This document shows, in pieces, positions 1 to 64,000 of a stretch of 64,000 nucleotides of DNA. A model generated the notes under the pieces. The model did not search any database. It was not told the origin of the DNA and saw only the letters and a program-made list of their open reading frames with translations. The stretch's first letter is position 1. Each line of letters begins with the position of its first letter. Origin of the DNA: Flavobacteriaceae bacterium (GTDB lineage Bacteria > Bacteroidota > Bacteroidia > Flavobacteriales > Flavobacteriaceae); assembly GCA_947456955.1 (NCBI GenBank), contig CANGTQ010000002.1, positions 1 through 64,000 on the forward strand, written 5' to 3'. A program made the translations under genes and the position numbers.

Positions 1-224
1 CAAACCCATATACAGAAACATTCAACTTAAGTTTATCAACTTCAAGTGAGGATAAAGTAAGTGTAGTGGTTTATGACATGACAGGCAGACTAATCGAGAG
101 AAGAGATGTTAGACCATCAGATATGATGGAACAACAAATCGGAGATCGTTATCCAAGTGGTGTTTACAACGTTGTTGTAACCCAAGGAGAAGAAGTGAAA
201 ACTGTTCGTGTGATTAAACGATAA
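1..224 (+). CDS. C-terminal fragment of a T9SS type A sorting-domain protein (5' end outside window)
   Basis: Frame reads NPYTETFNLSLSTSSEDKVSVVVYDMTGRLIE...GVYNVVVTQGEEVKTVRVIKR*, a typical Por secretion C-terminal domain. Confidence 0.85.
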   Translation, partial: NPYTETFNLSLSTSSEDKVSVVVYDMTGRLIERRDVRPSDMMEQQIGDRYPSGVYNVVVTQGEEVKTVRVIKR

Positions 225-242
225 GTAATCAATTAATAAAGC

Positions 243-276
243 AAAAGACCTTCGAGAAATCGAGGGTCTTTTTTTT
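243..276 (+). terminator. Rho-independent terminator
   Basis: AAAAGACCTTCGA-gaaa-TCGAGGGTCTTTTTTTT hairpin plus U tract just after the stop at 222-224. Confidence 0.8.
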
Positions 277-344
277 GGTGTTGGTAGCTGTTATAAATTA
301 ACAATAATAAGCACTAAATTTGCCTATTTTACTATTTTTTTATT

Positions 345-779
345 TCACACACTTTTTATTACATACGTCACAATGCCCCAAATAATTAACTCATTGTTTT
401 CGGTAACTTTTATGGGTTCAAAAGCTGAGTTCTCGGGCATAAGATACACGCAGTTTTTGTCGGTTTTAATGCGTTTTACGGTAAATTCCCCATCAATACA
501 ACACACAGCAATTTTATTGTTTGTTGGTTCCAAACTTCGGTCGATAACCATAATATCACCATCATCAATACCGGCACCAATCATAGAATTTCCTGATGCT
601 TTGGCATAAAAAGTAGCTTCCCGGTTTTTTACCAATACATTGTCCAAACTGATTTTACTCTCGTCAAAATCAGCTGCCGGTGATGGGAAACCTGCCTTAA
701 TGCCACCTGAAATAAACGGAAACTCCAAGGTGTTTTCAAAATCGGGGATAAAAAAAGTAAGGTTGGTTTTTATCGGCAT
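345..779 (-). CDS. umuD: LexA/UmuD-like S24 autoprotease, polymerase V subunit
   Basis: 144 aa with AGFPSPAADF...GNSMIGAGIDDGDIMVIDRS, S24 peptidase signature. Confidence 0.9.
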   Translation of the reverse strand: MPIKTNLTFFIPDFENTLEFPFISGGIKAGFPSPAADFDESKISLDNVLVKNREATFYAKASGNSMIGAGIDDGDIMVIDRSLEPTNNKIAVCCIDGEFTVKRIKTDKNCVYLMPENSAFEPIKVTENNELIIWGIVTYVIKSV

Positions 780-2035
780 GGTATCTCTAAAATTTCTTTA
801 AAATTGGTGGTGTATCTTCTAGACAAATGCTCTTGCTTCATTTTCCAAGTGCGTTGTAAATCTTGACTTCCCAATCGTATTTTGCGTTCGCCTGTTTTTT
901 TATAATGATCGTCAATCACTTTCATTAGTTTCAGATGCTTTGGATTTTCTTCCTCAAATAAATGGAATTGCTTTTGGTTTTCGGGAATGATTTCGGTTAC
1001 AATAACGCCTGCTTTTTTATATATTTCGCCTTCTTCAAAAATAGTTTTAAGCATTTTAACTGCCAGATTGCTGATAGTAATCGAGGAATTACTGGCAAAA
1101 GGCAAGGTTTCTATTTTATAAAAATTGTAACGCTGTCTTTCGGTTTTGTACTTGTCTTTTCGCAGATAAAGTATCACGGTATGACAACAGGATTTTTGCT
1201 TGCGAAGTTTCTCGGAACAAACCGTCGCAAAGGTAGAAACACGTTCTTTCATTTCGTCGAGCGTAGTAATATTTCCGGCAAAACTGCGGGTGATCGCAAT
1301 GGTTTTTTTATCTTTAGGTTCTTCCAATTCCAAAACCGATTTACCTTCCAATTCATATTTTAAGCGCAATCCTACTACGCCCATTTCCTTTTTGATGAAG
1401 GCTTCGTTATGTGGTAACGTTAAGTCATACGCGGTATTAATGTTTCGAGCTTTCATTTTCTTTGTCAGCCGAAAACCAATACCCCAAACATCTTCAATTT
1501 TAGTCCATTTCAAAGCTTTAATTCGTTTTTCTTCGGTATCAATAACATAAACACCTTTGGTTCTTTCGGGAAACTTACGAGCAACTTTATTGGCTACTTT
1601 AGATAACGCTTTGGTTTCGGCAAAACCAACAGAAACCGGAATGCTGAGCCATTTCATTATGCGGATTTTCATCTGTAGTCCATACTCATGAAAATCAGGG
1701 ATTCGCATTCCATCAAAATTCATAAATGCTTCGTCTATGCTGTAGGGTTCAGTGTGAGGCGTAAAGCCTTCTAAGATTTTCATCACCCGCTGACTCATAT
1801 CGCCGTACAAAGGATAATTGGAAGAAAAGACCTGTATATTTTTTTCTTTAAGTTCTTGTCGCACTTTAAATTCGGGGGCACCCATAGAAATGCCAAGTGC
1901 TTTGGCTTCATCGCTGCGTGAAATAATACAGCCATCGTTATTGGATAAAATAACAATCGGTTTACCAACCAATTGAGGCTGGAAAACACGTTCGCAGGAA
2001 GCGTAAAAATTATTGCAATCAACTAAAGCATACAT
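770..2035 (-). CDS. umuC: Y-family DNA polymerase, UmuC-type
   Basis: MYALVDCNNFYASCERVFQP...SIDEAFMNF Y-family motifs. Confidence 0.95.
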   Translation of the reverse strand: MYALVDCNNFYASCERVFQPQLVGKPIVILSNNDGCIISRSDEAKALGISMGAPEFKVRQELKEKNIQVFSSNYPLYGDMSQRVMKILEGFTPHTEPYSIDEAFMNFDGMRIPDFHEYGLQMKIRIMKWLSIPVSVGFAETKALSKVANKVARKFPERTKGVYVIDTEEKRIKALKWTKIEDVWGIGFRLTKKMKARNINTAYDLTLPHNEAFIKKEMGVVGLRLKYELEGKSVLELEEPKDKKTIAITRSFAGNITTLDEMKERVSTFATVCSEKLRKQKSCCHTVILYLRKDKYKTERQRYNFYKIETLPFASNSSITISNLAVKMLKTIFEEGEIYKKAGVIVTEIIPENQKQFHLFEEENPKHLKLMKVIDDHYKKTGERKIRLGSQDLQRTWKMKQEHLSRRYTTNFKEILEIPCR

Positions 2036-2156
2036 GATGTAAATTTAAGCAATAGCCAGCTAATTTTTGTGGCTGTTGATAACTAAAAAGACAGGATGCG
2101 ATATGGTTTTATAGCCACCTAGCCCTTCGGGTAACCTCCAAAGTAGAGGAATGAAA

Positions 2157-2187
2157 AAATCCATCAAAATGACTCTTGATGGATTTT
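2157..2187. terminator. Hairpin terminator, possibly bidirectional, downstream of nuoN
   Basis: AAATCCATCAA-aatgac-TCTTGATGGATTT flanked by A and T runs. Confidence 0.7.
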
Positions 2188-2210
2188 AGTATTTTTTAAA
2201 AATGCAGTTT

Positions 2211-3593
2211 TTAGTTTAGCAAATTAGTCACAAATGAAGGATAAATACCCATGGCAATATTTAGTAAAATAGCAATAACTGCTACAGCATAATATACAAA
2301 AGGAACTGCTTTTCTGTCTTCGGAAGCTTCTTTGGTATACATCGCCAAAATAAGTTTGAAGTAATAGCCCACACTTATGATAGAGTTGATTACTGCCGCA
2401 ATCACGACAACTATATAACCTGTTTTTATGGTTTGGGTGAATAATATAAATTTAGCAAAGAACCCAGAGAAAATAGGAATTCCAGCCATAGACAAAAGCG
2501 ATGCCGTTAAAACAGCAGCCAACAATGGATTTGTTTTTCCTAAGCCATTAAAGTTGATAATATCCTCGTTGTCTTTGTCTTTTGTCACATAAATAATTAC
2601 GGCAAACGAAGCGATACCGGCCAAAGCATAAGCTGCAGTATAATACAATAATGTAGAAGCTGCGGTAGTCATACTAAGTAGCGCCATCAACATAAATCCG
2701 GCATGCGAAACACCCGAAAAGGCCAACATCCGTTTTACATTTTTTTGACGCAATGCCATGATGTTTCCGACCGTCATAGAAAGTATGGAAATCACTACTA
2801 CAACGATTTGAAATTTATAATCGATATCTGCGTTTAGAACATCCAATAATTTGAATAAGGTAGCCATCGCAACAACTTTAGCCAACGTACTCATAGTCGC
2901 TGTTGTCATAGATGGCGATCCTTCATATACATCGGGTGCCCAAAAATGAAATGGTGCAGCAGCAATCTTGAAAAGCATACCAATAAGTAATAATATAATT
3001 CCGATAGTGTACCAGATTGGCAATTCCGCAGAACGCGACAAATTTTTGATATACTCTACATCAAAACTAGTCATGGCTCCATATATCAAGCAAATTCCAA
3101 ACAAGATAATTCCGGAGGCAAAGGAACCCAAAAGGAAATATTTCATTCCGGCTTCGTTACTTTTTACATCCAGTCTTTTGCTTGCCGCCAAAACATATAA
3201 TGAGATAGACAGCACTTCAATGCCAAGGAAGAACATGGCTAAGTTTCCAAAAGAAACCATCGCAACAGCGCCTGCCAAAAGAAAAATTTTGATAGCAATA
3301 TAGTCAGAAATCTTGGTTGGATGCTCTTTATAAAAATTGCCACTCAAAGCGACTAAGAATATAGTGAGTACAATAAACAGACTGGAGAAGGCCACCGAAA
3401 ATTTGCTAACTACAATCATGTTGTTGTACATAGGATTGTTGTAAAGTTCAGGCGTATTAAACTCAGCCATGGTAAGTCCAAGAATGGCTAACAGTCCAAG
3501 AATTGCTACCGGAACTAATAGCTTTCTTAAATTAAAGATTTCAGCGATAAGGCAAAAAACACCTAAACCTGATATGGCAATTAATGTATTCAT
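2211..3593 (-). CDS. nuoN: NADH-quinone oxidoreductase subunit N
   Basis: Proton-translocating ND2 family; start MNTLIAISGLG preferred over the upstream ATG at 3629. Confidence 0.9.
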   Translation of the reverse strand: MNTLIAISGLGVFCLIAEIFNLRKLLVPVAILGLLAILGLTMAEFNTPELYNNPMYNNMIVVSKFSVAFSSLFIVLTIFLVALSGNFYKEHPTKISDYIAIKIFLLAGAVAMVSFGNLAMFFLGIEVLSISLYVLAASKRLDVKSNEAGMKYFLLGSFASGIILFGICLIYGAMTSFDVEYIKNLSRSAELPIWYTIGIILLLIGMLFKIAAAPFHFWAPDVYEGSPSMTTATMSTLAKVVAMATLFKLLDVLNADIDYKFQIVVVVISILSMTVGNIMALRQKNVKRMLAFSGVSHAGFMLMALLSMTTAASTLLYYTAAYALAGIASFAVIIYVTKDKDNEDIINFNGLGKTNPLLAAVLTASLLSMAGIPIFSGFFAKFILFTQTIKTGYIVVVIAAVINSIISVGYYFKLILAMYTKEASEDRKAVPFVYYAVAVIAILLNIAMGIYPSFVTNLLN

Positions 3594-3600
3594 TTTTGGA

Positions 3601-5037
3601 CTATCTATTAATGTTTGATAAAATTTCATTTAAACTCGGCGTAACCAATTCTACTATCGGTTTTGGGTACAATCCGAAGAATAATAAAAAGCCGATTATA
3701 ACGATTAATGTTATTGCTTCATTGGTGGTAACGTCTGCAAAAACTTTGGTATTGGTTTCACCCAACATTGTATTTTGGAACATCTTCAGCATATAATAAC
3801 CACCCAAAATAATGGTCGTTCCACCCAAAATAACAAACCAAATATTGATTTGAGCTAAGCTATATAAAACGGTAAACTCTCCAACAAAGTTGAATGTTCC
3901 CGGCAAAGCAACTGATGCTAAAACCAAAATCATAAACATCGAAGTGAATCTTGGTGTTTGTGCTCTGATTCCGCCCATTTCAGAGATAGTTCTGGTTTCG
4001 TATCTTCTGTAGATAATTTCGGCAGCAAAGAACAAACCAACAATAACAAAACCGTGGGCAATCATTTGTAAAACAGCTCCACTTAATCCATCAAGGGTTA
4101 ACGTATAACAACCAGCGGCGATTAAACCAACGTGTGACAATGACGAATAAGCCAATAATTTTTTCAAATCTTTTTGACGCAATGCAACAATTGAACCATA
4201 AATTACTCCGGCAATACTCAATCCGATAAGCACCGGCATATAGGTTTTAGCTGCTTGTGGCGCAATTGGTAATTGCCAACGAATGATACTGTACAATCCC
4301 ATCTTTAACATGATTCCTGATAAAAGCATAGTCCCAACTGTAGGAGCTTTTTGGTATACTTTTGCCTGCCAAGTATGAAAAGGAATAATCGGAATTTTAA
4401 TAGCATAAGCTAGGAAGAAAGCAAAGAAAATATAAAACTGTTCCGTAGCTGATAACTCTAATTTGTATAAATCTTCTAAAAGGAAACTATTTGCTTTTGT
4501 ATACAAATAAGCAAAACCAATCAACATGAAAAGGGATCCTGCTAAAGTGTAGATAAAGAATTTCACTACCGCTTTTTTACGCTCTTCAGCATCGCCATTA
4601 CCCCAAATTAAAGCAATGAAGTAAATAGGAATCAATGCTAATTCCCAGAAAATATAGTATAACAAACCATCAGCTGCCAGGAACGTTCCGGTCATAGCAA
4701 ATGCCATGAATAGTACTAAGGCATAGAAGTTTTTACTGTTGTTGAATTTGTTTCCAAAAGATGAAAAGATAATCAATGGAGTTAAAGCTGTTGTCAATAA
4801 GACCATCGCCAAAGAAAGTCCATCGGCTTTGAAAGCTAAAGCTACTTTAGGCACATCTATCCAATTGCTCATAAAACTCACGTTGCCGCCTTGAGTGAAT
4901 ACCGCCAGTAAATTCAAAGTAACAGCCAGTGTTCCTAAACTAAAAACCAACGCCACTTTTGGGGCTAATTTATCTCCGGAAAAATAGGTGATTAAAGCAC
5001 CAGCCAACAGTAATAATAATATAGTAGTTACATCCAT
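3601..5037 (-). CDS. nuoM: NADH-quinone oxidoreductase subunit M
   Basis: ND4-family sequence (FHTWQAKVYQKAPTVGTMLLSGIMLKMGLY), operon position. Confidence 0.95.
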   Translation of the reverse strand: MDVTTILLLLLAGALITYFSGDKLAPKVALVFSLGTLAVTLNLLAVFTQGGNVSFMSNWIDVPKVALAFKADGLSLAMVLLTTALTPLIIFSSFGNKFNNSKNFYALVLFMAFAMTGTFLAADGLLYYIFWELALIPIYFIALIWGNGDAEERKKAVVKFFIYTLAGSLFMLIGFAYLYTKANSFLLEDLYKLELSATEQFYIFFAFFLAYAIKIPIIPFHTWQAKVYQKAPTVGTMLLSGIMLKMGLYSIIRWQLPIAPQAAKTYMPVLIGLSIAGVIYGSIVALRQKDLKKLLAYSSLSHVGLIAAGCYTLTLDGLSGAVLQMIAHGFVIVGLFFAAEIIYRRYETRTISEMGGIRAQTPRFTSMFMILVLASVALPGTFNFVGEFTVLYSLAQINIWFVILGGTTIILGGYYMLKMFQNTMLGETNTKVFADVTTNEAITLIVIIGFLLFFGLYPKPIVELVTPSLNEILSNINR

Positions 5038-5047
5038 TATGTAAAAA

Positions 5048-6925
5048 TTATTTTGCTATAAATAAATAAGTTATGATGGCGAAAATACCAATCACGAAAG
5101 CGAATAAATACAATCCGATACTACCGGTTTGTAATTTTTTACCTTGTATTCCGATGCCATTGGTAACTGTACCAAAACTGAAAACCACTTTTCCTAAAGC
5201 CGGTTCTAAAGTTGTTCTAAAGAAATTAGACAAACTGTTCAAAGGTCTTACTATTAGAAAAGTATAGAATTCGTCAATATAATATTTGTTATAGATTACT
5301 TTGCTGAATCCAACAATTTCTGCATCTTCTTTAGGAACAAAAGCTTGTTTTATGTATTTTGAATACGCCCAAAGGATTCCTAAAACTGCTCCAGCCATAG
5401 CAATTCCCATCAACATATATTCGTGTGAACCTAAAGTGTGTTCTTCGTGTTTTGTGGCTAAAATTGGTTCCAAGAAATGGTTTAACCAAGTGCTTCCAGG
5501 TAAGTTAATTGCTCCACCAATGAAAGCTAAAATGGCTAATATCACTAACGGAATTGTAATCAGACTTGGACTTTCATGTAAATGATGTTTTTGTTCTTCG
5601 GTGCCTCTGAAGTCTTTGAAGAAAGTTAAATACATTAATCTAAACATATAGAAAGCCGTCATGACAGAAGCGATAGAAGCCACAACCCATAATACTTTGT
5701 TGTGTTCGAAAGCGACTAGTAAGATTTCGTCTTTTGACCAAAAACCTGCAAAAGGAAATATTCCGGCAATGGCTAATGTAGAAATCATCATGGTCCAGAA
5801 AGTGATTGGCATCTCTTTGCGCAAACCACCCATTTTTCGCATGTCTTGTTCACCGTGCAATCCATGAATTACCGAACCTGAACCCAAGAATAAACACGCT
5901 TTGAAGAAAGCATGTGTGATTACGTGGAATACAGCAACATTATAAGCTCCCATTCCTAATGCTAAAAACATTAATCCCAATTGAGAAACGGTAGAGTAGG
6001 CCAATACTTTTTTGATATCGTTTTGTAGTAAACCAATAGAAGCAGCAATTAAAGCTGTTGCAGCACCTACAATGGCGATGATGTTTTGAACATCTGGAGT
6101 TAAATCAAATAAGAAATTCATTCGCGTTACCATAAAGATACCAGCCGTTACCATCGTAGCAGCGTGAATCAATGCAGAAACAGGAGTTGGACCAGCCATC
6201 GCATCCGGTAACCAAGTGTATAAAGGTAATTGCGCTGATTTTCCACAAGCTCCAATAAAAAGGCATAAAGTAGCTATTCCAAGCATTGCGGAACTATGAT
6301 TTCCAGTAATTATCGCATGCTTTATTTCCATGTAATTTAAACTTGAAAATAACTGACCAATTATAAAAATCCCAATCAAAAAGCCTAGATCACCAATTCG
6401 GTTCATTATGAATGCTTTCTTTGCGGCATCATTATAGGATTGATTTTTATACCAAAATCCGATCAATAAATAAGAACATAATCCAACACCTTCCCAACCG
6501 ATAAACATTACCAACAAGTTGTTTCCGATTACCAATGTTATCATGAAGAAAACGAATAGATTCAAATATGCAAAAAACTTATGCATATTCTCGTCATCGT
6601 GCATATAGCTGATAGAATACAAGTGAATCAATGAACCAATTCCGGTAACGAATAACAACCAAAGCAAAGACAATTGGTCTAACAACAATCCGAAATCTAA
6701 TTTAAAATTATGAACCGAAATCCATTCAAATAAAGAGATTTCAACAGGTTTTCCATTTTGATTTAATTGCGCGAAAAAGCAAATGCTCATAAGGAAAGAA
6801 ACCAAAACCGTAATCGTTCCGATGGCACCCGAAATTACTTTGCTTACTTTTTTTCCAAGGAAAACATTGAAAAGAAATCCAGCAAATGGAGATAAGAGTA
6901 ATAGTAAAGCTAAAGTTTTGTCCAT
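5048..6925 (-). CDS. nuoL: NADH-quinone oxidoreductase subunit L
   Basis: ND5 family (GWEGVGLCSYLLIGFWY, LPDAMAGPTPVSALIHAATMVTAG). Confidence 0.95.
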   Translation of the reverse strand: MDKTLALLLLLSPFAGFLFNVFLGKKVSKVISGAIGTITVLVSFLMSICFFAQLNQNGKPVEISLFEWISVHNFKLDFGLLLDQLSLLWLLFVTGIGSLIHLYSISYMHDDENMHKFFAYLNLFVFFMITLVIGNNLLVMFIGWEGVGLCSYLLIGFWYKNQSYNDAAKKAFIMNRIGDLGFLIGIFIIGQLFSSLNYMEIKHAIITGNHSSAMLGIATLCLFIGACGKSAQLPLYTWLPDAMAGPTPVSALIHAATMVTAGIFMVTRMNFLFDLTPDVQNIIAIVGAATALIAASIGLLQNDIKKVLAYSTVSQLGLMFLALGMGAYNVAVFHVITHAFFKACLFLGSGSVIHGLHGEQDMRKMGGLRKEMPITFWTMMISTLAIAGIFPFAGFWSKDEILLVAFEHNKVLWVVASIASVMTAFYMFRLMYLTFFKDFRGTEEQKHHLHESPSLITIPLVILAILAFIGGAINLPGSTWLNHFLEPILATKHEEHTLGSHEYMLMGIAMAGAVLGILWAYSKYIKQAFVPKEDAEIVGFSKVIYNKYYIDEFYTFLIVRPLNSLSNFFRTTLEPALGKVVFSFGTVTNGIGIQGKKLQTGSIGLYLFAFVIGIFAIITYLFIAK

Positions 6926-6930
6926 TTAGA

Positions 6931-7251
6931 TTATCCTTTTAAGTTCTTTAAATTAGCGATATCAATTGATCCAATATTTCTATATACAGAAACTAAAATC
7001 GCCAAACCAACAGCAACTTCGGCAGCGGCAACAGCCATCGAGAAGAATACAAAAACTTGTCCTTCGGCATCCTGACGAAAAGTTGAAAAAGCAACAAACA
7101 GTAAGTTTACGGCATTCAACATTATTTCGATCGACATGAATACGATAATAGCATTTCTTCTGTACAACACTCCAAAAACGCCAATACAAAATAGCAATGA
7201 CGCTAGGAAAATGTAGTTTTCGATACCTATTTGATTTATAACATTATTCAT
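6931..7251 (-). CDS. nuoK: NADH-quinone oxidoreductase subunit K
   Basis: ND4L-family sequence; likely start [13 protein letters not shown] at 7251. Confidence 0.9.
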
Positions 7252-7252
7252 C

Positions 7253-7765
7253 TTACTTTTCTGTTTTTTCTTTTTTAGACAATAAAACCACACCAATCAT
7301 GGCTACTAACAATAGGATAGAAGCAAATTCAAATGGCACCATATATTCGTTTAGTAACAAAGTCCCTAATTTTTTTATAGATTGATAATCTTCGGTTGTT
7401 GGCAATTCATCTCCCACAATTGGGTTTGAATTGATGAAAATCGTTACTAAAACTACACTAATTAAAATACAAACAGTAACCGCACCAAGTCTTGTAATTC
7501 GTGGTTTGTGTACTTCATCTTCTTTATTCAAATTCATCAACATGATAGTAAATAAGAAGAGAACCATAATGGCTCCGGAGTAAACGATAATATGAACTAT
7601 CGCTAAGAATTGAGAATTAAACAATAAATAATGACCCGCAATCGTGAAAAAGCAAATCACTAGATAAATGGCACTATGAATTGGGTTTTTACTGTAAATC
7701 GTTAAAAACGCCGAAGCCAAGGTAATGGCTGATAAAAAGTAGAATGTTATTAATATAGACGACAT
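7253..7765 (-). CDS. nuoJ: NADH-quinone oxidoreductase subunit J
   Basis: ND6-like membrane protein, operon position. Confidence 0.9.
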
Positions 7766-8334
7766 TAGTTAGCGTTTTTAAGCTTGCCTTCTGCAAGGAG
7801 GTTGTTATTTTTCATTGCCATTTCTAAAGGCATTACCAATTTATCTTTTCCAAAAATGAAATCTTCTCTGTCATAACTGGCAGGAACTAACTCTTTTGAA
7901 ATCGTCAAATAAATAGCATCTTTTGGACAAGCTTCTTCACATAAACCACAGAAAATACAACGCAACATGTTGATTTCATATATCGAAGCGTATTTTTCTT
8001 CACGATACAAATGTTCTTCGCCAGGTTTGCGTTCTTCCGCTTTCATAGTGATCGCTTCTGCTGGGCAAGATAAAGCACACAATCCACAAGCAGTACAGTT
8101 TTCTCTACCAAGTTCGTCTCGTTTCAACATATGCTGTCCGCGATAAACCGGGCTAAATTCTCTTACTTGTTCAGGATATTGAATGGTTGCTTTTTTTCTA
8201 AAAAAGTGTTTGATGGTAATAAGCAATCCTTTGATGATGGCTATTAGATATAATCTCTCCCAAAAAGTCATTTCCTTATTGGAAACTTGTTTTTTTGTTC
8301 CGGAAAGCGATATGCTTTGTATTGATGTTGACAT
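7765..8334 (-). CDS. nuoI: NADH-quinone oxidoreductase subunit I (two 4Fe-4S clusters)
   Basis: CTACGLCALSCPAEAI and CIFCGLCEEACPKDAI motifs. Confidence 0.95.
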   Translation of the reverse strand: MSTSIQSISLSGTKKQVSNKEMTFWERLYLIAIIKGLLITIKHFFRKKATIQYPEQVREFSPVYRGQHMLKRDELGRENCTACGLCALSCPAEAITMKAEERKPGEEHLYREEKYASIYEINMLRCIFCGLCEEACPKDAIYLTISKELVPASYDREDFIFGKDKLVMPLEMAMKNNNLLAEGKLKNAN

Positions 8335-8346
8335 AATTGCTGTATC

Positions 8347-9378
8347 TTATTTAAAAGCTAGAATGCAAATTCCTGTTATTACTATATTTATTATCGAAAG
8401 CGGGATTAATATCTTCCAGCCTAAATTCATCAATTGATCATATCTGAAACGTGGTATCGTCCAACGAATCCACATATAGAAGAAAATGAAGCAGCATATT
8501 TTAATAAATAAAACTCCGATTCCTAAAATATTTGCAGTGTTTACGCCTACATTATCAACCATCCATTGCATTCCCGGATAGTTGTAACCTCCAAAATAAA
8601 GTACTGCTAAAATGGTTGATGAGATAAACATATTAGCGTATTCAGCAAACAAGTAGAATCCCATTTTCATGGATGAGTATTCGGTGTGGTAACCTCCAAT
8701 TAATTCCGATTCACATTCTGCTAAGTCGAAAGGCGTTCTATTGGTTTCAGCGAAAGCGCAAATCAAGAATATTAAAAATCCAACCGGCTGGTAGAAAACA
8801 TTCCAGTTCATTCCGGATTGTTGCACAGAAATTTCTTTTAAGCTCAAAGTTCCTGTCATCATGATTAAAGCAATAACCGATAAACCCATAGCAATTTCAT
8901 AAGAAACCATTTGTGAGGCAGCACGAACAGCACCCATTAAGGAAAATTTATTGTTAGATGCCCAACCACCAATCATAATTCCGTAAACGCCAATTGAAAC
9001 AATGGCAAAAATGTATAATAACGAACCATCAATATCGGTCGCCTGTAAAATAACATCGCGTCCAAAAATGTGCAATTTATCACCCCACGGAATTACGGCG
9101 CTTGTCATCAAAGCCGTACTCATGGCAATTGCTGGTCCAACAAAAAATAAGAATCTATTTTTAGTATCAGGTTCGAATTCTTCTTTGGCAAACAATTTCA
9201 TTCCATCGGCAAGTGGTTGTAATAATCCGCCCCAACCGGCGCGATTTGGTCCAACACGGTCTTGCAAAAATGCCGCTACTTTACGTTCTGCCCAAGTAGA
9301 ATACATAGCCATAACCATTGTAATAGCAAAAACTACTACAATTAGAATACTTTTTTCAATAATAAAGGCACTATCCAT
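8347..9378 (-). CDS. nuoH: NADH-quinone oxidoreductase subunit H
   Basis: ND1 family: RVGPNRAGWGGLLQPLADGMKL, NRTPFDLAECESELIGGYHTEYSSMKM. Confidence 0.95.
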   Translation of the reverse strand: MDSAFIIEKSILIVVVFAITMVMAMYSTWAERKVAAFLQDRVGPNRAGWGGLLQPLADGMKLFAKEEFEPDTKNRFLFFVGPAIAMSTALMTSAVIPWGDKLHIFGRDVILQATDIDGSLLYIFAIVSIGVYGIMIGGWASNNKFSLMGAVRAASQMVSYEIAMGLSVIALIMMTGTLSLKEISVQQSGMNWNVFYQPVGFLIFLICAFAETNRTPFDLAECESELIGGYHTEYSSMKMGFYLFAEYANMFISSTILAVLYFGGYNYPGMQWMVDNVGVNTANILGIGVLFIKICCFIFFYMWIRWTIPRFRYDQLMNLGWKILIPLSIINIVITGICILAFK

Positions 9379-10420
9379 TTTTCTTTGAATTTACTGGGTT
9401 ACCGTCTATTTTTTCGTTGTAATCAATCTCGGCCATACTGATTTTTTTACGGTCGATATCTCTTCCTTGCAAAATTCCTTTTTCGGTATCTATAACAACT
9501 GAATCTAATTTACCAAAGTGTTTATTTTGGTTTATAACTGAATCTTTTTCGAATTTTCTTGGTCCTTCAATTACCCAGTCAGCAACGTCTTTTTTGTCGA
9601 AACGACAGGTATTACAAATAAATTCTTCCACTTCATGGAATTCATCTTTACGTGCTGTTACTCTTTGAATTTCGTTTCCGAACATCCATAATGTAGTTTT
9701 TCCGCAACATTTGTCACAGTCTCTGTGTGCATTGAATGGTTTGTTAAACCATACTCTCGATTTAAAGCGGAAAGTCTTATCAGTTAACGCTCCAACCGGA
9801 CATACATCAATCATATTTCCGGAGAATTCATTATCAATGGCTGCCGAAACACAAGTCGAAATCTGCGAATGATCGCCACGATTCAAAACCCCGTGAACTC
9901 TTCCGTCAGTCAATTGGTCAGCAACTTCAACACAACGTTGGCAAACGATACAACGGTTCATGTGCAGTTGAATTTTATCACCAATATCTTCGGGTTCAAA
10001 CGTTCTTTTTTCTTCTATGAAACGGTGTTGTAATTTTCCGTGTTCGAAGCTTAAATTCTGCAAATCACATTCGCCTGCCTGGTCACAAACCGGGCAATCT
10101 AAAGGGTGATTTATCAGAAGAAATTCGGTTACAGCATTTCTCGCATCACGAACTCTTTCTGAAGATTTACTGGCTACTTCCATTCCGTCCTGACAACCGG
10201 TTACGCAGGATGCCATTAATTTTGGCATTGGTCTTGGGTCGGCTTCGCTTCCTTTGGTAACGTCTACTAAACAACAACGGCATTTTCCGCCGGTTCCTTT
10301 TAGTTTAGAATAATAGCACATGGCTGGCGGAACAGATTCTCCACCAATCATACGAGCCGCCTGCAGGATGGTTGTTCCTGGAGCTACTTCAATTTCCTGA
10401 CCGTCTATGGTTACTTTCAT
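9371..10420 (-). CDS. nuoG: Short NuoG-type iron-sulfur subunit of complex I
   Basis: 2Fe-2S ferredoxin domain, HPLDCPVCDQAGECDLQN and CIVCQRCVEVADQ motifs; 349 aa, no molybdopterin-like C-terminal domain. Confidence 0.88.
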   Translation of the reverse strand: MKVTIDGQEIEVAPGTTILQAARMIGGESVPPAMCYYSKLKGTGGKCRCCLVDVTKGSEADPRPMPKLMASCVTGCQDGMEVASKSSERVRDARNAVTEFLLINHPLDCPVCDQAGECDLQNLSFEHGKLQHRFIEEKRTFEPEDIGDKIQLHMNRCIVCQRCVEVADQLTDGRVHGVLNRGDHSQISTCVSAAIDNEFSGNMIDVCPVGALTDKTFRFKSRVWFNKPFNAHRDCDKCCGKTTLWMFGNEIQRVTARKDEFHEVEEFICNTCRFDKKDVADWVIEGPRKFEKDSVINQNKHFGKLDSVVIDTEKGILQGRDIDRKKISMAEIDYNEKIDGNPVNSKKNG

Positions 10421-10426
10421 TTATAT

Positions 10427-10462
10427 TAAGTCTTAACGTCTTAATGTCTTAATGTCTTAATG
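10427..10462. repeat. Short tandem repeat, about four copies of GTCTTAAT
   Basis: AAGTCTTAACGTCTTAATGTCTTAATGTCTTAATGTC read directly. Confidence 0.85.
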
Positions 10463-10485
10463 TCGAATCGCTCAGCTTTAAGACT

Positions 10486-10860
10486 TTATGACTTTTGACT
10501 GTCATTTAAATATTTTATAAATCCACTTATTAATTTTGAAATATCAGAAACATTTTTAAATAATTCTTCAAATTCCACTTTTTCAATATAATTCAAATCT
10601 GATGCTAAATACAATTGCGATCGAACTTCTCCGGCGGATGCTTTAGCTATATACAAAAAATGTATAAATTCTTTATCTGTATTCCTTTCAAAACCTTCTG
10701 CAATATTTGAAGAAATTGAAATAGAGGCTCTTCTTATTTGTCTGACCAAATCAAAATCTCTTTTAAAGTTTTGATTATCTGTTATTTCATAAACCCTTTT
10801 ATTAAACTGTCTGGCTTTCTGCCAAGAATTAATTTCCTCAAAAGAATTAAATTTCCCCAT
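10486..10860 (-). CDS. Four-helix-bundle protein (23S rRNA intervening-sequence protein / bAvd-like family)
   Basis: 124 aa: F.EINSWQKARQFNKRVYEITD...RQIRRASISISSNIAEGFER...FIHFLYIAKASAGEVRSQLYLA. Confidence 0.9.
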   Translation of the reverse strand: MGKFNSFEEINSWQKARQFNKRVYEITDNQNFKRDFDLVRQIRRASISISSNIAEGFERNTDKEFIHFLYIAKASAGEVRSQLYLASDLNYIEKVEFEELFKNVSDISKLISGFIKYLNDSQKS

Positions 10861-10875
10861 TTTACTTTATGACTT

Positions 10876-12231
10876 TTAGACTTTTGACATTAAGACTTGT
10901 GAAAAAGGTTCAGCTACAAAGTGATCTCTATTTTTTACTTTTTCAGGGAAACGAATATGGTATTCAAACTCGTCTCTGAAGTGACGAATTGCAGCAGCAA
11001 CTGGCCATGAAGCCGCGTCACCTAAAGGACAAATCGTATTTCCTTCAATTTTTGCCTGAATGCTCCATAACAATTCGATATCTTCTTCACGACCGTGACC
11101 GTTTTCAATTCTATGCAATACTTTTTCTAACCAACCTGTTCCTTCACGGCATGGCGTACATTGACCGCAAGATTCGTGATGATAGAAACGAGAGAAATTC
11201 CATGTATTACGAACGATACAAGCTCGGTCATCATAAACGATAAATCCACCTGAACCTAACATCGAACCTGTAGCAAAACCTCCATCTGAAAGACTTTCGT
11301 ATGTCATCAAACGGTCTTCACCTGCGGCCGTTTTGTATATTAAATGAGCTGGTAAAACCGGAACTGAACTTCCACCAGGAACCAATGCTTTTAATGGTCT
11401 GTCAGTTTGCATTCCACCACAATATTCATCAGAATTCATGAATTCATATACGGATAATCCTAAATCAATTTCGAAAACGCCTTGATTTTTGATATTTCCA
11501 GAAGCCGAAATTAATTTGGTTCCTGTTGAACGACCAATTCCGATTGCAGCATAATCAGCACCTGAATTGTTTACAATCCATGGCACAGCTGCAATTGTTT
11601 CAACATTGTTTACCACAGTTGGATTAGCCCAAAGTCCTGAAACCGCTGGGAATGGTGGTTTAATTCTAGGATTTCCACGTTTTCCTTCCAAGCTTTCAAT
11701 CAAAGCAGTTTCTTCTCCACAGATGTAGGCTCCAGCTCCAATTTGAACGTATAATTCTAAATCGTAACCTGAACCTAATATATTTTTACCCAACCAACCG
11801 GCAGCTTTTGCTTCGGCGATGGCTCTTTCTAAAATTTTGTAAACCCACATATATTCTCCACGAATGTAGATGTAAGATAGGTTGGCGCCTAAGGCATAAC
11901 TAGAGGTTATCATTCCTTCAATCAAAAGATGTGGAATGTATTCCATCAAGAAACGGTCTTTGAAAGTTCCCGGTTCTGATTCGTCAGCATTGCAAACCAA
12001 ATGTCTTGGTTTACCTGATTTCTTGTCGATAAAACTCCATTTCATTCCTGCAGGAAATCCGGCACCACCACGACCACGAAGTCCTGAAGTTTTTACTTCT
12101 TCGACTACTTCGTCCGGAGTCATTTTTTTCAAGGCTTTCTCTACAGAAGCATAACCGCCTTCTTTGCGGTATACTTCATAGGTTCTAATTCCCGGAACGT
12201 TTATTTTGTCTAATAATATTTTTCTTCCCAT
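10876..12231 (-). CDS. nuoF: NADH-quinone oxidoreductase subunit F
   Basis: GRGGAGFPAGMKWSF, NADESEPGTFKDR, HESCGQCTPCREG; start MGRKILL at 12231 lies just after nuoE. Confidence 0.95.
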   Translation of the reverse strand: MGRKILLDKINVPGIRTYEVYRKEGGYASVEKALKKMTPDEVVEEVKTSGLRGRGGAGFPAGMKWSFIDKKSGKPRHLVCNADESEPGTFKDRFLMEYIPHLLIEGMITSSYALGANLSYIYIRGEYMWVYKILERAIAEAKAAGWLGKNILGSGYDLELYVQIGAGAYICGEETALIESLEGKRGNPRIKPPFPAVSGLWANPTVVNNVETIAAVPWIVNNSGADYAAIGIGRSTGTKLISASGNIKNQGVFEIDLGLSVYEFMNSDEYCGGMQTDRPLKALVPGGSSVPVLPAHLIYKTAAGEDRLMTYESLSDGGFATGSMLGSGGFIVYDDRACIVRNTWNFSRFYHHESCGQCTPCREGTGWLEKVLHRIENGHGREEDIELLWSIQAKIEGNTICPLGDAASWPVAAAIRHFRDEFEYHIRFPEKVKNRDHFVAEPFSQVLMSKV

Positions 12232-12235
12232 GATA

Positions 12236-12766
12236 TTACTTATCGTGTAAAGTGATTTTTCCGTCTTTGCAATCAGCAATCAACTGATCGATTTTTGCTT
12301 CTGTCAAATGTTCCTGGTAGAAATCACCCAACTGCATCATTGGCGCATAACCACAAGCTCCAAGACATTCAACGCCACGAACTTCGAAAAGTCCGTCAGC
12401 GGTTGGTTCGCCAACTTTTACGCCTAATTTGTTACACGTATAATCCATCAAATTTTCTATGCCATTTAAACAACAGGCAGAAGTTTGGCAGAATTCGAAC
12501 ATGTATTTCCCTATAGGTCTTTGATTGTACATGGTATAAAATGTCACTACTTCATAGACTTCAATCGGCTGTATTTCTAAAATTTCGGCTACCTTGTTTT
12601 GTAAATCAATGCTTAACCAATTATCATGAGCATCCTGAACTTCATGTAAAACAGGCAATAGCGCCGATTTTCTTTTGTCTGCAGGATAATGACTGATTAG
12701 CTCATTGATGCGAGTCATCAAAGCATCGGTTATATTTATTTCTTGTTTGATGTGTGATCTTTCCAT
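12236..12766 (-). CDS. nuoE: NADH-quinone oxidoreductase subunit E
   Basis: Thioredoxin-like 2Fe-2S protein: CQTSACCLNG...VECLGACGYAPMMQ. Confidence 0.93.
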   Translation of the reverse strand: MERSHIKQEINITDALMTRINELISHYPADKRKSALLPVLHEVQDAHDNWLSIDLQNKVAEILEIQPIEVYEVVTFYTMYNQRPIGKYMFEFCQTSACCLNGIENLMDYTCNKLGVKVGEPTADGLFEVRGVECLGACGYAPMMQLGDFYQEHLTEAKIDQLIADCKDGKITLHDK

Positions 12767-12779
12767 TTTTTAATTTGAG

Positions 12780-12843
12780 ATTTAGGATTTAGGATTTAGG
12801 ATTTTTCAATCTGCCTTCTAAAATCTGTATTCTGCAATCTTAT
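12780..12843. repeat. Heptad-periodic inverted repeat (GATTnnn)4 / (AATCnnn)5-like
   Basis: GATTTAG GATTTAG GATTTAG GATTTTT then AATCTGC CTTCTAA AATCTGT ATTCTGC AATCTTA. Confidence 0.75.
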
Positions 12844-12849
12844 TTCTTT

Positions 12850-14085
12850 TTAAGCGTCTAATTCGCCGGCAATTACATTTAAACTTGATAATATTACGAT
12901 AGCATCGGATAACATTCCGCCTTTAATCATTTCAGTATACGCTTGATAATAAATATAACAAGGTCTTCTGAATTTCAATCGGTAAGGTGTTCGGCTACCG
13001 TCAGTAATTAGATAAAATCCTAATTCTCCGTTTCCGCCTTCCACAGCATGATAAATTTCATCAACAGGAACTGGAACTTCTCCCATCACAATTTTAAAGT
13101 GATAGATTAAGCTTTCCATATTGGTGTAAACATCTTCTTTTGGAGGTAAATAATAATCAGGAACATCAGCGTGAATTGGGCCTTCCGGTAATTTAGCTAA
13201 AGCTTGTTTGATGATGCTTAAGCTTTCCCAAACTTCGGCATTACGTACACAAAAACGATCATATGTATCACCTGATTTTCCAACAGGGATGTCAAATTCA
13301 AAATCTTCATAAGATGAATAAGGAGCAGCTTTACGTACATCGTAATCGATTCCAGCGGCACGTAAATTTGGGCCTGTTAATCCGTATTGCATTGCGCTTT
13401 CGGCAGTAATTGGTCCAACATTAACCGTTCTGTCAATAAAGATTCTGTTTCTTTCAAAAAGATTTTCGAATTCTTTCCATGCAACCGGAAATTCTTCAAG
13501 GAAAGTGTTAAGCAATTCAAATGCTTTTGGCGACCATTCTCTTTCGAAACCGCCAATTCTACCCATATTTGTTGTTAAACGAGCGCCACAAATTTCTTCA
13601 TAGATTTCATAAACTTTTTCTCTGAATTGAAAAACATAAAGGAAACCAGTATAAGCTCCAGTATCAACCCCAAGGATTGAATTGCAAATCAAGTGATCGG
13701 TAATTCTGGCTAATTCCATCACAATAACTCTCAAATATTGGGCTCTTTTCGGGATTTCAATATTTAACAGTTTTTCTACGGTCATCCACCAAGCCATATT
13801 ATTGATAGGTGAGGAACAATAGTTCATACGGTCAGTCAATACATTGATTTGGTAAAACGGACGGTTTTCGGCTATTTTTTCGAAAGCTCTGTGAATATAA
13901 CCAACGGTTGGTTCAGCATCTAATATTCGCTCGCCATCCATTAATAAAATATTTTGGAAAATTCCGTGTGTAGCCGGGTGAGTTGGTCCTAAATTTAAGA
14001 TAGAAAATTCACTTCCGTCTTCATTTCGGCTTTGCTCTATGATTTTAGCATAGCGATGCTCTGGTGGTAATAGTAAATCTGACAT
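12850..14085 (-). CDS. nuoD: NADH-quinone oxidoreductase subunit D
   Basis: 49-kDa subunit: LGPTHPATHGIFQNILLMDGE, GYIHRAFEK. Confidence 0.95.
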   Translation of the reverse strand: MSDLLLPPEHRYAKIIEQSRNEDGSEFSILNLGPTHPATHGIFQNILLMDGERILDAEPTVGYIHRAFEKIAENRPFYQINVLTDRMNYCSSPINNMAWWMTVEKLLNIEIPKRAQYLRVIVMELARITDHLICNSILGVDTGAYTGFLYVFQFREKVYEIYEEICGARLTTNMGRIGGFEREWSPKAFELLNTFLEEFPVAWKEFENLFERNRIFIDRTVNVGPITAESAMQYGLTGPNLRAAGIDYDVRKAAPYSSYEDFEFDIPVGKSGDTYDRFCVRNAEVWESLSIIKQALAKLPEGPIHADVPDYYLPPKEDVYTNMESLIYHFKIVMGEVPVPVDEIYHAVEGGNGELGFYLITDGSRTPYRLKFRRPCYIYYQAYTEMIKGGMLSDAIVILSSLNVIAGELDA

Positions 14086-14625
14086 TTATAATGTTGAATT
14101 ATCCATTTGACTTTTTACTGGTGTTCTTCCGAAGAAACGGTCGTCTTTATCTGTTCTTCCGCTGTCTTCCATTGGAAATTCTTTACGCATTGGATGTGAA
14201 ACCATCTCATCCATGTTTAAGATTCGTTTCAGTTGCGGATGTCCTTTGAAATTGATTCCGAAGAAATCCCAGGCTTCTCTCTCCATCCAATTGGCGCATA
14301 GAAATAAATCGGTTACCGTTTGTACTTCTGCAGGGTCGGGCAAAAATGTTTTTACTCGAATTCTAACATTTTCAATCCAATTGTGTAATTGATATACCAC
14401 GGCAAACTGATGATTTTCATCATTGTCGGGAAAATGAATTCCGGTCAAATCGGTAAGAAAATGGAAGTTTAAGCTTTCGTCTTCTTTCAATGTTTGAATT
14501 ACTTCATGGATATTATCTGGAGTAGCTTCGAAGGAAAAAATATCCCTTTTCATTTCAAAATTCAGCACATTATTGCCAAATTTTTTTGATAGATTTTCTT
14601 GTATGTTTGCAGTTTCTAAAGCCAT
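14086..14625 (-). CDS. nuoC: NADH-quinone oxidoreductase subunit C
   Basis: 30-kDa subunit: WMEREAWDFFGINFKGHPQLKRILN. Confidence 0.93.
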   Translation of the reverse strand: MALETANIQENLSKKFGNNVLNFEMKRDIFSFEATPDNIHEVIQTLKEDESLNFHFLTDLTGIHFPDNDENHQFAVVYQLHNWIENVRIRVKTFLPDPAEVQTVTDLFLCANWMEREAWDFFGINFKGHPQLKRILNMDEMVSHPMRKEFPMEDSGRTDKDDRFFGRTPVKSQMDNSTL

Positions 14626-14626
14626 A

Positions 14627-15169
14627 TTATAGGTTATAAGAAGCTAATAATTCTTTGTATTCGGGTGAATTTCTTCTGCGAACCGATTCATTTCTCACCA
14701 ATTCCTGTAATTGCATTACACCATCCACAATTTGTTCCGGTCTTGGTGGGCAACCCGGAACGTAAACGTCTACCGGAATTACTTTATCAATTCCCTGTAA
14801 AACAGAGTAAGTATCGAACACACCGCCTGAACTAGCACAAGCACCAACGGCAATAACCCAACGAGGTTCTGACATTTGTTCGTAAACCTGACGTAAAATT
14901 GGCGCCATTTTTTTAGAAATCGTCCCCATCACCATTAGCATATCCGCTTGACGGGGAGAAAAACTAACTCTTTCAGAACCAAAACGTGCTAAGTCATAGT
15001 GCGAAGCCATTGTTGCCATAAATTCGATTCCGCAACAAGAAGTAGCGAAAGGCAATGGCCAAAGCGAATTGGCGCGAGCCATTCCAACAACATCGTTCAA
15101 TTTTGTAGCGAAAAAGCCTTCGCCTACAACTCCTTCTGGCGGAGCAACCAATTTTGTTCTTGTACTCAT
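14627..15169 (-). CDS. nuoB: NADH-quinone oxidoreductase subunit B
   Basis: FATSCCGIEFMA...VPVDVYVPGCPPRPEQIV. Confidence 0.95.
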   Translation of the reverse strand: MSTRTKLVAPPEGVVGEGFFATKLNDVVGMARANSLWPLPFATSCCGIEFMATMASHYDLARFGSERVSFSPRQADMLMVMGTISKKMAPILRQVYEQMSEPRWVIAVGACASSGGVFDTYSVLQGIDKVIPVDVYVPGCPPRPEQIVDGVMQLQELVRNESVRRRNSPEYKELLASYNL

Positions 15170-15228
15170 GTGTAATTTTTAGATTTTACTCCGCTACGCT
15201 CCATACAGTTCGGCTGCGCCTCGGGTTG

Positions 15229-15316
15229 GATTTGGGATTTAGGATTTACCTTAAAACCAAAATCTATCCTTAAATTTTGAAAATCCTTAATCCTGATTTT
15301 CAAAATCCTAAATTAA
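15229..15316. repeat. Heptad-periodic inverted repeat (GATTnnn)3 / (AATCnnn)n
   Basis: GATTTGG GATTTAG GATTTAC ... AATCCTT AATCCTG ATTTTCA AAATCCT. Confidence 0.7.
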
Positions 15317-15318
15317 TA

Positions 15319-15684
15319 TTATTCCCATTCCAGGGCTTTCTTTTTGATGATATAGAAGAAACCAACTAAAAGTAGCATCATGAAAATCACCATTTTAATC
15401 ATTCCTTCAACTCCCAATGCTTTAAAATTGATTGCCCAAGGATATAAGAAAATCACTTCGACATCAAACAAAACAAATAAAATCGCCACAAGAAAGTATT
15501 TTACAGAGAAAGGAATCCTTGCATTACCAACAGATTCTATTCCGCATTCAAAATTTTTGTCTTTATTTTTGGAGTGTCTTTTTGGGCCCAAAAAACTGGA
15601 TCCAATTATCATTAACACAACAAACCCGATAGCTAAACCTGCTTGCATAAGTATCGGTAAATAATCTAATTGATTAGATTGCAT
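15319..15684 (-). CDS. nuoA: NADH-quinone oxidoreductase subunit A
   Basis: ND3 family: ECGIESVGNARIPFSVKYFLVAILFVLFDVEVIFLYPWA; likely start MQSNQLDYLP. Confidence 0.93.
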   Translation of the reverse strand: MQSNQLDYLPILMQAGLAIGFVVLMIIGSSFLGPKRHSKNKDKNFECGIESVGNARIPFSVKYFLVAILFVLFDVEVIFLYPWAINFKALGVEGMIKMVIFMMLLLVGFFYIIKKKALEWE

Positions 15685-15716
15685 AATGGGTATGATTAGA
15701 AGTAAATTATCAGGCA

Positions 15717-15746
15717 CAAATATACATCGCATTATTTAATTCGCAA
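15717..15746 (-). promoter_or_regulatory. Bacteroidota-type promoter for the nuo operon
   Basis: Minus strand TTG-N19-TATATTTG, matching the TTG/TAnnTTTG consensus, about 33 nt before the nuoA start. Confidence 0.7.
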
Positions 15747-15825
15747 AAATCAAAGGATAAACGTTTGTTATTTGCTTCTTAAAAAAGACTATTTAAATTG
15801 ATTTTAAATAACAGGTTTAAATCAT

Positions 15826-15853
15826 AAAAAAACGTCCCGATTATTCGGGACGT
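15826..15853 (-). terminator. Rho-independent terminator of the cold-shock gene
   Basis: ACGTCCCGA-ttat-TCGGGACGT next to an A7 run (U7 on minus). Confidence 0.85.
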
Positions 15854-15886
15854 CATTTAAACTAGGTAATCAAAAAATAATATATA

Positions 15887-16087
15887 TTAGTCTTCGATAG
15901 CTACTACTTGAGCTGCTACTTTACCTTTTCTACCTTCTTCTTCTTCGTAAGATACTTTGTCTCCTTCTGCTAAATTTTCAGATTTAACTCCAGTAGCATG
16001 TACGAAAATGTCTTTTCCAGTTTCATCATCTGTGATAAAACCATAACCTTTAGACTCGTTGAAAAATTTTACTGTTCCTGTGCGCAT
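15887..16087 (-). CDS. Cold-shock domain protein, CspA family
   Basis: MRTGTVKFFNESKGYGFITDDETGKDIFVHATGV. Confidence 0.95.
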   Translation of the reverse strand: MRTGTVKFFNESKGYGFITDDETGKDIFVHATGVKSENLAEGDKVSYEEEEGRKGKVAAQVVAIED

Positions 16088-16116
16088 TTTGTATTGTAAA
16101 AAAAATTAATAATGGT

Positions 16117-16145
16117 CAAAGATAATTTTAATTGTGACAAAACAA
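16117..16145 (-). promoter_or_regulatory. Candidate csp promoter
   Basis: Minus strand TTG-N18-TATCTTTG upstream of the csp start. Confidence 0.55.
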
Positions 16146-16331
16146 GCATTTTATTAAAAAAAATCATTTTTTATTTTAAAGTTAAAATAGTGATTAAGAA
16201 TTACTTCCTATGATTTAAATAATATCTTGAAAATAGTCCTAATTTGTATAAATATAGGTTTTTGCTTTTACAGTTTTAGTGAACAAAATTAAAAGTGATG
16301 AAGCAAATTTTTATCCATAAAAAAGTAAACT

Positions 16332-18029
16332 TTAAAGTTTAACTACTTTTTTTACTGATTTTTTGCCATCAACTTCTATTTCAATGAAAAAAGTCCCTGC
16401 TACTGCGGGTAAATCCAACGAAACATAGTCTGTGTTACTAAATTTAATGTTATGAATTAATTGACCAAGAGTATTATAAACAGCAACTTGAACTAAGGTA
16501 TAGGTCGTGTCGAATTTAAGATTGATTGTTCCCATTGTAGGATTTGGAAATAAATTAACTGTTGAGTCATTATTTTCAAACAATGGCGTATTCAAGGTGT
16601 TGGGCAATGTTAATTTTGCGGTAAAAATATTGGTTCCACTTTGACCTGAATATTGAACGTTGTTAAAAGTAGAACTACCGCTTGTAAAATATAAGCAATT
16701 TTGACTTACTGCAATATTTGTAGATTTATCTGGATAAACGCTAAAAAGAAAGTTATCTGCGAGTGCTTCATATTGGTTTACCCATAAATTGTTTCCGTTG
16801 CTGTCGAAGCTCGCCAACAATTGAGGTTTTAAAATATTTGGTTGAGTACTGACTAAATCGCGAAACACTTGGTTCTCAAAAGTTATCGTATCAGTAGTGC
16901 TAAAGGTTCCAAATCTGCAACTAAAAAACAAATTAGCGAGGTTGTCAATTGCTAGCTGTGGTAGTGCTTCATGTTGATTTGGTTCACGAATGTCGTAGTT
17001 TTTAAACCAAAGTATATTGCCGTCGCTATCCATTTTTTGAAAAAAAATGGAGTATAAATTTGGTGGCGCGACGTAGGTAGCACCATTTATTACAGCAGAT
17101 CCAAAATAATTCCCTGCTACATAAATGTTGTTGCTTGTATCTGCAACAATTGACGTTCCCTGCGTTCTTCCTGTATAAAATTTAGTCCATAAAATGACGC
17201 CTGAACTGTTTAACTTCATGATATATGAATTATTATCAGAATTTGGAATTAGGACGTTTTGGCTTCCAAAACGGCCATGACCTGCGAAACATCCAGTTAA
17301 ATAGGTGTTGCCAAGCGTATCAGTTATAATGTTCGATGTTGTCACATTTACGGTTACAGGCGTTCCATTTAAAGACGTGCCAGATCCAAATTGGGTTGTC
17401 CAAACTATGTTTCCATCAGTTATATTAATTTTTGTTACAAAACCTCTGCCATTAGCAGCACTTAGACTTACACTGCCAAATGTTCTTGTTTCAGTAAAAG
17501 CACCGGTAAGAAATAAATTATCAGCGCTGTCAATAGCTAGTTTTGGTCGTTGCGAGTTGGAGGCAGGAACTGTTTTTCTCCACATGATAGTTCCGTTTGG
17601 GTCTAGTTTTAAAACAAAATAATTTCCGGTAGTAACACCAGAGCTTAACGAGCCTTGTTCAAATAAAACTGTTCCCACAAACGTTCCAGCGACATAAATG
17701 TTGCCTAAACTATCTGTGATAACCGAGTGACCGTTATCTGAATTTATACTGCCGTATTGTTTTGTCCACAGAATAGCGCCAGTGGAAGATAATTTTTGTA
17801 CATAAATATCATTTGAGCCTTGGCTAAATAGCGCAAAATTACTACCATAACAAATATCCTGAAAACTACCTGTTGTAATTACATTTCCATTTGGGTCTAA
17901 ACAAATAGAATTTCCCACTTCCTCTCTTTGACCTCCCATTACGCTCGACCATTCAACAACTTGAGAAAATAGTACACTTGGTGAAAATAGTAGAATGAAA
18001 AACAAATAGTTGTGGGTAATTTTTTTCAT
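16332..18029 (-). CDS. T9SS sorting-domain protein with SBBP/beta-propeller-like repeats
   Basis: Signal peptide, repeated NGNILWTK/GNIYVAGTF motifs, C-terminal NLFPNPTMGTINLKF...KSVKKVVKL. Confidence 0.85.
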   Translation of the reverse strand: MKKITHNYLFFILLFSPSVLFSQVVEWSSVMGGQREEVGNSICLDPNGNVITTGSFQDICYGSNFALFSQGSNDIYVQKLSSTGAILWTKQYGSINSDNGHSVITDSLGNIYVAGTFVGTVLFEQGSLSSGVTTGNYFVLKLDPNGTIMWRKTVPASNSQRPKLAIDSADNLFLTGAFTETRTFGSVSLSAANGRGFVTKINITDGNIVWTTQFGSGTSLNGTPVTVNVTTSNIITDTLGNTYLTGCFAGHGRFGSQNVLIPNSDNNSYIMKLNSSGVILWTKFYTGRTQGTSIVADTSNNIYVAGNYFGSAVINGATYVAPPNLYSIFFQKMDSDGNILWFKNYDIREPNQHEALPQLAIDNLANLFFSCRFGTFSTTDTITFENQVFRDLVSTQPNILKPQLLASFDSNGNNLWVNQYEALADNFLFSVYPDKSTNIAVSQNCLYFTSGSSTFNNVQYSGQSGTNIFTAKLTLPNTLNTPLFENNDSTVNLFPNPTMGTINLKFDTTYTLVQVAVYNTLGQLIHNIKFSNTDYVSLDLPAVAGTFFIEIEVDGKKSVKKVVKL

Positions 18030-19781
18030 TTATTCTAAATTTAATTTAATATGTAATTCGTTCAATTGAGACTCATCAATCACCGATGGAGCATCAATCA
18101 TAACGTCTCTTCCAGAATTGTTTTTTGGGAAAGCAATAAAATCTCTGATGGTTTCCTGTCCGCCTAAAATTGCTACTAATCTGTCTAATCCAAATGCTAA
18201 TCCTCCGTGTGGTGGCGCACCAAATTGGAAGGCATTCATCAGGAACCCAAATTGGTCTTCCGCTTGTTCAGGAGAAAATCCTAAAAGCGAAAACATTCTG
18301 CTTTGCAAGTCTTTATCATGAATTCTGATGGATCCGCCACCAATTTCATTTCCGTTTAACACCATATCATAGGCATTGGCCCGGACTTTTCCAGGGTCGG
18401 TTTCAATTAATTTCATGTCTTCCGGTTTAGGAGACGTAAACGGATGATGCATCGCGTGATAACGACCGCTTTCTTCATCCCATTCTAATAATGGAAAGTC
18501 TACAACCCATAGCGGAGCAAATACTTCCGGATTTCTTAAACCCAAACGGGTTGCTATTTCCATTCGAAGTGCAGAAAGTTGCGAACGGGTTTTATCCGCC
18601 GGACCGGAAAGCACAAAAATCATATCGCCAGCTTTGGCATTAGTAGCTTCAGCCCATTTTTTTAAATCGTCTTGGTCGTAGAATTTATCTACTGAAGATT
18701 TGTAGGTTCCGTCTTCTTCACATTTCACATAAACCATTCCGGAGGCACCAATTTGTGGGCGTTTTACCCAGTCAATTAAAGCATCGATTTCTTTTCTGGT
18801 ATACGAAGCACAACCTGGCGCAGCAATTCCAACTACTAATTCAGCCGAGTTGAAAACGCCAAACTCTTTATGTTGGGCAACCGAATTCAATTCGCCAAAC
18901 TTCATTTCAAAACGAATATCCGGTTTGTCATTTCCATACGTTTTCATGGCATAATCATAGGTCATTCTTGGAAATTCAGCAACATCAATTCCTTTAAGTT
19001 CTTTTAGTAAATGACGAGTCAATCCTTCGAAAACATTTAGAATATCTTCTTGTTCTACGAATGCCATTTCGCAATCGATTTGTGTAAATTCCGGTTGTCT
19101 GTCGGCACGTAAATCTTCGTCACGGAAACATTTTACGATTTGAAAATATTTGTCCATTCCACCAACCATCAACAATTGTTTAAAGGTTTGAGGTGATTGT
19201 GGTAACGCATAAAATTGACCTTGATTCATTCGACTTGGCACTACAAAATCACGAGCACCTTCCGGCGTAGATTTAATTAAATACGGAGTTTCCACTTCAC
19301 AAAAATCTAAATCGGATAAATATTTACGAACTTCCATTGCCACTTTGTGACGGAAAAGCAACGAATTTTTAACTGGATTTCTACGAATATCCAGGTAACG
19401 ATATTTCATTCGGATGTCTTCGCCACCGTCGGTTTCGTCTTCAATGGTGAAAGGAGGAGTTAATGCAGTATTTAGAATATTTAATTCAGAAACCAGAATT
19501 TCAACATCGCCAGTAGTCATGTTGGCATTTTTGGATTCACGCTCTATAACAGTTCCTTTTACTTGAATTACAAATTCTCTTCCAAGTGATTTTGCTTTTT
19601 CAAAAACGGATTTATCTGTACGTTGTTCGTCAAAAATTAACTGAGTAATTCCGTAACGGTCACGCAAATCAACCCAAATCATAAACCCTTTGTCACGCGA
19701 TTTTTGAACCCAACCCGCAAGCGTTACTTTTTTATTAATATGAGTAGCGTTTAATTCGCCATTATTATGACTTCTGTACAT
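18030..19781 (-). CDS. aspS: Aspartate-tRNA ligase
   Basis: Class II aa[28 protein letters not shown]..., [15 protein letters not shown]. Confidence 0.95.
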
Positions 19782-19809
19782 AGAATAGTTTTTTTATGAA
19801 TAACAGTTT

Positions 19810-19827
19810 GACCTTCGGTCTCGGGTG
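19810..19827 (-). repeat. 18-nt leader element CACCCGAGACCGAAGGTC, copy 1 (aspS leader)
   Basis: Exact match to 28345-28362; contains hairpin GACC-GAA-GGTC; directly follows TACTTTTG. Confidence 0.85.
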
Positions 19828-19949
19828 CAAAAGTAAAAAACTTAAACCAATTAAATGGTCGAAGTGACAAATCAAATTTAAGTCAATCTTTAATTTTTGA
19901 ATCGGCAAAACAAGTATATTTGATTTCTTAAAATTTAACACACCAACTT

Positions 19950-20942
19950 ATGAAGAAAATAGTTAGTATTATTTTAATCGCATTCGTTTCTGCTTTTGCA
20001 ATGGCTCAAGAAACTATAACTTTTCAAGCAGAAATCACTAATAAAAATGGAGATATCATTTATATTAAAGACAATCAAAAAACAATACAAGAAATTAAAG
20101 GAGATTCCAAAGGCATTTTCAAAGCTACCTTTTCGTTGAAAGAAGGTATTTATCAATTGTTTGATGGTGTTGAATATGCTCAATTGTACTTAAAAAATGG
20201 ATTTGATTTAAAAATGACACTCGATGCCTCAAATTTTGATGAAAGTATAAAGTTTAAAGGTAAAGGAGAAAAAGAAAATAATTTTTTGGCGCAAGAAACA
20301 TTGTTGGATCAAAAGTATGGTTATGAAGATTTATTAGCTTCGGATGAAGAAAGTTTTAAAAAACAAATTGATGATAAAAAGAAAGCTGATTTTGAAAGAC
20401 TAGAAAAAGCAAGTCTTAATCCTTTTTTTGTTGATGCTTATAAAAAAGGAATAGAAATGGGACTTGTGGGATTGCAGGAATATTACACTAAAATTGCAGG
20501 CAATAGAAAATTAAATAATACTAATGCACCAAATTTTGACTTTGAAAATCACAAAGATGGAAAAACTTCACTAGAGAGTATGAAGGGAAAATATGTGTAT
20601 ATTGATGTTTGGGCAACCTGGTGCGGACCATGCAGAGCCGAAATTCCATATTTGAAAAAAGCGGAAGAGAAATACCATGGCAAAAATATTGAATTCGTTA
20701 GCATATCAGTAGACACAGACAAAGACCATGAAAAATGGAAAACTTTTGTGACCGAAAAGTCTTTAGGAGGTATTCAGTTATTTGCAGATAAAAATTGGAA
20801 CTCTGATTTTATAAAAGCTTTTGGAATTAATTCCATCCCAAGATTTATTTTAATTGATCCCAATGGTGTTGTAGTTGATGCCGATGCAAAACGCCCTTCA
20901 AATCCAAAATTAATAGAACAACTGGACGGATTACTTAAATAA
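19950..20942 (+). CDS. TlpA/AhpC-type thioredoxin-fold protein, exported
   Basis: Signal peptide; DVWATWCGPCRAEIPYLKKAEEKY active site. Confidence 0.9.
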   Translation: MKKIVSIILIAFVSAFAMAQETITFQAEITNKNGDIIYIKDNQKTIQEIKGDSKGIFKATFSLKEGIYQLFDGVEYAQLYLKNGFDLKMTLDASNFDESIKFKGKGEKENNFLAQETLLDQKYGYEDLLASDEESFKKQIDDKKKADFERLEKASLNPFFVDAYKKGIEMGLVGLQEYYTKIAGNRKLNNTNAPNFDFENHKDGKTSLESMKGKYVYIDVWATWCGPCRAEIPYLKKAEEKYHGKNIEFVSISVDTDKDHEKWKTFVTEKSLGGIQLFADKNWNSDFIKAFGINSIPRFILIDPNGVVVDADAKRPSNPKLIEQLDGLLK

Positions 20943-20962
20943 ACTAATCTCAAAACACAAAT

Positions 20963-20992
20963 TAAACCATGCTTTTGCGTGGTTTTTTTTTG
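20963..20992 (+). terminator. Rho-independent terminator
   Basis: AAACCATGC-tttt-GCGTGGTTTTTTTTT. Confidence 0.8.
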
Positions 20993-21050
20993 TTAAATAT
21001 TGAACAATGTTAAATTTTTACCCAATGTTACCAAATTGTTAAGAAAAAGT

Positions 21051-21080
21051 TTGTAAAATGTAAAATAATGTATACATTTG
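21051..21080 (+). promoter_or_regulatory. Bacteroidota-type promoter
   Basis: TTG-N19-TACATTTG, 33 nt upstream of the ATG at 21114. Confidence 0.75.
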
Positions 21081-21113
21081 TTATGTAATTATGAATAATT
21101 AAAACCTGCAACT

Positions 21114-21458
21114 ATGAAAAAGATAATGATTTTAGGAGCTTTAGCAATCTCAGCATTGACTTTTGCTCAAGCAAAAAAACCAGTTTTAGAACAAGACGGT
21201 AACTTAGTAAAAGCAACTTACTACTATGATAATGGACAAATCCAACAACAAGGTCATTTTAAAGATGGCAAATTAGAAGGAAGTTGGGTTGCTTATGATG
21301 TGAATGGAAATAAAAAATCAATTGGGGATTATACTAATGGAGAAAAAACCGGGAAATGGTTTTTTTGGAATGACAAATCGCTAAGTGAAGTTGATTATTC
21401 AAATAGCAGAGTTGCCAATGTTAAATCATGGAAACAAGATGCGCTAGCTAAAAATTAA
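21114..21458 (+). CDS. MORN/YwqK-like repeat protein, exported
   Basis: YYYDNGQIQQQGHFKDGKLEGSWVAYDVNGNKKSIGDYTNGEKTGKWFFW. Confidence 0.8.
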   Translation: MKKIMILGALAISALTFAQAKKPVLEQDGNLVKATYYYDNGQIQQQGHFKDGKLEGSWVAYDVNGNKKSIGDYTNGEKTGKWFFWNDKSLSEVDYSNSRVANVKSWKQDALAKN

Positions 21459-21479
21459 AAGTTAATTATTAGATAAAAT

Positions 21480-21509
21480 AAGGGGAACTCATTTTTAGTT
21501 CCCCTTTTT
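21480..21509. terminator. Bidirectional terminator between convergent genes
   Basis: AAGGGGAACT-cattttt-AGTTCCCCTTTTT. Confidence 0.85.
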
Positions 21510-21512
21510 GCT

Positions 21513-24500
21513 TTATGCTTGTGCTTGTTTTTTTCTATCACGAAGCCAATACTTAGTTCGTTTTACCAAGAAGAACATTACCGGTACCATAATTAAAGTT
21601 AATACTGTAGCATAAGTCAATCCGAAGATGATTGTCCAAGCCAATGGCGACCAGAAAATAACATTATCTCCACCCATATAAATATGCGGGTTTAAATCGG
21701 TTACTAAACCAAAAAAGTCAAAGTTTAAACCTATTGCTAGTGGAATTAAACCTAAAATTGCGGTTAGTGCCGTTAATAAAACAGGTCGCAAACGGTTTTT
21801 CCCACTTTCAATAATGATTTCTTCTATTTGAGCTAAAGACAAATCGTTGTGACTTTCAAGTCCATCATCAGCTACTTTTTTATCCAAAAGCAAGACGAAG
21901 AAGTCCATTAATACGATGCCGTTTTTCACCACAATTCCCGCCAAGGAAATAATTCCCATCATCGTCATTAAGATAACGAAATCCATATTGGCAATTACAT
22001 AACCATAGAATACACCGCTAAAACTTAATAGCACGGTGAATAAAATTACGATAGTTTTGGACACCGAATTAAACTGAAGCACAATGATGAGAGTAATTCC
22101 AGCCATGGCTAGAAATAAAGCATACATCAAGAAGCTTTGGTTTTTCCCCTGCTCTTCTTGTACTCCAGAGAAGGAATAGGTAACACCTTTTGGCAATTTA
22201 TAATTCGTTAATTCACTACCAATTTGTTTGGTAATTTCGTCTCCATTATAACCAGTTAATACATTCGAATAAACGGTCATTACACGCTTGTAATTCTTTC
22301 TTTTTATTTGATTGTAGGTAGTAGTTTTTTCGGTTTCAGAAACTGCCGAAATCGGCACTTGCATCATTTGACCATTGGCTTGATTTCTGAAAGTCAAGGA
22401 TTGATTGAACAAGATATTTTCGTTTTTACGTTGATCTTCTTGCATACGTACTATAATATTATAGTCATCGTCACCTTCTTTGAAAGTAGATATTTCCTGA
22501 CCATAAACAGAACGGCGTAGATTGAATCCTAATTGACCTGTAGAAACGCCCAAACTACCTGCGTTAACACGATCTACTTTTACTTCGAGCTCTGGACTTT
22601 GTTTGTTTACATCAACATTTAATCGCTCAATACCAGGTATTTTTTTTGCTTCAATAAATGCAATCATCTTATCTGCTTCTCTAAGCATTTCATCATAATC
22701 TGAACCTGTCAATTGAATACTAATAGGATAACCCGCAGGTGGACCATTAGCATCTTTTTCGACTGTTACGGTCGCGCCCGGAATTCCTTTTACACGTGCT
22801 CTAATTTCGTCTAAGACATCGGAAGTATTTACACCATTTCTGAATTTGAATTCAGAAAAATTCACCGTTACCTTACCTTTAAAAGGCGTTTCATTTGCCG
22901 AACCAGCATCAACATTTGGATTTCCGGCACCAACTCCTACTTGAGAAACGATACTTTCAGCCAAAAAGTTTTTATTGGTTTTTGGATCGATATATTTCTT
23001 CATAATATCAATCACTTGTTTCTCTACGAATAACGTGGCTTTATTTGTTTTTTCGATATCCGTTCCTTGTGGATATTCAATATAAGTAATTACTTGTCTT
23101 GGGATATTATCTGGGAAAAACAACACTTTCCTAGGGAAAACGTTCAACAAGCCAACCGATAGAAACAACATGCCAATAATTCCAGCCAGAGCTAGCCAAG
23201 CATTTCTACCATCTAAAATTTTACGTAAAAAAAGTTTGTATTTTTCTTCCAATCTAGGAAAAAAACTGTGCTGAAAATCTTGTGTCCATTGATATAATTT
23301 CCATTTGTAGAGCCACATCAAGCCTAATGAAATCAAAGCTAAATGCCCAATTCCACGTGCGAATTTCAAGTCTATTAAATTTCCGATTAATACAAAAACA
23401 ATCCCAATTATACCCAATAGAATAGTATAATTTTTCGCAGATTTTAAGGTTACATTTTTATCTTCTGTATCCATAGAACCACCAGTCATTGCGGCATTCA
23501 CCACCATTGCAACAAAAAGAGAAGCGGTTAAAGTTACGGTTAACGTTATCGGGAAATAGATCATAAATTTACCCATAGTTCCGGGCCAAAGAGCAAAAGG
23601 TAAAAATGCCATTAAAGTGGTTGCCGTTGAGGAAATTACAGGCCAAGCAATTTCTCCGATACCTATTTTAGAAGCTTGAACCCGAGGCATTCCTTTTTTC
23701 ATATTGGCAAAGACGTTATCCACTACCACAATTCCGTCGTCGACCAATAATCCTAATCCCATTACCAATCCAAAAAGTACCATCGTGTTTAGGGTTAATC
23801 CAAACATCGATAAAATGGTAAACGCTATCATCATCGAAAGTGGAATGGCAGCTCCAACAAATAAAGAGTTTCGTAAACCCATGGTAAACATCAATACAAT
23901 CATTACCAATACAATTCCGAAAATGATATGATTAGATAATTCATCTACTTGGTGTTCAACTCGTTCCGATTGGTCGTTGGTTAGTTCAACGGCTAAGTCT
24001 TTTGGCAAATAATTTTCATGAGCTAACTCTAGTTTTTCTTTGACTTGCTCAATAGCCGAAATCATGTTTTGTCCTGATCGTTTTTTTACATCAAGCATCA
24101 CTACTTCTTTTCCTCTTTCACGGGCATAAGTAGTTTTTTCTTTTTCTTTAAAAGAAACGGTAGCGATATCTTTAAGATAAACAGTTCCGCCGTTGTGTTT
24201 AACAATAATATTCTCAAGTTCTTTCGGGTCTTTTATTTCACCTACAATTCGGATGTTATTTCGGGAACCTTGTGAAATCAAATTACCACCCGAAAGCGTC
24301 ATGTTTTCATACTTTACCGAATTTTGAATATCATCAAATGATACTTGAGCGGCAGTCATTTTGAAGATATCAACTGCAATTTCCACTTCCTTATCGTCCA
24401 CGCCAAGTATTTCAACTTTTTTAACTTCTGGGATTTCTTCGATATCATCTTGAAGTCTTTCACCGTATTTTTTTAGTTGTTGCGTTGTGTAATTTCCTTT

Positions 24501-24971
24501 TAAATGGATATTTAAAATGGGCACTTCTTCCGAAATGTTCAATTCAAATACGCTTGGTTCCACTTTACTTCCGTTATCCAAATTAGGCCAATCAGTATCT
24601 GCTTTTACGATATCAACCTTGTCTTTGACTTTTAGTTTGGCTTCTTCTATACTAACTTTATCTGAAAATTCGGCTATGATCATTCCGTAATCTTGGAATG
24701 AATTAGCGGTTACTTTTTCGACACCACTGATATTTTTTAATTCTTTTTCAAGTGGTTTGATGATTAATTTTTCTACATCTTCCGCAGAGTTTCCTGGAAA
24801 AACAGAGGAAATGTACACTTTGTTTTCTATAATTTCTGGAAAATCTTCACGAGGCATTGTTACATAAGCGATAAGTCCTGTGATGGTAACTAGCAAAGTA
24901 AATATATATACTGTTACACGATTTTCGATTGCCCAACTGGATATTTCGAATTCTTTATTTTGATGTGACAT
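21513..24971 (-). CDS. RND efflux transporter permease (AcrB/MexB-like)
   Basis: 1152 aa; MPREDFPEI, GLVMGLGLLVDDGIVVVDN, GIISLAGIVVKNGIVLMDF. Confidence 0.93.
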   Translation of the reverse strand: MSHQNKEFEISSWAIENRVTVYIFTLLVTITGLIAYVTMPREDFPEIIENKVYISSVFPGNSAEDVEKLIIKPLEKELKNISGVEKVTANSFQDYGMIIAEFSDKVSIEEAKLKVKDKVDIVKADTDWPNLDNGSKVEPSVFELNISEEVPILNIHLKGNYTTQQLKKYGERLQDDIEEIPEVKKVEILGVDDKEVEIAVDIFKMTAAQVSFDDIQNSVKYENMTLSGGNLISQGSRNNIRIVGEIKDPKELENIIVKHNGGTVYLKDIATVSFKEKEKTTYARERGKEVVMLDVKKRSGQNMISAIEQVKEKLELAHENYLPKDLAVELTNDQSERVEHQVDELSNHIIFGIVLVMIVLMFTMGLRNSLFVGAAIPLSMMIAFTILSMFGLTLNTMVLFGLVMGLGLLVDDGIVVVDNVFANMKKGMPRVQASKIGIGEIAWPVISSTATTLMAFLPFALWPGTMGKFMIYFPITLTVTLTASLFVAMVVNAAMTGGSMDTEDKNVTLKSAKNYTILLGIIGIVFVLIGNLIDLKFARGIGHLALISLGLMWLYKWKLYQWTQDFQHSFFPRLEEKYKLFLRKILDGRNAWLALAGIIGMLFLSVGLLNVFPRKVLFFPDNIPRQVITYIEYPQGTDIEKTNKATLFVEKQVIDIMKKYIDPKTNKNFLAESIVSQVGVGAGNPNVDAGSANETPFKGKVTVNFSEFKFRNGVNTSDVLDEIRARVKGIPGATVTVEKDANGPPAGYPISIQLTGSDYDEMLREADKMIAFIEAKKIPGIERLNVDVNKQSPELEVKVDRVNAGSLGVSTGQLGFNLRRSVYGQEISTFKEGDDDYNIIVRMQEDQRKNENILFNQSLTFRNQANGQMMQVPISAVSETEKTTTYNQIKRKNYKRVMTVYSNVLTGYNGDEITKQIGSELTNYKLPKGVTYSFSGVQEEQGKNQSFLMYALFLAMAGITLIIVLQFNSVSKTIVILFTVLLSFSGVFYGYVIANMDFVILMTMMGIISLAGIVVKNGIVLMDFFVLLLDKKVADDGLESHNDLSLAQIEEIIIESGKNRLRPVLLTALTAILGLIPLAIGLNFDFFGLVTDLNPHIYMGGDNVIFWSPLAWTIIFGLTYATVLTLIMVPVMFFLVKRTKYWLRDRKKQAQA

Positions 24972-24979
24972 AGTAATTT

Positions 24980-25052
24980 GTTTATTGTTTAGTTTTTGTA
25001 GTTTGTTGTTATGGTTATACTATAAACCATAAACTACAAACCATAAACTTTT
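24980..25052. repeat. Heptad-periodic inverted repeat (GTTnnnn)5 / (AACnnnn)4
   Basis: GTTTATT GTTTAGT TTTTGTA GTTTGTT GTTATGG ... AACCATA AACTACA AACCATA AACTTTT. Confidence 0.8.
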
Positions 25053-26191
25053 TAGAAATTCAATTTCATTCCGTTTGAAATAGAGTTTACACCTTCGACA
25101 ACAATAATATCATTGGCAGATAAACCACTTACTATTTCGGTAACATTCTCGGAAGATTTTCCGATTTCGACAATAACTTTCTTGGCAGTTCCGGTTTTGC
25201 CATTGCTTTCTTGAACCACATAAACATAGTTGGAGCCAGTACCATCTTTTTGAATTACTCCAGTCGGAACTACGATTGCATTTTTATTGGTGTAATCTGT
25301 AATTTTGAGTTTGGCCACCTGATTTGGACGCAATAAATTATCCGGATTTGGAAGACTTACTTCAATACCAAAACTTCGGTTGTTTGGATTGATAAAGTTT
25401 CCAACCTGACGCACTTTACCTTTATATGTTTTATTTAATGAAGTTAAGTACACGTCTACCTGATCGCCCACTTTTAGTTTGCCAATGTAGCTTTCCGGAA
25501 CCGTAGTTGAAACATACATATTTCCAAGGTTTACAATTCGCATCAAACCTTGTGGGCTAGGAGCTACGACTTGTCCTTTCTCTGCAAAAATTTCGTCAAT
25601 TGTTCCAGAAAATGGCGCGCGAATTACCGTTTTTGAAAGTTGGGCTTTAATTTGTGCAACTGCTTTTTGAGCGGATATCATTTGCGTTTGAGCTTGTAGA
25701 AACTGAATTTCTGAACCAATTTTTTTATCCCAAAGATTTTTTTGTCGTTCATACGTCGTTTTTGCTAAACTATATTGATTTTCGGCACTTGCTAATTGCT
25801 GACTCATTCCGGCATCATCAACTCTGCCAAGAATTTGTCCTTTTGAAACTCGGTCGCCTGCTTTAACAGTTAACGAAGTCAATGTACCACTAAATTCAGG
25901 TTGAATCAATATATTTTCTTTGGTATCAACGCTACCTTGAATGTCTAAGTAATGGTTGAAAATGGTGTCTTTTATAGTTGCAACTGTCACTAGTGCTTCT
26001 TCTTTTTTGACATCCAATGTTGCTAAACTAGCTTCAATTTTAGCAATTTCGGCCTGAAGAGCAGTTTTCTTTTCGTTTAATGCTTTTATGTTTTTGGTTT
26101 CAATTAATTTTTCAATGGATTGAGTATTTTCTTTATTTCCGCAGGCGAAAAGGACAAAACTTAAAATGGTGAGTATGGCTATTTTTTTCAT
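25052..26191 (-). CDS. RND efflux periplasmic adaptor (HlyD/MFP family)
   Basis: Lipoprotein signal LFACGNKEN; GTLTSLTVKAGDRVSKGQILGRVDD. Confidence 0.92.
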   Translation of the reverse strand: MKKIAILTILSFVLFACGNKENTQSIEKLIETKNIKALNEKKTALQAEIAKIEASLATLDVKKEEALVTVATIKDTIFNHYLDIQGSVDTKENILIQPEFSGTLTSLTVKAGDRVSKGQILGRVDDAGMSQQLASAENQYSLAKTTYERQKNLWDKKIGSEIQFLQAQTQMISAQKAVAQIKAQLSKTVIRAPFSGTIDEIFAEKGQVVAPSPQGLMRIVNLGNMYVSTTVPESYIGKLKVGDQVDVYLTSLNKTYKGKVRQVGNFINPNNRSFGIEVSLPNPDNLLRPNQVAKLKITDYTNKNAIVVPTGVIQKDGTGSNYVYVVQESNGKTGTAKKVIVEIGKSSENVTEIVSGLSANDIIVVEGVNSISNGMKLNF

Positions 26192-26202
26192 TATATATTA
26201 GG

Positions 26203-27549
26203 TTAATTTTTATTTACTATTTTTTCTAAAGCTGCTTTTTTGTTGATGATGTTCACCATCGATTGGAGATAATTTTGTTGTGAAGTATACAATTGTCTTT
26301 GGGCTTCACTAAAATCAAAGCTTGAAGACAGACCTTCACGAAACTTTATTTCTTGCTTTTTCTCGATACGCTCCGCTAAGCTTAAATTACTTTTTGAAGT
26401 AGCATATTCTTCGATACTAAAGTCGTATTCACTCTTGGCTCTTTCATATTCTAATTTTAATTGTTGTTCGGTTTGGGTAAGCTGCGTTTTGGCCTGATCT
26501 AAAGCAATTTTTGCCTGTTGGGTTTTAGCGCTTCTGCCTAAACTACTAAATAGGGGAACATTTAAACTTACACCAAGATTGGAAAATCTATTCCATTTTT
26601 GATCTCCATTTGCAAAATTAAATTCATTGGCAAACGAATTGTAACCAAAATTAAAAGCTGCACCAAGTGAAGGTAAGGCTTTGCTTTTTTGAAGTTTTAA
26701 TTCTAATGAACGTTGCTCTTGAAGATTTGATACCATCTGATAATTGATGTTTTGCGATACTTCAAAACTGTTTTGAGTTAATGATAAATCTAAATTAGAT
26801 GCTGTCAAAGCATCCAGTTTATCGGTTAGTTTTAATTCAGAACTAACTTCAATTCCCAATGAAAATTTCAGCATTTTGTTGGCAATATCTAATAGTCTTT
26901 TCACATTACTTAAATTACTGTTTATGGAAGACAGAGTAATTTGAAGTTGTTCTACGTTTTCCTCTTCAATCAAACCATTCTTAAAAGTTTCTTGAGTGTC
27001 GGACAAAGTTTTAGATAATGTTGCTTTGTTTTTTTCAAGTATAGCAACACTTTCTTCAGCAAGTAATACATTACCATAAGCGTTGATTACCATTTCTCTT
27101 ATTTCCAGATTGGTTTTTTGCTTAGCATTTTCATAATATTTCAAATATGTTTTTGATGCTTGAAGCGCTACAATATAGGAACCATCAAATAGTAATTGAC
27201 TCAATGTTAGATTAGAGTTCATAGATTGTTTGGTGCCAAAAGCAAATAGACTAATATCATCTGGATTGCCAGCTGGATTAAATGCATTCCCAGAAATACC
27301 TTGTAATGTGAAATCGACATTCTTTAAATATCCTACGCTTCCACTAATTTGGGGTAAACCCGAAGCGGTGGTTTCCCATTTTCTTTTTTTGGCGGCTTCA
27401 ACATCTCTATTGGCATTGATGTTACTATAATTGTATTGTAAAGCATGGTCAATAGCTTGTTGTAGGCTGAATGAATAGCTTTCTTTCTTTTCTTGGGCTT
27501 GTAAAAAACTCACAAGCAGCAATAAAGTTATTATTAGTTTGTTTTTCAT
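26203..27549 (-). CDS. TolC-family outer membrane efflux protein
   Basis: Signal peptide, coiled-coil TolC repeats, operon context. Confidence 0.9.
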   Translation of the reverse strand: MKNKLIITLLLLVSFLQAQEKKESYSFSLQQAIDHALQYNYSNINANRDVEAAKKRKWETTASGLPQISGSVGYLKNVDFTLQGISGNAFNPAGNPDDISLFAFGTKQSMNSNLTLSQLLFDGSYIVALQASKTYLKYYENAKQKTNLEIREMVINAYGNVLLAEESVAILEKNKATLSKTLSDTQETFKNGLIEEENVEQLQITLSSINSNLSNVKRLLDIANKMLKFSLGIEVSSELKLTDKLDALTASNLDLSLTQNSFEVSQNINYQMVSNLQEQRSLELKLQKSKALPSLGAAFNFGYNSFANEFNFANGDQKWNRFSNLGVSLNVPLFSSLGRSAKTQQAKIALDQAKTQLTQTEQQLKLEYERAKSEYDFSIEEYATSKSNLSLAERIEKKQEIKFREGLSSSFDFSEAQRQLYTSQQNYLQSMVNIINKKAALEKIVNKN

Positions 27550-27559
27550 AGATTGATCA

Positions 27560-28153
27560 TTATTTATTTATTTCTAATTGTTTTTCTAATTCTTTAATTC
27601 CTTTAGGTGTAGCCAAAGCACGTGTATGATATTCCAATGCATGGTATTCTAATTCAAAAACTTCTTTTTCAGATTTTGTAGTTTCATTAATGTTAAATAT
27701 TAAAGTATAATAAAACCGAACGCTTGATTCAATATCAATGTTTTCTCTGTATAATCCTTCCTTAATGCCTTTTGCAATATTTTGTCTAAAAACAGCATTG
27801 CATTCATCTACTTCTCTACAAATAAATTCATTGTGAATTTCGGGATAGTGTTTTTTTAACTGATAAACCGGAGAATTGTCAAAAGAATTAAACATCTCTC
27901 TGAACATTTTTCTAATTTCAAAATTTTCATGAATGGCATTGAAATTTTTTGATACAATTGTGTTTATGGTGTCATGAATTTTTTCGTGAACTGCTTTTGT
28001 TCCTTCTGAAATTAGAATTTCTTTATTTTCAAAATATTTATAAATGGTTTTTTTTGAAATACACATTTCATTGGCAATGTCATCCATAGTTACACTTTTG
28101 AAACCGAGTTTCAAAAACATCTCCGTCGCTTTTTCAATAATTTTATATTTCAT
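27560..28153 (-). CDS. TetR/AcrR family transcriptional regulator
   Basis: N-terminal HTH: ATEMFLKLGFKSVTMDDIANEMCISKKTIYKYFENKEIL. Confidence 0.93.
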   Translation of the reverse strand: MKYKIIEKATEMFLKLGFKSVTMDDIANEMCISKKTIYKYFENKEILISEGTKAVHEKIHDTINTIVSKNFNAIHENFEIRKMFREMFNSFDNSPVYQLKKHYPEIHNEFICREVDECNAVFRQNIAKGIKEGLYRENIDIESSVRFYYTLIFNINETTKSEKEVFELEYHALEYHTRALATPKGIKELEKQLEINK

Positions 28154-28230
28154 TTTTGCGGGATTTATTTACTTGTAATAGTCGCAAGCTAATGGCGGAA
28201 TCTTTAATCAGGATTCTTAATTTTTCGTGG

Positions 28231-28260
28231 CAAATGTAAACAGGAAACTTTTAACACCAA
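28231..28260 (-). promoter_or_regulatory. Promoter of the tetR-efflux operon
   Basis: Minus strand TTG-N19-TACATTTG. Confidence 0.7.
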
Positions 28261-28285
28261 AATAGTTTCCATAGTGTTAACACTA
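28243..28285. promoter_or_regulatory. Candidate TetR operator region
   Basis: GGAAACT...AGTTTCC inverted repeat (28243-28270) plus perfect 14-bp palindrome TAGTGTTAACACTA (28272-28285). Confidence 0.5.
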
Positions 28286-28313
28286 ATTTAACATTGAGAA
28301 AAAACAGGCGCTT

Positions 28314-28343
28314 TTGTAATGCGGTAATAATAACTTAAATTAG
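28314..28343 (+). promoter_or_regulatory. Candidate promoter of the polyprenyl synthetase gene
   Basis: TTG-N19-TAAATTAG, near-consensus -7 box. Confidence 0.5.
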
Positions 28344-28344
28344 C

Positions 28345-28362
28345 CACCCGAGACCGAAGGTC
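28345..28362 (+). repeat. 18-nt leader element CACCCGAGACCGAAGGTC, copy 2
   Basis: Identical to the aspS leader copy; 28 nt before the ATG at 28391. Confidence 0.85.
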
Positions 28363-28390
28363 GAATTGTACAAAGTAAAAAATATTTTTC

Positions 28391-29365
28391 ATGCGCACCA
28401 TTTCCGAATATCAAGATTTAATTTCGAGACATTTCGAATCTATAAAGTATCAAAAAGAACCCAATAATTTATACGAACCTATTCGATATATTCTCTCTCT
28501 TGGTGGAAAAAGATTGCGTCCAGTTTTGACCTTAATGGCTACAGAAGTTTTTGATGTAGATTGTCAAAAAGCATTGGCAGCAGCAACAGCAGTAGAGGTA
28601 TTTCATAACTTCTCATTGATTCATGATGATATTATGGACGACGCTCCTTTGCGAAGAGGAAATGAAACCGTTCATGAAAAATGGAATATCAATACCGGAA
28701 TTTTATCTGGAGATGCTATGCTTATATTAGCGTATCAATATTTTGAAGCCTACGAACCAAAAATATTTCAAGAATTAGCCAAGCTTTTCAGTAAAACAGC
28801 TTTAGAAGTTTGCGAAGGGCAACAGTATGACGTTGATTTTGAAACGCGAGATGATGTTACTATCCCCGAATATTTAAAAATGATTGAATATAAAACAGCA
28901 GTTTTAGTTGCTGCTGCCATGAAGATGGGAGCAATTGTGGCTGAAACTACTGAAGAAAACAAAAACTTGATTTATGATTTCGGATTAAATTTAGGTTTAG
29001 CCTTTCAATTACAGGACGATTATTTAGATGCATTTGGCAATCCTGAAACCTTTGGCAAGCAGGTAGGAGGCGATATTATCGAAAATAAAAAAACGTATTT
29101 GTATTTGAAAGCAATGGAATTTGCATCAGCAAACGAAAAGGAACAATTACTGTATCTGTTCTCTTTTCAATCAAGCGAAAATAAAGATAAAATCAATTCA
29201 GTAAAGGGAATTTTTAATCAAACTGGAGCATCTGCGGCTACTCAAAAAGCTATTGAGAATTTTACTTTCAAGGCATTAGAAACTTTGGAGAAAATGAATA
29301 TTGGAAATGATAAAAAAGCAATTCTGAAAGCTTTTGCCGAAAATTTAATGAGTAGAAATGTATAG
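28391..29365 (+). CDS. Polyprenyl synthetase family protein
   Basis: GGKRLRPVLTLMA, LIHDDIMDDAPLRRG, FQLQDDYLDAFG. Confidence 0.93.
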   Translation: MRTISEYQDLISRHFESIKYQKEPNNLYEPIRYILSLGGKRLRPVLTLMATEVFDVDCQKALAAATAVEVFHNFSLIHDDIMDDAPLRRGNETVHEKWNINTGILSGDAMLILAYQYFEAYEPKIFQELAKLFSKTALEVCEGQQYDVDFETRDDVTIPEYLKMIEYKTAVLVAAAMKMGAIVAETTEENKNLIYDFGLNLGLAFQLQDDYLDAFGNPETFGKQVGGDIIENKKTYLYLKAMEFASANEKEQLLYLFSFQSSENKDKINSVKGIFNQTGASAATQKAIENFTFKALETLEKMNIGNDKKAILKAFAENLMSRNV

Positions 29366-29463
29366 ATTGTTGATTTAAGATTGGGGAATGATGATTTTAG
29401 ATGGGTATTAAATCAAAACCAACGACATAATTTCAAATCAAAAATCGTTAATCTTAAATCTTA
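29365..29463. repeat. Heptad-periodic inverted repeat (GATTnnn)6 / (AATCnnn)4
   Basis: GATTGTT GATTTAA GATTGGG GAATGAT GATTTTA GATGGGT ... AATCAAA AATCGTT AATCTTA AATCTTA then AATG. Confidence 0.75.
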
Positions 29464-29464
29464 A

Positions 29465-29821
29465 ATGAACTTGTTTATAGCACCAATTTCCACAGACGAA
29501 TTACTTTCGGAAGCCGAAAAACAAAACTTGTATTCTAAACTGATTGAACAAATTAATAAGGATTTCAACTTTGCCAATGAAGCAGTTGATTTTCCACAAA
29601 GCACCACTCCGCAAGAACTCAAAGTGCAGTTACACGAAAAAATATATCGTTTAATTCAATTTAAATTTGCGGAATATTTAAACTTGCTCTACATTATTGA
29701 TGTTCCCGAAGAAACGGTAAAGCAATTAGATGGTTCTGATTTAGTCGAACTTTCGGAACAAGTTTCCTTCCTGATTTTAAAACGTGAATGGATGAAAGTT
29801 TGGTTTAGGAACCACTACTAA
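29465..29821 (+). CDS. Hypothetical protein, 118 aa
   Basis: Intact ORF between conserved genes, no recognised motif. Confidence 0.7.
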   Translation: MNLFIAPISTDELLSEAEKQNLYSKLIEQINKDFNFANEAVDFPQSTTPQELKVQLHEKIYRLIQFKFAEYLNLLYIIDVPEETVKQLDGSDLVELSEQVSFLILKREWMKVWFRNHY

Positions 29822-30429
29822 AAAAACACCCTCACAAACGGCATAAAAGCACTGCCATAGATGTCTAGATCTCTATCATAAAGTAAATTAAATCGACCTC
29901 CAATAGTAATGTTATCTTGACGATAACCTCCGCCAACAAACAGACCCGTATTCCAAAAACTCCTCTTTTGATTGTTGCCTAACTCTTGATAGTTGTTATT
30001 GACATTTACTTGTTCTAGTTCTAATGAAAGCTGAACTTGTTCGACAGGATTGAATAATCCAATTAAACTACCGCCAATGATATTTGATGTGAAAACATTT
30101 TTTTGTCTTAAGTAACTATATTGTAGACCACTTCCTAAAGCAAAATAATTATTAAAATTATATATAGCACTTGGTGCTACAGTAATATTTGTAAAATTGT
30201 TTCCTATTGCTAAACCAAGAGAACCACCTATGTCTACGCGTTCCCAAAAAGTATTGGTTTTGGTTGTTGGCAATCCATTTTTTTGTGCGTAAATTGAAGA
30301 CGAAAACAGCAATAAAAAGATTAGGATGGCAATTTTATAGATTAAGGTTTCTAAAGTAGATTTCATCTTTTGTTTTCTTTGAGTTTTAAAAGCATAAAAG
30401 TATCTAAAATAATTATTAATTTCTTTCAT
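29818..30429 (-). CDS. Putative outer-membrane beta-barrel protein
   Basis: Signal peptide; alternating GSLGLAIGNNFTNITVAPSAIYNFNNYFALGSGLQYSYL strands; terminal FF. Confidence 0.65.
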   Translation of the reverse strand: MKEINNYFRYFYAFKTQRKQKMKSTLETLIYKIAILIFLLLFSSSIYAQKNGLPTTKTNTFWERVDIGGSLGLAIGNNFTNITVAPSAIYNFNNYFALGSGLQYSYLRQKNVFTSNIIGGSLIGLFNPVEQVQLSLELEQVNVNNNYQELGNNQKRSFWNTGLFVGGGYRQDNITIGGRFNLLYDRDLDIYGSAFMPFVRVFF

Positions 30430-30482
30430 TTATTGTACTTTTGCCAAACTATTAAACAAATTAGGACATTCAATTATTTTTT

Positions 30483-33254
30483 ATGGATAGGTTTTCCTTT
30501 TTAAATGCAGCACACACCGAATTTTTTGCCCAATTATACGAACAATATGTTCAAAATCCCGATAGCGTAGAACCAAGTTGGAGAGCCTTTTTTCAAGGGT
30601 TCGACTTTGGAATGACAACTTTTAATGAAGAAAATGCGGTAACTGAATTGGCTAATTATGCTGCTAATGTTCCGGTAAATGGACAAGTTTCTGACAAGCT
30701 TCAGAAAGAGTTTAATGTCCTTAAATTAATTGACGCTTATAGAACGCGTGGTCACCTTTTTACCGAAACCAACCCTGTTCGCGAACGAAGAGTGTATACT
30801 CCCAATTTAGATATTGTAAATTTTGGACTTTCAGAAGCCGATTTAAATACTGTTTTTGATGCCGCTAAAGTATTAGGACATCAACCAAAATCTTTAAAAG
30901 AAATTATAACTCACCTAAAGAATGTGTATTGCCAACATATTGGGATTGAGTATATGTACATGAGAAAACCCGAGGTAATTCAGTGGATTCAAGATAGAAT
31001 AAACATCAATGACAATTTACCAAATTTTGATCTTGACCAAAAGAAACACATTTTAGAGAAGCTCAACGAAGCTGTTTCTTTTGAAAATTTCTTGCATACC
31101 AAATACGTTGGGCAAAAACGTTTTTCACTCGAAGGTGGCGAAAGTTTAATTCCAGCATTGGATGCTGTTATTGAAGCTGCTGCTGATAAAGGTGTAGAGC
31201 ATTTTGTTATGGGAATGGCTCATAGAGGAAGGTTAAATATCCTTGCCAATATTTTCGGAAAAGCCACACAAGATATTTTCTCCGAATTTGACGGAAAAGA
31301 TTACGATAAAGAATATTTCGATGGTGACGTAAAATACCATTTGGGTTTGACCTCTGAAAGAAAAACCAAATCAGGAAAAAAAATCAATATTAATTTAGCG
31401 CCAAATCCTTCTCATTTAGAGACGGTTGGAGCCGTTATAGAAGGGATTGCCAGAGCCAAACAAGATAAATATTTCCCGGATGATTTCTCAAAAGTATTGC
31501 CAATTGCCGTTCACGGTGATGCCGCAGTTGCCGGACAAGGAATTGTATACGAAATTGTGCAAATGGCACAACTTGAGGGTTATAAAACCGGCGGAACGAT
31601 TCATATTGTAATTAACAATCAAGTTGGATTTACAACTAATTATTTAGATGCACGTTCCTCAACGTATTGTACAGATGTGGCTAAAGTGACTTTATCTCCT
31701 GTACTTCACGTGAATTCAGACGATGCCGAAGCAGTTGTTCACGCCATGCTTTTTGCATTAGATTTCAGAATGCAGTTTGGTCGCGATGTTTTTATCGATT
31801 TGTTAGGCTACAGAAAATATGGTCACAACGAAGGTGATGAACCTCGTTTCACCCAGCCTGTTTTATATAAACTGATTGCTAAACATAGAAATCCAAGAGA
31901 TATTTATGCAGAGAAATTGATTTCAGCCGGAATTGTTGATGCTGCCTATTTAACTAAAATAGAAAACGAATATAAAGACAACCTAGATGAAAATCTGCAA
32001 GCGTCTCGTAAAAAAGATTTGACCATTATCAAACCGTTTTTGCAAGACGAATGGCAAGGCTATGTTCAGGTTTCAGATGATGAAATGCTTAAGAAAGTTG
32101 ATACTACTTTCGATAATAAGAAATTAGATGAAATCATCGTTTCTGTTTCGACTTTGCCATCAGATAAAAAATTCATCAGCAAAATTTCTAAAATTGTTAC
32201 CGATAGAAAAACCATGTATGACAATGATGTCATCGATTGGGGAACAGCAGAAACCTTGGCTTACGGATCATTATTGACCGAAGGTTATGATGTCCGTGTG
32301 TCAGGTCAAGACGTTGAAAGAGGAACATTTTCACACCGTCACGCCGTTGTAAAAGTAGAAGACAGTGAAGAAGAAGTAGTGCTGTTGGATACAATAAAAG
32401 ATAAAAAAGGGAAGTTTAATATTTTTAATTCCTTCCTTTCTGAATACGGCGTTTTAGGATTTGATTATGGTTACGCTTTGACAAATCCAAATGCATTAAC
32501 GATTTGGGAAGCCCAATTTGGTGATTTTTCTAATGGCGCTCAAATTATGATTGATCAATATATTTCTTGCGGTGAAGACAAATGGAACAACCAAAATGGA
32601 ATAGTAATGCTATTACCTCACGGTTACGAAGGGCAAGGAGCAGAACACTCTTCGGCACGTATGGAAAGATATTTACAACTTTGTGCCCGCCACAATATGT
32701 TTGTAGCCGATTGTACAACACCTGCGAATTTCTTCCATTTGTTGCGTCGCCAAATGAAAACAAAATTCCGAAAACCGCTAGTGGTGTTTACACCAAAAAG
32801 TTTGTTGCGTCATCCGCTGTGCGTTTCTACTCGAGAGGAATTGTACAAAGGCAGTTTTCAGGAAACCATTGATGACAAATCGGTCGATAAGAAAAAAGTA
32901 AAAACAGTAGTTTTCTGCACTGGAAAATTCTATTACGACATTCATGCCGAAAGAGAAAATTTAGGCAGAAATGATGTAGCTTTGGTTCGTATCGAGCAAT
33001 TATTTCCATTGCCAATAGAGCAATTGAAGGCAATAATTAAAGGGTATTCAAATGCTGATGATTTTGTTTGGGCACAGGAAGAACCTAAGAATATGGGAGC
33101 TTACAGCTATATGTTGATGAATTTCGATTTGGTAAAATGGAGATTGGCATCACTAAAAGCCTACGCAGCGCCAGCAGCAGGAAGTCACACTCGAGATAGA
33201 AGACGTCACGCTGATGCCATCAGAATGGTTTTTGATAAAAATTTATTTAGATAA
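30483..33254 (+). CDS. sucA: 2-oxoglutarate dehydrogenase E1 component
   Basis: 923 aa; MDRFSFLNAAHTEFFAQLYEQYVQNPDSVEPSWRAFFQGF, GMAHRGRLNILAN. Confidence 0.95.
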   Translation: MDRFSFLNAAHTEFFAQLYEQYVQNPDSVEPSWRAFFQGFDFGMTTFNEENAVTELANYAANVPVNGQVSDKLQKEFNVLKLIDAYRTRGHLFTETNPVRERRVYTPNLDIVNFGLSEADLNTVFDAAKVLGHQPKSLKEIITHLKNVYCQHIGIEYMYMRKPEVIQWIQDRININDNLPNFDLDQKKHILEKLNEAVSFENFLHTKYVGQKRFSLEGGESLIPALDAVIEAAADKGVEHFVMGMAHRGRLNILANIFGKATQDIFSEFDGKDYDKEYFDGDVKYHLGLTSERKTKSGKKININLAPNPSHLETVGAVIEGIARAKQDKYFPDDFSKVLPIAVHGDAAVAGQGIVYEIVQMAQLEGYKTGGTIHIVINNQVGFTTNYLDARSSTYCTDVAKVTLSPVLHVNSDDAEAVVHAMLFALDFRMQFGRDVFIDLLGYRKYGHNEGDEPRFTQPVLYKLIAKHRNPRDIYAEKLISAGIVDAAYLTKIENEYKDNLDENLQASRKKDLTIIKPFLQDEWQGYVQVSDDEMLKKVDTTFDNKKLDEIIVSVSTLPSDKKFISKISKIVTDRKTMYDNDVIDWGTAETLAYGSLLTEGYDVRVSGQDVERGTFSHRHAVVKVEDSEEEVVLLDTIKDKKGKFNIFNSFLSEYGVLGFDYGYALTNPNALTIWEAQFGDFSNGAQIMIDQYISCGEDKWNNQNGIVMLLPHGYEGQGAEHSSARMERYLQLCARHNMFVADCTTPANFFHLLRRQMKTKFRKPLVVFTPKSLLRHPLCVSTREELYKGSFQETIDDKSVDKKKVKTVVFCTGKFYYDIHAERENLGRNDVALVRIEQLFPLPIEQLKAIIKGYSNADDFVWAQEEPKNMGAYSYMLMNFDLVKWRLASLKAYAAPAAGSHTRDRRRHADAIRMVFDKNLFR

Positions 33255-33258
33255 ATAA

Positions 33259-33339
33259 GTTTGTGGTTTTGGGTTTGTAGTTTATAGTTAAACACAAACA
33301 AGGAAACCATAAACAACAAACTATAAACAATAAACTAAA
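33259..33339. repeat. Heptad-periodic inverted repeat (GTTnnnn)5 / (AACnnnn)5
   Basis: GTTTGTG GTTTTGG GTTTGTA GTTTATA GTTAAAC ... AACCATA AACAACA AACTATA AACAATA AACTAAA. Confidence 0.85.
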
Positions 33340-33460
33340 AGGACATGATTTTAGAAATATTTGATATTAAGAGGAGAATGTCCTGTGGACATTCGGTTTT
33401 ATAGTTTCAGGTATAAATTAAAACATCGATTAAAATTAACACAAACTAAAATATACATTT

Positions 33461-34672
33461 ATGATTTTAGAAATGAAGGTTCCCTCTCCGGGAGAATCAA
33501 TAAAAGAAGTAGAAATTGCTACTTGGTTAGTAAAAGATGGCGATTATGTAGAAAAAGACCAAGCTATTGCTGAGGTTGATTCGGATAAAGCTACGTTGGA
33601 ATTACCTGCAGAAGCCAGTGGAATTATTACACTAAAAGCCGAAGAAGGTGATGCTGTTGCGGTTGGAGCCGTTGTTTGTTTAATCGATACCAGCGCAGCA
33701 AAACCAGAAGGTAATTCTTCAGCGCCAGCTGCTGAAGTTAAAGTAGAAGCTCCAAAGACAGAAGTAAAGACAACTCCAGTTGCAACAACAACTTACGCTA
33801 CCAATACACCATCACCAGCAGCCAAAAAAATACTTGACGAAAAAAATATTCAATCATCAGATGTTTTAGGAAGTGGGAGAGACGGAAGAATAACTAAAGA
33901 AGACGCAATAAATGCTGTCCCTTCAATGGGAACGCCAACTGCTGGAGGCCGAAGTTCGCAAAGAACAAAACTATCCATGTTGCGTCGTAAAGTAGCCGAA
34001 AGATTAGTGTCTGCAAAAAATGAAACCGCTATGCTGACTACCTTCAATGAAGTTGATATGACGGCCATTTATGCTTTGCGGGAACAATACAAAGAAGAAT
34101 TTAAAACTAAACACGGTTTAGGATTGGGCTTTATGTCGTTCTTCACCAAAGCCGTAACACGCGCCTTACAATTATATCCGGATGTGAATTCCATGATAGA
34201 CGGACAAGAAAAAATATCGTATGACTTTTGCGATATTTCAGTAGCGGTTTCTGGACCAAAGGGATTGATGGTGCCTGTAGTTCGCGCAGCTGAAAATTTA
34301 ACGTTCAAAGGAGTAGAAGCCGAAATCAAACGATTAGCAATTCGTGCCCGTGACGGACAAATTACTGTTGATGAAATGACTGGAGGAACCTTCACCATTT
34401 CAAACGGTGGTGTTTTCGGAAGTATGTTGAGTACGCCAATCATCAATCCACCACAATCAGGAATTCTTGGAATGCACAATGTGGTAGAAAGAGCAATTGT
34501 AAAAAATGGTCAAATCGTTATCGCTCCGGTAATGTTCGTAGCACTTTCTTATGATCACAGAATTATTGACGGTCGCGAGTCAGTAGGATTCTTAGTGGCT
34601 GTGAAAGAAGCATTAGAAAATCCAGTAGAAATATTGATGGACAACAATCCTAAAAAAGCTTTAGAGCTTTAA
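33461..34672 (+). CDS. sucB: 2-oxoglutarate dehydrogenase E2, dihydrolipoyl succinyltransferase
   Basis: Lipoyl domain DSDKATLEL; E3-binding SPAAKKILDEKNI; catalytic SYDHRIIDGRESVGFL. Confidence 0.95.
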   Translation: MILEMKVPSPGESIKEVEIATWLVKDGDYVEKDQAIAEVDSDKATLELPAEASGIITLKAEEGDAVAVGAVVCLIDTSAAKPEGNSSAPAAEVKVEAPKTEVKTTPVATTTYATNTPSPAAKKILDEKNIQSSDVLGSGRDGRITKEDAINAVPSMGTPTAGGRSSQRTKLSMLRRKVAERLVSAKNETAMLTTFNEVDMTAIYALREQYKEEFKTKHGLGLGFMSFFTKAVTRALQLYPDVNSMIDGQEKISYDFCDISVAVSGPKGLMVPVVRAAENLTFKGVEAEIKRLAIRARDGQITVDEMTGGTFTISNGGVFGSMLSTPIINPPQSGILGMHNVVERAIVKNGQIVIAPVMFVALSYDHRIIDGRESVGFLVAVKEALENPVEILMDNNPKKALEL

Positions 34673-34710
34673 GGATTTCTTCCGCCTCGGATGAGGCGCC
34701 TATATATTTG

Positions 34711-34743
34711 AATCCCGTTTCGTTTTTGAAGCGGGATTTTTCG
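34711..34743 (+). terminator. Rho-independent terminator of sucAB
   Basis: AATCCCGTTTC-gttttt-GAAGCGGGATTTTT. Confidence 0.85.
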
Positions 34744-34750
34744 TTTATTT

Positions 34751-34849
34751 GCATACTGCGTGAGTGATTGAAGCAAGTGCCCTGCAAGTCGGCAGGCAGG
34801 CATTGACTGCGGAAAGCACGGCCCAAGGGACAAGCCCACCCGAGACAAA
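34751..34849 (+). ncRNA. Candidate structured RNA or GC-rich intergenic element
   Basis: GC-rich island with GTGATTGAAGC / GCGGAAAGCAC pairing, AGTGCC/GGCATT and CTGC/GCAG nested stems; not assigned to a named family. Confidence 0.35.
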
Positions 34850-34906
34850 TGCCGAATTGAGCGAAGCTAAAAAACTAATAGAGATACTGAAATAAATTCA
34901 GCATAA

Positions 34907-36154
34907 ATGAAAAAAAACCAAAAGCAAGCTGCGATAGGATTTATTTTTATCACGATGCTAATCGATATTACCGGTTGGGGAATTATCATTCCGGTAATTC
35001 CAAAACTGATAGCTGAACTTATTAATGGCGATATTAGCGAAGCTGCAAAATATGGTGGTTGGTTGACTTTTGCGTATGCGATTACACAGTTTGTTTGTGC
35101 ACCATTAATTGGAAATTTGAGCGATAAGTATGGACGACGACCAATTATCTTGATTTCTCTTTTTGCCTTTTCGTTGGATTATCTTTTACTGGCTTTTTCA
35201 CCAACCATCATTTGGTTATTTATAGGAAGAATTATTGCAGGTTTAACAGGTGCTAGTATCACAACAGCTTCTGCCTATATTGCTGATGTGAGTACACCCG
35301 AAAACAGAGCCAAAAATTTTGGAATGATTGGAGCAGCGTTTGGATTAGGCTTTATAATTGGGCCGGTTATAGGAGGTTTACTTGGTCAGTTTGGTTCTAG
35401 AGTACCCTTTTATGCCGCTGCAATTTTGTGTATGTTAAACTTTCTTTATGGTTATTTCATTTTACCTGAATCGTTATCCAAAGAAAACCGAAGAGCATTC
35501 GAATGGAAACGGGCTAATCCAATTACCGCTTTTCTGAGATTAAAAAAATATCCGTCTTTAATTGGTTTGATTTTAGCCATTTTCCTTTTGTATGTAGGTT
35601 CGCATGCTGTTCATAGCAACTGGAGTTTTTTCACCATGTATCGTTTCAAATGGGATGAAAAAATGGTCGGAATCTCACTTGGTGTAGTTGGACTTTTGGT
35701 TGGTCTTGTGCAAGGCGGTTTGATTCGTTGGACAAGTCCACGACTGGGAAATCAAAAAAGTATTTACATTGGTTTGTCACTTTATACCGTTGGAATGTTG
35801 CTCTTTGCATTTGCAACTCAAAGCTGGATGATGTTTGTATTTTTGATTCCGTATTGTTTAGGAGGAATTGCCGGCCCAGCATTGCAGGCTACCATTTCTG
35901 CAAAAGTACCGGCTAATGAACAAGGCGAAATTCAGGGAACTTTAGCCAGTTTGATGAGTGCTTCAGCTATTATTGGACCGCCAATGATGACGAATACGTT
36001 TTACTTTTTTACCCATAAAGATGCGCCGTTTCAATTTGCAGGAGCCCCTTTTATTTTAGGTAGTTTTTTGATGTTGCTCAGCACTATTATCGCAATTTAT
36101 TCCTTGAAAAAATATGCTATTTCAAATACAAACAATGATTATAATAATCAATAA
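34907..36154 (+). CDS. MFS transporter, TetA-like drug resistance family
   Basis: [16 protein letters not shown] motif A, 12-TM pattern. Confidence 0.88.
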
Positions 36155-36554
36155 TCGCTTTGCCTTCCAATAAAATATCGGCACCGATAATGCCATGAAC
36201 AGGTTTTGCCTTATATTGTTGCAACGCCTCATTTACATGAGATAAATCAAAAATAACCAAATGAAAATCATCCGTTTTCCATCGACCTATTTGTAGCGCA
36301 TTGTTTTTTGCCAGTTGTGTAAACATTCCTGTGGCTCCGGCACCCGATGCTTTGGTTTTTGATTTTCCGGCAGTCAAATTAAAATAGTCAATACTTTCAA
36401 AACCAACACAACTATTGGAAGCGCCAGTATCTAGAATAAAATTTCCTAGAATACCATTGATAGTTGCTTTAACCAGCAAATGCTGTGTTTTTGAAACTTT
36501 GAAATTTATTTTCTTGTATTTCTCTTTTTTGAGAATATCATGTAGATTTTTCAT
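36117..36554 (-). CDS. Retropepsin-like aspartic protease domain protein
   Basis: [13 protein letters not shown] active-site motif, GIIGADIL; likely start [15 protein letters not shown]. Confidence 0.8.
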
Positions 36555-36678
36555 AGTTGTAGCACAAAGTATCACAAAGGTTTTGCACAAAGATACACTA
36601 AGTTTTCTTCGGGTGACTTTGTGCTTTCTTAGTGAAACTTCGTGTAATAGTAGTTAAAATCGTAATTTTGCAAAGTTT

Positions 36679-36720
36679 AACCTGCAACCTTAAACTCGAA
36701 ACTCGTAACCCGCAACTCAA
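36679..36720. repeat. Six consecutive AACnnnn heptamers abutting the tatD start codon
   Basis: AACCTGC AACCTTA AACTCGA AACTCGT AACCCGC AACTCAA then AATG. Confidence 0.8.
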
Positions 36721-36721
36721 A

Positions 36722-37489
36722 ATGATTTTAACCGATACACACACGCATCTTTATTCTGAAGAATTTGAAAACGACAGAACTGAAATGATTCAACGAGCTA
36801 TTGATGCCGGAGTTTCCCGTTTTTTTGTGCCGTCGATTGATTCCAGTTATACCCAAAAAATGTATGATTTGGAGAAACAGTTTCCTTCGACTATTTTCCT
36901 GATGATGGGTTTGCATCCAACCTATGTCAAAGAAAATTATTTGGAAGAATTGGCACATGTAGAAACCGAATTAGCTAAAAGGAAGTTCTACGCCATTGGC
37001 GAAATTGGTATTGATTTGTTTTGGGATAAATCTTTTTTGAAGCAACAACAACATGCATTTCAACATCAAATTCAATTAGCCAAGAAATATAAATTAGCCA
37101 TAAATATTCACTGTCGTGATGCTTTTGATGAAGTTTTTGAGGTTTTAGAAAGCGAAAAAGCAACCGATTTATTTGGAATTTTTCATTGTTTTACCGGAGA
37201 TTTTGAACAGGCCAAAAGAGCCATCAATTTGAATATGAAACTCGGAATTGGCGGTGTGGCTACTTTCAAAAACGGAAAAATTGATCAGTTTTTAAACGGA
37301 ATCGATTTGAAACATATTGTTCTTGAAACTGACTCGCCTTATTTAGCGCCGGTTCCGTTTCGCGGCAAACGAAACGAAAGCAGTTATACCAAATTGGTAG
37401 CCGAAAAATTAGCTTCGATATATCAATTGTCAATTGAAGAAATTGCCCTAATTACAACCGAAAATTCTAAACAAGTTTTTGGGATTTAA
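36722..37489 (+). CDS. TatD family metal-dependent hydrolase
   Basis: MILTDTHTHLYSEEF...ETDSPYLAPVPFRGKRNE. Confidence 0.92.
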   Translation: MILTDTHTHLYSEEFENDRTEMIQRAIDAGVSRFFVPSIDSSYTQKMYDLEKQFPSTIFLMMGLHPTYVKENYLEELAHVETELAKRKFYAIGEIGIDLFWDKSFLKQQQHAFQHQIQLAKKYKLAINIHCRDAFDEVFEVLESEKATDLFGIFHCFTGDFEQAKRAINLNMKLGIGGVATFKNGKIDQFLNGIDLKHIVLETDSPYLAPVPFRGKRNESSYTKLVAEKLASIYQLSIEEIALITTENSKQVFGI

Positions 37490-37553
37490 CCCAAAATCTA
37501 CCAAAAAGTGACTTTTTTTTTGTTCATTTGTTCCTGCTAAATTGTAAGCCAAG

Positions 37554-38690
37554 ATGCAAAGATTTGATACAATTCGACCTTATTATGATGCCGAAGTAAA
37601 TGAAGCAATTCACTCTGTTGTAAATCATCCAATGATGAAAGCATTGATGAGTTTTACTTTTCCTGATGTAGAGGATGAAGTTTGGAAAGACCAACTCAAA
37701 AGAACCCATTCTATTCGGGATTTTCAATGCAATTTCATCTATAATTCAGTGCAGAATGTTTTGGAAAAAAGTTCAGAAGGATTAACGACATCGGGCTTTG
37801 AAAAACTTGAACCTAATACCTCTTATCTTTTTATTTCAAATCATAGAGATATTATTTTAGATACATCATTGTTAAACGTGGCATTGTTTGACCACGGATT
37901 AGTGATGACTGCATCAGCTATTGGGGATAATTTAGTAAAAAAATCATTCCTTAAAACACTTTCAAAACTCAATAGAAATTTTTTAGTACAGCGTGGTTTA
38001 CCTCCAAGAGAATTATTAGAAAGCTCCAAACTAATGTCGGAATACATCGGACAATTATTATTGCGTGAAAATAGGTCAGTTTGGATTGCGCAACGCGAAG
38101 GGAGAACCAAAGATGGTAATGACGCAACACATTCAGGGGTGTTAAAAATGCTTGCAATGGGTTCAGACGAATCCAATTTAATGGATTATTTCAAGAAAAT
38201 AAAAATAGTTCCAGTCTCTATTTCGTATGAATACGATCCAACTGATGCTCTAAAAATGCCTCAGCTAATTGCCGAAGCCAATGATGAAATTTATATTAAA
38301 GAAAAAAACGAAGATTTCGTCACGTTGCTTAGCGGAATTATTGGTCAAAAGAAACGCATTCACATTCATGTTGGCGATATTTTGGATAAAGAATTAGATA
38401 AAATCGCTAAAGATTTTGACAATACAAACAAACAAGTTCAGGCTTTGGCACAGACAATTGACGATTCTATTTTGCAGAGCTATAAACTTTGGCCGACCAA
38501 CTATATTTCGTACGATTTATTAAACAAATCCACTACATATAGCCATTTCTACACTGAAAATGAAAAGTCTTTGTTTGAAAGACGGTTAGAAATGAAAATT
38601 GACCAAAATAATCCTTTGATGGTTGAAAGTTTTCTCGCTATGTATGCAAATCCAGTAGTCAATAAATCTAAATATTTGAATGCAAACTAA
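37554..38690 (+). CDS. 1-acyl-sn-glycerol-3-phosphate acyltransferase-like protein
   Basis: SNHRDIILDTSLLN (NHxxxxD) and AQREGRTKDGND acyltransferase motifs. Confidence 0.8.
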   Translation: MQRFDTIRPYYDAEVNEAIHSVVNHPMMKALMSFTFPDVEDEVWKDQLKRTHSIRDFQCNFIYNSVQNVLEKSSEGLTTSGFEKLEPNTSYLFISNHRDIILDTSLLNVALFDHGLVMTASAIGDNLVKKSFLKTLSKLNRNFLVQRGLPPRELLESSKLMSEYIGQLLLRENRSVWIAQREGRTKDGNDATHSGVLKMLAMGSDESNLMDYFKKIKIVPVSISYEYDPTDALKMPQLIAEANDEIYIKEKNEDFVTLLSGIIGQKKRIHIHVGDILDKELDKIAKDFDNTNKQVQALAQTIDDSILQSYKLWPTNYISYDLLNKSTTYSHFYTENEKSLFERRLEMKIDQNNPLMVESFLAMYANPVVNKSKYLNAN

Positions 38691-39708
38691 ACCCAACATA
38701 CTTTTAATTTATACTGGTGGCACCATTGGGATGATAAAGGATTTTGAAACGGGAGTTTTAAAAGCATTCAACTTTAAAAAGCTATTGCAAAAAATTCCGG
38801 AACTCAAGCATTTGGATTGTAATATTGAAACAATTTCCTTTAAAAAACCTATCGATTCGTCCAATATTAATCCGGAAAAATGGATTGAAATGGCAGAAAT
38901 CATAGAAAATAATTACGCCAACTTTGACGGATTTGTAGTGCTTCATGGCTCAGATACGATGTCGTATTCGGCATCTGCATTGAGTTTTATGTTGGAAAAT
39001 TTGAGCAAACCGGTTGTGTTTACAGGTTCGCAATTACCTATTGGCGACTTGAGAACTGACGCCAAAGAAAACCTGATTACGGCAATCCAAATAGCATCTT
39101 TGCAACAAAAAGGTAAATCAGTAATACACGAAGTTTGTTTGTATTTTGAATACAAATTATACCGTGGTAACAGAACAACAAAAATTAATGCAGAGCATTT
39201 CAACGCTTTTGCGTCGCCTAATTATCAGCAATTAGCCGAATCAGGTGTTCATTTAAATGTAAATACAAATTTGGCTTTGCCAAAACAAACCACCAAAAAA
39301 TTAGAAGTTCATAAAAAGTTAGACAGAAATGTGGTCATTGTAAAAATGTTTCCCGGCATAAATGAATCGGTTTTAACAGCCATTTTTGCTATTCCAAATT
39401 TAAAAGGAATAATCCTCGAAACGTATGGATCAGGAAATGCGCCAACAGAAGTTTGGTTTATAGAAGCTTTGAAAAAAGCCATTAAAAATGGGCTTCACAT
39501 CATTAACGTTACACAATGTTCGGGTGGAAGTGTCAACATGGGACAATACGAAACCAGTTCACAATTAAAAAAAATAGGTGTAATTTCAGGAAAAGACATT
39601 ACAACAGAAGCTGCCATTACAAAACTGATGTATTTGTTAGGGCAAAATGTAGCGCCGGCAGTTTTCAAAACTATTTTTGAAACATCGCTGCGTGGAGAAA
39701 TGCAGTAA
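38680..39708 (+). CDS. Type I asparaginase
   Basis: IYTGGTIGMI and VLHGSDTMSYSASALSFML. Confidence 0.92.
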   Translation: MQTKPNILLIYTGGTIGMIKDFETGVLKAFNFKKLLQKIPELKHLDCNIETISFKKPIDSSNINPEKWIEMAEIIENNYANFDGFVVLHGSDTMSYSASALSFMLENLSKPVVFTGSQLPIGDLRTDAKENLITAIQIASLQQKGKSVIHEVCLYFEYKLYRGNRTTKINAEHFNAFASPNYQQLAESGVHLNVNTNLALPKQTTKKLEVHKKLDRNVVIVKMFPGINESVLTAIFAIPNLKGIILETYGSGNAPTEVWFIEALKKAIKNGLHIINVTQCSGGSVNMGQYETSSQLKKIGVISGKDITTEAAITKLMYLLGQNVAPAVFKTIFETSLRGEMQ

Positions 39709-39765
39709 ACAAAATGCGTTATAACTTTTTTTACTGAAAAAAAATATTGTTATTTGCATCCAAAT

Positions 39766-39852
39766 AGAGAGGTGTCCGAGTGGTTGAAGGAGCAAGCCTG
39801 GAAAGTTTGTATATGGGTAACTGTATCGTGGGTTCGAATCCCATCCTCTCTG
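39766..39852 (+). tRNA. tRNA-Ser (anticodon GGA)
   Basis: AGAGAGG/CCTCTCT acceptor stem, anticodon loop CTGGAAA, long variable arm, GGTTCGAATCC T-arm. Confidence 0.93.
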
Positions 39853-39877
39853 CAAATTACTTCCCTAAAATAGTGGT

Positions 39878-40594
39878 ATGCGAATCAGTCTTCTCATAAT
39901 AACATTTTTTACTACGCTTAGTATTTTTGCTCAAGAAATTGAGGTCAAGAAAGAGGTCAAGGATGAGATTGATTTTGATGCAATCGATTCTTTATATCGA
40001 GAAGACCAATTCTATTTAAACATCACATACAATGCTCTTCAAAAGCGAATAGATGGGATTGCTCAAAACAAGCTTTCTCCTGGAATTGCATTTGGGTTTT
40101 TGAGAGATATGCCAATAAATAAAAAGCGAACTCTTTCTGTAGCTGCAGGGTTGGGCTATTCGTTGGCAATTTACAATCAAAATTTAGGAATTTCTGAAAC
40201 AAATGGAACATACACCTATCAGGTTTTGGATTCGGACATTTCATTTACTAAAAATAAATTGTCTTTTCATTATATCGATTTGCCTATAGAATTTAGGTGG
40301 CGAAACTCAACTCCTGAAAGTCATGTTTTTTGGCGTGTTCATTCGGGAGTAAAATTGAGTTATCTTTTTTATGACCAATACAAATCGGTTTCGTCAAACG
40401 GAACAGTTACCCTATCTAACAATTCGGATTTGAATCAATTTGCATATGGTTTTTATCTTTCTTTTGGTTGGAATACTTGGAATTTTTATGTTTATTATGG
40501 ATTAAATCCGATATTTAAATCTTCTGCTAAAATTGAAAATCAATCCATTTCTATGAACACAACCAATTTTGGTTTGATGTTCTATATTCTATAG
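39878..40594 (+). CDS. Putative outer-membrane beta-barrel protein (PorT-like)
   Basis: Signal peptide, SVAAGLGYSLAIYNQNL, beta-strand pattern. Confidence 0.65.
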   Translation: MRISLLIITFFTTLSIFAQEIEVKKEVKDEIDFDAIDSLYREDQFYLNITYNALQKRIDGIAQNKLSPGIAFGFLRDMPINKKRTLSVAAGLGYSLAIYNQNLGISETNGTYTYQVLDSDISFTKNKLSFHYIDLPIEFRWRNSTPESHVFWRVHSGVKLSYLFYDQYKSVSSNGTVTLSNNSDLNQFAYGFYLSFGWNTWNFYVYYGLNPIFKSSAKIENQSISMNTTNFGLMFYIL

Positions 40595-41194
40595 CCAAAA
40601 ATAGAGTAAAAGACTTTGTGGAATTAACCCACACAAAAATCCAACTAATAATTCTTTATCTGAATGTGCTTTCATAACTAAGCGTGAAGAAGCAACAATA
40701 CCATTCATCAATACAAAAAAAGTAACCGTATTGATGGTGTTAATTTGGTTATGAATGCTCAAGCCAATAATAAAAACGGTTAGCGAACTAATCCCAATCA
40801 TGTGAATACTTGCTTTGAATTTGACATACAATAACAAAAATGCAATAATAGTACTCAGTAAACCGCCAACAAAAAAGAAATACAAGCTTGGGAAACGATC
40901 AATTGTTATGCTTTTTTCTATCAAAACAGCAAACAGCATAATCTGCAATAATAAAGGAATTTTACGTTGCGATATATCCGTAAGCATAACATTTTCTATT
41001 TTACCGAAAGTCCTTAAGAGATAAAAAAACGCAATTGGCAAAAGGAAAGTTATTATGATTATTTGCAAAAAAAGAATCAAATATTGCGGTAAAGTGAAAT
41101 ATTTTTCTTCAAGCAAAACGTAAAAAACAGTTCCTAAAAGCGGAATGAAAATAGGATGAAAGGCATACGAAAAAAAAGGAAGGATTTTTTTCAA
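40589..41194 (-). CDS. Multi-TM membrane protein, PAP2-like or unknown
   Basis: 201 aa, about 6 hydrophobic segments. Confidence 0.6.
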   Translation of the reverse strand: MKKILPFFSYAFHPIFIPLLGTVFYVLLEEKYFTLPQYLILFLQIIIITFLLPIAFFYLLRTFGKIENVMLTDISQRKIPLLLQIMLFAVLIEKSITIDRFPSLYFFFVGGLLSTIIAFLLLYVKFKASIHMIGISSLTVFIIGLSIHNQINTINTVTFFVLMNGIVASSRLVMKAHSDKELLVGFLCGLIPQSLLLYFWL

Positions 41195-41204
41195 GGTGAA
41201 TTTT

Positions 41205-42674
41205 TTATATCTTTTTCCTCATTCTCGCTACAGGAATATCAAGCAAGTCTCTGTATTTAGCGATGGTTCTTCGGGCAATTGGATAGCCTTTTTCTTTTAG
41301 AATTTCAGCCAGTTGATCATCAGGTAAAGGCTTGTTTTTGTCTTCTTCTTCAATAATGTTTTTCAGAATATTTTTGATTTCCAAGGTAGAAACATCTTCA
41401 CCCTGATCGTTTTTCATGGATTCTGAAAAATATTCTTTAATAAGTTTTGTGCCATAAGGCGTATCGACATATTTACTATTGGCCACACGGGAAACGGTTG
41501 AAATATCAAGGCCAACCATATCGGCAATGTCTTTCAAAATCATTGGTTTCAATTTGGTTTCTTCACCATCAAGGAAATATTCCTGCTGAAAATGCATAAT
41601 GGCATTCATCGTAACAAAAAGTGTTTCCTGACGTTGGCGAATCGCATCGATAAACCATTTGGCAGAATCCAATTTTTGCTTAATAAACTGCACGGCATCT
41701 TTTTGCGAATGCGATTTGTCTTTAGAAACTTTATAGGTTTGCAGCATTTCCTTATAATCTTTGGAAATATGCAAAGTTGGCGCATTCCTGCCGTTTAACG
41801 TAAGTTCTAATTCGCCATCAACAATTCGAATTGCAAAATCGGGAACAATTTGTTCTACCGTTCGATTACTGTTGTCAAATGCACCGCCTGGTTTGGGATT
41901 CAATTTTTCAATTTCTTCAATCGCTTTTTTCAGTTGCTCTTTTGAAATTTCGTAAGTCGATTGTAGTTTATCATAATGCTTTTTGGTAAACGCATCAAAA
42001 TTATTCTGGATAATATTAATAGCTAAATCAACGTATTCTGTCGGCGTTTTGTGTCGGAGTTGCAACAATAAACATTCGTGTAAATCTCTGGCGCCAACTC
42101 CGGAAGGCTCTAAATCATGTATGAAGTGCAGAATTTTTTCAACGGTTTTTTCGTCGGTATAAATACCTTGTGTAAATGCCATGTCGTCAACAATGTCTTG
42201 AACACTTCTGCGCAAATAACCATCATCATCAATACTTCCCACCAAAAACTCAGCGATATCACGTTGTTCATCCGTTAAGATAAAAGTATTTAACTGATTG
42301 ATTAAATCCTGGTGAAAACTTGTCGGTGCTGCAAATGGCATTTCACGGTCATCATCATCATCGCTATAATTATTGGCCTGAAGCTTATAGTCCGGAGTTT
42401 CATCATTGCTTAAATATTCGTCGATGTTGATTTCGTCAGTTTCGATGTTTTCGCTGCCTTCATAATCATCATATTCGTCATTGTTGTCGAACTCATCTTT
42501 CTCATACAATTCATCATCTTCTTCTTTACCGCTTTCCAATGCCGGATTTTCAACCATTTCCTCCTTGAGTCGTTGCTCAAATGCTTGTGTAGGCAATTGT
42601 ATCAACTTCATCAACTGAATTTGTTGAGGAGATAGTTTTTGTGATAATTTTAGATTTAGAAACTGCTTTAACAT
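41205..42674 (-). CDS. rpoN: RNA polymerase sigma-54 factor
   Basis: LSQKLSPQQIQLMKLIQLPTQAFEQRL and ARRTIAKYRDLLDIPVARMRKKI RpoN box. Confidence 0.95.
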   Translation of the reverse strand: MLKQFLNLKLSQKLSPQQIQLMKLIQLPTQAFEQRLKEEMVENPALESGKEEDDELYEKDEFDNNDEYDDYEGSENIETDEINIDEYLSNDETPDYKLQANNYSDDDDDREMPFAAPTSFHQDLINQLNTFILTDEQRDIAEFLVGSIDDDGYLRRSVQDIVDDMAFTQGIYTDEKTVEKILHFIHDLEPSGVGARDLHECLLLQLRHKTPTEYVDLAINIIQNNFDAFTKKHYDKLQSTYEISKEQLKKAIEEIEKLNPKPGGAFDNSNRTVEQIVPDFAIRIVDGELELTLNGRNAPTLHISKDYKEMLQTYKVSKDKSHSQKDAVQFIKQKLDSAKWFIDAIRQRQETLFVTMNAIMHFQQEYFLDGEETKLKPMILKDIADMVGLDISTVSRVANSKYVDTPYGTKLIKEYFSESMKNDQGEDVSTLEIKNILKNIIEEEDKNKPLPDDQLAEILKEKGYPIARRTIAKYRDLLDIPVARMRKKI

Positions 42675-42678
42675 AGTT

Positions 42679-42744
42679 GTTTGTGGTTTGTTGTTAATGG
42701 TTTATAGTTAACTCTAAACTACAAACCATAAACTATAAACAATT
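42679..42744. repeat. Heptad-periodic inverted repeat (GTTnnnn)5 / (AACnnnn)5 meeting at GTTAAC
   Basis: GTTTGTG GTTTGTT GTTAATG GTTTATA GTTAACT / AACTCTA AACTACA AACCATA AACTATA AACAATT. Confidence 0.85.
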
Positions 42745-42745
42745 T

Positions 42746-44191
42746 TTAGAACTCTGCATTTTGTGGCGTTCTTGGGAATGGAATTACGTCGCGGATGTTG
42801 GTCATACCGGTTACAAATAATACCAATCTTTCAAATCCTAATCCGAAACCTGAATGCACAGCCGAACCAAATCTTCGTGTATCTAAATACCACCATAGTT
42901 CTTCTTCGTCAATTCCTAATGCTTTCATTTTTTCAACCAGAACATCGTAACGTTCTTCTCTCTGCGAACCTCCAACGATTTCTCCAATTCCGGGGAATAA
43001 TATATCCATGGCGCGAACCGTTTCTTTGCCAGGTTCGGTATTGTCGTTCAAACGCATATAAAAGGCTTTAATATTTGCCGGATAATCAAACAAAATCACC
43101 GGACATTTAAAATGTTTTTCAACTAAATACCTTTCATGTTCTGATTGTAAGTCGGCTCCCCATTCGTTTATGATGTAACTAAATTTCTTCTTTTTATTCG
43201 GAGTAGAATCTCTTAAAATATCAATGGCTTCGGTATAAGAAACACGTTTGAAATTGTTTTCTAAAACGAAATTTAATTTCTCTAACAAACTCATTTCACT
43301 TCTTTCTGCTTGTGGTTTTTGTTTTTCTTCTTCCGCTAAACGACTTTCTAAAAACTTCAAATCGTCCTGACATTTATCCATCGTATATTTAATCACGTAT
43401 TGGATAAAATCTTCTGCCAAATCCATATTATCATTCAAATCATTGAAAGCCACTTCCGGTTCAATCATCCAAAATTCTGCTAAGTGACGGGATGTATTTG
43501 AATTTTCTGCACGGAAAGTAGGTCCGAAAGTATAAATTTGACCCAACGCCATGGCGAATGTTTCACCTTCCAACTGCCCAGAAACGGTTAAGTTCGTGTG
43601 TTTTCCGAAGAAATCTTTTTTGTAATCGATGTTTCCTTCTTCGTTTTTTGGTAAATTGTCTAATGGCAATGAAGTTACCTGAAACATTTCTCCAGCACCT
43701 TCAGCATCAGCACCGGTAATAACAGGCGTGTTTACATATACAAATCCTTTTTCCTGAAAATACGTATGAACGGCATGAGCCAAAACGGAACGTACTCTCA
43801 TAATCGCTCCGAAAGCATTAGTTCGAACTCTTAAATGCGCATTTTCACGCAAGAATTCCAACGAATGTTTCTTTGGTTGCATAGGGAATTTCTCCGCATC
43901 AGAATCGCCCAAAATTTCTAATTTAGAAACTTGGATTTCGTATTTCTGTCCAGCACCTTTGCTTTCTACCAAAGCTCCAATCACCGAAACAGCGGATCCA
44001 GTCGTAATTCTTTTCAATGTTTCTTCAGGTGTGTTTTCAAAATCAACAACACACTGAATATTATTTATTGTCGAACCATCGTTCAGTGCTATAAATTGAT
44101 TGTTTCTAAAAGTTCTTACCCAACCTTTTGCATTTACTTCTGAAATCGTAGTTTCACTGTTTAGTAAGCTTTTAACTTTTGTATGTTTCAT
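42746..44191 (-). CDS. asnS: Asparagine-tRNA ligase
   Basis: Class II aa[45 protein letters not shown]. Confidence 0.95.
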
Positions 44192-44250
44192 TTATATATC
44201 AGATATTAAATTTTAAATAGTTGATGTTATAATCTAAACGCAAATATAAA

Positions 44251-46671
44251 TTATTTATTGTTCTTTTCCAGTTCGTCTATTTCCTCATCAGTGCGTTCCA
44301 AAATATCGATAGTTGGTTCTGGTAAATCTTGCTGATTCGCCAAAGTTTTATTCAAGGTCAGAACCAATGATGGTAACAAAACCAAATTAGACAACATTCC
44401 GAAAAATAAGGTTAGTGCAACTAATCCGCCTAAAGCAACCGTTCCGCCAAAACTCGATAACATGAATACCGAGAATCCGAAGAACAATATGATTGAAGTG
44501 TAGAACATGCTGATTCCGGCATCGTCAAACGTGGCAAAAACGGATTTCTTGATTTTCCAGTCGTTGCGCGATAATTCCAGTCGGTATTGTGCCAAAAAGC
44601 GTAAGGTGTCATCGACCGACATTCCGAAAGCAATTCCGAAAACTAATAAAGTTGAAGGTTTTAACGGAATGCCCAAAAAGCCCATCAATCCAGCGGTCAT
44701 TAATAAAGGCAGAAGATTTGGAATTATCGAAACCAAAACCATCTTGAACGATCGGAACATAATAGCAACCAAAGCTCCGGTTAGGAAAAAGGCAAACAAT
44801 AATGACGACAGTAAATTGTCCAATAAATAGTTAGTTCCTTTTTGGAATACCGATGCTTTCCCCGTTATGATAACTTCATATCTTGGCTCAGGAAATAATT
44901 TATTCACTTTGTTTCGAATATGTGCTTCAATAGCTTCCATTCGTTCGCCGTTTTCGTCTTTGATAAATGTTGTCATTCTTGCGACACTTCCATCTGCAGT
45001 AATATAACTTTTCAGTTGATTGTCCTTTTCGTTTTTAAGTGAGTTTTTGATATACGGCAATAGGAATATTTCTTCCTGTGATGTTGGTAAGGTATAAAAA
45101 TCCGGATTTCCATTGTAATACGCCTGATTGAAACTTTTGGCAATATTTACTACAGACAATGGTTTTGAAAGCTCAGGAATATCGGTAATCGTATGTTCCA
45201 ATTCTTCCATTTTTCTCAGATTAGAAAGCTTCATTGCACCATTCTTTCTTTTGGTATCAATCATGATTTCCAAAGGAAGCACACCGTCAAATTCCTTTTC
45301 GAAGAAACGGATGTCATCATAAAATGCTGTCTTTTTCGGCATGTCTTCTAATATACTTCCCGAAACCTTGATTTTGTATATACCGACAATTCCAAAAATA
45401 AGCAAACAAACAGCCGTAATATAAACACCGATACGGTTGTATTTCACAGTGTTTACAATCCATCTCAAAAATGAAGTTAAAGATTCGCGTTCTAAATGTC
45501 CGAGATGTCTCTGAATTGGTGATGGAATATAACTAAAGAAGACAGGAATAATTAGCAAACTCAGTAAATAGATAGCCAATATATTTATGGTGGTCACTAT
45601 GCCAAATTCTCTCAACAACACATTATTGGTAATTATAAACGTTGCAAAACCAACTGCTGTTGTAATATTGGTCATCAATGTTGCCGTACCGGTTTTGGTA
45701 ATTACACGCTGTAACGCTTTGGCTTTATTGGAATGTTTGTGGTATTCCTGATGATATTTATTGATAAAGAAAATACAATTTGGAATTCCGATTACGATAA
45801 CCAATGTTGGGACTAAAGCAGTTAAGACTGTAATTTCGTAACCCAATGCGCCAATAATTCCAAATGACCAAACTACACCTATAATCACTACAATAAGTGA
45901 CGCCATTGTTGCTCTGAACGAACGGAAAAAGTAAAAGAAAATCAGCGAAGTGATAAGCAAAGCGGCACCAATAAATAAGCCAATTTCGTCGATAATGGTT
46001 TTGGCATTCAGTGTTCGGATATAAGGCATACCCGAAGTATGTAGTTCGATTCCGGTTTTCGTTTTAAATTTGTTAAGCGCCGGAATTAAATTGTTTAAAA
46101 CGTATTCCTTTCGGGCTTTCGTATTGACAATTTTTTTGTCTAAGTAAATGGCAGAGCGGATTGCGCCCGTTTTTTTGTTGTACAACAAACCTTCATAAAA
46201 AGGCAACTTGGTGAATAATTCTTTTTGAATTTGTTTCAGATAATCTTTGTCCTGAATTTTACTTTCGTCCACCAAAGGTTTTAATTCGAATTTTTCAAGC
46301 GAATCATTTTTGGTAAGCTTTTGCAGATTATCTACGGAAACTACCAGACTCACTTCTTTACTCGACTTTATAGTATTCATCAAATCGCGCCATTCACCAT
46401 AAACTTTCGGGGTAAATAATTTTTTGTCTTTAGTAGCAATGACAATTAGATTTCCTTCTTCACCAAAATGACTCAGGAATTTGTCGTAATCTACATTTAC
46501 TTTGTCGTCAGCAGGGATTAAATTGGCTTCTGTTTGTGTAAACCGTATGTGTTTGAATTGCGTTATGAGCATCCCTGTAGCGACAAGAATACCTACTATA
46601 ATAGCAATACGATTTCTTAAGATTATCCGAGCGATAAATTCCCAAAAACCAATACCTAACAACTTTTTCAT
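44251..46671 (-). CDS. MMPL/RND superfamily exporter
   Basis: Two SSD-like TM blocks; likely start MKKLLGIGFWEFIAR. Confidence 0.85.
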   Translation of the reverse strand: MKKLLGIGFWEFIARIILRNRIAIIVGILVATGMLITQFKHIRFTQTEANLIPADDKVNVDYDKFLSHFGEEGNLIVIATKDKKLFTPKVYGEWRDLMNTIKSSKEVSLVVSVDNLQKLTKNDSLEKFELKPLVDESKIQDKDYLKQIQKELFTKLPFYEGLLYNKKTGAIRSAIYLDKKIVNTKARKEYVLNNLIPALNKFKTKTGIELHTSGMPYIRTLNAKTIIDEIGLFIGAALLITSLIFFYFFRSFRATMASLIVVIIGVVWSFGIIGALGYEITVLTALVPTLVIVIGIPNCIFFINKYHQEYHKHSNKAKALQRVITKTGTATLMTNITTAVGFATFIITNNVLLREFGIVTTINILAIYLLSLLIIPVFFSYIPSPIQRHLGHLERESLTSFLRWIVNTVKYNRIGVYITAVCLLIFGIVGIYKIKVSGSILEDMPKKTAFYDDIRFFEKEFDGVLPLEIMIDTKRKNGAMKLSNLRKMEELEHTITDIPELSKPLSVVNIAKSFNQAYYNGNPDFYTLPTSQEEIFLLPYIKNSLKNEKDNQLKSYITADGSVARMTTFIKDENGERMEAIEAHIRNKVNKLFPEPRYEVIITGKASVFQKGTNYLLDNLLSSLLFAFFLTGALVAIMFRSFKMVLVSIIPNLLPLLMTAGLMGFLGIPLKPSTLLVFGIAFGMSVDDTLRFLAQYRLELSRNDWKIKKSVFATFDDAGISMFYTSIILFFGFSVFMLSSFGGTVALGGLVALTLFFGMLSNLVLLPSLVLTLNKTLANQQDLPEPTIDILERTDEEIDELEKNNK

Positions 46672-46856
46672 AAGTCCAAAATGGGTTGCAAAGGTAATCA
46701 AAACGGCAAAAGAAGCAGTCGATTTGCATAAAGTTTTCGTTAATTTATGAGACATTAATTGACTAATTTTAAATAATTGTTAATAGCATAAAAAAAAATT
46801 AAAAAAATCAGCTTGTTTTTAGCATCTTTGTATGCATATGCAGCAACTATTTTTGG

Positions 46857-49127
46857 ATGAGAAATTTTAAAAACTCTTTATTTTATATTTTCATTACAGG
46901 TGGATTTATCTATTTGATGTATAGAATTGTTGAACAAGGCAAACTGTTGGAAGTTGGCAGAAAAATTGTTTCTCCATCATCTAACGATAGTCAGTGGGTT
47001 CAATTTCTTTCCTCATTGTTTCACAATTTACAGCATCCATTAGCATTGTTGTTATTCCAAATTATTACGATTGTTTTGGTAGCCCGAATTTTTGGCTGGA
47101 TTTTCAGAAAAATTGGGCAACCTTCTGTTATTGGTGAAATCATTGCCGGAATTGTTCTTGGTCCATCTCTTTTTGGATTGTACTTTCCTGATATGAAAGA
47201 GGCGCTGTTTCCTCTTGCTTCTCTTGGAAATCTTCAATTGTTGAGTCAGATTGGTTTAATTCTTTTCATGTTTGTGATTGGGATGGAGTTAGACTTAAAA
47301 GTTCTTAAAAATAAAGCCAATGAAGCCGTAGTAATCAGTCATGCAAGCATTGTAATTCCGTTTGCTTTAGGTATTGGCTTATCCTATTATATCTATCATC
47401 AATTTGCGCCACCTGGTGTAGAGTTTTTATCCTTTAGCTTATTTATGGGAATTGCAATGAGTATTACGGCGTTTCCTGTTTTGGCTAGAATAGTACAGGA
47501 GCGAGGTATTCACAAAACCCGATTGGGAACCATTGTGATAACTTGTGCTGCCGCAGATGATATTACAGCATGGTGTTTATTGGCAGCAGTTATTGCCATT
47601 GTAAAAGCCGGGAGTTTTGTGAGTTCATTGTATGTTATTGGATTAGCAGTTGGTTATGTTTTAATGATGCTATTTGTAGTGAAACCATTTCTAAAACGAA
47701 TTGGGGAATTGTATGCAAAAAAAGACAATATTAAAAAATCCGTTGTTGCTATATTTTTTCTCACACTTATTGTTTCATCTTATTTGACAGAGATTATAGG
47801 TATTCATGCACTTTTTGGAGCTTTTATGACGGGAGTCATTATGCCGGATATTTCTAAATTTCGAAATGTTTTTATCGAAAAAGTAGAAGATGTTTCTCTG
47901 ATTTTATTATTGCCGTTGTTTTTTGTTTTCACAGGATTACGAACAGAAATTGGATTAATAAACGAACCTTATTTGTGGAAAATTACTGGATTTATTATTC
48001 TAGTAGCTGTAGCCGGGAAATTCTTTGGAAGTGCTTTGGCGGCAAAATTTGTTGGACAAAGTTGGCGCGATAGTTTGACTATAGGTGCATTGATGAATAC
48101 GCGTGGATTGATGGAGTTGGTTGTGTTAAACATTGGTTACGAACTTGGCGTGCTTTCACCAAAAGTGTTTACTATGATGGTTATTATGGCTTTGGTCACA
48201 ACTTTTATGACTGGTCCGGCATTAGATTTAATCAATTTTATTTTTAAAACCAAAGACGTCATAATTCCCTCAGAGGTTAAAAGGAGTTCTGATTTTAATA
48301 TTCTGATTTCGTTTGGCAACAATCAAAAAGGGAAATCGCTGTTGCGTTTGGCAAACAGTCTCATCAAAAAACAACCAGATTCTTCGAATGTAACTGCTAT
48401 GCATTTAACGGCAAGTGATGAAATGCATTCGTATAATTTGGAAGAATATGAAAAGGAAACCTTTGAACCTATTGTAAAGGAATCTAAAAAATTAGACCAA
48501 CCTATTACGACTATCTTCAAAGCAACCAATGATATGGAAACCGATATTGCCGACATTGCCCATCAAGGAAACTATGATTTAGTTTTGGTTGGTTTAGGAA
48601 AATCTATTTTTGAAGGAACTCTATTGGGAAAAGTACTTGGTTTTACGACAAGAATTATCAACCCTGATAGGTTGTTGGATAAGTTCAAAGGTAAAGAAGG
48701 ATTGTTTGAAAATTCACCTTTTGATGATAGAACTCGATTGATTATTTCTAAGACAAAAACGCCACTTGGTATTTTTATCGATAAAGATTTACATGAAGTC
48801 CAAAAAGTTTTTGTGGGATTATATAGTATTGGTGATGTGTTCCTAATAGATTATGCCCAAAAATTGATACATAACAATAATGCCATTGTAACCATTTTGG
48901 ACAACAATGGTCATACTAAAAACAATTTTACAATCCAAAACTCTTTAGTAGCCTTAGAAGAAAAACATCCAAATAATTTTGAAGTTTTCCAACCTAATCA
49001 AATTAATAAACCGTTTTTATTAGAACAAGATTTGGTAATTTTTAGTTTAGAAACATGGAAAAAGCTTGTTGAAGATGAGGTTTCTTGGTTGACTGATGTT
49101 CCTTCGGTTTTGATTATTAAGCCATAG
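46857..49127 (+). CDS. Cation:proton antiporter (CPA2/Kef-like) with C-terminal USP-like region
   Basis: GQPSVIGEIIAGIVLGPSLFG, SITAFPVLARIVQERG. Confidence 0.9.
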   Translation: MRNFKNSLFYIFITGGFIYLMYRIVEQGKLLEVGRKIVSPSSNDSQWVQFLSSLFHNLQHPLALLLFQIITIVLVARIFGWIFRKIGQPSVIGEIIAGIVLGPSLFGLYFPDMKEALFPLASLGNLQLLSQIGLILFMFVIGMELDLKVLKNKANEAVVISHASIVIPFALGIGLSYYIYHQFAPPGVEFLSFSLFMGIAMSITAFPVLARIVQERGIHKTRLGTIVITCAAADDITAWCLLAAVIAIVKAGSFVSSLYVIGLAVGYVLMMLFVVKPFLKRIGELYAKKDNIKKSVVAIFFLTLIVSSYLTEIIGIHALFGAFMTGVIMPDISKFRNVFIEKVEDVSLILLLPLFFVFTGLRTEIGLINEPYLWKITGFIILVAVAGKFFGSALAAKFVGQSWRDSLTIGALMNTRGLMELVVLNIGYELGVLSPKVFTMMVIMALVTTFMTGPALDLINFIFKTKDVIIPSEVKRSSDFNILISFGNNQKGKSLLRLANSLIKKQPDSSNVTAMHLTASDEMHSYNLEEYEKETFEPIVKESKKLDQPITTIFKATNDMETDIADIAHQGNYDLVLVGLGKSIFEGTLLGKVLGFTTRIINPDRLLDKFKGKEGLFENSPFDDRTRLIISKTKTPLGIFIDKDLHEVQKVFVGLYSIGDVFLIDYAQKLIHNNNAIVTILDNNGHTKNNFTIQNSLVALEEKHPNNFEVFQPNQINKPFLLEQDLVIFSLETWKKLVEDEVSWLTDVPSVLIIKP

Positions 49128-49320
49128 AGTATCATCAAAACAGATTATTGGTTTTTATAGCCATTGTTAAATTAAGTTCTTAACAATGAGTTAACTTAAC
49201 TTTTTCCAACTTAACAATAAATATACTTTTCAACTTTCATAGTATAACAATTAGTTAATTTTTAAATAACTACCATCCTTTTTTCAGATTATATTTTTGT
49301 TTTTTTTAACAAAATATATC

Positions 49321-52248
49321 ATGAAATTAAATTTACGCTCATTTTCAATCCTTTTTATCTTATTTTCTTTTTCTTCAATCTATTCTCAAACATCGGGAAT
49401 TAAAGGCGCTGTTATTGAAGACAAAACAGGTATGCCTTTGCCTGGAGCAACAGTTACAATTGTGGAATTGAATAAATCAAGAGTTACTGATGCTAATGGA
49501 AGTTTTATTTTTTCAAATATAGCACCGGGAACTTATATTGTTAAAGTAACTGCATTAACCTTTCAAGAAAAAGAAATTACAGAAGTTATTGTAGTAGCTG
49601 ATGAGATTTATAATTTAACGATTTCCTTGCTTGAAAAAAATAATCAGTTGGACGAAGTTGTTATTAAAGCTCCCACTAAAGCCAAAGTGGAATCGGTTAA
49701 GTCATTGCTAACCATGCAAAAAAATAGTGCAACTGTTTCAGATGGTATTTCTGCGGAGACCATTAAACGATCTCCAGACAAGAATACTTCCGATGTTTTG
49801 AAAAGAATAAGTGGCGCCAGCATTCAAGACAATCGTTTTGTTATCATAAGAGGATTGAACGATAGATATAACGCATCTTTATTAAATGGATCACCACTTC
49901 CAAGTTCTGAGTCTGATAGAAAAGCTTTCTCCTTTGATATATTCCCTTCTAACATGCTTGATAACATTATTATCAATAAAACTGCTTCTCCTGATCTTCC
50001 TGGAGAATTTGCTGGAGGTGTTGTTCAAATCAACACAAAGTCGGTTCCCGATAAAGATTTTCAAAGCATTTCAATAGGTTCTGGATACAACACCGTTACT
50101 ACCTTCAAAGAAGGGAAAACGTATAAGGGCAGCTCAACAGATTGGTTGGGATTTGATGATGGAACACGTGATTTACCTTCTGCAATTCCAAGCACAGAAG
50201 TTTTTACTTCCCCTTCCTTAACTCCTATAGAAAGATCGGAAATTGCGAAAACGTTCGAATACGATTGGAGTATAAACAACGAAACATTTAAACCCAATAC
50301 TAGTTTTCAATATTCTATAGGTAGAAATTATGACATCAAGGATAAAGTTTTTGGCTTTCTATTTTCGGCTACTCACAACTTAAGTAATAATATCAATGAG
50401 TTTGTTGATAGTGAATTTGATGAAAGTGGAACTGCAGCACCATCTGTTATAGTAGCAAATTATGAAGGGGCCAATTATTCACAACAAGTGCTAACCAGTG
50501 CCATAGCAAATTTTTCATTTAAATTTAACCAAAATAACTCATTAACTTTCAAAAATATTTTTAGTGTCAATTCTAGAGATTTAGTTGTAATAAGACAAGG
50601 TAAAGAAGATGTTACTGATGTAGGAGTATTTGATGAAGATATTAGATGGTTTACTAGTAATCGAATTTATTCTGGTCAATTTGGCGGCGAACACTATTTG
50701 CCTTCATCAAAAATTAAAATAGGTTGGTCTGCTTTCTACAGTGATATTACTCGTTCTATTCCCAATTTAAGAAACAATAGATATTTTACTAATAACCCCG
50801 ACAGTACTAACCCAGTCGATTCAACTCCCAATGCAATAATTGCTCTAAATACAGGTGGAATAAATTACGGAGGGGGATTATTTTTTTCAGAACTTAAAGA
50901 AAATAGTAGTGGTGGAAAATTTGATGTAAGTAAGAAATTTACTATTGGCGACGACTTTACCAATGAAATAAAAACTGGAGCATTTGTACAAATTAGAAAT
51001 AGAGATTTTTTTGCTCGACAGTTCCAATATAATAGATTAGATAATGTAAATTTCAATGCTTCATTGTTGACGTTGCCTAATGAAAGCATTTTTAATGTAG
51101 AAAACATGGGCGTACTTTCTCCAGGAGTTACCGGATTTACATTATATGAATTGTCAAAATTTAATGATGCTTATCAAGCAGGTTCTCAACTGAATGCGGG
51201 TTATTTAATGTTAGACAACCGATATAAAAAATTCAGATTGGTTTGGGGTGTTAGAGTGGAAGATTTTACACAAACTCTTGATACAAGATTGACAGAAACA
51301 GAATATATTAATTCAAAAACTAATCAAGTAGATTTTTTACCTTCAGCTAATTTAATCTTTTCAATTAGTTCTAAGAAGAATTTGCGTTTGAGTTACTCCA
51401 AAACATTAAATCGTCCCGAGTTTAGAGAATTAGCTCCGTTTGGGTTTTATGATTTTACGAATCGATATTTTACCCAGGGAAATCCTGATTTGGTTAGAGC
51501 AACTGTACAAAATTTTGATTTACGTTATGAATTCTATCCAGGCAAAGGGCAACTGTTTTCTGTTTCTTATTTCCTTAAAAAATTCAAAAATCCAATTGAG
51601 ATTATCCAACAATCATTAAACAGAACACTATCTTATGGGAATGCTAATTCTGCCAAAAGTAGTGGTATAGAAATAGAGTTTAGAACTCTTTTGAGCTCTA
51701 TCTTTAATGCTGAAAGCATGGTTTTGCTCGATGATTTAACCTTGTTCTCAAACTTGGCTATAATAAAGTCCAACGCGGATGTGTCAAATATAAACAATGC
51801 TAATCCTGAAAAAAGTAGACCTATGCAAGGACAATCTCCTTATGTATTCAATGCTGGTTTACAATATGCGAACAAAGATAATGGTTGGATAGTTTCAACA
51901 AACATCAACAGGGTAGGTAATAGAATTGTATTTGGTTCTAGTGAAATTGAACCTTCTCTTTGGGAAAAAGCAAGAACGTTTCTTGATGTCCAAATAGCAA
52001 AATCATTTTATAAAAATAAAATTGAATTAAAATTAAATATTCAGAACATACTAGCACAAGATCAAATTTTTTATCAAAACATTTATACAGAAGATGTACC
52101 TCAATCATCCACAATTACTAATTTAAGTAATCTACTTTTTACAGGCGATACTTTGAATGAAGACGGATATGACGCAAAAACCGATGATGTAATTTTGAGA
52201 AACAAATTTGGAAGGGTTATTTCTTTATCAATGACTTATAACTTTTAG
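49321..52248 (+). CDS. TonB-dependent receptor with carboxypeptidase-regulatory-like N-terminal domain
   Basis: Signal peptide; GAVIEDKTGMPLPGATVTIVE; plug FVIIRGLNDRYNASLLNGSPLPSSE; terminal F. Confidence 0.9.
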   Translation: MKLNLRSFSILFILFSFSSIYSQTSGIKGAVIEDKTGMPLPGATVTIVELNKSRVTDANGSFIFSNIAPGTYIVKVTALTFQEKEITEVIVVADEIYNLTISLLEKNNQLDEVVIKAPTKAKVESVKSLLTMQKNSATVSDGISAETIKRSPDKNTSDVLKRISGASIQDNRFVIIRGLNDRYNASLLNGSPLPSSESDRKAFSFDIFPSNMLDNIIINKTASPDLPGEFAGGVVQINTKSVPDKDFQSISIGSGYNTVTTFKEGKTYKGSSTDWLGFDDGTRDLPSAIPSTEVFTSPSLTPIERSEIAKTFEYDWSINNETFKPNTSFQYSIGRNYDIKDKVFGFLFSATHNLSNNINEFVDSEFDESGTAAPSVIVANYEGANYSQQVLTSAIANFSFKFNQNNSLTFKNIFSVNSRDLVVIRQGKEDVTDVGVFDEDIRWFTSNRIYSGQFGGEHYLPSSKIKIGWSAFYSDITRSIPNLRNNRYFTNNPDSTNPVDSTPNAIIALNTGGINYGGGLFFSELKENSSGGKFDVSKKFTIGDDFTNEIKTGAFVQIRNRDFFARQFQYNRLDNVNFNASLLTLPNESIFNVENMGVLSPGVTGFTLYELSKFNDAYQAGSQLNAGYLMLDNRYKKFRLVWGVRVEDFTQTLDTRLTETEYINSKTNQVDFLPSANLIFSISSKKNLRLSYSKTLNRPEFRELAPFGFYDFTNRYFTQGNPDLVRATVQNFDLRYEFYPGKGQLFSVSYFLKKFKNPIEIIQQSLNRTLSYGNANSAKSSGIEIEFRTLLSSIFNAESMVLLDDLTLFSNLAIIKSNADVSNINNANPEKSRPMQGQSPYVFNAGLQYANKDNGWIVSTNINRVGNRIVFGSSEIEPSLWEKARTFLDVQIAKSFYKNKIELKLNIQNILAQDQIFYQNIYTEDVPQSSTITNLSNLLFTGDTLNEDGYDAKTDDVILRNKFGRVISLSMTYNF

Positions 52249-52266
52249 AAAGTTTTAAATTACTTC

Positions 52267-53157
52267 ATGTCAAAAAAAGAGCACAAACCTAACAAGCGAA
52301 AAATTGATTTTTTAATTATTTCAGATGTGCATCTTGGAACTTATGGATGTCATAGTAAAGAGCTATTGAAATATTTAAATAGCATCAAACCAAAGGTTGT
52401 AGTTCTTAATGGTGATATTATTGACATGTGGCAATTTAGTAAGCGCTATTGGCCCAAATCACACATGCAAGTGATTCATAAAATCATGAATTGGGTTAAT
52501 AAAGGTGTTAAGGTATATTATATCACAGGTAACCATGACGAGTTATTGCGAAAATTTGCCGGTTTTAAAATGGGTTCACTAGTTATAGATAATAAACTTG
52601 TCGTTGAATTAGATGGAAAGAAAACATGGATTTTTCATGGTGATGTTTTTGATGTAACCATGCAACATTCTAAATGGTTAGCCAAGTTAGGTTCTCACGG
52701 ATATGACTTATTGATACTTATTAATGCCTTTTGCAATTGGGTTTCCGTAAAATTTTGAAGAGGAAAAATTTCATTGTCCAAAAACATAAAAAATAGTGTA
52801 AAAAAAGCAGTTAAATTCATCAATGATTTTGAAAAAACAGCTGCTGATATTGCTATTTCTAATCAATATGATTATGTTATTTGTGGTCATATTCATCATC
52901 CGGAAATTAAAAATATAACTACAGAAAATGGTAATGTCGTCTATATGAATTCTGGTGATTGGATAGAAAACTTAACCGCATTAGAATATTATAATAAAGA
53001 GTGGAAACTTTTTCGATACAATGAAGAAGATTTTAAATTAGAAAAACATGACGAAGAAGATGAATTATCAACGCTAAATAATTCAGAAATTTTCAATAAG
53101 ATGTTAGTTGGCTTTATGGAAAATGATGGTACAACAGAAATAAAATTCAAAAGATGA
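52267..53157 (+). pseudogene. UDP-2,3-diacylglucosamine diphosphatase-like metallophosphatase interrupted by an in-frame TGA (52756-52758)
   Basis: SDVHLGTYG, LNGDIIDMWQ, TGNHDELLR upstream and CGHIHHPEI downstream of TGA, all in one reading frame. Confidence 0.85.
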
Positions 53158-54164
53158 AAATTTTATACGCTGTTCAAGGTACTGGTAATGGTCATATAAC
53201 AAGAGCCATCGAGATAATAGAACATCTTCAGCAAAAAGGAGATTTAGATATACTGGTTAGCGGCATACAATCTGATATTGAATTACCATTTAAGGTAAAA
53301 TATAAATTTCGAGGTCTTTCATTCATTTTTGGTAAAAATGGCGGTATAGATTATTGGAAAACCTTTTTAAAACTAAAATCAAGAAAGTTAATAAAAGATA
53401 TTAAATCATTAAAGATTAAAGAATACGATTTAATAATTAGTGATTTTGAACCTATTTCTGTTTGGGCAGCTATTAAAGCGAAGAAAACATGTGTTGGTTT
53501 GAGCAATCAAGTAGCTACACTTCATCCTTTAGCACCAAAACCAAGAAAAGATGATGTGATGGGTAAAATGGTTTTGCAAAATTATGCTCCAACATATATT
53601 AATTATGGATTTCATTTTAAGAGTTTGGATAAAACTGTTTTCACACCTATAATTAGAAGAGAGGTTAGAGAAATAAGTATAACTAATCTAGGACACTATA
53701 CCGTTTATTTGCCTTCCTATGATGATGTAAAAATTGTAAAAAGATTAAATAAAATCCCTGAAGTAGAGTGGCAAGTTTTTTCTAAACACAGCAAAAAATC
53801 ATATACAATTGGAAATGTTTCTATTTCACCAATAGATTCTAAATTATTCTTAAAAAGTATTGCTTCATCTTCTGGTGTATTAACTAATGCAGGTTTTGGT
53901 ACAACAAGCGAAGCGCTATTTCTGAAGAAAAAACTTTTAGTAGTTCCAATGAAAAAACAGTATGAGCAACAATGTAATGCTGCTATGCTTCAAGATATGG
54001 GAGTAAAAGTTATAAAAAAATTCGATAAAAAGAGCGTCGATTTAATTGATAATTGGGTCAAAAGTGACACGATTATTGAAGTCGATTATCAAAACAACAC
54101 ACAAGAAATTATTGATTTGATAATAGAAAATCATATAAAAAATAAGAATAAATTTTCTAGTTAA
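53154..54164 (+). CDS. GT-B fold glycosyltransferase (MurG/UGT-like)
   Basis: MKILYAVQGTGNGHITRAIEIIEHLQ; TNAGFGTTSEALFLKKKLLVVPMKKQYEQQCNA. Confidence 0.85.
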   Translation: MKILYAVQGTGNGHITRAIEIIEHLQQKGDLDILVSGIQSDIELPFKVKYKFRGLSFIFGKNGGIDYWKTFLKLKSRKLIKDIKSLKIKEYDLIISDFEPISVWAAIKAKKTCVGLSNQVATLHPLAPKPRKDDVMGKMVLQNYAPTYINYGFHFKSLDKTVFTPIIRREVREISITNLGHYTVYLPSYDDVKIVKRLNKIPEVEWQVFSKHSKKSYTIGNVSISPIDSKLFLKSIASSSGVLTNAGFGTTSEALFLKKKLLVVPMKKQYEQQCNAAMLQDMGVKVIKKFDKKSVDLIDNWVKSDTIIEVDYQNNTQEIIDLIIENHIKNKNKFSS

Positions 54165-54170
54165 ATCATT

Positions 54171-55532
54171 ATGAGTCTATCAGATAACAATCATATTTTT
54201 AAAAAAGAAGATTTTGGAGATGATTTTCTTTGGGGCATTTCTACTTCAGCCACTCAAACAGAAGGGAATACTAAAGATGATGGGAAAGGAGATTCTATTT
54301 GGGATGAATTTGCCAGAAAAAAAAATGCCATAGTAAATAATGATTCACCATCTACGGCTACTAATTTCTATGAAAATTATAAAGAAGATATTCAAATTCT
54401 CAAAAATTTAGGTATTCCAAATTTTAGATTCTCATTGTCTTGGCCAAGAATAATTCCAAATGGAATTGGTAACATAAATCAAAAAGGAATTGATTTTTAT
54501 CATAATGTTATTGACTATTGTTTAGAAAATGAAATAGAACCTTTTGTTACAATATATCATTGGGATTTGCCTCTTGAATTAGAAAAAAAAGGAGGTTGGA
54601 CAAACCGAGAAATAATATCATGGTTTGAAGAATATGTAAAAGTTTGTATAAATGCATTTGGTCAGAAAGTCAAAAATTGGATAGTTCTCAATGAACCTTC
54701 AGTTTTTACTGGCGCTGGATATTTTTTAGGGATACATGCTCCAGGTAAAAAAGGCATGAACAACTTTCTTCCGGCTATGCATCATGCATTACTTTGTCAA
54801 GCTATTGGTTTTAAATCCATAAAAGAAAAATTTTCCGAAGCTTGTGTAGGTACAACATATTCATGTACCTATGTTACTCCTAAAACGTATTCTGAAAAAG
54901 ATTTAAAAGCTACAGAACGAGTAGACGCACTATTAAACAGAGCTTTCATTGAACCTACACTAGGATTAGGTTATCCCATAAAAACGATCCCTTTTTTAAA
55001 GCATATTACTAAACATTTTTTACCTGGTGATGAGGAACTATTAAAAGTTAATTTTGATTTCATTGGTTTACAAAACTACACGCGTGAAGTAGTTGCACAT
55101 AATACCTATGTTCCATACATCAATGCAAAATTAGTTCCTGCCAAAAAAAGAAATGTTGATTATACCTTGATGAATTGGGAAATATATCCAAAATCTATTT
55201 ACTATCTAATTTTAAAGTTTAGTAAATATGCGGGTGTGAAGAAAATAATAATTACCGAAAATGGTGCGTCTTTTTTTGATGAATTTAAACATAATATGTT
55301 TGATGATAAAGAACGAATTGAATATATAAAATCGTATTTGCATCAAGTTTTATTGGCTAAACAAAATGGGGGAAAAGTAGAAGGTTATTTTATATGGTCA
55401 TTAACCGATAATTTTGAATGGGCAGAAGGCTACAAACAACGTTTTGGATTAGTTTATATTGATTATGAAACACAAAAAAGAACCATTAAAAACTCTGGAT
55501 ATTGGTATCAAGAATTTTTGAAAAAGGATTAG
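54171..55532 (+). CDS. Glycoside hydrolase family 1 (beta-glucosidase-like)
   Basis: FLWGISTSATQTEGN, WIVLNEPSVFT (NEP acid/base), ITENGAS (nucleophile), GYFIWSLTDNFEWAEGY. Confidence 0.95.
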   Translation: MSLSDNNHIFKKEDFGDDFLWGISTSATQTEGNTKDDGKGDSIWDEFARKKNAIVNNDSPSTATNFYENYKEDIQILKNLGIPNFRFSLSWPRIIPNGIGNINQKGIDFYHNVIDYCLENEIEPFVTIYHWDLPLELEKKGGWTNREIISWFEEYVKVCINAFGQKVKNWIVLNEPSVFTGAGYFLGIHAPGKKGMNNFLPAMHHALLCQAIGFKSIKEKFSEACVGTTYSCTYVTPKTYSEKDLKATERVDALLNRAFIEPTLGLGYPIKTIPFLKHITKHFLPGDEELLKVNFDFIGLQNYTREVVAHNTYVPYINAKLVPAKKRNVDYTLMNWEIYPKSIYYLILKFSKYAGVKKIIITENGASFFDEFKHNMFDDKERIEYIKSYLHQVLLAKQNGGKVEGYFIWSLTDNFEWAEGYKQRFGLVYIDYETQKRTIKNSGYWYQEFLKKD

Positions 55533-55770
55533 AAATCATTTTCATTTTTATGATGCTGTTAACAAATTTTACTTTGACCAACTTTAGAAATCACTATCTA
55601 TAGGCGCTTAATATTTGGATAACATCTACTTTAACAATAGTTTACAAATACCTCGCTTTTAGAAACTATTTTTTAACCTAAAAATTATTTTTATTTAATT
55701 TCCTATTTACATCTAGTTGTTTTACTGGTTTTAAGTTTGCCATGTTTAACATATAAAACAATTCAAACAA

Positions 55771-58700
55771 ATGAAAAAAAATTATTTTGTTGCTATTTTG
55801 GCTTTAGTAGTCAATTTTGCAATCGCTCAAATTGAGCCAACGACCTATCGTGGTGCTTTCGCACCATCGCCAACTGCTCCTTGGACTGACTCTTGGACAG
55901 AGTTTAATCCACTAACCGCAGATTATTCTTCCACAAAACCTGTTGTAGTAATTTCAGCTGATATTGCAGCGAACACTACTTGGAGTGCTAACAATGTTTA
56001 TGAGTTAAATGGCACTATTTACGTGAGAAATAATGCTACTTTAACTATTCCTGCTGGTACACTTATCAAAAGTAATGCAGTTGGAGCTTCTTTAATTGTT
56101 ACTAGAGGAGCTAAATTAAACGCTATTGGAACAGCTACTTCTCCAATTGTATTTACTTCAAAAAATGCTGTTGGTTCAAGAAACAGAGGTGACTGGGGAG
56201 GAATTGTACTTCTTGGAAAGGGAAGATATAATATCAATAATGGTGTAAACTTTATTGAGGGAATTTCTCAAACAGTAGAAACCCAATTTGGAGGTGGTTT
56301 ATCTCCAATAAATAATGACAGTTCAGGAACATTAAAATATGTTAGAATTGAATTTGCTGGTTACGTATTTTCTCCAAACAATGAGCTTAATGGTTTAACT
56401 ATGGGTGCTTGTGGTAGTGGTACTACTATTGATTATGTTCAAGTTTCTTATTCTAATGATGACTCATTCGAATGGTTTGGTGGTTCAGTTGACTGTAAAC
56501 ACTTAGTAGCTTTAGCTGGATTAGATGATGATTTTGATACTGATAATGGATACAACGGTAGAGTACAATTTGGTTTATCAATCAAAGACCCAAGTGGATT
56601 TGATATCTCAACATCAGAGTGTTTTGAATCAGACAACAGTGCTGGAACAGGTGCTCCTGTTGGTAATGCAACAACTGACGCTTGGAAAACAAGTGCTATT
56701 TTTACAAACTTTACTTGTTTAGGCCCAGTTTATAGAGCTACATTAACTACTCCTGCAACTTCTGTAAACAATTTACATGATAAAGCAGCAAGATTAAGAA
56801 GAGCTACAGAATTAAAAGTATTTAACTCTTTGTTTTTAGATTTTAGAAGAGGTCTTCTTTTTGAAAACAATTCAATTGCTAACTTTACTACAGCTAACAC
56901 TACAATATGGCAAAATAATATTATTGCTGGTAGTACTCCAATCATTAGTACTACAACCGCAATTACTGATAAATACAATGCTGGTAGTAACTCATCTTTA
57001 ACATCCGGTGCAGATGTGATATTAGTAAACCCTTACCCAGCAAATTCAGGTACTACTACTGCTCCTGGTTATACAGGTTTAGATTACAGACCAGGAACTG
57101 GTTCTCCAGCTTTATCAGGTGCTTCTTTTACTAATGCTGCTTTCACAGGAATCTTAACACAAGTTGAAACTCCTAATCCAATCGTAACAACTCCAATCAA
57201 TTATTGTAAAGGTGCAGTTGCTGCTCCATTAACTGCAGTTAGTGCTCCTGGAACATCTTTGAGATGGTATACTGCTTTAACTGGTGGAACAGCAGCACTT
57301 GTTCCTCCTACTGTATTAACAACAACAGTTGGTACTAAAACGTACTATGTTACACAACGTGATAATACAACTGGTGTGGAGAGTACTCCACGTACTGCTA
57401 TTGTGGTTAATACATTGGCTGCTCCAGCTGTAGCTTTAGGCACAATTACTAGTAATACTGCTGGTACTACTGCAGGATCATTTCTTGCTGCAACTACAGC
57501 AATAGGTCGATTTGTAGGGACAACAACAGAAGTAACTTATAGAGTACCTGCTTCAACTGAAGCTGGAGTTACTGGTTATGTTTGGACTGTTCCATTAGGA
57601 ACTACAATTATTTCTGATCCTGCAAATACAAATGTATTAACAGTTAATTTCCAAAACGTTCCTGCTGGTGCAGAAACTTATGGAACTATTGGTGTTCAAG
57701 CAGTGAACGAAGCTGGTTGTAGAGGTGCTGTAAAAACAGTTACTTTAACAAAAGCTTTACCTGTTGCTCCTGCCTCAATTACAATGACAAATGGCACAAC
57801 TACTACAGCAATAACAACTTTTGCTCCTTATATGGGAACAAATACTGTGTTAACTTTAACTCCAGCGGTTGTTACAGAAGCAACTTCTTATGTATGGGAA
57901 TTGCCAACTGGTGTTAATCCAGTTTTAGGAACTGTCGTTGGTACACCAACGGTTAGATTATATTCTACTTATCCATTCTTAACCACAATTAGCTCAGCTC
58001 CAACTGCTGTTGGAAATGTTTTCTATAGAGTGACTGAAACTGTTTACAGTAGTGGAATAGTGATACAAACAGCTACCAGATCTGTTGTTGGTGGAACTTT
58101 AGCAAATGGTGTACCTGTTACTGCTGTAACTAATGCAACAGTTACTAACTTAACTAATGAAGGTGCAACCATTAATCCTGCTTTCCCAATTGTTACAACA
58201 AGTAGTGCTTCAAGAGCAATTCAAGTTGATTTTGCAGGTGTTACAAGCGCAAATACATTTAATTATTCAACAACTGCCACAGTTCCAGTATCTACTAATG
58301 TATTGCGAATAGGAGTTAAATCAATCAATGGTGTTGGTGTTTCTACTACAAGTAATGCTACTCTAGTAAATCCAACAACTACTTCAACAGCAAGACTGTT
58401 AACATTAACAGCAATTAGGCCAGCAGCTCCAGCAGCTATAACAATAACTAATCCAGCATTTACAGGTACAGCAGCTACAACTGCTATAACAATTATTAGT
58501 AAATATATTGGTACATCTACAACACTTAGATTAACTGCAACAGCTTCTGTATTAGCTTCTTCTTATGAGTGGGAATTGCCTACATGGGTTAATGTTGTTG
58601 AAGGAAATCCTTTAACAGATAGAGTAATACTTGTTAATTTTGCCGGAAACATAAATGCTGCAGCGCCTGCTGGAGTTACTTCATACTATTTTGGCGTATT

Positions 58701-59745
58701 TGCTAAAAACGGTATTAATTATTCACTAACTAATAATGCTACATTGACTCCAGCAACAACTTCAACTGCTAAGTTATTAAAAGTTACTACAAGTTTACCA
58801 GCAATTGTTGGTACAGTTTCAGGTCAAATAGCTAGTTTATGTCCAAATCAAACAGTAACTTATACTATCCCTCTTGCTTCTCCATTAGCTAATACGTATA
58901 CTATTACTGCTCCTGCAGGTTCTACAGTAACTTCAACTAGTAATCCTAATAATACTGGTAATGTATTATTATCTTCTCGCGATTTAAATTTCACAGTTAC
59001 TTTCCCTTCAGTATTTGCAATTGTAACAGCAACTCCTGTAGCTGATAAATCAATAACAATTAGATCAGAAAACGGTGTTGGAAATAGTGCTACAAATAGA
59101 GTATTAACCTTAACTACTGCATTAGCTGCTGTAGGTACAAATACTAATTCATATGTGAATCCTAATACAGGAGCTGCAGGTGTTACATTATTTGGAAAAT
59201 GTGCAACTCAAACAATTTCTGTTCCTAGAGTTCCTTCTGCAACTTCTTATGTTTGGACTCTTCAAAATGGAGCTGTTATTGTTGGTGACGCAACACGTAG
59301 TGAAGTGGTAATTGATTTTTCTCAAGTTGCTACTCCAACTGCTACAACTAGAAATATTGTAAAAGTAAAAGCATTCAATGGTTGTAATTTTAGTGCTGAG
59401 AAATCAATAACTTTAACATGGGATGCTATTGCTACATGTCCAGAAACAGGAGGTAATAATAGACAAACAGATCCAACAGCTGTTGCTTCAAATGTTTCTC
59501 AAATCTATCCAAATCCAGCAGTTGATACTTTCAACTTAGATTTATCAACTACTCTTGGAAGTGAAGTTTCATTAACTATCTATGCTATCAATGGAGCAGT
59601 TGTTAAAACTAGCAAAGTTCAATTGGTTGAAGGATTTAATACAGTTAGCGAAGATGTATCTAATTTAGGTGAAGGTATTTATTTCGTGAAATTGTATAAT
59701 CCAACTAATAACGAAACAATCGTTAGAAAATTAGTAAAGAGATAA
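55771..59745 (+). CDS. Large T9SS-secreted multidomain protein with repeated Ig/PKD-like modules
   Basis: Signal peptide; repeated ASITMTNGTTTTAI... / AAITITNPAFTGTAA... modules; C-terminal QIYPNPAVDTFNLDLS...ETIVRKLVKR. Confidence 0.9.
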   Translation: MKKNYFVAILALVVNFAIAQIEPTTYRGAFAPSPTAPWTDSWTEFNPLTADYSSTKPVVVISADIAANTTWSANNVYELNGTIYVRNNATLTIPAGTLIKSNAVGASLIVTRGAKLNAIGTATSPIVFTSKNAVGSRNRGDWGGIVLLGKGRYNINNGVNFIEGISQTVETQFGGGLSPINNDSSGTLKYVRIEFAGYVFSPNNELNGLTMGACGSGTTIDYVQVSYSNDDSFEWFGGSVDCKHLVALAGLDDDFDTDNGYNGRVQFGLSIKDPSGFDISTSECFESDNSAGTGAPVGNATTDAWKTSAIFTNFTCLGPVYRATLTTPATSVNNLHDKAARLRRATELKVFNSLFLDFRRGLLFENNSIANFTTANTTIWQNNIIAGSTPIISTTTAITDKYNAGSNSSLTSGADVILVNPYPANSGTTTAPGYTGLDYRPGTGSPALSGASFTNAAFTGILTQVETPNPIVTTPINYCKGAVAAPLTAVSAPGTSLRWYTALTGGTAALVPPTVLTTTVGTKTYYVTQRDNTTGVESTPRTAIVVNTLAAPAVALGTITSNTAGTTAGSFLAATTAIGRFVGTTTEVTYRVPASTEAGVTGYVWTVPLGTTIISDPANTNVLTVNFQNVPAGAETYGTIGVQAVNEAGCRGAVKTVTLTKALPVAPASITMTNGTTTTAITTFAPYMGTNTVLTLTPAVVTEATSYVWELPTGVNPVLGTVVGTPTVRLYSTYPFLTTISSAPTAVGNVFYRVTETVYSSGIVIQTATRSVVGGTLANGVPVTAVTNATVTNLTNEGATINPAFPIVTTSSASRAIQVDFAGVTSANTFNYSTTATVPVSTNVLRIGVKSINGVGVSTTSNATLVNPTTTSTARLLTLTAIRPAAPAAITITNPAFTGTAATTAITIISKYIGTSTTLRLTATASVLASSYEWELPTWVNVVEGNPLTDRVILVNFAGNINAAAPAGVTSYYFGVFAKNGINYSLTNNATLTPATTSTAKLLKVTTSLPAIVGTVSGQIASLCPNQTVTYTIPLASPLANTYTITAPAGSTVTSTSNPNNTGNVLLSSRDLNFTVTFPSVFAIVTATPVADKSITIRSENGVGNSATNRVLTLTTALAAVGTNTNSYVNPNTGAAGVTLFGKCATQTISVPRVPSATSYVWTLQNGAVIVGDATRSEVVIDFSQVATPTATTRNIVKVKAFNGCNFSAEKSITLTWDAIATCPETGGNNRQTDPTAVASNVSQIYPNPAVDTFNLDLSTTLGSEVSLTIYAINGAVVKTSKVQLVEGFNTVSEDVSNLGEGIYFVKLYNPTNNETIVRKLVKR

Positions 59746-59773
59746 GATTAGATTCATACTATAATCTTTATCT

Positions 59774-59807
59774 AGGAAGCTGTCATTTATGACAGCTTCC
59801 TTTTTTT
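59774..59807 (+). terminator. Rho-independent terminator
   Basis: AGGAAGCTGTC-atttat-GACAGCTTCCTTTTTTT. Confidence 0.9.
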
Positions 59808-59892
59808 ATAGAACTTTAGTAATAATAAAAATATATTGTTAACCCTTTGGGTGTAATTAATCAAAATACTTTATTTTTGATTTTTGGGATTA

Positions 59893-62379
59893 TTAAAATC
59901 CAAAATCAAAAATAAAACTTAATTTGACCGCTAAGTTATCTTCAAAACGAGGCAATTGGTTTGGACCATATCTGTAAAAACCTGTCAATCCAAACCCTTT
60001 GTAAATTTGATTTAATTCGATACCTGATTCAAAGAAACCACGGTCTAAAGTTTTGTATTGAATGCCTATATGACGTTCGGGATGTTTTAGATTTCCCCAT
60101 GCCATTCGTGTTACCAAAACTAATGACGGCTTCACTTTTTTGAACAACTCAATTCTTTTGAGCCCGTGTTTGAATTGAAGCATGACAAATTCACTCGAGA
60201 AAAACTCATTGAAATACATAGTTTCAAAGCTGTTTTTCCCTGCAATGGTTATTCTTTGCAAAAGATTATCCTTGTTTAAATTATTAGGAGATGTATTGTA
60301 TAAATGGGTCAAAGGAAGCACGCCAAAAACATAGCCAGCCTGAAATAAAACAGTCGATTTCTGTCCGTTTAAATATTTTTTTTCATACTCTATTCGGGTA
60401 TCAATTTTTCCGAAATCAAAATCATTGGCAAAGAAATTAGGAAGTGATTTTGTGAATTGAAAAGTGAATTTAGGAAAACGTTTTTCATATTCAATTTTAC
60501 CACTTGGCGTCTGCATATAATCACTAAAAGGATTCCATTGTATGGAAACCATAGTGGTTGACATCGAAAAATCGCGATATAAATTATTGTTGTAATTAAA
60601 AGTATAATTAAACAAAGGTTGGACTTCACTATAGGTAAATTGCCAAATAGTTTCTGTTTTTGGGATAATTTTAGTTTCTATATAACCGCGCCAGGATTTA
60701 TGATTGTAAAACGTGCTTATGTTAATTGGTCTCGGGTCATAAATTTTGAAAACTCTTTTATCTGTTGCAAAACTGGTACTCGCAATTTCGCGAACATCAT
60801 CAGTAAAAGAACCGCCAATCCATGTGTTGGAAAAATTACCAATTCGAACCGCCGTTCCTACATTATACTTGATAGCTTCATCTTTTAAACCATAAGCAGT
60901 ATAACCTTCAAATCGCAGTTTTTTTGAAAAAGAATCGTTGGTAATGCCACCAATTCCAATGCGAAATCCTTCAAAATTATTGTAACTTAAAAGATAACGT
61001 AAATCAAAATCAAACGGCCCAAAGGGTACATAACCATTGATAATCTTTCGCCCAAATTTGATTTTTTTCTCAATATTTCCTTTGGTTACAATACTATCCA
61101 ACACAACATAGGTTCTTTCACTTCTCAAGTCTAAACTATCAGTTCTGTTTTGATTCCAAAAAGCATCATCTCTTTTGTTAGCATTGTCTTTAACTTCAAT
61201 AGCTACAGAAGATTTTTTAATTTTCAAATTGTTACTCACAACTAAATCAAAAGCTTGCATATCGGAAGAAAGATAAGTGAAATCGGAAGCCGCTTTCTTT
61301 GAATTGCTGTCATCATTTTCAGCAGCAAATTCAATTCGGCCTCCCAAAATAGCTGTAGGTTCTTTGCTTTTTCCTTTGATAATTTTAAAGTTTTTCCGAA
61401 TGGGAAACCAAACTTTTTCTTCTGGCAAATAAGTAAATTCGTGAATTCCGGTAATGTCTAAAACACCACGAATCCTCATTACAGCTTTAACCACGGAGTA
61501 GTTTTCTTCATCAACATAAAGCAATCCTTCCAAACCTTTGTTGCTAATTTTGTTTTTGAAATAAAGCACTATTACAGCTCGCTTATCGATGGAAGTTGTG
61601 TCAAGAATTTTATAGCGGTATTCTTTAAGCGCGTTATTTGAAATTGGGCTTTTATACTTGGTTTCAAAGAGTTCATATTTGTCATCATAAATGGAAAACG
61701 ACTGCAGATTGAATCCCAGAAGTTCGTAGATAGGTTCTTTAAAACCCGCCATTTTGGAGCCCAAAATAGTTTCTTTCAGCATTGGTTTTTCAAACTGAAA
61801 CTGGGATACTTTCTCGGTTAAAAATAAATGCTGCTTGTCGATTATTTTCTTGAATTTATAATCAGAAGAATCAATTTTGGCTATTTTATCTCTGGTAACA
61901 GCATTCACAAAAACGGTGTCAATTTTTCCAACGATTGAATCCGGATTGGCCGTTACGAGTAGTTTGTTATAGGATTTGAATTGAAAAGTTTGCAGTTTTT
62001 TTTGTGGATTGTTATGCTGTTTTTCCTGGATTACTTTGGAGATAACGGCGTTGGCCGGATTTACATTTGAAATGGTTACTTCTTTTAACGCATCAATTTT
62101 TGGTAAAAGAAAGAGTGTAGAATAGGACTTTATTTCAAATAGTGAAATGATTTTGGATTCATAACCAATATAAGAAACTGTTAACGTTTCGGGTTGTGAT
62201 GCCAAAAGGAAATTAAATTTTCCATCAACATCGGATATAGTTGAAAATCCATTTTCGGTTTTAATGGTTGCAAACGGAAGGGCCTTTTTGGTTTCGAAAT
62301 CTTTAATAATTCCATTGACTTGAAATTGTGCTTGAAGCGACAGCGTGAAAAATAATAACAATACATATAGTCGTTTCAT
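59893..62379 (-). CDS. DUF5686-type outer membrane protein with carboxypeptidase-like regulatory domain
   Basis: VNGIIKDFETKKALPFATIKTENGFSTISDVDGKFNF; C-terminal beta-barrel; likely start MKRLYVLLLFF. Confidence 0.8.
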   Translation of the reverse strand: MKRLYVLLLFFTLSLQAQFQVNGIIKDFETKKALPFATIKTENGFSTISDVDGKFNFLLASQPETLTVSYIGYESKIISLFEIKSYSTLFLLPKIDALKEVTISNVNPANAVISKVIQEKQHNNPQKKLQTFQFKSYNKLLVTANPDSIVGKIDTVFVNAVTRDKIAKIDSSDYKFKKIIDKQHLFLTEKVSQFQFEKPMLKETILGSKMAGFKEPIYELLGFNLQSFSIYDDKYELFETKYKSPISNNALKEYRYKILDTTSIDKRAVIVLYFKNKISNKGLEGLLYVDEENYSVVKAVMRIRGVLDITGIHEFTYLPEEKVWFPIRKNFKIIKGKSKEPTAILGGRIEFAAENDDSNSKKAASDFTYLSSDMQAFDLVVSNNLKIKKSSVAIEVKDNANKRDDAFWNQNRTDSLDLRSERTYVVLDSIVTKGNIEKKIKFGRKIINGYVPFGPFDFDLRYLLSYNNFEGFRIGIGGITNDSFSKKLRFEGYTAYGLKDEAIKYNVGTAVRIGNFSNTWIGGSFTDDVREIASTSFATDKRVFKIYDPRPINISTFYNHKSWRGYIETKIIPKTETIWQFTYSEVQPLFNYTFNYNNNLYRDFSMSTTMVSIQWNPFSDYMQTPSGKIEYEKRFPKFTFQFTKSLPNFFANDFDFGKIDTRIEYEKKYLNGQKSTVLFQAGYVFGVLPLTHLYNTSPNNLNKDNLLQRITIAGKNSFETMYFNEFFSSEFVMLQFKHGLKRIELFKKVKPSLVLVTRMAWGNLKHPERHIGIQYKTLDRGFFESGIELNQIYKGFGLTGFYRYGPNQLPRFEDNLAVKLSFIFDFGF

Positions 62380-62420
62380 TTGAAAGGAATTGGCACAAAA
62401 CATTTGACAAAAATAGGAAT

Positions 62421-62454
62421 AAAAAAATCCGTCTTGATACATCAGGACGGATTT
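62421..62454 (-). terminator. Terminator of pyrH-frr
   Basis: AAATCCGTCTTGAT-ac-ATCAGGACGGATTT with A7 (U7 on minus). Confidence 0.75.
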
Positions 62455-62472
62455 AATGTTGAATTAACAAAG

Positions 62473-63033
62473 TTATACTTTCATAATTTCGGCTTCTTTG
62501 ATAACTAGGTGTTCCTCCACTTTTCGGATAAAACTATCTGTTAATTTTTGAATATCTTCTTCAGCCGATTTACAAATATCTTCTGAAGTACCTTCTTTTT
62601 CTAATTTTTTGATATCTGTGTTGGCATCTTTGCGCGCATTCCGGATACTAATTTTAGCATCTTCTGCTTCTGCTTTTGCCTGCTTCACCAAGTCGCGTCT
62701 TCTTTCTTCTGTCAAAGGCGGAACGCTTATGATTATGTTTTCACCATTATTCATTGGGTTGAAACCAAGATTTGCCACCATAATTGCTTTTTCAATGGTT
62801 TGCAACATACTTTTTTCATAAGGCTGAATGGTGATCGTTCTGGCATCGGGAACATTCACGTTGGAAACTTGAGATAGTGGTGTTTGAGAACCATAATAGT
62901 CTACAAAAACGCTTCCCAACATTTGCGGAGATGCTTTTCCGGCGCGTATGTTTAAAAATTCTTTCTCTAAATGTGCAATAGAACCAACCATCGATTCTTT
63001 TGTGCTGTCTAAAATAAATTCAATTTCTTCCAT
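62473..63033 (-). CDS. frr: Ribosome recycling factor
   Basis: KEFLNIRAGKASPQMLGSVFVDYYG...PPLTEERRRDLVKQAKAEAEDAKISIRNARKD. Confidence 0.96.
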   Translation of the reverse strand: MEEIEFILDSTKESMVGSIAHLEKEFLNIRAGKASPQMLGSVFVDYYGSQTPLSQVSNVNVPDARTITIQPYEKSMLQTIEKAIMVANLGFNPMNNGENIIISVPPLTEERRRDLVKQAKAEAEDAKISIRNARKDANTDIKKLEKEGTSEDICKSAEEDIQKLTDSFIRKVEEHLVIKEAEIMKV

Positions 63034-63181
63034 TGTTTAAAAGTTATCAGTCTCAGTCCCAGTTTTCAGTGTCACTTTTGCTGTGACTGTTTACTGCGAC
63101 AGTAAACTATTATTGTTTTAAAATGTCTCAGAATCAGTTATCAGCGCCAATTTTAATGCGACTGTCAACTGTGACTGCGAA

Positions 63182-63889
63182 CTATATTTTCACAACAGTT
63201 CCGACATTTTCACCGTTGCAAATTTTTAACAAATTTCCTTTTTTATTCATGTCAAAAACCACAATTGGCAATGCGTTTTCCTGACTTAAAGTAAATGCTG
63301 TCGAATCCATTACGTTTAGTCCTTTTTTTATAACATCATCAAAAGTAATGCTCTCGAATTTTACTGCATTGGCATTTTTTTCAGGATCAGCATCATAAAT
63401 TCCGTCAACGCGTGTTCCTTTCAAGATTACATCAGCATGCACTTCAACGCCACGAAGAACTGCAGCTGTATCAGTAGTAAAATAAGGATTTCCTGTTCCG
63501 GCACCAAAAATAACAATTCTTCCTTTTTCAAGATGACGTACTGCTCTTCTTTTTATATATGGCTCAGCAATCGCTTCAATTTTTAATGCCGTTTGTAAAC
63601 GAGTCAACATTCCTTTGTCTTCTAATGCTCCTTGCAAAGCCATTCCGTTGATAACCGTTGCCAACATTCCCATATAATCGCCCTGAACTCTATCCATACC
63701 ATTACTGGCGCCTGCAACTCCTCTAAAAATATTTCCACCACCAATAACGATAGCTATTTCAACACCTTTGTCGTGAATGTCTTTAATCTCATCAGCATAT
63801 TCAGCAAGACGTTTTGGATCAATTCCGTACTGTCTGTCTCCCATTAAAGCTTCACCACTTAGTTTTAGAAGAATTCTTTTGTATTTCAT
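63182..63889 (-). CDS. pyrH: Uridylate kinase
   Basis: [25 protein letters not shown]...GGGNIFRG; start at 63889. Confidence 0.95.
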
Positions 63890-64000
63890 CGTGTTGTTTT
63901 TAGTGATGCAAATATAAACATATTCTGTTTTTTTATAGTATTTGACAAAAAGAATGTTGCCCAACAATTGTCATGTTTTTTAACTTAAGTGTTTTGTAAC

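Follow-up and report, generated by a model that had tools for sequence, protein, structure and literature searches.

The inverted repeat that separates asnS from rpoN at positions 42679-42744 of the window (the whole stretch of 64,000 nt that was analysed) is very probably a gene-less member of a family of intergenic cassettes in which a gene of the S23 family is enclosed between two complementary arms, each built of short units that recur every 7 or 8 nt. The overall explanation that we favor on balance combines this membership with arms bound by a ring of S23 subunits and a switch acting on the downstream gene. Computation establishes the architecture of the elements, their dispersal, the association of phased arms with S23 across phyla, the co-variation of the arms, the predominance of five units, and the correspondence of the period with the clade of S23.

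The features of the locus are as follows.

41205-42674, minus strand: rpoN (sigma-54), the gene downstream of the element
42679-42713, no strand assigned: 5' arm, (GTTnnnn)5, a strict chain of five
42710-42744, no strand assigned: 3' arm, (AACnnnn)5, a strict chain of five, sharing GTTAAC with the 5' arm
42746-44191, minus strand: asnS (asparagine-tRNA ligase), the gene upstream of the element

The (GTTnnnn)5 array starts at position 42679, the (AACnnnn)5 array at position 42710, and the two join in GTTAAC, so that both the position and the unit counts given in a preliminary description of this DNA were confirmed. The rpoN/asnS gap comprises only positions 42675-42745 (71 nt) and is therefore filled by the element, which, as had also been claimed, occupies the space between two co-directional genes, both on the minus strand. 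A terminator-like site was sought in this gap and none was found, in agreement with the earlier statement that the repeat is not a classic terminator. Folded as coding-strand RNA, the element reaches -21.2 kcal/mol (z -2.9). Its arms are inverted, keep a 7-nt phase, and are ordered with the G-containing arm before the C-containing one, as in the S23 family; the anchor is NGTT (GTT), not strict AG, and the 5 + 5 anchor units agree with the count of about five per arm that is typical of the family. No S23 gene is present between the arms at 42679-42744, within a gap of 71 nt, and the element is thus a gene-less member, not a full cassette.

Similar elements are dispersed through the source genome (G000, 2.49 Mb, probably close to Flavobacterium to judge by the names of similar S23 loci), for which statistics were derived from a 457-kb sample plus genome-wide searches, with simple ORF calls as gene calls. 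The strict GTT/AAC pattern, GTTTN3GTTN4GTT N8-38 AACN4AACN4AAC, produced 11 matches in the window versus none in 100 dinucleotide shuffles, the kind of control that had been proposed in the preliminary description; genome-wide, there were 37+50 matches at 20 loci, compared with 1+0 for the reversed pattern. In the 457-kb sample, runs of at least five 3-nt anchors numbered 57 at period 7 and 18 at period 8, with none of either in an order-3 Markov copy, and G000 has an 8-nt-period class parallel to the 7-nt class. The period-7 units include GTTTATR, GATTTAG, AATTATG, AACTCG, CAACCGA, and AGTAATT, and the period-8 units AATTTGAA, CTGAGTAA, and GTCTTAAT. In addition to the asnS-rpoN element, the following elements were identified in the window.

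12760-12851, no strand assigned: phased element with GATTTAG units, period 7
24972-25051, no strand assigned: second gene-less GTT/AAC element
29366-29464, no strand assigned: phased element with GATT/AATC units
33259-33339, no strand assigned: third gene-less GTT/AAC element, 5 + 5 units
36679-36720, plus strand: lone (AACnnnn)6 array, immediately 5' of an ATG

Among the listed paired elements, the arm with G generally comes first and the arm with C second. Exactly five units are found in 14 of the 20 right arms and 9 of the 20 left arms of the gene-less GTT/AAC elements, and the arms co-vary within this family (p=0.01). Phased elements occur in every kind of gap, 23 of 31 being co-directional; the respective frequencies are 23/143 for co-directional, 3/28 for convergent, and 5/42 for divergent gaps. 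An Rfam search over the window detected a tRNA only and no rRNA.

The preliminary description had held that other loci use other anchors, which is borne out by the many unit types in the element list, and that the repeats form a dispersed family in which a rule, namely, 7-nt phase plus complementary arms, is retained while the letters are not, a view that withstood examination of the element list, the orthologous gaps, and the 20 loci. The wording of the rule itself needs amendment: the 7-nt phase with complementary arms stands, but the AG/CT anchors, the 8-nt period, and the usual five units had been missed. Also overlooked were the cassettes that carry S23, one of them in the window and another with GTTTATR arms, as well as the spread of these cassettes across phyla.

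The gene found inside these gaps, S23 (PF05635, 23S rRNA-intervening sequence protein / four helix bundle), bears a weak resemblance to the Avd protein of diversity-generating retroelements and is matched in 79 of the 81 genomes of the genus and 116 of the 148 genomes of the phylum. A full cassette consists of a 5' arm, often with five AG units spaced by 7 or 8 nt, a short leader, the S23 gene, and, directly after the S23 stop codon, a 3' arm reverse-complementary to the first; the neighboring genes are mostly co-directional. G000 contains 15 S23 matches, about 11 of which, by reading, are enclosed by inverted arms with a phase; several of the unit types of these arms also occur as gene-less elements. 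The cassette in the window is located between nuoF and nuoG.

10426-10464, minus strand: 3' arm of this cassette, (ATTAAGAC)n, with its end just 5' of the nuoG start
10486-10860, minus strand: S23 (PF05635 / TIGR02436, four-helix bundle), the cassette gene of the nuoF-nuoG gap
10864-10898, minus strand: 5' arm of this cassette (L162), GTC at a spacing of ~8 nt; it extends over the final codons and the stop of nuoF

Folded as one RNA, this cassette is no better than shuffles (z -1.0), a point against the cassette reading, although its arms pair in the predicted fold. Another cassette of the same genome (L167, G000:C15:30880-31191) holds S23 between GTTTATR arms, GTTTATTGTTTGTGGTTTATAGTTTATTGTT on one side of the gene and CCATAAACC...ACTATAAACCACAAAC on the other, which is the same arm type as that of the element at 42679-42744. 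The median distance from the S23 stop to the start of the 3' arm is 4.5 nt, and, in the examples read, the 3' arm stops just short of the next start codon.

The association of S23 with inverted arms is not confined to these cases. Within the genus, the inverted-repeat score of the flanks exceeded the 95th percentile of the controls at 23 of the 28 S23 loci (p=4e-13). For a scan over bacterial and archaeal species, a profile of four S23 proteins was used, the profile of all 11 being too diverse; at the 76 scanned loci, the median flank score was 30.5 versus 16 in locus-matched windows (p=1.5e-34). Outside Bacteroidota, 20 of 29 loci individually attained rank 0.05 or better, at lags 7 and 8, and these loci include representatives of Acidobacteriota, Clostridia, Desulfobacterota, Nitrospirae, Planctomycetes, and Campylobacterota. 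The S23 genes evolve under purifying selection (group median pN/pS 0.17-0.28). Genes for GxxExxY nucleases are flanked by inverted repeats too, with scores above the control 95th percentile at 18 of the 23 genus loci, and therefore S23 is not the sole cargo. At L033, L037, L042, L044, L047, L057, L064, and other loci, a GxxExxY gene (PD-(D/E)XK, PF13366) resides in the asnS-rpoN gap inside period-8 arms, CACGAAGG / CTTCGTGG.

When the arms are read towards the center, the anchor is AG in 121 of 161 arms, compared with 54 expected by column permutation; on one strand, the 5' arm thus shows AG, and the 3' arm CT, at intervals of 7 or 8 nt. Among 147 S23 loci, five was the most common length of an uninterrupted AG chain both upstream (41 arms with five, 17 with four, 15 with six) and downstream (46, 24, and 5, respectively). 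Chains of at least four AG units are present in 56% of the S23 flanks versus 0.7% of other windows at the same loci, and in 2 of 294 shuffled S23 flanks. The remaining ~44% of the S23 flanks, which lack such a chain, count against the cassette reading, and their missing chains are due to decay or to family diversity. After removal of S23 proteins more than 60% identical, five still led among the phased chains, upstream (18 versus 6 with four and 9 with six) and downstream (15 versus 8 and 4), the largest class being flanks without a phased AG chain (1-2 units). At the loci named outside Flavobacterium, chain length also peaks at five. The spread of unit counts is wide, although five is the commonest phased chain and S23 homologues have five chains: 2GSC and 2RLD, the two that have been solved, consist of five chains each, and S23p of Xanthomonas is described as a homopentameric torus (PMC4990558). 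On the S23 tree, the period switches between 7 and 8 in 8 changes, compared with 32 after shuffling (0/500), a statistic inflated by near copies; the period-8 rows of one broad S23 clade come from several phyla.

Orthologous gaps were compared across the genus. Most of the ~70 genus genomes that were read have a phased inverted repeat between asnS and rpoN, with differing units and a period of 7 or 8, and in distant species, this gap contains a plain hairpin. Among 42 non-redundant asnS-rpoN gaps, 32 have their best lag at 7 or 8, and left and right arms from the same species pair better than arms combined across species (permutation p=5e-5). In G000 and its near relative G071, the element is 97% identical, compared with ~83% for both flanking genes. 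The nuoF-nuoG gap exists in three states, as a short gap of 10-19 nt, with a gene-less phased hairpin, or with an S23 gene between phased arms, so that the presence and absence alleles that the preliminary description had proposed to look for do exist. The S23-bearing form is found in G000 and four other genomes, in one of them with an internal stop; the nuoF-nuoG S23 proteins are 82-85% identical across species and at most 43% identical to other S23 proteins of G000, and this form appears to have been passed on vertically and lost several times. At 24972-25051, the gap has no gene in G000, G071, and G003, whereas in G026 it harbors an S23 cassette; the conservation of the 24972-25051 element is not clearly above that of its flanking genes, which counts against the cassette reading. 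No target-site duplication was evident by eye, the empty and filled nuoF-nuoG gaps being too different for the ends to be placed.

Several other arrangements were noticed in these gaps. At L060, a two-gene module resembling a HigB/HigA toxin-antitoxin pair is situated between asnS and rpoN in a split hairpin. In the same gap of L092, L093, L095, and L097-L099, there is a hairpin with a T run, the loop of which seems to hold a TAnnTTTG promoter box; a promoter would thus be nested in a terminator. The asnS-rpoN gaps of two genomes that lack S23, G073 and G041 (L084, L099; n=2), are without the usual AG-type phased hairpin. Between nuoF and nuoG, L178, L185, L229, and L251 have a short palindrome, ACTCCGTAGGAGT or similar, instead of the phased hairpin, and the related species L233, L239, and L245 carry element A alone, A and B in tandem, or B alone, states that represent recent gain or loss.

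The tendency of the arms to have five repeats matches the five-fold S23 ring, which suggests that the ring binds the arms, and we consider such binding probable. Under the proposed mechanism, an S23 homopentamer ring would bind an arm in single-stranded form, each subunit taking up one AG (or NGTT) unit, by analogy with TRAP, and this binding would compete with arm-arm pairing in read-through mRNA. The competition would determine whether the intercistronic hairpin forms and, through it, the processing or translation of the downstream gene, here rpoN. Given that the 3' arm lies near the S23 stop and ends just before the next start codon, the switch would act downstream; that hairpin and S23 affect the downstream gene is a tentative proposal, less likely than not. 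Gene-less copies, such as that at 42679-42744, would be targeted in trans by S23 proteins from other loci, the candidate for this element being the L166/L167 clade, whose own arms have the GTT anchor. Generalizing, one could conceive of S23 as a ring-shaped reader of a spaced code, in which five anchors, AG (or NG), follow one another at 7 or 8 nt, the period is set by clade, and the letters between are largely free; cassettes and gene-less arms would then form sequence-tolerant regulons in which the ring opens intercistronic hairpins or keeps them closed, a possibility we regard as real but short of even odds.

The strongest rival is a selfish element similar to the rRNA intervening sequences (IVS), the stem of which would be cut from the mRNA by RNase III without any regulation, with gene-less copies as decayed forms and the phase as a by-product of copying. 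The same gene lies within the stem in both cases, IVS excision by RNase III is reported for Coxiella (PMC4990558), gene-less forms share sites and arm type with gene-bearing ones, and the GTT/AAC type is dispersed over 20 loci. Nevertheless, this explanation is rather unlikely: S23 is under purifying selection and is inherited with its site (82-85% identity at nuoF-nuoG versus at most 43% to other S23 proteins of G000), no target-site duplication was seen and no movement enzyme is known, and a by-product of copying predicts no preferred count near the oligomer number. Still less probable is an origin by slippage and hairpin-templated repair, whereby polymerase slippage would extend heptamers and template switching would spread changes between the arms, in any sequence and without a function. 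Such a process fits units that vary freely and evolve together, and it may be the means by which the units are homogenized, but it leaves unexplained the association with S23 across phyla, the AG anchor, five as the commonest count, the tie between period and S23 clade, and the 97% identity of an element in two species with only 83% identity in its flanking genes.

We consider it highly improbable that the asnS-rpoN element is an unusual intrinsic terminator or a 3'-end stabilizer. The element does fold better than shuffles, and in distant species (L093, L095, L097-L099), this gap contains a hairpin of classic appearance with a T run; against this, a GC-rich stem with a T run is absent at asnS-rpoN, the 3' arm reaches the rpoN start, and convergent gaps are not enriched for phased elements (3/28 versus 23/143 co-directional gaps). 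Other candidates were rejected. The RAYT/REP partner suggested in the preliminary description found no counterpart, the sole Y1-transposase-like frame in G000 (PF01797) being broken by two stops, TAG and TAA. A reverse transcriptase acting in trans was considered on account of the weak similarity of S23 to Avd; PF00078 is absent from 41 of the 81 genus genomes, including G071 (87% complete), which nevertheless has nine S23 matches and the same hairpin. Two reverse-transcriptase genes are located near each other at G000:C6:116728-120696. A mobile element of fixed sequence was dismissed in view of the units that differ among species in orthologous gaps, only the near relatives G000 and G071 sharing one copy, and a 23S rRNA IVS proper in view of the location, between asnS and rpoN rather than in an rRNA helix, in a window without rRNA.

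The preferred reading, that is, cassettes with S23-bound arms, would have implications beyond this locus. To our knowledge, no function is known for the S23/four-helix-bundle genes. The present results tie S23 to a measurable architecture, in which the number of units is close to that of the subunits and the period follows the clade, and this makes the function directly testable; if the spaced-code reading is true, it would provide a function for proteins that so far have little more than a name, '23S rRNA intervening sequence / four helix bundle protein'. It also offers one possible explanation of the phased hairpins between Flavobacterium genes and, perhaps, of heptad repeats that other studies have interpreted as tracts due to slippage or as quadruplexes. 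A search of open-access papers yielded no literature linking S23 to flanking phased repeats, and an earlier description is possible.

Among known systems, REP and REPIN sequences with RAYT are likewise short palindromes dispersed between genes that may have a partner protein. The sequence of REPs is conserved and a Y1 transposase accompanies them, whereas the phased hairpins lack sequence conservation and the one Y1 frame found in G000 is broken. Heptameric STRR repeats are found in cyanobacteria. The IVS of 23S rRNA in Coxiella and Leptospira resemble the cassettes in that complementary ends form a stem with a PF05635 protein inside, but are located in rRNA helices 9, 25 or 45, not between protein genes; compared by description, phased arms and gene-less dispersed copies do not appear in the part of that source available to us (PMC4990558). 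The TAACTGA repeats of Beggiatoaceae, Cyanobacteria, and some Bacteroidetes (PMC4679880) are also intergenic heptads just 5' of start codons for which a repeat-binding protein is suspected; they differ in having one fixed unit, in being direct repeats (with one inverted case), and in their proposed binders, S1/Csp/CsrA. The GGGAATC / GGGGAYT heptamers of Xanthomonas and Nostoc, with 70-75 convergent inverted pairs per Xanthomonas genome (Rehm 2015, PMC4692102), similarly lie between aligned genes, near the coding-strand stop or the other-strand start, but have been read as G-quadruplexes, prefer four units, and have a unit without AG; the term 'S23' is absent from the text of that paper.

With the trp RNA-binding attenuation protein (TRAP), the parallel would be one motif per subunit. 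S23 belongs to a different protein family, and its palindromic arms lie on either side of the S23 gene and vary in unit sequence. The spacers between TRAP motifs are 2-3 nt, shorter than the spacing in the S23 arms. Both systems nevertheless combine a ring of identical subunits with an evenly spaced (N)AG row, the TRAP ring, unlike that of S23, having 11 subunits and binding a row of (G/U)AG triplets (PMC3913778).
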